Positions 1 to 32,322 of a stretch of DNA of 32,322 nt are shown in pieces. The DNA comes from a virus. The notes beneath the pieces are model-generated. The model searched no databases, had not been told where the DNA came from, and saw only the letters and a program-made list of their open reading frames with translations. The stretch lies in the IMG/VR virus record IMGVR_UViG_3300027770_000178, positions 1-32,322 of that record. One strand, 5' to 3'. The position numbers and the translations under genes are program-made. Numbering within the stretch: the first letter of the stretch is position 1; each line of letters opens with the position of its first letter.

Positions 1-1
1 G

Positions 2-568
2 CATACAACTGGTACAACTCCAACTTTACCAATCGTAGCTACTGCACCAAGCACTCAAGGCACAACATCGTTAGCAATTAGTTTTTCTAGCGGCTCACCA
101 ACTTTTAAAATTGGTGATGTGTTTACTATTGCTAACGTGTATGCTGTTAACCCACAAACCCGTCAGTCAACAGGCGCATTACAACAATTTGTTGTAACTG
201 CTGATCTGAACATTTCTTCAACCACAACTGGTACGCTAACAGTATCACCAGCAATGTACACATCAACTAATGCCTTGGCAACAATTGATTCGTTCCCTGC
301 TGCTAGTGCTGTTTTAACTTTCTTAGGTGGATCCGCAACAGCTTACCCACAAAACTTGATCTATCACAAAGATGCAATCACTTTTGCGACTGCTGACTTG
401 TTATTACCACAAGGTGTAGACATGGCTTCACGTCAAGTTCATAACGGTATCTCGATGCGTATAGTACGTCAGTACGACATCAACAATGACCGTTTACCTT
501 GCCGTATTGACGTTCTATACGGTTTCAGCGTAATCCGACCACAAATGGCTGTTCGTTTGTGGGGTTAA
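2..568 (+). CDS. P22-like major capsid (coat) protein, 5'-truncated
   Basis: The reading frame is open from the left edge and ends at TAA 566-568, so only the C-terminal 188 residues are present. The visible part includes GDVFTIANVYAVNPQTRQST and later MASRQVHNGISMRIVRQYDI, which I recognise as the C-terminal part of the P22 gp5-type coat family. The protein would form the icosahedral head. The GTG/ATG codons near 119 are internal and not the start, because the frame continues upstream with the same character. It is followed by a hairpin with a T-run and then by a small capsid-surface candidate. The coat gene is followed by a gp4-like adaptor and a gp10-like plug, as in P22. The missing front should lie beyond the right end of the window if the genome is circular. 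Confidence 0.85.
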   Translation, partial: HTTGTTPTLPIVATAPSTQGTTSLAISFSSGSPTFKIGDVFTIANVYAVNPQTRQSTGALQQFVVTADLNISSTTTGTLTVSPAMYTSTNALATIDSFPAASAVLTFLGGSATAYPQNLIYHKDAITFATADLLLPQGVDMASRQVHNGISMRIVRQYDINNDRLPCRIDVLYGFSVIRPQMAVRLWG

Positions 569-576
569 ACCTAAAT

Positions 577-602
577 GCTCCTGTGTAGACAGGGGCTTTT
601 TT
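577..602 (+). terminator. Rho-independent terminator after coat gene
   Basis: An 8-bp stem GCTCCTGT/ACAGGGGC with one G-U pair and the four-base loop GTAG is followed by six T residues. It lies 9 bases after the coat stop codon and would reduce transcription into the downstream tail genes, a usual way of making more coat than adaptor. Confidence 0.7.
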
Positions 603-622
603 AATATTTAAGGAGAATTATT

Positions 623-1018
623 ATGGCATTACCTAATGGTGCAGGTGGTTATCAGTTTGGCGACGGTAATTTAACCGAAATTAACATGGTTACTCAACCA
701 ACCCCAACGGCTAAAACAGCAGCAGCAACTTTGACGGCTGCCGAATTAGCAACAGGTATTATTACTTATACTGGCGCAGCAGTCGCTTTAACTGTACCTC
801 TTGGTACAGAATTAGATACAGCGTTTCCAAGTATGAAAGTAAATAGCTGTTTCGACTTTGTTATTATCAATACAGGGGCAACTAACGCTGCTACTGTAAC
901 TGCTAATACAGGTTGTACTTTGGTTGGTGTTGCAGCAGTTAATGCGGTCACGTCAGCTACTTGGCGTGTTCGTAAAACGGCTGATGCGACATATGTATTC
1001 TATCGCGTAGCTGGTTAA
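623..1018 (+). CDS. Small virion protein, possible capsid decoration protein
   Basis: This 131-residue protein has a good Shine-Dalgarno (AAGGAG, 8 bases upstream). It is rich in Ala, Thr and Val with predicted beta character and no membrane segment. The C-terminal part (about residues 60-131) reads like the small beta-sandwich proteins found beside coat genes in environmental phages. It sits between two terminators directly after the coat gene, so it can be expressed at a high level as its own unit. A head-decoration or surface role is inferred from position and composition only, as no catalytic motif is visible. Confidence 0.6.
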   Translation: MALPNGAGGYQFGDGNLTEINMVTQPTPTAKTAAATLTAAELATGIITYTGAAVALTVPLGTELDTAFPSMKVNSCFDFVIINTGATNAATVTANTGCTLVGVAAVNAVTSATWRVRKTADATYVFYRVAG

Positions 1019-1023
1019 TATTA

Positions 1024-1047
1024 ATCCCCCGCTTCGGCGGGGATTTT
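1024..1047 (+). terminator. Rho-independent terminator
   Basis: The sequence ATCCCCCGCTTCGGCGGGGAT forms a GC-rich stem with a stable TTCG-type tetraloop and is followed by TTTT. It begins just after the stop of the 623-1018 gene and separates it from the next surface-protein gene. Confidence 0.75.
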
Positions 1048-1061
1048 AAAAAGGAATAGAT

Positions 1062-1478
1062 ATGCCTAATACTCAAGCAGTTGGAGTTGCGTATAGTGAC
1101 CCTGAATTTACGACTTGTTATGCAAGTCAAGAATTAGGTTACTCATCCGCCGCGCAAGGAACGGTTACGCAAGCAACCGACAAATCAACTGGCGTGACCT
1201 TAAACAAGTCTGCTGGTCGTATCACAATGAACAACGCTGCGCTTGCAGGTGCTACAGCAGTTTCATTTATATTAACTAATAGTACAATCTCCATCAATGA
1301 CACAATCATTGTGTGCGTTTCTAGTAATACTACTGGTAGCGCTGCTGGGGCTTACACTACTTACGTTTCGTATTTAGCTGCTGGTTCTGCATTAATTACG
1401 TTGCGTAATTTAACTGCTGCAACATCGTATTCTGAAGCCGTTATTATTAATTTTTCTATTATCCACGGCGCATCTTAA
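1062..1478 (+). CDS. Virion surface protein with a duplicated beta domain
   Basis: This 138-residue protein starts at ATG with AAGGA nine bases upstream. Residues about 26-136 form a Thr/Ser/Ala-rich beta domain with blocks GTVTQATDKSTGVTLNKS, NNAALA, SFILTN and SEAVIINF. The same blocks recur in order in the gene at 2434-2979, so the two proteins share a paralogous domain. The short N-terminus (about 25 residues) differs between the two and may decide where each attaches. Its position between coat and tail adaptor suggests a capsid or head-fibre component. The function is inferred. Confidence 0.65.
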   Translation: MPNTQAVGVAYSDPEFTTCYASQELGYSSAAQGTVTQATDKSTGVTLNKSAGRITMNNAALAGATAVSFILTNSTISINDTIIVCVSSNTTGSAAGAYTTYVSYLAAGSALITLRNLTAATSYSEAVIINFSIIHGAS

Positions 1479-1483
1479 AATCA

Positions 1484-1500
1484 GGGGGCAGTACGCCCCC
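1484..1500. other. GC-rich hairpin without T-run
   Basis: A perfect 6-bp stem GGGGGC/GCCCCC with the five-base loop AGTAC lies just after the stop of the preceding gene. No T-tract follows, so it is more likely an mRNA-stabilising or processing hairpin than a classic terminator. Confidence 0.5.
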
Positions 1501-1514
1501 TACCGAATACGAAC

Positions 1515-1697
1515 ATGACTATATATTTAAAACATCCTGACCACGGTAGTAAAGTTGCTACGATGGAACAAGAAGCAGAATATGATGAACAAAATGGCTG
1601 GGTGCGTTATACTGACGATACGCCATCTGAAGAAGAAGTGATTGCGGCTCCAGTCAATACGTTGGAAGTAAAAAGACGTCGTAAAACTATCGAGTAA
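1515..1697 (+). CDS. Small acidic/basic hypothetical protein
   Basis: This 60-residue protein has an acidic middle (EEEVIAAP region) and a basic tail ending KRRRKTIE. The start begins MTIYLKHPDHGSKVAT. No clear Shine-Dalgarno is seen upstream. The preceding hairpin ends 15 bases before the ATG and may affect initiation. I associate short proteins of this style with the gene just before the gp4-like adaptor in related phage genomes. The role is unknown; a small head-completion or assembly factor is possible from position. Confidence 0.55.
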   Translation: MTIYLKHPDHGSKVATMEQEAEYDEQNGWVRYTDDTPSEEEVIAAPVNTLEVKRRRKTIE

Positions 1698-1707
1698 AGG
1701 GTGAGTT

Positions 1708-2424
1708 ATGGCAATTTATACCGCCAACGATCAAATTAATGGGGCGCTACGTCTATTAGGGGTGTTGGCTGAAGGTGAAACACCGTCCGCCGCCACATCG
1801 CAAGATGCTTTAACAGCTTTAAATCAAATGATTGATTCATGGAATACTGAGCGTCTATCGGTATTTTCTACACAAGATCAAGTATTCAATTGGCCACCTA
1901 ATATATTAAGTAGAACGCTAGGGCCTACAGGTGACTTTGTAGGTAATCGACCTATTTTGATAGACGATTCTACTTACTTCCTTGATCCTGCCAATGGTAT
2001 TTCGTTCGGTATTAAAATTATTAATCAACAACAATATGACGGTATCGCCGTTAAAACAGTTACTAGCACATATCCACAAGTAATATGGATTAACATGACA
2101 TATCCTAATATTGAAATGTATGTCTATCCTAAACCAACAAAAGTATTAGAATGGCATTTTGTTTCTGTTGAAGAATTAACACAACCTGCTACTTTAGCAA
2201 CACCTATAACATTCCCCCCAGGCTATTTACGCGCTTTTAAATATAACTTAGCGTGTGAGTTTGCTGCCGAGTTTGGTGTTGAGCCAAGCCCACAAGTATC
2301 ACGGATTGCAATGACGTCTAAACGCAACCTAAAACGTATTAACAACCCAGATGACATTATGTCATTACCGTATAGTATTGTTGGCACACGTCAACGGTAC
2401 AATATATTTGCAGGAAATTATTAA
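1708..2424 (+). CDS. P22 gp4-like tail accessory / head-tail adaptor protein
   Basis: This 238-residue protein has the N-terminal pattern of the P22 tail accessory factor family: a helical start (ANDQINGALRLLGVLAEGE), then DALTALNQMIDSWNTERLSVFS, and a mid-region WINMTYPNIEMYVYPKP. In P22, gp4 is 166 residues, binds below the portal and extends the DNA channel after packaging, so this copy is longer. It starts with ATG after GGGTGAG and lies directly before a gp10-like plug gene, separated from it only by one inserted surface-protein gene. The C-terminus ends in an Arg/Lys-rich segment that could contact the portal. Family placement is by recognition. Confidence 0.8.
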   Translation: MAIYTANDQINGALRLLGVLAEGETPSAATSQDALTALNQMIDSWNTERLSVFSTQDQVFNWPPNILSRTLGPTGDFVGNRPILIDDSTYFLDPANGISFGIKIINQQQYDGIAVKTVTSTYPQVIWINMTYPNIEMYVYPKPTKVLEWHFVSVEELTQPATLATPITFPPGYLRAFKYNLACEFAAEFGVEPSPQVSRIAMTSKRNLKRINNPDDIMSLPYSIVGTRQRYNIFAGNY

Positions 2425-2433
2425 GGATAAATC

Positions 2434-2979
2434 ATGGCTACGATTGCTATTTCAGCTTTACCCGTTGCAACTTCTCAAGCTGGGGCTGACGTGTTGCCAA
2501 TTGTGCAAGCAACTACTAGCACGACTAAACAACTGTCTATAACTAATTTGTTTACTAGCCCCGCGTTTGTTACGCCCACTTTAGGTGTAGCAACAGGCAC
2601 AAGTCTTAGCACAACAGGTAATCAAGTTATTTCAAGCACAGGTAAACATGGCTATGCTACAGGTTCAGGCGGTACTGTAACGCAAATTACTAGCAAAGCA
2701 ACAGGCGTAACATTAAGTAAGTCTACTGGGCAAGTTACATTAAACAACGCTGCGTTAGCTGCCGATACAACTGTTAGTTTTACCTTAACTAATACTGTAA
2801 TTGAAGCAGGTGATATTTTAATAATGAATCATATTAGCGGTGGTACGGCTGGCTCTTATTTATTAAATGCTCAGTCAGCAGCAGGATCAGCAAGCATTAA
2901 TGTGCGTAATATTACAACAGGTTCATTATCTGAAGCTATTGTTATTGCATTTGCGGTAATTAAGGCTGTAACCGCATAA
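2434..2979 (+). CDS. Modular virion surface/fibre protein
   Basis: This 181-residue protein is built from two parts. Residues 4-40 (ISALPVATSQAGADVLPIVQ, then TKQLSITNL) match the N-terminus of the fibre gene at 31884. Residues about 73-177 match the beta domain of the gene at 1062. The first module looks like a particle-attachment segment and the second like a displayed beta domain. It starts at ATG with AAGGA eight bases upstream. It interrupts the otherwise P22-like order of gp4-like and gp10-like genes. A head- or tail-fibre role is inferred. Confidence 0.65.
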   Translation: MATIAISALPVATSQAGADVLPIVQATTSTTKQLSITNLFTSPAFVTPTLGVATGTSLSTTGNQVISSTGKHGYATGSGGTVTQITSKATGVTLSKSTGQVTLNNAALAADTTVSFTLTNTVIEAGDILIMNHISGGTAGSYLLNAQSAAGSASINVRNITTGSLSEAIVIAFAVIKAVTA

Positions 2980-2982
2980 ACA

Positions 2983-4620
2983 ATGAAAACCCCGATTTTA
3001 GGTCAATCGTATGTTGCACGTAGTATTAATGCGGCAAATGCCCGTATGGTTAATCTTTTTCCTGAAGTTGTAACTGAGGGAGAAGAAACAGGGTTTTTAC
3101 AACGCGCGCCAGGGCTAAAGTTTTTACAAACTATTGGCGACGGCCCTATTAGGGCATTGTGGGCGCACCAAACAAATGGTTCAGATTTCTATGTAGTGTC
3201 TGGACAAAAATTTTATAAACTAACAGGTACTACTGCCACACCAACGCTTTTAGGTACTGTATCAGGTACAGGCCCAGTATCTATTGCCGATAATGGCACA
3301 CAAATATTTTTAGCGTGTAACCCTGATGGTTTTATTTATAACGAAGTAACTAACGTATTTGCACAAATTACCGATCCTGATTTCCCTGGCGCCGTGACCG
3401 TATCGTACTTAGATGGTTATTTTGTGTTTAACCAACCCAATAGTCAAATAATATGGGTGTCTCAACTATTAGATGGCTCATCTGTTGATCCATTAGACTT
3501 TGCTAGTGCTGAAGGTTCACCTGACGGTGTAGTAGCGCTCATATCAGATCACCGTGAGCTATGGGTGTTTGGTACGGATTCTGTAGAAGTTTGGTACGAT
3601 TCAGGCGCCGCAGACTTTCCTCTTACGCGTATTCAAGGTGCTTTTAATGAAATTGGTTGCGTCGCACCATTTTCAGTTGCTAAGTTAGATAACGGTTTAT
3701 TTTGGCTAGGCACAGACGCCCGTGGTCAGGGTATTGTTTACCGTGCTAACGGCTACACAGGTGTTCGGGTTTCTACCCATGCAATTGAGTGGCAAATACA
3801 ACAGTACGGCAATATATCCGACGCGGTGGCGTATACCTATCAGCAAGACGGCCATGCGTTCTATGTAATTAGTTTTCCAACTGGCAACGCTACATGGGTT
3901 TATGACGTATCTACGCAGGCGTGGCATGAGCGTGCAGGCTTTATTGACGGTGAATTTACAAGGCATCGTAGTAATAACCAATGTAATTTTGGCGGCACAA
4001 TTATTGTTGGTGACTATCAAAACGGCAACATTTATCAGCTTGACTTAAATACTTACGCAGATAATGGACAGCCTCAAAAATGGTTGCGCTCATGGCGCGC
4101 ATTAATGCCAGGGCAAAATAACTTTAAACGTACAGCACAACATACTTTGCAACTTAATGCCGAAACAGGCGTGGGGTTAGAAGTATACCCAGAGTATTTA
4201 CCTGAAGATATAGCAACCGAAGATGGCAAAGAAATTATTGCTGAGTATGTACAAACTACTTTAGCTACTCAAGCTGGATTAGAATTAACTACTGAGTCAA
4301 ATGATGCGTTTGAACTTATAGGTACTAACACAAGCCCCGATGACATTAACGGTTATATTTTAGCGACTATTGGCTATCCAGCCGCGCCTGGCTATAATCC
4401 ACAAGCCATGTTGCGTTGGTCAGACGATGCAGGTCACACATGGTCAAATGAGCATTGGTCATCAATGGGCAAAATTGGTCAATATGGATTCCGTACCTTT
4501 TGGCGTCGGCTTGGCATGACACAGAAGTTGCGTGATCGTGTCTATGAAGTGTCAGGCACCGATCCAGTAAAGATAGCCATTACCAACGCTGAACTATTGC
4601 TGTCACCAACTAATGCCTGA
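2983..4620 (+). CDS. P22 gp10-like packaged-DNA stabilisation (plug) protein
   Basis: This 545-residue protein begins MKTPILGQSYVARSINAAN and has RMVNLFPEV and RAPGLKFLQTIGDGPIRALW, features I recognise from the P22 gp10 family. In P22 this protein (472 residues) forms a hexameric hub below gp4, closes the channel after packaging and connects to the tail needle and tailspikes. The middle holds repeated beta-propeller-like strands and the C-terminal third carries a beta-sandwich-like region. There is no good Shine-Dalgarno before the ATG, and the start lies 4 bases after the upstream stop, so translation is probably coupled. It overlaps the next gene by 8 bases. Confidence 0.85.
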   Translation: MKTPILGQSYVARSINAANARMVNLFPEVVTEGEETGFLQRAPGLKFLQTIGDGPIRALWAHQTNGSDFYVVSGQKFYKLTGTTATPTLLGTVSGTGPVSIADNGTQIFLACNPDGFIYNEVTNVFAQITDPDFPGAVTVSYLDGYFVFNQPNSQIIWVSQLLDGSSVDPLDFASAEGSPDGVVALISDHRELWVFGTDSVEVWYDSGAADFPLTRIQGAFNEIGCVAPFSVAKLDNGLFWLGTDARGQGIVYRANGYTGVRVSTHAIEWQIQQYGNISDAVAYTYQQDGHAFYVISFPTGNATWVYDVSTQAWHERAGFIDGEFTRHRSNNQCNFGGTIIVGDYQNGNIYQLDLNTYADNGQPQKWLRSWRALMPGQNNFKRTAQHTLQLNAETGVGLEVYPEYLPEDIATEDGKEIIAEYVQTTLATQAGLELTTESNDAFELIGTNTSPDDINGYILATIGYPAAPGYNPQAMLRWSDDAGHTWSNEHWSSMGKIGQYGFRTFWRRLGMTQKLRDRVYEVSGTDPVKIAITNAELLLSPTNA

Positions 4621-5515
4621 TCCAATTAACATTACGCAGATTCCTGCGCCTAGAGTTGAGTTAATAGATCCACGCACAGGTTTAATGTCACGGGAATGGT
4701 TTAGGTTTTTTAATAACATTTATACGATTGTAGGCGCTGATTTAGGTATTATTCAAATACCGAATGGCGGTACAGGACTAAGTAGTTACCCTTTAGATGG
4801 TCAATTATTAATTGGCAATACAGCAGATCAAAAATATAACTTAAATACATTAACGGCTGGTTTAGGTATAGCTATTACTAACGGTGCGGGTACTATAACT
4901 ATTGCTGGTACAGGCGGTACGGTTACTAGCGTGTCTGTTGTATCAGCTAATGGCTTTGCTGGTACGGTTGCTACAAACACTACTACACCTGCTATTACGT
5001 TAACTACGACCATTACAGGTATTCTTAAAGGCAACGGTACAGCTATCAGCGCAGCCGTAAGCGGTACAGACTATGCGCCAGCTACAAGTGGCACGTCTAT
5101 TCTGTACGGCAACGGCGCAGGTGGATTTAATAATGTCACCGTAGGCACAGGGTTAACCTTTGCAACAGGCACGTTAAGCACAAGTGGCACCGTAACAACA
5201 AATGCGCCTGTTACCAAAACAGCTAATTTTAGTGTAGCATCTACAGATACATGGTTAATAAACAATAAGACAGGCTCTACTTGCACGGTTACGCTACCGT
5301 CACCATCGGCTAACACAGGGCGGGTTTTATATTTTATTAACTATCAGAATCAACTGTTAGTGTCAGCGTCTAGTAATGTTGTATCAAGATCAGGTGGAGC
5401 TGCGGGTACAGCCATACTAGATAACGTAGCAGGTAATTGGGCAACCATTGTGTCAGATGGCACAAGTTGGATTACAACGCAAGCAGCAACATTCAACAAC
5501 TTATTGCTAGAATAA
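4613..5515 (+). CDS. Fibre-like virion protein at the tail-needle position
   Basis: This 300-residue protein opens with a compact N-terminal segment (residues 1-35, ITQIPAPRVELIDP then SREWFRFFNNIY) that is likely the virion-binding part. It continues with low-complexity Gly/Thr/Ser-rich beta repeats, including NGGTGLSSY and a run of TGTV/TGTL-type segments. A C-terminal beta domain (about 205-300) follows. In P22 the gene at this position is the coiled-coil needle gp26. No heptad pattern is visible here, so this protein occupies that slot without looking like gp26. It overlaps the plug gene by 8 bases, which suggests coupled translation. A fibre role is inferred. Confidence 0.65.
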   Translation: MPDPINITQIPAPRVELIDPRTGLMSREWFRFFNNIYTIVGADLGIIQIPNGGTGLSSYPLDGQLLIGNTADQKYNLNTLTAGLGIAITNGAGTITIAGTGGTVTSVSVVSANGFAGTVATNTTTPAITLTTTITGILKGNGTAISAAVSGTDYAPATSGTSILYGNGAGGFNNVTVGTGLTFATGTLSTSGTVTTNAPVTKTANFSVASTDTWLINNKTGSTCTVTLPSPSANTGRVLYFINYQNQLLVSASSNVVSRSGGAAGTAILDNVAGNWATIVSDGTSWITTQAATFNNLLLE

Positions 5516-5516
5516 T

Positions 5517-6050
5517 ATGCAAATTGAGATGAACGTTACTTACGGACAAGGGTTTTTACCTACGCTACCTATGTTTGTAAATATGGGTTTGGCTAAGATT
5601 AATGTAACGCCTGACAAGATTGTTAAGTTGCAAGATGAGTTGCTTAAAATGGAACAAGCAGACATCGTAACTGAGCATACTTTTATGCCAAATGTTTACG
5701 AAAGAAAGATTACTGTGCCGCCTTGGTGTATTTTAACAGGAGCAGCGCATAAAACAGATTACAAAGTTCGGCTAGAAAAGGGTACAATTGCTGTTAATAT
5801 TGGCACAGAAGTAAAAATATTGACTGCGCCATGCGAATTTGATGCTTGTGCTGGCGAACAACGTGTTGGCCGCGTATTTGAAGATGAAGTGATTTGGGTA
5901 GATATTTACGCAAATCCTGATGATTGTAAAGATATAGCAGTCCTAGAAGATCGACTTTATGTTGTGCCTAAATGTGGCTTAGGGGAAAATAGAGTTAAAC
6001 AATTAGCGACAACAAACACAGCTAAACTTGTTAACGAAGGAGAAATATAA
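5517..6050 (+). CDS. Cupin-like hypothetical virion-region protein
   Basis: This 177-residue protein has a central beta-rich stretch (about residues 55-135) with a cupin-like feel: KITVPPWCILTGAAHKTDY followed by LEKGTIAVNIG and EDEVIWVDIYANPDDC. The fold guess is from pattern only, and the metal-binding His/Glu set of catalytic cupins is not complete. It starts one base after the previous stop and its own stop overlaps the next ATG (TAATG). It occupies the place of P22 gp14, but I see no similarity to gp14. A structural or assembly role is possible. Confidence 0.6.
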   Translation: MQIEMNVTYGQGFLPTLPMFVNMGLAKINVTPDKIVKLQDELLKMEQADIVTEHTFMPNVYERKITVPPWCILTGAAHKTDYKVRLEKGTIAVNIGTEVKILTAPCEFDACAGEQRVGRVFEDEVIWVDIYANPDDCKDIAVLEDRLYVVPKCGLGENRVKQLATTNTAKLVNEGEI

Positions 6051-7126
6051 TGGCAGGATGGGTAGCAGCATCAATAGGTGGCGCAGCCTTAATAGGCGCT
6101 TATTCATCTAGTAGAGCCTCTAGCGCACAACAACAAGCGGCGGGTGAAGCTACGCAAGCGCAACGAGATATTTCTGGTCAACAAACAGAAATTCAACGTG
6201 ATATTGCTGAAAAACAATTAGCGTTGCAACGCGAACAATACAACAAACAAATTGAATTAGGCGAACCATTTAGACAAGGTGGCCTTACTGGTCAAAATAT
6301 GTTGTTAGCACAGTTGCAAGGCCCATACGGTTCAGCTAAATTTGGTGGCGTGCCAGGCTACGACCCAGCATCTGCTATGCAAAATTTTGGTGGCGTTGCG
6401 GGTTACGATCCAGCGTCTGCTATGAGAAACTTTGGCGCGTCTGACTTTCAAGCAGACCCAGGCTATGCGTTCCGTCTATCTGAGGGCATGAAAGCTCTTG
6501 ACCGTACAGCAGCGGCTAGAGGTGGCTTATTGTCAGGCGCTACTCTTAGAGGAGCGCAACGCTACGGATCTGATTTAGCATCGCAAGAGTATGGCAACGC
6601 TTATAATCGTTTTCAAACTAACCGCGCCGCACAATCGCAAGAGTATCAAAATGCGTTTAACCGTTATCAAGCTGAACGCGCTGCAAGAGAACAAGGCTAT
6701 GGTAATGCGTTTAACCGTTTCCAAACTGAACGAATTAACACGCTAGCACCTTTGCAAAGTCTAGCAGGCGTAGGACAGTCCGCTACGCAACAAGCCCAAC
6801 AAGCGGCACAAAACTTTGCTACAGGGGCTACTAGCACATACGGCGCTTTAGGCGCGGGACAAACAAGTGCATTAGGCAACTTTGGTAACGCTCAAGCTAG
6901 TAACATTATCGGTGCAGGCAACGCAAGAGCGTCTGGCTATGTTGGTGGGGCTAATGCGTTAAGTGGCGGAGTAGGACAAGGGTTAAACTTTTACCAAAAT
7001 CAAAATTTAGCAAACCAATTACAATATAACAATTTAGCTAATCAATACGGCGGGGGTAATGTGTATATGCCTAGCGGTAGTACTGGTAGTACAAATTATA
7101 TGGCTAATACAGGCTTTATTGAATAA
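6050..7126 (+). CDS. Candidate DNA-ejection protein (gp7 position) with internal repeats
   Basis: This 358-residue protein begins with a hydrophobic Ala/Gly stretch (residues 1-20). A Gln-rich helical segment (about 25-70) with coiled-coil character follows, then Gly/Ala/Asn-rich sequence to the end. It contains two 15-residue repeats (98-112 and 113-127, core GGVxGYDPASAM) and three 18-residue repeats (179-232, core YxNAxNRxQTER). Position before two long proteins and composition match the P22 gp7/gp20/gp16 ejection set, which leaves the capsid with the DNA to cross the envelope. Direct homology to gp7 is not evident. The start is coupled by TAATG to the gene before it. Confidence 0.65.
   Translation: MAGWVAASIGGAALIGAYSSSRASSAQQQAAGEATQAQRDISGQQTEIQRDIAEKQLALQREQYNKQIELGEPFRQGGLTGQNMLLAQLQGPYGSAKFGGVPGYDPASAMQNFGGVAGYDPASAMRNFGASDFQADPGYAFRLSEGMKALDRTAAARGGLLSGATLRGAQRYGSDLASQEYGNAYNRFQTNRAAQSQEYQNAFNRYQAERAAREQGYGNAFNRFQTERINTLAPLQSLAGVGQSATQQAQQAAQNFATGATSTYGALGAGQTSALGNFGNAQASNIIGAGNARASGYVGGANALSGGVGQGLNFYQNQNLANQLQYNNLANQYGGGNVYMPSGSTGSTNYMANTGFIE
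6341..6745 (+). repeat. Two sets of in-frame repeats inside the ejection-protein gene
   Basis: Bases 6341-6430 encode two adjacent copies of a 15-residue unit, FGGVPGYDPASAMQN and FGGVAGYDPASAMRN. Bases 6584-6745 encode three adjacent copies of an 18-residue unit with the core NAxNRxQ and a charged end. The DNA copies have diverged at third positions, so these are not recent slippage products. Confidence 0.85.
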
Positions 7127-7135
7127 GGGCTAATT

Positions 7136-8395
7136 ATGGCAACTATTGATCCAAGTATCGCAATGGGTTACAAGCCCATTCAAATTGAAAATCCATTAAA
7201 TCAGTTGGCGGCGTATTCGCAGATTCAAGGCGCGCAACAAGGTCAACAACTTAACGCGCTAAAGATGCGTCAAGCGCAACAAGACTTTAATACGCAAAAT
7301 GCGTTAGCTGAAGCATATAAAGGTGCGTTTAATCAAGACACAGGTGCTTTAGACTATAACCTTTTAACTAAACGATTAGCTGAAGGCGGCGCGGGAACAG
7401 CTATCCCTGGTGTTATTGAAGCACAAAAAAAAGCTGCGTTAACGGAACAACAATTAAAAACACAACAGGCGGCGGAACAAAAAAGTATCACAGAAACAAA
7501 AGCTCAAAAATTAAAATTAATTCGTGAAAAAACATCCGATTTAAAATTTAATCCATCTGACGACAATATTAGAGCGCACGCTCAAGACGGCGTGTTAGAA
7601 GGCGCTTGGACACCTCAGCAAGCGGATGCTTTTGTGCAAGATTTAATTTCAATTCCTTTAGCGCAACGCGCGTCAATTATTGCTCAACGGGGATTAGACG
7701 CTGAAAAACGTGTTACAACTCAAGAAACCGCACGTGCTAACGCCGAAAGAGAAAGAAATGCAAGACGTCAGACTGATATATCAGGCGGTCAATTAAACTT
7801 AGCAGAACGACGATTAGCTGCGGACTTAGATCCTAACGTACAAGCAAAACTTGCCGCCTCTAAAGCAGCAGGTACAACAACAGGTAAAGCACAAGCGGCG
7901 GCGGCCATAGCGTTGCCAAATGCTATTGCAACAAGTGAGAGCCTTCTTAACAAAATTGATGCTATGGTTGGAACACCTGCCGTTAAAGATAAGAACGGTA
8001 AAGTTATTAATCCAGGCACAGCGCCTCACCCAGGCTTTACAGGTGCAGTAGGTATGGGTAGAGGAGTTACATTAGGTATACCAGGCGTTGAACAACTTAT
8101 ACCTGGCACTCCCGCGGCTGACTTTAAAGCACGTTTTGATGAAATTATGGGCGGCGCTTTCTTAGAAGCCTTTGAGACTCTTAAAGGCGGTGGTGCTATT
8201 ACTGAAACAGAAGGTAAAAAAGCAACAGCAGCTAAAACAAGGATGAGTTTAGCGCAAAGTGAAAAAGAATTTCTTACTGCCGCTAACGAATACAAAGCTA
8301 TTGTTAAAACAGGTATTGAAAGGGCTAGGAAAAAAGCAGGTGAAGCGCCATCAGGCGGTGTTGATATTGATGCTTTATTGAAAAAGTACGAATAA
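7136..8395 (+). CDS. Candidate internal virion / DNA-ejection protein (gp20 position)
   Basis: This 419-residue protein has an N-terminal segment with YKPIQIENPLNQLAAY and is then Gln/Ala-rich and helical through about residue 250, with strong coiled-coil character (residues about 85-125 and 190-230). The C-terminal part (about 300-405) contains FDEIMGGAFLEAFETLKGGG then ITETEGKKAT, a conserved block I associate with internal virion proteins of podoviruses and related phages. It is followed at once by the largest putative ejection protein. Its likely role is to enter the host envelope with the genome. That role is inferred from gene order and from the conserved block. Confidence 0.7.
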   Translation: MATIDPSIAMGYKPIQIENPLNQLAAYSQIQGAQQGQQLNALKMRQAQQDFNTQNALAEAYKGAFNQDTGALDYNLLTKRLAEGGAGTAIPGVIEAQKKAALTEQQLKTQQAAEQKSITETKAQKLKLIREKTSDLKFNPSDDNIRAHAQDGVLEGAWTPQQADAFVQDLISIPLAQRASIIAQRGLDAEKRVTTQETARANAERERNARRQTDISGGQLNLAERRLAADLDPNVQAKLAASKAAGTTTGKAQAAAAIALPNAIATSESLLNKIDAMVGTPAVKDKNGKVINPGTAPHPGFTGAVGMGRGVTLGIPGVEQLIPGTPAADFKARFDEIMGGAFLEAFETLKGGGAITETEGKKATAAKTRMSLAQSEKEFLTAANEYKAIVKTGIERARKKAGEAPSGGVDIDALLKKYE

Positions 8396-8396
8396 C

Positions 8397-10745
8397 ATGG
8401 CTACTTTTGAACAGTTAAGTTCTGCCCTTGTTAAAGCTGATGCAGCGGGTAATGTTGATGACGCAAAAGCATTAGCAAGTGAAATCAAACGTATGCGTGG
8501 CGAAACACAAGCGCCAACAGTCATTATTGAAGCTGCGCCCGAAACACGTCAAAATGTTGGTGCTGAACCTGATCGAGGGTTGTTTGATAAAACAATTCGT
8601 AATGTAATTGGAAAAGGTGCTGATTTAGCAAGCGTAGGCGCAGGGTTGTATACAGGCGTTGGCGACATTGTACTTGGCGGTCAAAGATTGCTTGGTCAAG
8701 GTTTGACAGCGTTAGGTGCAAAAGACACAGGGCAATCTTTAACCGAAGATGCCATACGTCGTCAAGCTATGCAACAACAGTTTATTGCGCCGTATGAAAA
8801 ATATGCTCCTGATTTAACAGGCGCAAGTAGATTTACAGGGCAAGTATTACCTACGTTGCCTGTAGGGGGTGTAATTGCTAAACCTGTACAAATGTTAGGT
8901 CAAGCTATACCTGGTTTAGCAACCGCAACTGCGCCAATAGTGCAATCACTTAGATCAGGCGGATTTACAACAGGAGTAGCTCCAACAAATTTAGCTGGTA
9001 GAACTGGTAATGCGTTAGCAAAAATAGCTGGCGGCGCTACTGTTGGCGGTGTATCGTCAGCTTTAATTAATCCTGAAGAAGTTGAAACAGGCGCTAGTAT
9101 TGGCGCTGTCGCACCTTTTGTTGTACCGCCTGCGGTTAAATTTTTAGCCATAGGCGCGGGTAAATTTGTTGATGCGGCTACAGGCAAACTAGCTAATGTT
9201 GAGGCGGGTAAGATTGCTCGTCAAGCAGCTGGTGATCAGATTAATCAAATTCGTGCAGCCAACGGTGCAGCGCCATTAGATATTAACGCAGCACAAGCAG
9301 CGTATGGTATTGACAATGACGTCTATCAAGCATTTTTAGGGTTTGTGTCTGGCAAAGATAAATCTAGCTATTACCGTGTTCTTAAAGATAAACAAAAAGC
9401 AGAGCAATTAAATCAGTTAGCGCGTCTAGCTGGTGGGCCATCTATAACTGAAAACCTAACATCTGTAAGCGAATTTAAAAATGCGTTAAACAGATTAATG
9501 ACACCAATTCGTGAAACTGACTTAACAGCCGCTAACCTTGCAGGTACTCTAGGCCCCAAATTACAAAGTGAAGCCAACGTATTAGGACAAGCTGCAACAG
9601 ATAAAGTTCAAGATGTACGTCGGTTTGTTGCGGCGGGTGATCGAGCTGTTAATCTTGCAACACAAAATGTAGTTGAAAGAGGCTTACCAACTAGCACCGC
9701 ACGCTATACATACATAGGTGAGTTAGCCGATAAAGCCGATGAAGTAGCATCAAAAGCGGCTGAAGGATCATTAATCTTTGGTGAAGCTGCACGGTTTAAA
9801 CAAGCAGCTGCTGACAGTTTGGCGGCGTATGGGTTAAAACCTTTAACAGCTAATTCTATTTTAGGTCGTATAAACGGTATTTTGCGTAATCCTGAATTTG
9901 CGGGTAACGATGTTATTGAGGGCGCTGTTAAAGGTTTTGGTGACGATGTTGTTAAATGGACAGACAATAATGGCGTAATAGATGCGTTTGCGTTAGACAG
10001 CCTACGCAAAAATTCTGTTAACGCTGCCATTGAAAAATTACGCCCAGGACTAGATCAAACGGCTAAAAAGAACTTAGCCGCAAAAGTAATGGCTGACCTT
10101 AAAAATCCAATAATTAACGCCATAGAAGAAGCGGGTGGCACGGGCTATGGACAATATTTGCGTGATTACGCAGCTAACGCTCAACTAATTGACCGACGTA
10201 AATTAGCGGGTAAAGCGTTGTCCATGTTTGAATCGTCGCCTGACGAATTTATTAGACTAGTTAGGGGCAACAATCCTGACGCAGTAGAAAAAGTCTTTGG
10301 CCCAGGCAGTTTTAATATTTTTAAAGAGATGGGCGCTGATATTAAGCCTATGCAACAAATTGCTGACGAACTAACGCGTGATATTAAGATAGCCGAACAA
10401 GCTAAAGCAGGCGCTAAAGCATTAGGGTTTGAAGATGAAAGCCTTGCTAAAAAGATACCAGGCTTTGTAGGCTATAAAACCGCTATAGTTAAACAAGTCA
10501 TACGAACTTTAGAAAATAAAGTTAGCGATAAAACAATAGATATATTAGCAAACGCGGCTAAGTCAGGTAAAAGTATGAACGAAATCTTAAATACTTTACC
10601 TGCCGATGACCGTATTCAAGTATTAAAAGCGCTTAAAAATGCGTCTAATCTTTCTGGTACGCGCGCAGGTGTAGCAAGTCTTACTACGCCGCCAACTAAC
10701 GCATTAGCCCCTGAACAACAAAACCAAAACGCACTTGCAAGGTAA
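8397..10745 (+). CDS. Large internal virion / DNA-ejection protein (gp16 position)
   Basis: At 782 residues this is the longest protein in the window. The first about 60 residues are charged and include a short QLSSALVKADAAGNVDDAKA segment. A Gly/Ala/Val-rich region with weakly hydrophobic stretches (about 70-260) follows, then a long helical domain. It matches the place and size of P22 gp16 (609 residues), which helps DNA cross the membrane. No lytic transglycosylase motif (Glu with a GLxQ-type context) was found, so cell-wall cleavage is not supported here. The start codon lies 1 base after the previous stop. Confidence 0.65.
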   Translation: MATFEQLSSALVKADAAGNVDDAKALASEIKRMRGETQAPTVIIEAAPETRQNVGAEPDRGLFDKTIRNVIGKGADLASVGAGLYTGVGDIVLGGQRLLGQGLTALGAKDTGQSLTEDAIRRQAMQQQFIAPYEKYAPDLTGASRFTGQVLPTLPVGGVIAKPVQMLGQAIPGLATATAPIVQSLRSGGFTTGVAPTNLAGRTGNALAKIAGGATVGGVSSALINPEEVETGASIGAVAPFVVPPAVKFLAIGAGKFVDAATGKLANVEAGKIARQAAGDQINQIRAANGAAPLDINAAQAAYGIDNDVYQAFLGFVSGKDKSSYYRVLKDKQKAEQLNQLARLAGGPSITENLTSVSEFKNALNRLMTPIRETDLTAANLAGTLGPKLQSEANVLGQAATDKVQDVRRFVAAGDRAVNLATQNVVERGLPTSTARYTYIGELADKADEVASKAAEGSLIFGEAARFKQAAADSLAAYGLKPLTANSILGRINGILRNPEFAGNDVIEGAVKGFGDDVVKWTDNNGVIDAFALDSLRKNSVNAAIEKLRPGLDQTAKKNLAAKVMADLKNPIINAIEEAGGTGYGQYLRDYAANAQLIDRRKLAGKALSMFESSPDEFIRLVRGNNPDAVEKVFGPGSFNIFKEMGADIKPMQQIADELTRDIKIAEQAKAGAKALGFEDESLAKKIPGFVGYKTAIVKQVIRTLENKVSDKTIDILANAAKSGKSMNEILNTLPADDRIQVLKALKNASNLSGTRAGVASLTTPPTNALAPEQQNQNALAR

Positions 10746-10747
10746 TT

Positions 10748-10945
10748 ATGGAAGCCGAGAACAATACACGAATTAGCGTGCATGAAGCAGTATGCGCGGA
10801 ACGATATAAACGCATCGAGGAATCATTTGATCGTGGGGCTAAACGCATGGCTCGCATTGAATATATGTTGTATGCGTTAATAGGCGTTACATTTTTTGGT
10901 AAGGACACTTTTATGCAATTAATGCAAGCCGTCATTGTAAAATAA
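10748..10945 (+). CDS. Small membrane protein of the lysis region
   Basis: This 65-residue protein has a charged N-terminal half (residues 1-38, helical with ERYKRIEESFDRG) and one hydrophobic segment at about 39-51 (MLYALIGVTFFG). It starts 2 bases after the ejection gene, and its TAA overlaps the next ATG. It opens a run of four small membrane-protein genes that ends in the endolysin, so a holin-accessory or spanin-like role is possible. No signal sequence or lipobox is present. Confidence 0.6.
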   Translation: MEAENNTRISVHEAVCAERYKRIEESFDRGAKRMARIEYMLYALIGVTFFGKDTFMQLMQAVIVK

Positions 10946-11091
10946 TGGAAACCGTCGACATCCTAGCAAAGATATGGCCTTTGCTTGTGGGGTTTGTTAC
11001 GTTGGTAATTGTTCTTGCCAAAATGGATAATAAAGTGTCTGTTCTTGAAGAAAAAGTAAAAACTTTGTTTGAACTTTGGAATAAGAAATGA
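10945..11091 (+). CDS. 48-residue membrane protein of the lysis region
   Basis: I translated this short frame directly: it starts METVDILAKIWPLLVGFVTL and ends FELWNKK. A single membrane segment covers about residues 10-26, and a short coiled-coil-like tail (about 28-48) follows. The ATG overlaps the previous stop by one base (TAATG) and the TGA overlaps the next start (ATGA). These two overlaps make it very likely to be a real gene. The layout of a short N-terminal membrane anchor plus a heptad-like tail resembles small holin-accessory proteins; the function is not shown. Confidence 0.7.
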   Translation: METVDILAKIWPLLVGFVTLVIVLAKMDNKVSVLEEKVKTLFELWNKK

Positions 11092-11357
11092 ACATTCAAG
11101 ACATCCTAAAAGCAGTACTGCCGATTGTTGTAGCGTGTTTAGCGTGGCTACTAGGTCAAGTATCCGACTTCTCTACACGGCTTACTAAGATTGAAGGGCA
11201 AATGCCAGCACTAATTACCAAAGAAAATGTACCTACTGACTCGCCTTTGTCTGCCGAGGCAAGGCATAAACTAAGAAATGAAATTTACACAGACATACAT
11301 CAGTTACAGGTTAAAGTGCAGTTACTTGAAGAACGTGAAAAATATGGGAAAAAATAA
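11088..11357 (+). CDS. Membrane-anchored coiled-coil protein, possible holin or spanin part
   Basis: This 89-residue protein has one N-terminal membrane segment (about residues 8-24, VLPIVVACLAWLLGQV). An extended helical region with FSTRLTKIEGQMPALI and a C-terminal coiled coil HQLQVKVQLLEEREK follow. The shape fits a class-II-holin-like or inner-membrane-spanin-like protein. It is coupled by ATGA to the gene before it and by TAATG to the 3TM holin after it. I cannot choose between the two roles from sequence alone. Confidence 0.65.
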   Translation: MNIQDILKAVLPIVVACLAWLLGQVSDFSTRLTKIEGQMPALITKENVPTDSPLSAEARHKLRNEIYTDIHQLQVKVQLLEEREKYGKK

Positions 11358-11755
11358 TGTTAGGACTTGACGCAATACTAAACATAGGCGGTAAGTTAAT
11401 TGATAAGCTAATACCTGACCCAGAGGCTAAAGCCAAGGCACAATTAGAGTTAGCAACATTAGCCCAAAATGGCGAGTTGGCTCAATTACAGGCGGATGTA
11501 AGCGAACAACAAGAACTTACCAAACGACTACAAGCCGACATGATGTCTGACTCTTGGTTATCTAAGAACATACGCCCTATGACCCTTGTATTCATTCTAA
11601 TGACCTATACAACCTTTGCCATGATGAGCGCATGGGATATTGAAGTTAACAATAACTACGTTGAGTTGCTTGGGCAATGGGGTATGCTCATAATGAGCTT
11701 TTACTTTGGTGGTCGTACTCTTGAGAAAATCATGGACATGAAGGGTAAGAAATGA
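11357..11755 (+). CDS. Holin of the 3TM family
   Basis: This 132-residue protein has an N-terminal amphipathic region (GGKLIDKLIPDPEAKAKAQLE broken by charges, about 11-31). Two clear hydrophobic segments sit at about 75-92 and 103-117, and the protein closes with FYFGGRTLEKI. This arrangement and the closing GGRTLEKI block are typical of the 3TM holin family (PF11351). Holins form the inner-membrane lesion that releases endolysin. Its stop overlaps the endolysin start by 4 bases (ATGA), so holin and endolysin are made together. Confidence 0.8.
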   Translation: MLGLDAILNIGGKLIDKLIPDPEAKAKAQLELATLAQNGELAQLQADVSEQQELTKRLQADMMSDSWLSKNIRPMTLVFILMTYTTFAMMSAWDIEVNNNYVELLGQWGMLIMSFYFGGRTLEKIMDMKGKK

Positions 11756-12288
11756 TTAGTAATTGGGATAAGTCGTTTGATATGGTCATTGCCCATGAGG
11801 GTGGTTTTACAAATGATGAGCGTGACCCTGGCAATAAGTTACCAGATGGTCGCAAAGGTTCTACTATGCTCGGTTGTACTCAAGCCAATTGGGAGAAGTA
11901 CATAGGCCATGAAGTTACACAAGATGATATGAAAGCGTTAAAGAAAGAAGATGTTAAACCGTTATACAAAAGAGATTATTGGGATGCCGTTCGAGGTGAT
12001 GATTTACCTGCTGGCGTGGACTACGCTGTTTTTGACTTTGCTATTAATGCTGGGCCAGCCGCTGCTCGCAAGATGATACAGAAAGCCCTCGGCGTAACTG
12101 CTGACGGCTCTATCGGCCCTGCAACCATGAAAGCAATCCAAGAGGCAGAAGGTAAAGACTTGTTAGACAAGTTCAGCAACAGCAAAGAAGCGTTTTATAA
12201 GTCGTTACCTACTTTTGAAACTTATGGCAAAGGATGGCTCAAACGTGTAGCTGACGTGCAAACATCTGCGTCAACAATGTTAGCGTGA
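11752..12288 (+). CDS. Endolysin, GH108-type N-acetylmuramidase
   Basis: This 178-residue protein begins with AHEGGFTNDERDPGN, in which Glu16 of HEGG is the expected catalytic acid of glycoside hydrolase family 108. GCTQANWEKY and VDYAVFDFAINAGPAAARKM follow as the family's other recognisable blocks. The C-terminal half (about 95-178) fits the predicted peptidoglycan-binding domain that accompanies GH108 (PG_binding_3). No signal peptide is present, so export depends on the holin. It is the last gene of the plus-strand block and its 3' end overlaps the end of a minus-strand gene by 9 bases. Confidence 0.88.
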   Translation: MISNWDKSFDMVIAHEGGFTNDERDPGNKLPDGRKGSTMLGCTQANWEKYIGHEVTQDDMKALKKEDVKPLYKRDYWDAVRGDDLPAGVDYAVFDFAINAGPAAARKMIQKALGVTADGSIGPATMKAIQEAEGKDLLDKFSNSKEAFYKSLPTFETYGKGWLKRVADVQTSASTMLA

Positions 12289-12489
12289 CTGCTGTTTAGC
12301 CATCTGACGTGCCTCAAAGCACATCTGTGCATAGCGTTGCGGTATATCAGGGTGCCAACCACCCATAATGACATCGCAGTTAACTCTAGGGCGTTCTTCT
12401 CTGCGCGTTAATTCTGTAAAAGCAATCAGGTAAGTGCAGACAATAATGCCAAACAAGCATACCAAAATAGTTATTCCATCCGTTCTCAT
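12280..12489 (-). CDS. Small single-membrane-segment protein
   Basis: This 69-residue protein has an N-terminal hydrophobic segment (about residues 6-25, ITILVCLFGIIVCTYLIAF). The remaining domain is hydrophilic, with REERPRVNCDVIMGGWHPD and RYAQMCFEAR. The ATG overlaps the previous gene's TGA (ATGA). It is the last gene of the minus-strand operon and ends inside the 3' end of the endolysin gene. The Cys residues at about 38 and 57 could form a pair outside the membrane. I do not recognise a family with confidence. Confidence 0.6.
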   Translation of the reverse strand: MRTDGITILVCLFGIIVCTYLIAFTELTRREERPRVNCDVIMGGWHPDIPQRYAQMCFEARQMAKQQSR

Positions 12490-12668
12490 ATCACGTCTCC
12501 TAGTGAGTATTTCTTTAACAAGTGGTACTTAAACTTCCGCAACGCCATACTTTCAATCTCGCTAACTCGACTACGGGAAAGCCCTAACTCATCTGCAACT
12601 TCTTGCTGGCTCATGTGGCCTTCATTGTTCTGTGGCACAGGCGCATATTCTTCGTAATCGTCGTCCAT
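12486..12668 (-). CDS. Sigma-70 region 4-like HTH protein
   Basis: This 60-residue protein has an acidic N-terminus (MDDDYEEYAP) and one helix-turn-helix at about residues 19-42 (MSQQEVADELGLSRSRVSEI). The tail ESMALRKFKYHL reads like the end of sigma-70 region 4, which contacts the -35 box. No other sigma regions are present. It may redirect or modulate the host RNA polymerase, or act as a small repressor. The start overlaps the previous stop (TAATG) and its stop overlaps the next start (ATGA), placing it deep in a coupled operon. Confidence 0.75.
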   Translation of the reverse strand: MDDDYEEYAPVPQNNEGHMSQQEVADELGLSRSRVSEIESMALRKFKYHLLKKYSLGDVI

Positions 12669-12844
12669 TAGTATGCACCCTTCTTCGGTGCATTAATAGC
12701 ATGGCAGCAATACTTCTCGCCCATCTGCTTAATCATCTTTCGAGCGTCTTCAATTTGTTTTTGTTGTAATAACTCGCATATATCAGGGGTAAATCGCCCT
12801 GCCCGAATCATTTGCGTAATCATATTCTTGTCGGTATTATTCAT
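12668..12844 (-). CDS. Small hypothetical protein with Cys pair
   Basis: I place the start at the ATG ending at 12844 (MNNTDKNMITQ), because AAGGAG lies 6 bases before it. A longer in-frame start at 12877 exists but has no such site. The 58-residue product has a helical body (FTPDICELLQQKQIEDARKM) and a KYCCHAINAPKK tail with adjacent Cys and a His. It overlaps the GTG-start gene upstream by 8 bases and the HTH gene downstream by one. The function is unknown. Confidence 0.6.
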   Translation of the reverse strand: MNNTDKNMITQMIRAGRFTPDICELLQQKQIEDARKMIKQMGEKYCCHAINAPKKGAY

Positions 12845-13007
12845 AGCTGCTCCTTGTATTGACTTGTCGATAGGCATGGATAGCTGTTCGCAAATCTCGT
12901 TTTAATAATTCTATCTCATAAGTATCCTCTAAAATCCGAGAATACGCTTCTGTTGCAAATTCAACTAAATTGGCGTGTGACCAACAGGCAAAATCAGGTT
13001 CTGTCAC
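12837..13007 (-). CDS. 56-residue hypothetical protein with GTG start
   Basis: This frame was read by hand. GTG at 13007-13005 overlaps the TGA of the previous gene (GTGA) and the frame ends at TAA 12839-12837. The product starts MTEPDFACWSHANLVEFA, continues with AYSRILEDTYEIELLKRDLR and ends NTRSSYE. It looks mostly helical and soluble. The overlap on both sides with otherwise accepted genes supports coding, since it exactly fills the gap in the operon. No family was recognised. Confidence 0.6.
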   Translation of the reverse strand: MTEPDFACWSHANLVEFATEAYSRILEDTYEIELLKRDLRTAIHAYRQVNTRSSYE

Positions 13008-13198
13008 GGTGCGGTTGCCTCTCGCATTATTTCTATACGCTCACGGCTAACCCGCAAGGTGTTATATCTCATGTGCAAGCGCTCCATGATAGATGCTCGC
13101 TTGAGGCCACGTCGCTCCTCAATCAGCATAATTAATACTTCAGACTCATTGAGCTGATTCAGTACGGCTTGTAGCTTCCTCCAAGATAAAGGTTTCAT
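13004..13198 (-). CDS. Small HTH-like hypothetical protein
   Basis: This 64-residue basic protein contains SEVLIMLIEERRGLKRASIM and ERLHMRYNTLRVSRERIEIM. The spacing of helices suggests a winged or simple helix-turn-helix DNA-binding domain, in which RYNTLR would lie in the recognition part. The ATG overlaps the TGA of the HNH gene and the TGA overlaps the next GTG. A role in gene control is a guess from fold shape. Confidence 0.55.
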   Translation of the reverse strand: MKPLSWRKLQAVLNQLNESEVLIMLIEERRGLKRASIMERLHMRYNTLRVSRERIEIMREATAP

Positions 13199-13674
13199 AG
13201 GCCCCTCGCAAATTCTTTGTGGTATTTATTTCGTGCCTCAATTGCAACAAGTTCAGCTAATTCTAAATCTTCAAATTTACCTAAATATAATCGTTGATTA
13301 TCTACACCAATTCTAACTTCCCATTTTTTAGTAGTTTTGTGCCAACTAACATTTTTAATTCCTGAAGTGTTAGTTTTTGGTTTTTTTCTGTTATGTTGAT
13401 TTTGCGCGCTTGTTGCTTCACGTAAATTTTCAATTAAATTATTTAATGGGTTTCCATCAATATGATCTACTAACGGGGGTCGATAATCATTAAAAAGTAT
13501 AAAAATTAACACGTGTTCAAAATAGGCTTGTTTATTAAACCTAATCGTCCTATACCCTAAAGATGTTTTATGACCTGCTCGACGACCAATAGGCACGTTT
13601 TTAGCTGGACTTATCTTCCAATATAGTTTTCCATCGTGATAATCAAATATCTTTTGTATGCTTTGCGAGTTCAT
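13195..13674 (-). CDS. HNH homing endonuclease with AP2 DNA-binding domain
   Basis: This is a 159-residue protein starting at the ATG ending at 13674 (MNSQSIQKIF), with AAAGG 6 bases upstream. A longer TTG start at 13698 is less likely. Residues about 54-92 carry the HNH core: His54, then VDHIDGNPLNNLIENLRE and Asn92. Residues about 104-150 form an AP2-type DNA-binding domain (SGIKNVSWHKTTKKWEVRI). Such enzymes cut DNA and spread as selfish genes. It sits inside the small-gene operon, overlapping the gene before it by 32 bases and the gene after it by ATGA. The gene is visibly richer in A and T than its neighbours. Confidence 0.88.
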   Translation of the reverse strand: MNSQSIQKIFDYHDGKLYWKISPAKNVPIGRRAGHKTSLGYRTIRFNKQAYFEHVLIFILFNDYRPPLVDHIDGNPLNNLIENLREATSAQNQHNRKKPKTNTSGIKNVSWHKTTKKWEVRIGVDNQRLYLGKFEDLELAELVAIEARNKYHKEFARGL

Positions 13675-13816
13675 CTTCGACCTTTCTTTGTAATTCAATA
13701 GTTTCGTTAGTAACTTTTTTTAACGCTTTGGCAGCAGCGTTGTACTGCCTCGCCCTAATTGTTTCCTCAGCTAGCGCTGCCTTCAACTTGGCTTTGTATT
13801 GTAATAACCTTTTCAT
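13643..13816 (-). CDS. Small coiled-coil hypothetical protein
   Basis: I choose the ATG ending at 13816, which overlaps the previous TGA (ATGA) and has AGGAAG just before it; a frame extending to 13852 adds 12 residues without reason. The 57-residue product is one long charged helix with heptad-like spacing (KLKAALAEETIRARQYNAAA, then ETIELQRKVEDELAKH). It may be an oligomerising partner for another small protein in the operon. No family was recognised. Confidence 0.55.
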   Translation of the reverse strand: MKRLLQYKAKLKAALAEETIRARQYNAAAKALKKVTNETIELQRKVEDELAKHTKDI

Positions 13817-14028
13817 TTCTTCCTCGCTTTCTGTAATATGGCTCTGATACATTCAAGATGTAGCCAGTCACAATTCTTCACATCAAAATATTGTCCGTAC
13901 ACTTCTTTAATTTCCGCGTCTGTTAATTCATGCAACTTATAAAGCGGCGTCAGTTCAAACATGGGGTTTGGTGGCATTTCTTTAAAAAGTACGCCATTTT
14001 CAGACATATACGCTACTGATTCAGTCAT
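13813..14028 (-). CDS. Small hypothetical protein
   Basis: This 71-residue protein has a strong Shine-Dalgarno (AAGGAG, 8 bases before the ATG), the clearest ribosome site inside this operon. The sequence includes MPPNPMFELTPLYKLHELTD and IKEVYGQYFDVKNCDWLHLE. No catalytic or metal-binding motif is obvious. Its stop is coupled to the next gene by ATGA. The function is unknown. Confidence 0.65.
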   Translation of the reverse strand: MTESVAYMSENGVLFKEMPPNPMFELTPLYKLHELTDAEIKEVYGQYFDVKNCDWLHLECIRAILQKARKK

Positions 14029-14043
14029 GGTTCTTCTCCTTGG

Positions 14044-14121
14044 TTATTTACGGCAATATGGACACTTGACCAGTATGGTTAGTATCTTTGACTTACAATG
14101 TACGCAAATATAGTTGGTCAT
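14044..14121 (-). CDS. 25-residue zinc-ribbon-like microprotein
   Basis: The frame starts at the ATG ending at 14121, which overlaps the TGA of the previous gene, and stops at TAA 14046-14044. Its whole product is a basic peptide with two CxxC pairs, CVHC near the start and CPYC near the end, 12 residues apart (Cys9 and Cys20). That spacing is enough for one zinc-ribbon knuckle. It fills the space between two accepted genes exactly. Coding is inferred from the overlap and the Cys pattern, since the peptide is very short. Confidence 0.5.
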   Translation of the reverse strand: MTNYICVHCKSKILTILVKCPYCRK

Positions 14122-14285
14122 TTTGTATTATCTTTAACCATCTTACAAACTAATCGCCATTGCTCAAGCGTTGGCAATATGTCAGGATTCATTACAAAAC
14201 AATCGTGCATAGAATGATGCGTTATTTGTTTACCACATTTGTCACAAGGAAACCATATTTGGTCAGTTACATAGTGTGTAGTCAT
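14118..14285 (-). CDS. 55-residue Cys/His-rich protein, possible zinc finger
   Basis: I place the start at the ATG ending at 14285, which overlaps the TGA of the upstream gene and follows a purine-rich GGGGGAAG. The product has FPCDKCGKQITHHSMHDCF, with a CxxC pair followed by His-His and His/Cys, consistent with a zinc-binding finger. The C-terminus is helical (LEQWRLVCKMVKDN). A longer in-frame extension to 14357 overlaps the upstream gene and is rejected. A role in nucleic-acid binding is inferred. Confidence 0.6.
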   Translation of the reverse strand: MTTHYVTDQIWFPCDKCGKQITHHSMHDCFVMNPDILPTLEQWRLVCKMVKDNTK

Positions 14286-14455
14286 TCTTCCCCCGCCTCT
14301 AGTCTTAGTCTTGCATTTTTTACAAAATCTGCTTCGTAATGTTTTGGTTCTTTGCACCGTTCGAGTTCTTTGGATAACCGATTAACTTCTAACATCAGCC
14401 GTGCAATCGTACCCTCGGCACTCTCAAGCAAAGTAATCAACTGTTGTTCGTTCAT
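14282..14455 (-). CDS. 57-residue coiled-coil hypothetical protein
   Basis: I read this frame by hand: ATG ends at 14455 and TGA is at 14284-14282. Both ends overlap neighbouring genes by 4 bases. The product is helical and charged, with MNEQQLITLLESAEGTIARL and VNRLSKELERCKEP. The regular leucine spacing suggests a short coiled coil. No family was recognised. Confidence 0.6.
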   Translation of the reverse strand: MNEQQLITLLESAEGTIARLMLEVNRLSKELERCKEPKHYEADFVKNARLRLEAGEE

Positions 14456-14625
14456 GTCTCGCTCGCTTTCTTTACCAATTCTTTTGTAAAATCCAATTGT
14501 CTTTTGTACATTTCTGTTAAATTTTTTGTGTACACTTCTTTTGTTTTTTCTTCTATTTCAGCCTCACATTGATGTTGAGTTATTTCATCATCCCATATAC
14601 AAGTAACAATGTATTTCGCTTTCAT
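14452..14625 (-). CDS. 57-residue hypothetical protein downstream of helicase
   Basis: I read this frame by hand: ATG ends at 14625, preceded by GGAGGAA inside the end of the helicase gene, and TGA is at 14454-14452. The product begins MKAKYIVTCIWDDEITQHQC and ends in a lysine-rich helix (YKRQLDFTKELVKKA). Its start overlaps the helicase stop and its stop overlaps the next start. The strong ribosome site plus double coupling makes coding likely. The role is unknown. Confidence 0.65.
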   Translation of the reverse strand: MKAKYIVTCIWDDEITQHQCEAEIEEKTKEVYTKNLTEMYKRQLDFTKELVKKASET

Positions 14626-15962
14626 GTCAGTTCCTCCATAGCAATTTCCGATAACGCTTTTTTATTTTTCAAGGCACCCAAAATGCGTTCCTCAATCGTT
14701 TTTGTTGTGATGAGGATGTAAACCCACACGTCATGCTTTTGACCGCTTCTATGCAGTCTACCGATGGTTTGTTCGTAATACTCTAGCGACCACGGCAGAG
14801 ACACAAACACCATCTTGCATCCGCCATGTTGTAGGTTTAAACCATGTCCTGCCGATAGTGGGTGAATTAACAACAGTTCTATTTCGCCTGCGTTCCAGCG
14901 TGCAATTGACTGCGGATCATTGATTGTCTGTGCGTTAGGGTATCTACGCTTGAGTTCTGCCAGCTCCTCAACATAGTTGTAAACGATGATAGTGTTCGCT
15001 CGTTGGTTCTCATTTAACAACTCATCTAACATATCAAACTTATGGGTGCTAAACCAAATAGGCATTTGGGTGACGTTCATGCGCCCAGGCGTATTGGACG
15101 CAGTCGTTTCGGTACTGTAAACAAACCCTGACGACATCTGTTGTAACTTCTGTGTAACAACGGCTGCGCTAACCGCCGTAATTTTTTCTTTACCAAACTG
15201 AACAACAAAGTCCTTCTTCATCTTCTCATAATGGCTACGGTCAGCCATATCGCAACGCATCTCAACAATGTGTAGCGGTGGTAACTGATCAGCGTACTCG
15301 CCAGCGTCTAACACAAAGGTAGCAGGTTTGATTGTCTGCATCACTTCAGGCAGCGCCCCCTTGCGTGGCGCCCACTCGCCAAAGTCTTTGTTCATTAGAA
15401 TAAAATACTTTTGCATAAAAGCCCCTTTAGACCGCCCTAACAACTGTTGGTCGATAATCTTACATTGTCCAAACACATCCTCAAGGCCATTGCTAGTAAA
15501 CGATCCTGTCAAACCCCAACGTATTTTGATGGGGTCAATGACTTTATTAAGGGCTTTGAAACGTGCGCCTGATGGATTTTTTAGCCTAGTCAGCTCATCA
15601 AACACGATGCCGTCAAAGTCCATGTCGTCTGGCAACGATTGCAGATTGTCGTAGTTAGTTACAACCACTAGCGCCTTAGACTCAAACGCTTCTTTGCGTT
15701 GCTTTGGTGTGCCTACGGCAACGGCTAACTTCATAAACGGCGCCCACTTCGGCTGCTCAACAGGCCACACATCCGTGCAGACACGCTTGGGTGCTATGAC
15801 TAGCCATCTAGTTACAACGCCGTTGTACAAACAATCGTACATAGCGCGTAGCGTAATAGCCGTCTTACCTGCACCAACAGGCGCAAGAATCATTGCACGG
15901 TCATGCTCATACAAAAAATCAGCGGCTATCTCTTGGTAGTCGCGTAACCTTAACCCATTCAT
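14622..15962 (-). CDS. SNF2-family DEAD/DEAH-like helicase
   Basis: This 446-residue protein carries the superfamily 2 motifs in order: RDYQ (7-10), Walker A APVGAGKT (27-34), the Walker B-type FDELTRLKN (121-129), LTGS (151-154) and motif VI QTIGRLHRSGQ (398-408). The RSGQ form of motif VI is typical of SNF2 proteins. No extra nuclease or DNA-binding domain is visible. Phage SNF2-like proteins are usually placed with recombination or replication functions and move on double-stranded DNA without full unwinding. The start overlaps the VRR-NUC gene by 44 bases, so the two probably work together on branched DNA. Confidence 0.88.
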   Translation of the reverse strand: MNGLRLRDYQEIAADFLYEHDRAMILAPVGAGKTAITLRAMYDCLYNGVVTRWLVIAPKRVCTDVWPVEQPKWAPFMKLAVAVGTPKQRKEAFESKALVVVTNYDNLQSLPDDMDFDGIVFDELTRLKNPSGARFKALNKVIDPIKIRWGLTGSFTSNGLEDVFGQCKIIDQQLLGRSKGAFMQKYFILMNKDFGEWAPRKGALPEVMQTIKPATFVLDAGEYADQLPPLHIVEMRCDMADRSHYEKMKKDFVVQFGKEKITAVSAAVVTQKLQQMSSGFVYSTETTASNTPGRMNVTQMPIWFSTHKFDMLDELLNENQRANTIIVYNYVEELAELKRRYPNAQTINDPQSIARWNAGEIELLLIHPLSAGHGLNLQHGGCKMVFVSLPWSLEYYEQTIGRLHRSGQKHDVWVYILITTKTIEERILGALKNKKALSEIAMEELT

Positions 15963-16212
15963 CTATCTGCTCCTTAGTCCATAAACACGCATATTGTTGG
16001 GATAACCCCGTTACTTCTTCCATAAAAAATTTCTGTAAGGCAGATACTTTACCGCCCTTTGTTTTTAATTCTACAAACCACGTATCACCATTGGGCAAGC
16101 ACGCTATCTGATCTGACACGCCGCGTTGATTGATTGACCTAAACTTATAAGTCTTTCCGCCTATTGACATTACTGCCCATTTAAAATAAGATTCAATTTC
16201 TTTTTCATTCAT
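15919..16212 (-). CDS. VRR-NUC domain nuclease
   Basis: This 97-residue protein is almost entirely a VRR-NUC domain of the PD-(D/E)xK fold. Its blocks are INQRGVSDQIA with Asp34, WFVELKTKGGKVSALQ with Glu48 and Lys50, and Gln60. The family includes structure-specific nucleases that act on branched DNA, and stand-alone phage copies commonly lie beside SNF2-type helicases. It is the first gene of the minus-strand operon. The ATG has no Shine-Dalgarno and lies close to the candidate promoter, so the message may have a very short leader. Confidence 0.88.
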   Translation of the reverse strand: MNEKEIESYFKWAVMSIGGKTYKFRSINQRGVSDQIACLPNGDTWFVELKTKGGKVSALQKFFMEEVTGLSQQYACLWTKEQIDEWVKVTRLPRDSR

Positions 16213-16288
16213 GTAAAAAAGTTTAACACATAATTTAAAAGTGTGGTAAAGTAGAATTTCAAATCAACTAAAGTAAAGGAAAATAAAA
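16213..16288. promoter_or_regulatory. Divergent promoter region between early operons
   Basis: These 76 bases lie between the minus-strand VRR-NUC operon and the plus-strand replication operon. For leftward transcription a TTGAAA (minus strand, at 16257-16262) lies 17 bases from TTTAAA (16234-16239). For rightward transcription TAGAAT at 16252-16257 is a possible -10 box, but I see no convincing -35. A leader ACTAAAGTAAAGGAAAA containing the ribosome site lies just before the plus-strand start and recurs before the gene at 24241. Confidence 0.45.
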
Positions 16289-16477
16289 ATGAAAGCGTAC
16301 CCATTATCAACACAAAAGCACTACGGTCAATTAGGCATGGATCTAAGAGATTACTTTGCTATCTATTTTGCACAGGCACAAATTAATTTAATAAAAGATG
16401 AGCAGTTTGATGCATTAGAAACATTTAAAACATCTTACAAACTGGCTGACATTATGATGCAAGCGAGGGATGCATAA
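16289..16477 (+). CDS. Small hypothetical protein heading the replication operon
   Basis: This 62-residue, mostly helical protein starts at ATG with AAAGGAAAA upstream. It includes KHYGQLGMDLRDYFAIYFAQ and FDALETFKTSYKLADIMMQA. No motif allows a function to be given. Its TAA overlaps the ATG of the DUF2800 nuclease by one base, so it is translated together with that gene. As the first gene after a divergent promoter it is expected early in infection. Confidence 0.65.
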   Translation: MKAYPLSTQKHYGQLGMDLRDYFAIYFAQAQINLIKDEQFDALETFKTSYKLADIMMQARDA

Positions 16478-17604
16478 TGGCTCAACATTCAAATATCGTC
16501 GGTGGCTCAACTGCCAAAAGGGTTATGGGTTGCCCTGGCTCTGTTGCTTTATGTGCCAAGATGCCACCAAGACCAAGTAGCGTGTACGCAGATCTTGGCA
16601 CATTACTTCACAATGCAGTAGCACAAGTCTTAGACCAAGGCGTAACGCCTGAGTCTTTAATCGGTATGAAGTATCAAGACCAAGTGCTAACGCAAGATCA
16701 TATCGACAACAAACTCCACGTCGCCCTTAATTTACTTGGCGAGATAGATCCTAAGCTAGAGATGGAATACGCTGTTGAAACCGAGGTTGGCTTTGGTGAC
16801 TTCTTACCTAACGTGTTTGGCTCATGTGACTTGCTAGGCCGTATAGGTAATCGGGCTATTGTATTAGATTGGAAGTTTGGCGATGGCGTTGCCGTGGGGG
16901 TAGAAGAAAACGAACAGCTCTTATTTTACGCAGCAGCAGCTATGCGTACATCTTCAGTAGCATGGGTGTTTGACGGCGCAACAGAAATTGAGTGCGTCAT
17001 TGTGCAACCGCCATCTGTCAAGCGTTGGGTGACAACAGTCGAGCGTGTCAAAATTTTTGAGAATAATTTAGTTGCGTCGGTCAAAGAATCACAGAAGAAG
17101 AACGCTGGACTGAGCGCGGGTGAGCATTGCCGATGGTGCGCTGCAAAACCAATCTGCCCTAAGATGACAGGCGCAGTCGAGCGTGCGCTACAGGAGCAGT
17201 TGGCGAGCCTCAACGCTGATATGATAGGTGGCTACTTAAAGAATTGTGATCTGTTAGAACAATGGATTACTGATCTGCGAGCGTTAGCGCATCAGATGTT
17301 AGAAGCAGACAAGCCTGTGCCAGGTTGGAAGTTAGTCAATAAGCGTGCTACACGCCAATGGGCAAACGATGATCGGGCAGCAGATGTGTTAGCAAAAGTA
17401 ATTCCCGAAGCTGAGTTGTACGTAACCAAGTTGATTACACCAGCAGTTGCGGAAAAGGTACTCAAGAAGTTAGGTGATAAACTGCCTGACGATTTAGTAA
17501 TAGCAGTAAGTAGTGGCAGTACGTTGGCGCGTGAAGAAGATCCACGCCCAGCCGTAGTACAAATCGGGAAGCAACTTGTTGCAGCCCTTTCTAAAATCCA
17601 ATAG
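16477..17604 (+). CDS. DUF2800 protein, Cas4/RecB-like nuclease
   Basis: This 375-residue protein matches the DUF2800 phage family. A RecB/Cas4-type nuclease core is visible: His45 in GTLLHNA, Asp118 in FGSCDLL, Asp131 and Lys133 in VLDWKFGDG, and EQLLFYA with Gln147 and Tyr151. Four Cys residues (19, 218, 221 and 227, the last three in HCRWCAAKPICPK) have the layout of a 4Fe-4S cluster as in Cas4 and AddB. The likely job is end processing in recombination or replication. The C-terminal third is unassigned. It is coupled to the small gene before it and followed by a possible ssDNA-binding protein. Confidence 0.82.
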   Translation: MAQHSNIVGGSTAKRVMGCPGSVALCAKMPPRPSSVYADLGTLLHNAVAQVLDQGVTPESLIGMKYQDQVLTQDHIDNKLHVALNLLGEIDPKLEMEYAVETEVGFGDFLPNVFGSCDLLGRIGNRAIVLDWKFGDGVAVGVEENEQLLFYAAAAMRTSSVAWVFDGATEIECVIVQPPSVKRWVTTVERVKIFENNLVASVKESQKKNAGLSAGEHCRWCAAKPICPKMTGAVERALQEQLASLNADMIGGYLKNCDLLEQWITDLRALAHQMLEADKPVPGWKLVNKRATRQWANDDRAADVLAKVIPEAELYVTKLITPAVAEKVLKKLGDKLPDDLVIAVSSGSTLAREEDPRPAVVQIGKQLVAALSKIQ

Positions 17605-17615
17605 GAACTAAACTA

Positions 17616-18272
17616 ATGTCTAATATAACTACGTTTTCAGCAGCAAATCTACCCTCAGTCACTTCATTATCGACAGCGCTACGCGCTTTAGAAACCGAAG
17701 TCGGCGCAGCAGGGGTTGTCATCCTCAAGATGGACAAGACAGGTCATTGGGTATTCGGTGCAGATCAGACCGAAGTCGATGACGGCTCTACATGGGCAGT
17801 TAATCCGTTCAGTTTTGTGCATGGCTTTATCGCATGGGGTGACGGTGAAGTGCTTGGCGAGAAGATGGTATCAGTATCTCAGCCATTACCTGAACTTGAA
17901 GAAGCGCCGCCAATGGCTCGCAAGGGTTGGGAGACTCAGGTCGGTATGTCTATGAAGTGTTTAAGTGGCGAAGATAAGGGTATGGAAGTGCGTTATACCA
18001 CAACTAGCGTTGGCGGTAAGCGTTCCGTACAAGCCCTTGCAGTTGCTATCGCTACGCAAGTAGACACCGATCCGAAGTTGCCTGTGCCGATTGTAAATCT
18101 TGAAAAAGAGCATTACAGTCACAAGTCGTATGGTCGCATCTATACTCCAATTTTTAAAATTACAAGTTGGATGAGCATGACCGATGAAGGCAGTACACCC
18201 GCAGAAGAAACAGCCGTAGAAGTAGAAGAATCAGCAGCGCCTGTAGCAACAGCACGTAGACGTCGCAGCTAA
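17616..18272 (+). CDS. Hypothetical replication protein, possible ssDNA-binding protein
   Basis: This 218-residue protein starts at ATG eleven bases after the DUF2800 stop, with AGGAACTAA upstream. It has aromatic and beta-rich stretches (WVFGADQTEVDDGSTWAVNP, FVHGFIAWGDGEVLGEKMVS) and a C-terminal acidic run (EETAVEVEESAAP) before a basic end ARRRRS. An acidic tail and a position between nuclease and polymerase suit an ssDNA-binding protein, although the tail ends in Arg rather than the usual acidic tip. I treat the function as a guess. Confidence 0.6.
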   Translation: MSNITTFSAANLPSVTSLSTALRALETEVGAAGVVILKMDKTGHWVFGADQTEVDDGSTWAVNPFSFVHGFIAWGDGEVLGEKMVSVSQPLPELEEAPPMARKGWETQVGMSMKCLSGEDKGMEVRYTTTSVGGKRSVQALAVAIATQVDTDPKLPVPIVNLEKEHYSHKSYGRIYTPIFKITSWMSMTDEGSTPAEETAVEVEESAAPVATARRRRS

Positions 18273-18277
18273 AGAAA

Positions 18278-18346
18278 TGGGGCTAGTCTGTAAGTATTCA
18301 GTCTAGTACACACAAGTCGAAAAGCTAAAAAAACCGACTAGCCCCA
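18278..18346 (+). promoter_or_regulatory. Long-range inverted repeat before the DNA polymerase start
   Basis: Two perfect 11-base arms, TGGGGCTAGTC (18278-18288) and GACTAGCCCCA (18336-18346), enclose 47 bases. The right arm ends 6 bases before the polymerase ATG at 18353, where no Shine-Dalgarno is visible. In the mRNA the stem would sit over the ribosome landing area and could limit or position initiation. No T-run follows, so it is not a plain terminator. Its core GGGCTAG recurs in the hairpin at the other end of the polymerase gene. Confidence 0.6.
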
Positions 18347-18352
18347 CCTACT

Positions 18353-20323
18353 ATGACAATCCTATATATTGATTTCGAGACGCGCTCACGCTGTGATCTA
18401 CCTAGCCGTGGCGTCTATAACTACGCAAGGGATGCCAGCACGTCGGTGCTATGTCTATCTTATGCGTTTGACGATGAGGAAGTGCAGTCGTGGCTACCTG
18501 ATCAAGAGTTTCCTTGGCAAATTGTTGACCATATCGTATCAGGCGGTCAAATTCGAGCGCATAACGCCGCGTTCGAGCGCTTGATTATGTGGTACGTCCT
18601 ATGCCCAGACAAAGGAATCCCAGAACCGACTACGGAACAGTTCTATTGTACAGCTACGCAGGCTCGTGCCAACTGTGCGCCAGGCTCGCTTGATGATGTC
18701 GGCCGATTCGCAAGTGTTAATATGCGTAAGGATCACCGTGGTAATCAACTGATTCGCTTGCTATCTATCCCCAAAGCCGATGGTACATTTAACAATGACG
18801 TGACGCTCATGGCTGAAATGGTCGCCTACTGCGAACAGGATGTCAGAGCAATGCGTGCGATTAGTCAAGCTATGCGCCAACTGTCAGATGATGAGCTGTT
18901 AGACTATCATGTTAATGAGAAGATTAATGACCGAGGCGTGCTATTGGATAAACCCTTAGCCGAGTCAGCGATCAAGTACGCAAGCGCGGAGCTAATAGAA
19001 ATAGAGAATTTAGTAGCAGAATTGACCGAAGGTGAAATATTAAGCGTGAGAAGCCCACGGATGCGTGAGTGGGTTCTTGCAAGAGTTGGCGATCAGGCCA
19101 AGAAATTGATGGAAAATTATAAAGATGGTGACAAAAAATATTCAATCGACAAAGCAGTTCGAGCTAATCTACTTGTGTGTGCTGAAGAAAATCCCGATGA
19201 GGTACCGCCGCAAGTTGCTGATGTTATCCAATGCGCGGACGACTTATGGGCGTCTAGTGTCGCAAAATTTAAAAGACTAAAGGAGTTAGCAGATGAAGAA
19301 GATAACCGAGTTCGTGGAGCATTTGTCTTTGCTGGTGGCGCAGCCACAGGTCGGGCAAGTAGCTATGGCGCCCAAGTACACAACTTTACCCGAAAGTGCG
19401 CCAAGGATCCTGATGCCGTTAGATCCGCAATGGTTAGAGGCCACTCAATTGTCCCTGCCTTTGGACGGCGGATCACAGATGTACTCAAGTCAATGCTCCG
19501 ACCTGCCCTCATACCCGATCGGGGAAAATCATTAGTCGTTGCTGATTGGGCAGCAGTCGAGGCACGCGTCAACCCGTGGTTGTCTAACTGTCCAGCAGGC
19601 ATCAAGAAGTTAGATCTGTTCCGTACTGGTGAGGATGTTTACAAGGTCAACGCTAGCGCAACATTCCATGTGCCAGTTGATCAGATTACATCTGAGCAGA
19701 GACAGATCGGCAAGGTACAAGAGTTAGCGTGCGGGTTTGCAGGTGGCGTGGGAGCGTTCGCTGCGATGGGCCGAGCGTATGGTATTTTGTTACCCGAACC
19801 TGAAGCCAAGCGGATGGTTAATGCGTGGCGTTTAGCGAATCCGTGGTCGGTGCCGTACTGGCAAGATCTCGAAAATGCCTACACAAGGGCAATGCGTAAC
19901 AAAGGACATGAGTTTAGAGCAGGGCGAGTAACCTATTTATTTGATGGTCAACATCTATGGTATGCACTTCCAAGTGGGCGTGTGTTATGCTATCCATTCG
20001 CCCGATTAGATACAGACGGAGTTAGTTATGCCAAAGCATCGTGGAAGCCAGCAGCAGACGCTAAAGAGTGGCCAAGAGCAAGACTCTGGAAAGGTTTGGC
20101 CTGTGAAAACATTACACAAGCCGTCGCCAATGACTTACTGCGACACGCTTTGCGAGGCTTGGATGATGTGGTTTTGCACATCCATGATGAAATTGTGGTC
20201 GAGTCAGCAACACCTGAAATAGCAGTACAAATAATCAAAGACGTTATGTGTACCCCACCCGCATGGGCTGAGGGATTACCCCTAGACGTAGAGGCAAGCA
20301 TTATGACAAGGTATGGAAAGTAA
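18353..20323 (+). CDS. Family A DNA polymerase with 3'-5' exonuclease
   Basis: This 656-residue protein replicates the phage genome. The exonuclease part has YIDFET (Asp7, Glu9), AHNAAFE (69-75) and YCEQDV (159-164), all with their metal-binding acids intact. The polymerase part has motif A VVADWAAVEAR (Asp398, Glu403), motif B beginning RQIGKVQELACGF (Arg450, Lys454) and motif C HDEIV (611-615). In motif B the residue matching E. coli Pol I Phe762 is Leu458 and the one matching Tyr766 is Phe462. There is no 5'-3' exonuclease domain. It lies before the primase-helicase, and hairpins sharing GGGCTAG flank the gene. Confidence 0.93.
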   Translation: MTILYIDFETRSRCDLPSRGVYNYARDASTSVLCLSYAFDDEEVQSWLPDQEFPWQIVDHIVSGGQIRAHNAAFERLIMWYVLCPDKGIPEPTTEQFYCTATQARANCAPGSLDDVGRFASVNMRKDHRGNQLIRLLSIPKADGTFNNDVTLMAEMVAYCEQDVRAMRAISQAMRQLSDDELLDYHVNEKINDRGVLLDKPLAESAIKYASAELIEIENLVAELTEGEILSVRSPRMREWVLARVGDQAKKLMENYKDGDKKYSIDKAVRANLLVCAEENPDEVPPQVADVIQCADDLWASSVAKFKRLKELADEEDNRVRGAFVFAGGAATGRASSYGAQVHNFTRKCAKDPDAVRSAMVRGHSIVPAFGRRITDVLKSMLRPALIPDRGKSLVVADWAAVEARVNPWLSNCPAGIKKLDLFRTGEDVYKVNASATFHVPVDQITSEQRQIGKVQELACGFAGGVGAFAAMGRAYGILLPEPEAKRMVNAWRLANPWSVPYWQDLENAYTRAMRNKGHEFRAGRVTYLFDGQHLWYALPSGRVLCYPFARLDTDGVSYAKASWKPAADAKEWPRARLWKGLACENITQAVANDLLRHALRGLDDVVLHIHDEIVVESATPEIAVQIIKDVMCTPPAWAEGLPLDVEASIMTRYGK

Positions 20324-20352
20324 AAAAAAAACCCCTAGTTTTGGGCTAGGGG
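20322..20352 (-). terminator. Leftward rho-independent terminator after the polymerase gene
   Basis: Read on the minus strand, a perfect 7-bp stem CCCCTAG/CTAGGGG with a 7-base loop is followed by ten T residues (A10 at 20322-20331 on the plus strand). No T-run follows on the plus strand. It would stop leftward antisense transcription before it crosses the polymerase gene, for example read-through from the 22980-24998 operon. Confidence 0.7.
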
Positions 20353-20380
20353 CAACTCATTCACGGAAGGAAAACACAAA

Positions 20381-22693
20381 ATGTACAACTTTTTAGAGTT
20401 TATCACACAATTAGCACCCGATGGCGAGACTGCCTTGATTGTGCGCCAAAAGCCACAGTTAAAAGATGGCGCGTTGCAGTTGCACGCTGACGGCGCTATC
20501 AAATGTACATGGCCTGCGTACTTGCCTAGTCAGAAGATGCGTGCTGGTGAGGCGTGGTATATCAATACGGCGTCGTTTATCATAGACCGATTCGAGGATG
20601 GGCGCGTATCAGCGTCCGCAGTCAATTGCGAGTTTGTGTTATTTATGATGTTAGATGACATCGGCACCAAATCAAAAACACCGCCCCTTGCACCGACATG
20701 GATTCTTGAGACTAGCCCTGATAATTTTCAGTACGGCTATGCTTTCTCGGAACAACCCACCAAGGGTGAGTTCACGGCAGCGGTCAAAGCCATTGCTGCG
20801 GCAGGTTACACCGATGCAGGCGCTACAAACGCAGTCCGTAATGTGCGTCTGCCAGGCTCAATTAACCTGAAGCCTGGGCGTGATAACTTCGAAGCCAAGT
20901 TAGTTGAGTTTCACCCTGAGCGTGATTACACGCTAGGCGACATTTGCACGGCGCTAGGTGTAACACCTGCGCCTGCCGATACGAATCACTACGCGCCAAT
21001 CAGGTTAGCCGACAATGGTGGCGATGATGTGCTATCATGGCTTAATGATCAAGGCATGGTTCTTTCCAAGATCAATGGCGAAGGATGGTTATCAGTCACT
21101 TGCCCCAACAGTGCCGAGCATACCGATGGCAACCCCGAAGGTCGGTACAAACCCCTAGATCGTTCTTATTGCTGCTTACACTCGCATTGTGTCGATTTCG
21201 GCAGTCAAACATTTTTAGATTGGGTCGCCGCTAACGGTGGCCCTAAAGTTACTCACGGCCTACGTGACAAATTGATTGCTGAGGCGATGACCGTAGCGCT
21301 CGCCAAGATCACCCCGTCCGATATGTTTACCGATGACGCCGATGCTAAGATAGCCGAGGTCGAGCGCAAAGAGTTAGGCCGTGTCGAAAAGTCCAAGTGG
21401 TATGAGCGGTTCGCGTATGTGCAAGACGATGAGTCTTATTTTGATATGCAAGACCGTCGTGAGGTGTCGAGACAGACTTTTAACGCTCTGTTCCGTCACA
21501 TCAAGTGTATGTCAATCCATGCGCCTACCACGAAGGTTGAGGCATCTATCTGCTTTGACCAGAACAGACAAACAATGGGCGCTAAGGCGCTTGTGGGGAT
21601 TACATACGCTGCGGGTGAGACTGTGTTAGTCGCCCGTGACGGTGATTTATACGGCAACCGTTGGCGTGACGCTAGACCTGATGTGTCATCCGTGGTGGCC
21701 TCAGACTTGGGCGTCGCCCCGTGGCTGAATCATTGCCGTGAGCTTGTGCCTGAACCCGCCGAGTTAGAACACCTGCTTGACATCATGGCCTGCAAGGTGC
21801 AGCACCCGCAAGTTAAGATCAATCATGCCGTGTTGCATGGCGGCGATGAGGGCAGCGGTAAAGATACGATGTGGGCGCCGTTCATTTGGGCAGTCTGTGG
21901 CAGTCACCTCAAGAACCGTGGCATCATGGATAACAACTCCATTAATTCGCAATGGGGTTATCAATTAGAGTCTGAGATTCTATTGATTAACGAATTAAAA
22001 GAACCCGATGCGTCTGCCCGTAGGCAGTTGGCCAATCAATTAAAGCCCATCATAGCGGCGCCGCCTGAGATGTTGCCAATCAACCGTAAGGGTTTACACC
22101 CGTACCAGATGGCCAACCGTGTGTTTGTCCTTGCATTCTCGAATGATCCTGTGCCGATCTCGTTAGCGTCTCAGGACAGACGTTGGTTTTGCGTATGGTC
22201 AGCAGCAGCTAGGATGGATGCCAAAGTAGCTCAGGCGCTGTGGGCGTGGTATCGCAAGGGCGGGTTTGAGTCTATTGCCGCGTGGTTGCACGCCCGTGAC
22301 GTAACTAAGTTTAACCCTGCCGCAGCGCCTGCCATGACTGAGTTTAAGGCCAATTTAGTTGAGCATGGCATGAGCATGGCCGAGAGTTATTTAGTTGAGA
22401 TGCTGAAAAGTCGTACCAGCGAGTTTGCCCGTGGCGTGATTGGCTCACCATTTCATGCGCTTTGTGATCGTTTAGCAGGATTAGCGCCTAGCAACGTGAA
22501 GGTACCGCAAGCTGCTTTGTTACACGCTTTGAAGGAAGCAGGCTGGATAGATTGTGGACGCCTTGCAAGCGCAGACTTCAAGAGTAAGAAGCATATCTAT
22601 GCTGCGCCTGAAGTAGCGCACGTGTTGAGTAAGTCTGAGCTAAGGCGTGCGGTAGAGGACTTGCCGATGCCTCAGAAAGTCAATACAAAATGA
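20381..22693 (+). CDS. Primase-helicase with SF3/D5-like ATPase
   Basis: This 770-residue protein has an N-terminal primase-like part (about 1-200) with VRNVRLPGSINLK, reminiscent of archaeo-eukaryotic/RepB-type primases. A Cys/His cluster follows at 241-270 (Cys241, His247, Cys264, Cys265, His267, Cys270) that could bind zinc. The C-terminal ATPase has Walker A GGDEGSGKDT (487-496), a Walker B-like ILLINELK (533-540) in which Asn replaces the usual Asp before Glu, and sensor FVLAFSNDP (582-590). Such proteins prime and unwind DNA at the fork. The start has GGAAGG upstream. The candidate origin repeats begin at the last base of its stop codon. Confidence 0.85.
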   Translation: MYNFLEFITQLAPDGETALIVRQKPQLKDGALQLHADGAIKCTWPAYLPSQKMRAGEAWYINTASFIIDRFEDGRVSASAVNCEFVLFMMLDDIGTKSKTPPLAPTWILETSPDNFQYGYAFSEQPTKGEFTAAVKAIAAAGYTDAGATNAVRNVRLPGSINLKPGRDNFEAKLVEFHPERDYTLGDICTALGVTPAPADTNHYAPIRLADNGGDDVLSWLNDQGMVLSKINGEGWLSVTCPNSAEHTDGNPEGRYKPLDRSYCCLHSHCVDFGSQTFLDWVAANGGPKVTHGLRDKLIAEAMTVALAKITPSDMFTDDADAKIAEVERKELGRVEKSKWYERFAYVQDDESYFDMQDRREVSRQTFNALFRHIKCMSIHAPTTKVEASICFDQNRQTMGAKALVGITYAAGETVLVARDGDLYGNRWRDARPDVSSVVASDLGVAPWLNHCRELVPEPAELEHLLDIMACKVQHPQVKINHAVLHGGDEGSGKDTMWAPFIWAVCGSHLKNRGIMDNNSINSQWGYQLESEILLINELKEPDASARRQLANQLKPIIAAPPEMLPINRKGLHPYQMANRVFVLAFSNDPVPISLASQDRRWFCVWSAAARMDAKVAQALWAWYRKGGFESIAAWLHARDVTKFNPAAAPAMTEFKANLVEHGMSMAESYLVEMLKSRTSEFARGVIGSPFHALCDRLAGLAPSNVKVPQAALLHALKEAGWIDCGRLASADFKSKKHIYAAPEVAHVLSKSELRRAVEDLPMPQKVNTK

Positions 22694-22758
22694 ATCGAAA
22701 ATAGCGTCTTTAAAACTAATCGAAAATAGCGTCCCGATACCTAATCGAAAAAAGCGTC
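22693..22758 (+). repeat. Three iterons at exact 25-bp spacing
   Basis: The 16-base unit AATCGAAAATAGCGTC occurs at 22693-22708 and 22718-22733 and, with one change (AATCGAAAAAAGCGTC), at 22743-22758. Starts are exactly 25 bases apart, and the spacer bases differ between copies. The spaced direct repeats are typical of binding sites for a replication initiator. They follow the primase-helicase gene directly. Confidence 0.8.
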
Positions 22759-22789
22759 CCCATAAAAATATAGAAATGTGTATAGCCCA

Positions 22790-22808
22790 CGCCCGTCACC
22801 CACGGGCG
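22790..22808. other. GC hairpin next to the iterons
   Basis: A perfect 7-bp stem CGCCCGT/ACGGGCG encloses the loop CACCC. Neither strand has a T-run after it, so termination is not indicated. It separates the iterons from the A-tract block and could be part of the same element. Confidence 0.5.
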
Positions 22809-22815
22809 CAAGCGT

Positions 22816-22876
22816 AAAAAAAAGCAAAAAAAAGTCAAAAAAAGTCAAAAAATCCAAAAAAATAAGGCCAAAAAAA
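22816..22876 (+). repeat. Phased A-tracts (predicted bent DNA)
   Basis: Six runs of 5-8 A residues begin at 22816, 22826, 22837, 22847, 22856 and 22870. The first five have centres about 10 bases apart, close to the helical repeat, so their bends should add up. Phased A-tracts are common at replication origins and strong control sites. The lack of G/C would also ease melting. Confidence 0.7.
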
Positions 22877-22892
22877 CCCGCTTTTAACGGGC
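22870..22892 (-). terminator. Leftward terminator, second of a pair
   Basis: On the minus strand CCCGTTAAAAGCGGG can form a 4-bp GC stem extended by a G-U and an A-T pair, followed by seven T residues. The stem is weaker than that of the terminator at 22933-22957 and may act as backup. Confidence 0.5.
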
Positions 22893-22894
22893 GA

Positions 22895-22928
22895 GCGGCG
22901 CCAGCTGGTCGCAGATCCGCGGCGCCAG
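22895..22928. repeat. GCGGCGCCAG direct repeat and palindromes
   Basis: GCGGCGCCAG occurs at 22895-22904 and 22919-22928, starts 24 bases apart. The first copy runs into the 8-base palindrome CCAGCTGG, and each copy contains the palindrome GGCGCC. The block lies between the two leftward terminators. A protein-binding site is possible. Confidence 0.45.
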
Positions 22929-22932
22929 GCGT

Positions 22933-22957
22933 AAAAAAAAGCCCGCTGTAGGCGGGC
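22933..22957 (-). terminator. Strong leftward rho-independent terminator
   Basis: On the minus strand a perfect 6-bp stem GCCCGC/GCGGGC with the loop CTACA is followed by eight T residues. It lies 23 bases beyond the last micro-ORF of the leftward operon, marking its end and supporting transcription of that operon through 22980. Confidence 0.8.
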
Positions 22958-22979
22958 CATGGTTTATAAGATTGCTGGT

Positions 22980-23042
22980 TTAAAGATCGAATACAGCAAC
23001 TATTAATAAGACTATAGATCCTGCGATGATAGCGATTAGCAT
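22980..23042 (-). CDS. 20-residue membrane micropeptide
   Basis: The ATG (23042-23040) overlaps the previous gene's TAA by one base and the frame ends at TAA 22982-22980, shortly before a terminator. The product MLIAIIAGSIVLLIVAVFDL is essentially one membrane segment. Such peptides often regulate a membrane protein or form small assemblies. Evidence for translation is the TAATG overlap and the clean hydrophobic pattern only. Confidence 0.4.
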   Translation of the reverse strand: MLIAIIAGSIVLLIVAVFDL

Positions 23043-23257
23043 TAGTGATATAACCCCATTAATAGCAGCTCCTCGCCGCCGTACACTTTAGCAGCGCCGC
23101 AGCAAGCGCAGCTATACCTACGCGCGTCTGGCTCTACTGTATCTGACTCAGCGCCGCACGCCAGGCAAAATCCCGCCATGCTATCAATAGCCGCCATTAA
23201 TTGTTTTTCACTAGGTTTATATTGTGTTTTACCGTTTTTTGTTTTATATGTTTTCAT
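23042..23257 (-). CDS. Small Cys-rich protein, likely zinc-binding
   Basis: This 71-residue protein has a lysine-rich start and two Cys pairs, FCLACGAES and SCACCGAAKVY, about 19 residues apart, the usual layout of a zinc ribbon. The tail is GGEELLLMGLYH. The ATG overlaps the stop of the 36-residue upstream frame (ATGA). A nucleic-acid or protein-binding role is possible. Confidence 0.7.
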   Translation of the reverse strand: MKTYKTKNGKTQYKPSEKQLMAAIDSMAGFCLACGAESDTVEPDARRYSCACCGAAKVYGGEELLLMGLYH

Positions 23258-23364
23258 GTTGAAATTTTCCCGTTATATTTGCGAGCAAATAGCTGCGCGC
23301 TTGTTTTATCGTTAAATCTTATTGAGTAATCCTCGCCCTGGATGCGATACCGTACGATATACAT
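23254..23364 (-). CDS. 36-residue basic hypothetical protein
   Basis: I read this frame by hand: ATG (23364-23362) overlaps the previous TAA and TGA overlaps the next ATG. The product begins MYIVRYRIQGEDYSIRFNDK and ends NGKIST. The alternating pattern suggests a small beta-hairpin followed by a helix, similar to arm-type DNA-binding domains of integrases, but it is too short to claim this. Double coupling supports coding. Confidence 0.5.
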   Translation of the reverse strand: MYIVRYRIQGEDYSIRFNDKTSAQLFARKYNGKIST

Positions 23365-23462
23365 TAAAAGCCCCCCGTACGATAAATATAAATAAGCGCA
23401 AGGCCTAAGCCCATGGCGGCCGCAAATAGGCCGCCTAGTAAGTAATCAATAAATGTTTTCAT
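23364..23462 (-). CDS. 32-residue membrane micropeptide
   Basis: The ATG ends at 23462 and has AAGGA seven bases upstream, so it has its own ribosome site. The product has one hydrophobic segment (YLLGGLFAAAMGLGLALIYI) and a short basic end YRTGGF. Its stop overlaps the next start (TAATG). Membrane insertion is predicted. The function is unknown. Confidence 0.55.
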   Translation of the reverse strand: MKTFIDYLLGGLFAAAMGLGLALIYIYRTGGF

Positions 23463-23469
23463 GTTTTCC

Positions 23470-23541
23470 TTAATTAATGTATTGGCTTAAAGTAAGCCCT
23501 ATTATTACGCCATATAAAACGTGCAATATAAACGTAAGCAT
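23470..23541 (-). CDS. 23-residue membrane micropeptide
   Basis: The frame starts at the ATG just after the stop of the DUF7227-like gene (TAATATG) and ends at TAA 23472-23470. The product is MLTFILHVLYGVIIGLTLSQ plus three residues, a single hydrophobic segment. No separate ribosome site is seen, so reinitiation after the upstream stop is assumed. This is less certain than the next micropeptide. Confidence 0.4.
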   Translation of the reverse strand: MLTFILHVLYGVIIGLTLSQYIN

Positions 23542-23542
23542 A

Positions 23543-24241
23543 TTACGCCGCCTTTAGATAAAAGATCTTACTAGCGGCTTTTTTGGCGCTGCCATGGGCC
23601 TTAAAACCTATAATCACAGCGCGGGCCACGTTAGCGCATAATTTACAAGTGCTGCAGCTTACATTGTCGCGTGTTTGAGCGGGGCATACAATGACAGTAT
23701 TGCCGCCAGGCGTTACGCTTTTATCCTGGTAATCTTCGGGTAACAAGGTTACGACGGGGCCAATATTCAATTTGATTAGTTTATCCGCTTGCGCTAGATT
23801 ATCCGCGCTCAAATTGATCGTAAACCCGCTTTTATTAGCTAATTTTACCAGGGCTTTATTTACTAACGCGATTGGATCGCGGCCTAATACTGGCTTATGA
23901 GTGTAAGTAAATCCGTTAGCAGCTGCCGCCTGGTTAGCTTTTACTAGGGCGCCTAATTTGCTTTTATCGATCTTATTACCCGCGCCTGGTAAATCGCCCG
24001 CCTGGTTATGACGCCATAGTTGGCCTATCTCGAATTGTTTGATCTGGTTTAAAAATTCATTCCAGGCGCCGCCGCGCTGTTTAGTACTAACCTTATTCCA
24101 ATGTAAAGCAAGCGGCCCGCTTTTAGCATAGCAGCTAGTTTTATGCGGGCAGCCAGGCGGGCAGCTTTTTTGTTCTGTAGTGCTAACGGGGATCGGCCCC
24201 GTTTTCACGTTAGCGCTTTTTAATGTCAAATGTACTTGCAT
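23543..24241 (-). CDS. Cys-rich GP88/DUF7227-like phage protein
   Basis: This 232-residue protein has an N-terminal Cys cluster (SCPPGCPHKTSCYAKSGPLA, about 26-45), GQLWRHNQAGDLPG in the middle and a C-terminal Cys cluster (CPAQTRDNVSCSTCKLCA). I associate this layout with phage and plasmid proteins annotated as GP88 or DUF7227, and the assignment is from memory. The clusters suggest a metal or iron-sulfur site. It starts after the shared leader ACTAAAGTAAAGGAAAA. The reaction is unknown. Confidence 0.7.
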   Translation of the reverse strand: MQVHLTLKSANVKTGPIPVSTTEQKSCPPGCPHKTSCYAKSGPLALHWNKVSTKQRGGAWNEFLNQIKQFEIGQLWRHNQAGDLPGAGNKIDKSKLGALVKANQAAAANGFTYTHKPVLGRDPIALVNKALVKLANKSGFTINLSADNLAQADKLIKLNIGPVVTLLPEDYQDKSVTPGGNTVIVCPAQTRDNVSCSTCKLCANVARAVIIGFKAHGSAKKAASKIFYLKAA

Positions 24242-24292
24242 TGTGTTTTCCTTTACTTTAGTTTAGTTTATTGATCGTTAAAATAACAATCC

Positions 24293-24320
24293 AATAAGCG
24301 CCAGGGCGGCGGCGCTTATT
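24293..24320. other. Strong hairpin between leftward genes
   Basis: Two perfect 10-base arms, AATAAGCGCC and GGCGCTTATT, enclose an 8-base GC-rich loop. It lies after the 55-residue gene and before the GP88-like gene. No T-run follows on either strand, so it may be an attenuator, RNA-processing site or stability element. Confidence 0.6.
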
Positions 24321-24326
24321 AGCTTA

Positions 24327-24494
24327 TTACTTAGGTAATATATTGTTAATTTTTTTACCGTTAAACATTTGATTAGACCAGGCGTTAAAAATAGCTATTT
24401 TCACGGTTTCCCGTTTATCCTCTGGTAGATCCGCTAACGAATTTTCTAAGTACTTAAGAACATCATTAATCATTTTTTCTGGCGTGATAATCAT
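24327..24494 (-). CDS. 55-residue hypothetical protein
   Basis: I read this frame by hand. The ATG ends at 24494 with AAAGGAAG eight bases upstream and the stop is TAA 24329-24327. The product includes TPEKMINDVLKYLENSLADL and KRETVKIAIFNAWSNQMF, looks helical and acidic, and ends ILPK. The preceding gene also ends with an ILPNK segment. No family was recognised. Confidence 0.65.
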   Translation of the reverse strand: MIITPEKMINDVLKYLENSLADLPEDKRETVKIAIFNAWSNQMFNGKKINNILPK

Positions 24495-24497
24495 TTT

Positions 24498-24806
24498 TTA
24501 GCTTCCTTTATTAGGTAATATGCAGCCAGGGAAAGCGCGTGCATGATCTTCTAATTGTTTAATAAATTCACGCTCTAATTGGAAATTATTGTCAAATGCT
24601 GCGCCAGAGTAAGTATGCGAGGCGGGATCATCATAAGCCGCCATGATTGAATTACGATCTAAGGCCGCAGCTGGTAACGCGTAATCTATCCCACGATCAA
24701 TATCAACCATGATAACGACGCCATTGTGTACCGCAGCTGCGATCCGTTGTCCTTTTTCGGAATAATGGCGGCCTGTATTAAAACTGATTATTTTATCGAT
24801 TTGCAT
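24498..24806 (-). CDS. Hypothetical protein
   Basis: This 102-residue protein starts at ATG after AAAGGAAAACAAA. It has IISFNTGRHYSEKGQRIAAA and VVIMVDIDRGIDYALP (beta-rich half), followed by a helical end (FQLEREFIKQLEDHARAF). The phrase FNTGRHYSEKGQRI looks like a conserved phage motif, but I cannot name its family. It is the second gene of the leftward operon. Confidence 0.65.
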   Translation of the reverse strand: MQIDKIISFNTGRHYSEKGQRIAAAVHNGVVIMVDIDRGIDYALPAAALDRNSIMAAYDDPASHTYSGAAFDNNFQLEREFIKQLEDHARAFPGCILPNKGS

Positions 24807-24830
24807 TTTGTTTTCCTTTAGTTTAGTTAA

Positions 24831-24998
24831 TTACCACGAAATAAAATCATCTTGCAATCTTTCGAATATTTCTAGCGCTTGCTCAATTGCAGCTTGCTCT
24901 GAAATATCCTTTTCAAGATATGGCGAGTAGTCAACGGGCGTGATTTTATACCCGTTATCTTTAGATAAATATCTTGCTTGCGTTATGTATTGTTGCAT
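24831..24998 (-). CDS. 55-residue hypothetical protein, first gene of leftward operon
   Basis: I read this frame by hand. The ATG ends at 24998 with AAAGG upstream and the stop is TAA 24833-24831. The product begins MQQYITQARYLSKDNGYKIT and continues with ISEQAAIEQALEIFERLQDD, acidic and helical. It follows a candidate promoter at 25044-25072. No family was recognised. Confidence 0.65.
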   Translation of the reverse strand: MQQYITQARYLSKDNGYKITPVDYSPYLEKDISEQAAIEQALEIFERLQDDFISW

Positions 24999-25043
24999 TT
25001 TGTTTGCCTTTCTTTCTATTTGTTTGTTGCGTACTGCTATTAG

Positions 25044-25072
25044 AGGGTATCATGCTTTTTTAACTATTGCAA
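25044..25072 (-). promoter_or_regulatory. Candidate leftward promoter
   Basis: On the minus strand TTGCAA (25067-25072) and TACCCT (25044-25049) are separated by 17 bases, close to sigma-70 spacing. Several AT-rich alternatives overlap it, including TTGACA at 25110-25115. It lies 46 bases before the first gene of the leftward operon. Confidence 0.4.
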
Positions 25073-25192
25073 CGTATTTTGTTACAAATACAACAAAATA
25101 GTAAAAAATTGTCAAAATATTGTCTTGAATTGTCAAATGACAATGGCCAAATGACAATTGATAGCGCCAATTGGCATAATGCGCGGGAAGAT

Positions 25193-25386
25193 TTATAGGT
25201 CAAATTGTCATTTTATTAGATATATTTAAGTACATTAAAATTAATAAATATAGGCTGCTATGGCGTCAATTTAAAATGGCCGACAATATGACGTATTTGA
25301 CCTATAATCCCCGCGCCCTATGCCGGCGCCAAAAATCCCTAAACTAATTTATATGTCATATTGTCATTTGACAATTTGACTTATAA
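25193..25386. repeat. TTTGACYTATAA motif, three copies
   Basis: TTTGACCTATAA occurs on the plus strand at 25296-25307 and TTTGACTTATAA at 25375-25386. On the minus strand TTTGACCTATAA occurs at 25193-25204. The first and third form a perfect 13-base inverted repeat (25193-25205 with 25295-25307) around 89 bases. The motif joins a TGAC half-box to a TATAA-like segment. Confidence 0.6.
25280..25308 (+). promoter_or_regulatory. Candidate rightward promoter with perfect TATAAT
   Basis: CCGACA (25280-25285) and a perfect TATAAT (25303-25308) are exactly 17 bases apart. The -10 box overlaps a TTTGACCTATAA copy, so binding of a regulator to that motif could block it. No gene starts close by; the next plus-strand start is at 25689. 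Confidence 0.4.
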
Positions 25387-25601
25387 GATTACAGCTAACA
25401 GCTAAAAGCTGGGAGCCATGGCGCTAACTATTTTGGCGTGACAATTTGACAATGTGACAATGACCGCGCCCTGGTCGCATGATCGCGCGCCGCCATGCCA
25501 CGCCTCGCGCTTGCTACCCGCATAAATGTTAGTTAGGGCTTACACTTATGCAAGTTAGTGCCTGCTAACCATAGGGCATTTAATTTTTGCATGGGGGGGG
25601 G

Positions 25602-25624
25602 TAGGGCCGAGCCGAACGGCCCTA
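25602..25624. other. Hairpin before terminase genes, next to G9 run
   Basis: Two perfect 8-base arms, TAGGGCCG and CGGCCCTA, enclose seven bases. A run of nine G residues (25593-25601) lies immediately before it. A site recognised by terminase, or an RNA control element of the terminase leader, are both possible. Confidence 0.5.
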
Positions 25625-25638
25625 TGGCGGCGGAGCGT

Positions 25639-25666
25639 TTGCTCAAACTTTTTATTTTTTTATAAA
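25639..25666 (+). promoter_or_regulatory. Candidate promoter for the terminase-portal operon
   Basis: TTGCTC (25639-25644) and TATAAA (25661-25666) are 16 bases apart, followed by A-rich sequence. The start of the small terminase gene lies 22 bases beyond the -10 box and lacks a Shine-Dalgarno, so the leader would be very short. Confidence 0.45.
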
Positions 25667-25688
25667 AAAACTATGCTAATATTCCACC

Positions 25689-26162
25689 ATGTTTGATAAC
25701 TTTCATTCCTATGTGTATGAGCCACGCAAGCTAGAAGCTACCGAGGCTAGATTGCAACGCATCTACGACGCTGCCAAGTTAGGACTCAAAGGCGACACAT
25801 TAGCACTCGCTGCTGGGATGCGCCCTACCGAATACCGACAGCTCACGCAACTAGATCCCATTGCTGAATACGCTGAACAAAAAGGCAAAGCCGATGGCGA
25901 GATGGCGTTATCAGCGATACTGCACAAAGCCGCAGCTGATGGCGACGCTAAAGCTGCGCTAGAAATCCTCAAGCATCAGCATGGCTGGGTAGCTAAACAA
26001 CAACTGTCGATAGATGTTGATCAACGCATCTCGATCACAGCCGCACTCGAACAAGCGCAACACCGCGTAATTGAAGGCGTGTTCAAACAAGTGGATGATC
26101 AAACTAACGATGCCGAAATGCTCCACGTGAAACCACCTGAACGCAAACAAAAAGTCGCATAA
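25689..26162 (+). CDS. Terminase small subunit (candidate)
   Basis: This 157-residue helical protein has a possible helix-turn-helix at about residues 36-53 (TLALAAGMRPTEYRQLTQ) for DNA recognition. A central helical segment with ILHKAAADGDAKAALEILKH follows, and the C-terminus is charged. It lies directly before the large terminase and ends one base before its ATG. Small terminases bind the packaging site and load the large subunit. Family membership rests on size, HTH and position. There is no ribosome site before the ATG, but no better start exists. Confidence 0.75.
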   Translation: MFDNFHSYVYEPRKLEATEARLQRIYDAAKLGLKGDTLALAAGMRPTEYRQLTQLDPIAEYAEQKGKADGEMALSAILHKAAADGDAKAALEILKHQHGWVAKQQLSIDVDQRISITAALEQAQHRVIEGVFKQVDDQTNDAEMLHVKPPERKQKVA

Positions 26163-27689
26163 ATGCAATCTACCATTTACTCAGCGCAAGACGAACAAGA
26201 GTTAATGTCACGCCTGTGGAGTCCTGCAATCAAGGACAACCCGCTAGCGTTTGTGATGTATTGCTATCCGTGGTCGCAACAGGGTACGCCGCTTGAGAAT
26301 TTCACAGGGCCACGCAAGTGGCAGCGTGAGATCTTACTGGACATAGCCGAACATATTAAGCAGAATCAAGGCAAGCTAGACTTTGATGTACTAAGAGAAG
26401 CGGTAGCGTCTGGGCGTGGAATTGGTAAGTCGGCGCTAGTCTCATGGCTAGAACATTGGATGTTATCAACCAGAATAGGCGCAACCGTCATCGTGTCGGC
26501 TAACTCGGAATCGCAGCTGCGCTCAGTCACCTGGGCGGAGATAACGAAATGGTTATCCATGTCCATCAACAGCCATTGGTTTGAGGTATCAGCAACACGG
26601 GTGATGCCAGCCAAATGGTTGACTGAGCTAGTCGAGCGTGATCTGAAAAAAGGCACGCGGTATTGGGGTGTTGAAGGACGGCTATGGTCGGCGGAGAATC
26701 CTGACGCTTACGCAGGGGTTCACAACTACGACGGGGTAATGGTTATATTCGATGAGGCATCGGGTATTGATGATTCTATCTGGGCGGTGACATCTGGGTT
26801 CTTCACAGAGAACACGCCCAACAGGTTTTGGATGGCGTTTAGCAACCCACGGCGGAATTCGGGATATTTTTATGAGGCGTTCCACTCTAAGCGAGAGTTT
26901 TGGAAAAACCGCAACATTGACTCGCGCCAAGTCGAAGGTACTGACAAGAACGTCTATGAGCAGATCATCGCTGAGTACGGCTCGGACTCGGTGCAAGCCC
27001 ACGTCGAAGTGTACGGTATGTTCCCGAACGCGTCCGATGATCAGTTCATTAGCGTCAACACAGTCGAAGAAGCCATGCAACGGGAAAAGTACAAGGACAA
27101 TACTGCGCCGATCATCATAGGGGTTGACCCTGCACGGTTTGGCTCGGACTCAACCGTCATCGCTGTCAGACAAGGGCGGGATGTGATAGCCATCAAGCGG
27201 CACAAAGGTGACGATACAATGGAAACAGTTGGGCGGGTCATCGAGGCTATCGAGGAATATCAGCCAACGCTAGTCAACATCGACGAAGGTGGGCTAGGAG
27301 CTGGGGTAGTGGATAGGCTAAAAGAGCAACGCTATAAGATCAAAGGCGTTAACTTCGGAAACAAAGCAAAGAACAGTATGATGTACGGAAACAAACGGGC
27401 GGAGATGTGGGGCGATATGCGAGAATGGCTCAAGTCAGCCAGCGTGCCTACGGATCGGTACTTGAAAAGTGATCTGATCTCGCCCATGATGAAGCCTGAT
27501 AGCAAGGGGAGCATCTTCTTGGAATCGAAGAAGGATATGAGATCAAGAGGGCTGGCGTCACCAGACGCAGCCGACGCTATTGCATTGACTTTCGCTTTTC
27601 CTGTTGCACATCGGGAATATAAAGGTATAATCCGAAAGAATACGTACCAGAATCAAGGTGCGGTCTCTAACTCTTGGATGGGGTCATAA
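26163..27689 (+). CDS. Terminase large subunit (ATPase and nuclease)
   Basis: This 508-residue protein packages DNA into the prohead. The ATPase part has Walker A SGRGIGKSA (83-91) and Walker B VMVIFDEAS (192-200, Asp197, Glu198), and FSNPR (226-230) in the coupling position. The RNase H-type nuclease has Asp322 in GVDPARFGSD, Asp374/Glu375 in VNIDEGG and the third acid in SPDAADAIA (466-474). All key residues look intact. The stop overlaps the next ATG by one base. It heads the packaging and portal block. Confidence 0.93.
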   Translation: MQSTIYSAQDEQELMSRLWSPAIKDNPLAFVMYCYPWSQQGTPLENFTGPRKWQREILLDIAEHIKQNQGKLDFDVLREAVASGRGIGKSALVSWLEHWMLSTRIGATVIVSANSESQLRSVTWAEITKWLSMSINSHWFEVSATRVMPAKWLTELVERDLKKGTRYWGVEGRLWSAENPDAYAGVHNYDGVMVIFDEASGIDDSIWAVTSGFFTENTPNRFWMAFSNPRRNSGYFYEAFHSKREFWKNRNIDSRQVEGTDKNVYEQIIAEYGSDSVQAHVEVYGMFPNASDDQFISVNTVEEAMQREKYKDNTAPIIIGVDPARFGSDSTVIAVRQGRDVIAIKRHKGDDTMETVGRVIEAIEEYQPTLVNIDEGGLGAGVVDRLKEQRYKIKGVNFGNKAKNSMMYGNKRAEMWGDMREWLKSASVPTDRYLKSDLISPMMKPDSKGSIFLESKKDMRSRGLASPDAADAIALTFAFPVAHREYKGIIRKNTYQNQGAVSNSWMGS

Positions 27690-27964
27690 TGGCTACTAAA
27701 CACGATAAACCAATAGCTCGCACAACCACGGGTAAGGGTAAGAACTATAACCCAACTGATAAGGGTGCGGGGATGACCGCCAAAGGGCGCGCCGAGTACA
27801 ATGCAAAAAACAACAGTAATTTGAAAGCACCTGCACCGAATCCGAAAACAAAAGCAGATGCTGGTAGAAAAGCATCGTTTTGCGCTAGAATGTCTGGTGT
27901 AGTTAAACACGCTAAAGGCGACGCCCCCCGCGCTAAAGCATCTTTAAAGAATTGGAACTGCTAA
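27689..27964 (+). CDS. Small basic DUF6321-like protein
   Basis: I start this at the ATG that overlaps the terminase stop (TAATG), giving 91 residues. It is Lys/Asn/Ala-rich, with GKGKNYNPTDKGAGMTAKGR and the closing block ASFCARMSGVVKHAKGDAPR and SLKNWNC. I associate the SFCARM and NWNC blocks with DUF6321 in environmental phages. A DNA-binding or virion-packed role is inferred from charge. It is the first of three basic proteins between terminase and portal. Confidence 0.7.
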   Translation: MATKHDKPIARTTTGKGKNYNPTDKGAGMTAKGRAEYNAKNNSNLKAPAPNPKTKADAGRKASFCARMSGVVKHAKGDAPRAKASLKNWNC

Positions 27965-28119
27965 TGGCGACTAAACCTGGACTATATGCTAATATTCACG
28001 CTAAACGTGCAAGAATAGAAGCAGGATCTAAAGAAAAAATGCGCAAAGTGGGTAGTAAAGGTGCGCCAACTGCCAAAGATTTTAAAGATTCAGCTAAAAC
28101 TGCTAAGAAAGGCAAATAA
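27964..28119 (+). CDS. 51-residue very basic protein
   Basis: I read this frame by hand. The ATG overlaps the previous stop (TAATG). The product begins MATKPGLYANIHAKRARIEA and continues with KMRKVGSKGAPTAKDF to a lysine-rich end. It has very few acidic residues and no membrane segment. I recognise the start as a recurring short protein of environmental phage genomes with no known function. DNA condensation or portal-associated functions are possible. Confidence 0.7.
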   Translation: MATKPGLYANIHAKRARIEAGSKEKMRKVGSKGAPTAKDFKDSAKTAKKGK

Positions 28120-28121
28120 CC

Positions 28122-28271
28122 ATGCCGTTAAAAAAATCAGCTAGTCCTAAAGCATTTCGAGAAAATGTCCGCGCTGAAGTAAAAGCAGGCAAACCTGTCA
28201 AACAAGCGGTGGCGATAGCGTATGCTACCAAGCGCAGCGCAGCTAAACCAGCAGGCAAAATGAAAAAATAA
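28122..28271 (+). CDS. 49-residue basic DUF6496-like protein
   Basis: I read this frame by hand. The product MPLKKSASPKAFRENVRAEV continues with GKPVKQAVAIAYATKR and a lysine-rich end. The KQAVAIAY core is one I associate with DUF6496 in many phages. The stop overlaps the portal ATG (TAATG), so translation is coupled to portal synthesis. It is the third basic protein of the set. The function is unknown. Confidence 0.72.
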   Translation: MPLKKSASPKAFRENVRAEVKAGKPVKQAVAIAYATKRSAAKPAGKMKK

Positions 28272-30538
28272 TGGCATACGACCAGTCAAACATGAACCTT
28301 GTCGGTAAAGTAGCCGACGTCGGTAGCAATCCAACAACCAATGAAGATCCAAAGGATAAGCTATCTACGATGCGCTCACGCTTTACAACAGCGTTGTCAG
28401 CGTATAGCGAATCCCGTGAAGATGAATTAGATGACCTTCGATTTATGGCTGGTTCTCCAGATAATCAATGGCAATGGCCTGCTGACGTATTGGCAACTAG
28501 AGGATCTGTTCAAGGGCAGACCATCAACGCTAGACCTTGCCTCACTATTAACAAATTGCCTCAACACGTCAGGCAAGTTACTAACGAACAACGTCAAAAT
28601 CGACCTTCTGGGAAGGTAATCCCTGCGGATGATAAAGGCGACGTTGAAGTTGCTGAAATCTTTGATGGCATGGTGCGTCATATAGAGTACATCTCTGATG
28701 CGGATGTAGCCTATGATACGGCTTGCGACAATCAAGTCACCTACGGTGAAGGTTATATCCGTATTTTGACCGAATATTTAAACGATGCAACTTTTGATCA
28801 AGACATCCGTATTGGGCGAGTTCGCAATGCTTTTAGCGTTTACATGGATCCAATGATTCAAGACCCATGCGGGTCGGATGCTGAATATTGTTTTATTACA
28901 GAAGATATACAAAAAGCTGAGTATGAAAGGGAATTCCCAGACGCTGCGCCCATCTCATCCATGTTAGCGCAAGGCGTAGGTGATTCCTCACTTAGCCAAT
29001 GGATAAACGAAAATACAATCCGTATTGCTGAGTATTTTTACTACAAACATACACCAACTAAACTCAATCTGTACCCAGGCAATATGAGCCATTTTGACGG
29101 CTCACCTGAAGATAAGCAGATGAAGATGATGGGCTTAAAACCAATCAAGAGTCGGATGGTGGATGTTAAAAAAGTTATGTGGATGAAAACCAACGGTTTT
29201 GAAGTGCTAGAAGAAAGAGAATGGGCAGGCAAGTTTATTCCTGTTATTCGGGTAGTTGGTAACGAATTTGAAGTAGATGGTCGTCTGTATGTGTCAGGCT
29301 TAGTGCGAAACGCTAAAGATGCCCAAAGAATGTATAACTATTGGGTTAGCCAAGAAGCTGAAATGTTGGCATTGGCACCGAAAGCGCCATTTATCGGTTA
29401 CGGCGGTCAGTTTGAAGGTTACGAACAGAACTGGAAAACAGCCAACACAACCAATTGGCCTTATTTAGAAATTAACCCAGATGTAACGGACGGCGCAGGC
29501 GCAGTATTGCCATTACCGCAACGCGCCCAACCGCCAATGGCATCGAGTGGGCTACTGCAAGCAAAAGCTGGCGCATCCGATGACATTAAATCTACCACAG
29601 GCCAATACGACTCGAGCTTAGGTGCCACAAGCAACGAACGCTCAGGTCGGGCTATCCTGGCAAGAGAGAAACAAGGCGATACGGGTACATACCACTATGT
29701 TGATAATCTATCTAGAGCTATTCGCCATGTGACTCGACAACTAGTCGATATGATCCCTAAAATATACGATACCGAGCGCATTGCAAGGATTGTAGGCTTA
29801 GATGGTGAAGTCGATATGGTAAAGATTAACCCAATGCAACCTGAAGCTGTCAAAAAAATCATTGATGAGCAGGGCATGGTCATAGAAAAAGTCTATAACC
29901 CTAGCGTTGGTACATACGATGTAGTAGTTACTACTGGCCCAAGCTACATGACTAAGCGTCAAGAGTCATTAGATGCAATGAGTCAACTATTGCAGGGCAA
30001 CCCGCAACTTTGGTCGGTAGCTGGTGATTTGTTTGTTAAGAATATGGATTGGCCTGGCGCGCAAGAAATGGCAAAACGCTTTGCTAAGACAATTGATCCA
30101 AAATTAATGCAAGATGACGATAAACCCCCTGAGCTACAGGCTGCTGAACAACAGATTCAAGCAATGGGCCAAGAACTCGACCAATTACAAGGGATGCTAC
30201 AAAATGTTAATAAATCAATGGAAGCTCAAGATCTCCAACGTAAAGAATTTGAAGCCACTATTAAAGCGTTTGATGCAGAAACTAAGAGACTTACTGCCGT
30301 TCAAGCGTCCATGACACCTGAACAGATCCAAGATATTGTTATGGGTACGATTAGCGGCATGATTACTAGCGGTGATTTAATTAATGAGATGCCTGGGCGA
30401 GAAATGCCTGAAATGAACGCACCAATGCCTGAACAGATGCCCCCCGAAATGATGCAAGAACAAATGGCTGCTGAACAAATGGGTATGGCACCTCCACAAC
30501 AACCAATGGGACTACCACCTGAAGGGATGCAACAATGA
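28271..30538 (+). CDS. P22-like portal protein
   Basis: This 755-residue protein is close to the 725 residues of P22 gp1. Recognisable blocks are LDDLRFMAGSPDNQW, ARPCLTINKLPQHVRQVTNE, CDNQVTYGEGYIRI and NAFSVYMDPMIQDP. The C-terminal part has a long coiled-coil region (about 620-690, like the P22 barrel) and then a Met/Pro/Gln-rich tail. Twelve copies form the DNA entry ring and organise the terminase and gp4-type adaptors. The stop overlaps the next ATG by 4 bases (ATGA). Confidence 0.92.
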   Translation: MAYDQSNMNLVGKVADVGSNPTTNEDPKDKLSTMRSRFTTALSAYSESREDELDDLRFMAGSPDNQWQWPADVLATRGSVQGQTINARPCLTINKLPQHVRQVTNEQRQNRPSGKVIPADDKGDVEVAEIFDGMVRHIEYISDADVAYDTACDNQVTYGEGYIRILTEYLNDATFDQDIRIGRVRNAFSVYMDPMIQDPCGSDAEYCFITEDIQKAEYEREFPDAAPISSMLAQGVGDSSLSQWINENTIRIAEYFYYKHTPTKLNLYPGNMSHFDGSPEDKQMKMMGLKPIKSRMVDVKKVMWMKTNGFEVLEEREWAGKFIPVIRVVGNEFEVDGRLYVSGLVRNAKDAQRMYNYWVSQEAEMLALAPKAPFIGYGGQFEGYEQNWKTANTTNWPYLEINPDVTDGAGAVLPLPQRAQPPMASSGLLQAKAGASDDIKSTTGQYDSSLGATSNERSGRAILAREKQGDTGTYHYVDNLSRAIRHVTRQLVDMIPKIYDTERIARIVGLDGEVDMVKINPMQPEAVKKIIDEQGMVIEKVYNPSVGTYDVVVTTGPSYMTKRQESLDAMSQLLQGNPQLWSVAGDLFVKNMDWPGAQEMAKRFAKTIDPKLMQDDDKPPELQAAEQQIQAMGQELDQLQGMLQNVNKSMEAQDLQRKEFEATIKAFDAETKRLTAVQASMTPEQIQDIVMGTISGMITSGDLINEMPGREMPEMNAPMPEQMPPEMMQEQMAAEQMGMAPPQQPMGLPPEGMQQ

Positions 30539-30897
30539 AAGGCGCAGATTTTGTCGGATTATTCTTTTTAGCCCGTGATGTAACGCATAGTGTGCATTTA
30601 AACACTCGAAGTTACTCAAAACACAAGGCTTTACAAAAATTTTATGAAAATATCATTGATTTAGCCGATGATTTTGCTGAAACATACCAAGGACGATATG
30701 GTTTATTAGGGCCAATTAGCCTGATGTCAGCCAAAAAAACATCAAATGTCATTGAATTTTTAGAAAATCAACTTGCTGAAATAGAATCTGTGCGTTACGA
30801 TGTATGCGATAAAGAAGATACACCGTTGCAGAATTTAATTGATGGTATTATCGAGTTATATTTAAGAACGCTGTATAAATTACGCTTTTTAGCATAA
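30535..30897 (+). CDS. DUF5856-like helical protein
   Basis: This 120-residue protein has FVGLFFLARDVTHSVHLNTR and SYSKHKALQKFYENIIDLAD, then a helical remainder. The pattern of HxxH-type positions in long helices resembles phage proteins with a ferritin/Dps-like four-helix bundle that I associate with DUF5856. Metal binding is unproven. It is coupled by ATGA to the portal and lies before small structural genes. The role is unknown. Confidence 0.65.
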   Translation: MKGADFVGLFFLARDVTHSVHLNTRSYSKHKALQKFYENIIDLADDFAETYQGRYGLLGPISLMSAKKTSNVIEFLENQLAEIESVRYDVCDKEDTPLQNLIDGIIELYLRTLYKLRFLA

Positions 30898-30909
30898 GGA
30901 ATAATAATA

Positions 30910-31212
30910 ATGGAACTTTTAAGACCTTTAGCCGATGCCAATTATCCTGCTGCTACTGTTTCCTACACAGGTACGGCAGGCGTTACGTCTACTTGGGGCG
31001 CAGGCCCACAAGGTGTAGTTGTATGGTCAACTACACCAGCTTATATTTTAGTAGGTGAAGGCGTTACAGCTACTACAGCTAGCACACCAATCCCCGCTTT
31101 TACTCCAATCCCGTTTACAGTACCACCAGGCACAGGCGCCCCTTGGCGTGTAAGTGCAATTCGTGTTACTGATAGCGGCGATGTGTACTGCAAACCAATT
31201 AATATTCGATGA
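30910..31212 (+). CDS. Small beta-rich virion-region protein
   Basis: This 100-residue Thr/Pro/Val-rich protein has VSYTGTAGVTSTWGAGPQGV and a Pro-rich middle, ending CKPINIR. Its start has AAGGA nine or so bases before the ATG. The composition resembles the small surface proteins near the coat gene, but no clear similarity was seen. It is coupled by ATGA to the next frame. Confidence 0.6.
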   Translation: MELLRPLADANYPAATVSYTGTAGVTSTWGAGPQGVVVWSTTPAYILVGEGVTATTASTPIPAFTPIPFTVPPGTGAPWRVSAIRVTDSGDVYCKPINIR

Positions 31213-31373
31213 GTTGGGGAGTTGCCCTTCGTAATAGCGTAGCCATTGGCTTAGGCGGTGTTATATCTTTATTTTCAGGCACGCGTGATAGTGGAGCATC
31301 CGTATCAAACCTTTTAACCGAAGCCAGTAATAATCTTGTGCAAGAGGATAACGGCTTGATTCTTTTGGAGTAA
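31209..31373 (+). CDS. 54-residue hypothetical protein
   Basis: I read this frame by hand. The ATG overlaps the previous TGA. The product starts MSWGVALRNSVAIGLGGVIS and ends DNGLILLE. A short hydrophobic segment covers about residues 9-22. The ends are ones I associate with a small protein often found near tail genes in related phages. It is followed 3 bases later by the tailspike-like gene. The function is unknown. Confidence 0.65.
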   Translation: MSWGVALRNSVAIGLGGVISLFSGTRDSGASVSNLLTEASNNLVQEDNGLILLE

Positions 31374-31376
31374 TGT

Positions 31377-31874
31377 ATGGCGGTTTTTTTATCACCAATA
31401 GGCGGGGCAGGCTGGCAGTTTTTTACTAACAGCGGTGTACCCTTGTCTGGCGGTAAATTGTACACATACGCGGCGGGGACAACAACCCCACAAATTACTT
31501 ACACTAGTTTATCTGGAAATATTAATCACACTAACCCAATTATTTTGGACTCGGCGGGGCGGGTACCAGGCGGCGAAATTTGGTTAAACACGTTGCCGTA
31601 CAAATTTTTGCTTAAAGATAGCAACGATGTTTTAATCGCTACATACGACAACATTTCTGGGATTGGGGCCGCAAGTTCTCAAGTACAAAACTTTACGGGG
31701 ACAGGATCACAAACTGTGTTTACATTAAGCGCAGCGTCATTAGGGGAAAACTTTACGTTTGTGTATATTAATGGCGTATATCAACAAAAAAACACTTATA
31801 CCGTTTCAGGCGCAACATTGACATTTTCAACTGCGCCCCCTATTACTTCATCTATTGAAGTTATGTTTAATTAA
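31377..31874 (+). CDS. Tailspike-type head-binding domain protein, no enzyme domain
   Basis: This 165-residue protein starts with PIGGAGWQFFTNSGVPLSGG, YTYAAGTTTPQ, PIILDSAGRVPGGEIWL and YKFLLKD. This is the layout of the P22 tailspike head-binding domain (about residues 1-100). The remainder (about 105-165) is a small beta domain with FVYINGVYQQKNTY. P22 tailspike is 666 residues and has a long beta-helix with endorhamnosidase activity, which is absent here. It may be an adaptor that another receptor-binding protein joins. The frame appears intact and ends at a normal stop. Confidence 0.8.
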   Translation: MAVFLSPIGGAGWQFFTNSGVPLSGGKLYTYAAGTTTPQITYTSLSGNINHTNPIILDSAGRVPGGEIWLNTLPYKFLLKDSNDVLIATYDNISGIGAASSQVQNFTGTGSQTVFTLSAASLGENFTFVYINGVYQQKNTYTVSGATLTFSTAPPITSSIEVMFN

Positions 31875-31883
31875 GGAACAACT

Positions 31884-32322
31884 ATGGCTGATTCAAAAAT
31901 CTCTGCTTTACCAGCATCAACAACACCTTTGGCGGGTACTGAAGTATTGCCTATTGTGCAAAGCAGCGCAACTAAACAAGTGTCCGTTGCAAATTTAACT
32001 GCGGGGCGCGCAATTAGCGCAACTCAAATTACATTAACCACAGGAAATGTTATTGTTGCAAGTGGTCAAGGTATTGATTTTTCTGCTACGTCAGGCACAG
32101 GCACAAGTGAATTATTGGCTGACTATGAAGAAGGTACTTGGACTCCAGGTTACACAAGTTGGCTTGTTGATCCTACTGTTGCCACAGCAGCAAAATATAC
32201 AAAAATTGGAAGATTAGTAAATGTGAGTGTTTATCTTACTGGTGGTACAACGCAAGCTGGAGCGCAAATTAGCGGCTTGCCATTTACCTGTGGTACTGAA
32301 GCATCAATGATTTCTACAAATG
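31884..32322 (+). CDS. Tail-fibre-like protein, 3'-truncated
   Basis: The ATG has AAGGA nine bases upstream, and the frame is open to the right edge, giving 146 residues. The N-terminus (KISALPASTTPLAGTEVLPI, then TKQVSVANL) matches residues 4-40 of the protein at 2434. A second part begins DYEEGTWTPGYTSW and continues AKYTKIGRLVNVSVYLTGG, a block common in phage tail-fibre C-terminal regions. It is likely a receptor-binding or fibre protein. The end and the rest of the operon are missing. Confidence 0.75.
   Translation, partial: MADSKISALPASTTPLAGTEVLPIVQSSATKQVSVANLTAGRAISATQITLTTGNVIVASGQGIDFSATSGTGTSELLADYEEGTWTPGYTSWLVDPTVATAAKYTKIGRLVNVSVYLTGGTTQAGAQISGLPFTCGTEASMISTN

Follow-up and report, generated by a model that had tools for sequence, protein, structure and literature searches.

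Predicted single-span membrane microproteins m32 and m20 as the conserved core of a variable phage operon

Our analysis covered a window of 32,322 nt, that is, the whole stretch of DNA at positions 1 to 32,322 of the IMG/VR virus record IMGVR_UViG_3300027770_000178, and concerns a leftward operon that ends in a chain of five very small reading frames (Table 1). The protein encoded just upstream of this chain matches PF23872 over residues 1-227 of 232, with 291.7 bits against a gathering cut-off of 27, and its gene contacts m23 through the sequence TAATATG. The m32 frame follows m23 after a 7-nt gap and is led by its own Shine-Dalgarno sequence (AAGGA), while each of the remaining starts overlaps the stop of the preceding frame, in the form TAATG at m32/b36, ATGA at b36/z71, and TAATG at z71/m20. 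The terminator-like hairpin starts approximately 22 nt past the m20 stop codon, and beyond it lies a convergent gene of the primase/helicase type (20381-22693; PHROG DNA primase). The initial annotation had described the five frames, the way in which they adjoin, and the terminator; the sequence, the ORF list, and a hairpin scan placed all of them where it had put them, and the membrane character that it had assigned to m23, m32, and m20 was borne out by hydropathy. Upstream of the DUF7227 gene lie three small ORFs (24327-24998), one of which (24327..24494) had no family match in Pfam/PHROG-type library searches, and beyond them lies a divergent intergenic region.

Table 1. Features of the leftward operon and its flanks (positions in the window)
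Feature	Position	Strand	Basis
Intrinsic terminator-like hairpin, 7-bp GC-rich stem and T8 run, operon end	22940..22958	-	Scan and sequence
m20, 20-aa membrane peptide MLIAIIAGSIVLLIVAVFDL, last cistron	22980..23042	-	Conservation, pN/pS, small-residue helical face
z71, 71-aa Cys-rich cargo protein, probably zinc-binding	23042..23257	-	Homologues, pN/pS, AF2
b36, 36-aa soluble protein, predicted beta-beta-alpha-beta fold	23254..23364	-	HMM, pN/pS, AF2
m32, 32-aa bitopic membrane peptide, Gly/Ala packing face, RTGGF end	23364..23462	-	Conservation, pN/pS
m23, 23-aa membrane peptide adjoining DUF7227, local cargo	23470..23541	-	Locus counts, pN/pS
DUF7227 protein, 232 aa, operon accessory gene	23543..24241	-	PF23872, E 4.5e-87
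13-bp hairpin and weak T-rich stretch in the gap between 55-aa ORF and DUF7227, possible internal attenuator	24291..24322	-	Scan
55-aa ORF, upstream cargo, same operon	24327..24494	-	ORF list
102-aa ORF, upstream cargo, same operon	24498..24806	-	ORF list, locus comparison
55-aa ORF, first gene of the operon	24831..24998	-	ORF list, locus comparison
Divergent intergenic region, promoter-like sites and TTGTCA/TGACAA box array	24999..25688	.	Scan

The divergent region contains 10 of the 23 TTGTCA/TGACAA boxes of the window, together with a number of long, imperfect inverted repeats, of which ATTGTCATTTGACAATT and its complement are an example, and looks like an operator or an origin-type repeat array. 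Elsewhere, the negative strand encodes a 60-aa protein that consists of little more than a sigma-70 region 4/HTH domain (12486-12668; PF04545, E 2.5e-8), possibly a transcription regulator, and an HNH and AP2-domain protein of the homing-endonuclease type (13195-13698).

Relatives of the locus were collected from IMG/VR by three scans anchored on the convergent primase gene, which was chosen for its length and good conservation, together with DUF7227 and z71 scans. This yielded 245 loci with the primase gene, which were reduced to 176 distinct downstream regions (differing in the last 250 bases); near-relatives remain among these 176, and the counts given below are therefore not independent observations. 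Two subsets were used in addition, namely 79 close loci and 150 loci whose downstream region spans 3 kb or more. A host call from the only two genome-collection matches was discarded as unreliable, the matching contigs lying in an actinobacterium and a proteobacterium metagenome bin.

The coding status of the five micro-ORFs was assessed by Nei-Gojobori counts over disjoint closest pairs. The pN/pS ratio was 0.26 for m20 (F8 group), 0.17 for m32, 0.18 for b36, 0.12 for m23, and 0.28 for z71, with Fisher p values far below 0.01 for all five; over all loci, m20 gave 0.20. When the frame was shifted by one or two bases, m20 had ratios of 0.68 and 3.4, and the other four frames ranged over 0.96-4.0. 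Codons 8 to the end of m20, which lie beyond the overlap with the upstream gene, still showed a ratio of 0.22. Furthermore, the final Leu of m20 is spread over all six codons (CTC 33, CTA 29, CTT 25, TTA 23, CTG 22, and TTG 20), so that it is the peptide residue that is kept and not an RNA signal. Frame conservation in relatives and selection on each ORF had been named in advance among the checks on the initial annotation, and low ratios were found in the proposed frame alone. Collectively, these substitution patterns argue that all five frames are real genes under purifying selection at the protein level.

The most constant of these genes is also the shortest. In 154 of the 176 loci, the operon closes with an m20 equivalent, i.e., a hydrophobic ORF of 18-20 codons, which has a length of 20 aa in 115, 19 aa in 35, and 18 aa in 4 of them. 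Its penultimate residue is D in 133 loci, K in 12, E and R in 4 each, and N in 1, while the last residue is L in 152 and I in 2. A scan of the last 900 nt that made no use of this ending recovered a hydrophobic 16-26-aa ORF in 154 loci, 149 of which ended with D/K/E/R/N followed by Leu. On the opposite strand such an ORF occurred in 11/176 loci, none with the charged-Leu end, and further upstream in 9/163, one of them with it; within the whole window, both strands included, the m20 frame is the sole hydrophobic, coupled, charged-Leu-ended ORF. This C-terminus (hydrophobic-Asp-Leu) might be read as a PDZ ligand, but we abandoned the idea given that the penultimate residue can also be Lys or Arg.

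In 148 of the 154 loci, the m20 start overlaps or abuts the stop of the upstream gene, most commonly by 4, 7, or 16 nt. The genes that precede m20 represent 23 sequence families, of which 11 have two or more members, and the coupling is thus kept as the partner gene changes. When the peptides were aligned at the C-terminus, their small residues clustered at positions -6, -9/-10, -13/-14, and -17, with a small-residue helical moment of 1.38 as opposed to a mean of 0.22 and a maximum of 0.79 in 5000 shuffles. With small residues gathered on one face of the helix, the mechanism most readily inferred is packing against other helices within the inner membrane.

The second persistent gene is m32, found in 72 of the 79 close loci and the most widespread operon family there. 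Profile comparison linked its close family (MKTFIDYLLGG...LALIYIYRTGGF) to a Gly-rich branch (WDILGACIMGAILGAFLAFGLLGGF) with 97.8% probability and to further branches, e.g., MKHTIYDILAAVAIGLLLTVGALAYFDILWS and ...FLAALIFAALIGAPFVLYFWSMTP, with 40-84% probability; membership of these further branches in the superfamily is no more than suggestive, since a shared hydrophobic composition can by itself make profiles match. When every branch was included, the superfamily was detected in 122 of the 150 loci that extend 3 kb or more downstream, a count that is partly circular because the profile contains members from the counted loci. A profile-free scan found an additional short membrane ORF that carries a Shine-Dalgarno-like site in 126 of 138 m20-bearing loci, compared with 22/138 on the opposite strand. 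Among the 150 loci, 120 carried both m20 and m32, 2 carried m32 alone, 18 carried m20 alone, and 10 carried neither (Fisher p 6e-7, uncorrected for kinship and confounded by shared descent). Profile-profile comparison of m20 as a possible branch of the m32 family gave no significant match (probability at most 28%).

The remaining genes are distributed more patchily. After m32, b36 is the most frequent in the close loci (54/79), and an HMM detected it in 51 of the 176. Its AF2 model is a confident beta-beta-alpha-beta fold (pLDDT 94.7), and a fold search against solved structures returned nothing significant, the matches to NosL (E 3.3), T7 Gp2 (E 5.8), and YkzG (E 2.5) being at noise level. 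Six loci (L057, L060, L073, L077, L080, and L092) encode near or directly upstream of m20 a short protein of the pattern MxYxVYxxxNxLLxxxxSPxxAxxxALxYQHxxGxPAxV, which, as judged by eye, could share the beta-beta-alpha-beta layout of b36. DUF7227 occurs in 16 of the 79 close loci. In contrast to the core genes, m23 was present in 10 and z71 in 7 of the 176 loci. The latter separates b36 from m20 in a few genomes; in most relatives this junction lacks it, and in L003/L023 it lies upstream of DUF7227. The description of z71 as zinc-ribbon-like is plausible in that C31, C34, C50, and C53, forming two CxxC knuckles, are invariant in the 7 homologues; the AF2 model (pLDDT 83) gave fold matches of E 0.35 or worse, among them zinc-ribbon ribosomal and polymerase subunits, and none was significant. 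The proposal that three membrane peptides around a Cys-rich protein form one module did not withstand the locus counts: as z71 and m23 are rare and z71 is relocated, the presumed module is a local mix of core and cargo. Taken together, the locus comparison indicates that the m32 and m20 pair is the conserved core, with b36 belonging to it in part, whereas the surrounding genes come and go.

Gene callers commonly stop at 90 nt (a 30-codon minimum), and m20 and m23 would therefore stay hidden from them. For m32, m20, and m23, we found no convincing Pfam or PHROG family and none of the known exclusion families. Profiles of m32, m20, and b36 gave nothing significant against the annotated phages OR003940, MW202483, and P26218, an m32-type query and z71 had no match among phage records, all of which were searched with the former, and no convincing match to DUF7227, z71, or b36 was found among solved structures. 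In the named relative MW202483 (L102), a 30-aa membrane ORF that lacks an annotation lies at 31209-31301, in the operon facing the primase gene; it is coupled to the gene before it and by eye resembles the m32-type peptides.

We propose that the leftward operon combines variable cargo with two core membrane microproteins. Sequence and hydropathy suggest that m20, which is almost uncharged except for its penultimate residue, and m32 would each insert as one helix in the inner membrane, where each would present a small-residue (Gly/Ala) face for packing against a partner helix. The candidate partners are a helix of its own kind, the other peptide, or a larger membrane protein, and translational coupling would tie the output of m20 to the last cargo gene of the operon. 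We rank first, although at somewhat less than an even chance, the reading that m32 and m20 associate with a complex of the host inner membrane in the course of infection and alter it. It is also conceivable, if doubtful, that the two peptides make up a two-part membrane device that has a core role in a large lineage of uncultured phages, with m20 permanently placed as the last gene and coupled to whichever cargo lies upstream.

Modulation of a host complex, a form of the host take-over that the initial annotation had suggested alongside superinfection exclusion, is placed ahead of exclusion, which we consider rather unlikely. According to the latter, m32 and m20 would block, from the inner membrane, the conduit through which the ejection proteins of incoming related virions deliver DNA, as the inner-membrane protein SieA blocks the P22 conduit (PMC10883804). 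This precedent and the P22-type ejection proteins encoded by the present phage (phrog_598 'DNA ejection' and phrog_2534), next to a P22-type portal and head-closure protein, make exclusion a serious rival, and the near-universal presence of m20 and m32 would suit a conduit shared among relatives. However, within the P22-like virion cluster genes 16 and 20 show some of the greatest variability (PMC10883804), whereas m20 is uniform in build, and neither Pfam nor PHROG searches returned a match to any exclusion family. The two peptides could instead set the timing of lysis by regulating the holin as antiholin-like helices, and the genome does carry holin and endolysin genes (11357-12288). Small membrane helices are able to disturb holin pores. 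Nevertheless, a long distance separates m20 and m32 from the lysis cassette, which belongs to a different operon on the other strand, and a primary lysis role is not needed given the dedicated holin and GH108 endolysin of the genome; we regard this explanation as improbable.

Slightly less probable still is the action of m20 as a host-membrane toxin that depolarises the membrane in the manner of the type I toxin IbsC, a 19-aa peptide that it matches in size and hydrophobicity (PMC8309996). Type I toxicity of this kind requires little of the sequence, as a frame-shifted IbsC is reported to stay toxic (PMC7192591), whereas m20 is conserved, has a fixed charged-Leu end and a packing face, and is coupled into a long operon. 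Moreover, an Rfam search of positions 22600-25720 gave no antisense RNA match, although some promoter-like sites on the positive strand leave room for an antisense RNA of an undescribed type. Finally, the position of m20 shortly before the convergent gene and its nearly constant coupling would fit a translated spacer, the reading of which holds ribosomes near the terminator while the peptide itself has no function. This explanation is nearly refuted by the low ratio that persists beyond the overlap, and residue-level conservation with free synonymous change, along with the helical periodicity, also argues against it.

If our interpretation is correct, two genes that rank with the most persistent in an accessory phage operon encode peptides of approximately 20 and 32 residues that escape annotation, which would provide a clean and testable case of conserved phage micropeptides. 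It would further imply that coupling at the end of an operon can hold a gene in place despite the swapping of its neighbours, and it would offer minimal transmembrane helices for studying how a partner is recognised by so short a sequence.

Among cellular proteins, the preferred reading of host-complex modulation has its best functional analogy in CydX (PMC4325964) and AcrZ (PMC7267776), which are single-span microproteins acting on membrane complexes. CydX, AcrZ, MgtR, and KdpF (PMC4325964, PMC7267776, PMC6813294) share with the peptides described here a hydrophobic single helix, a length below 50 aa, and, on our proposal, a larger membrane protein or complex as the target; CydX resembles them further in being encoded downstream of its partner genes. 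They differ in that their partners are known, in that the neighbour of m20 changes, and in that no sequence relation to m20 or m32 was found; CydX is also longer (37 aa compared with 18-20 aa for m20). The toxins IbsC and ShoB (26 aa) resemble m20 in size and hydrophobicity, but m20 is distinguished by coupled translation, a fixed charged-Leu end, conservation within a phage lineage, and the lack of a known antisense RNA. P22 SieA is likewise an inner-membrane phage protein, and the present phage also has a P22-type DNA-entry apparatus, yet SieA works from within a prophage, and no relationship to m20 or m32 was found at the sequence level. Very short phage genes have also been predicted from metagenomes by Fremin et al. 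2022 (cited in PMC11323111), and the m20 and m32 families may figure in that survey. Phage micropeptides are known as a kind, and a peptide of 18-20 residues as the most constant gene of an operon with swapped genes is an unusual variant of it.
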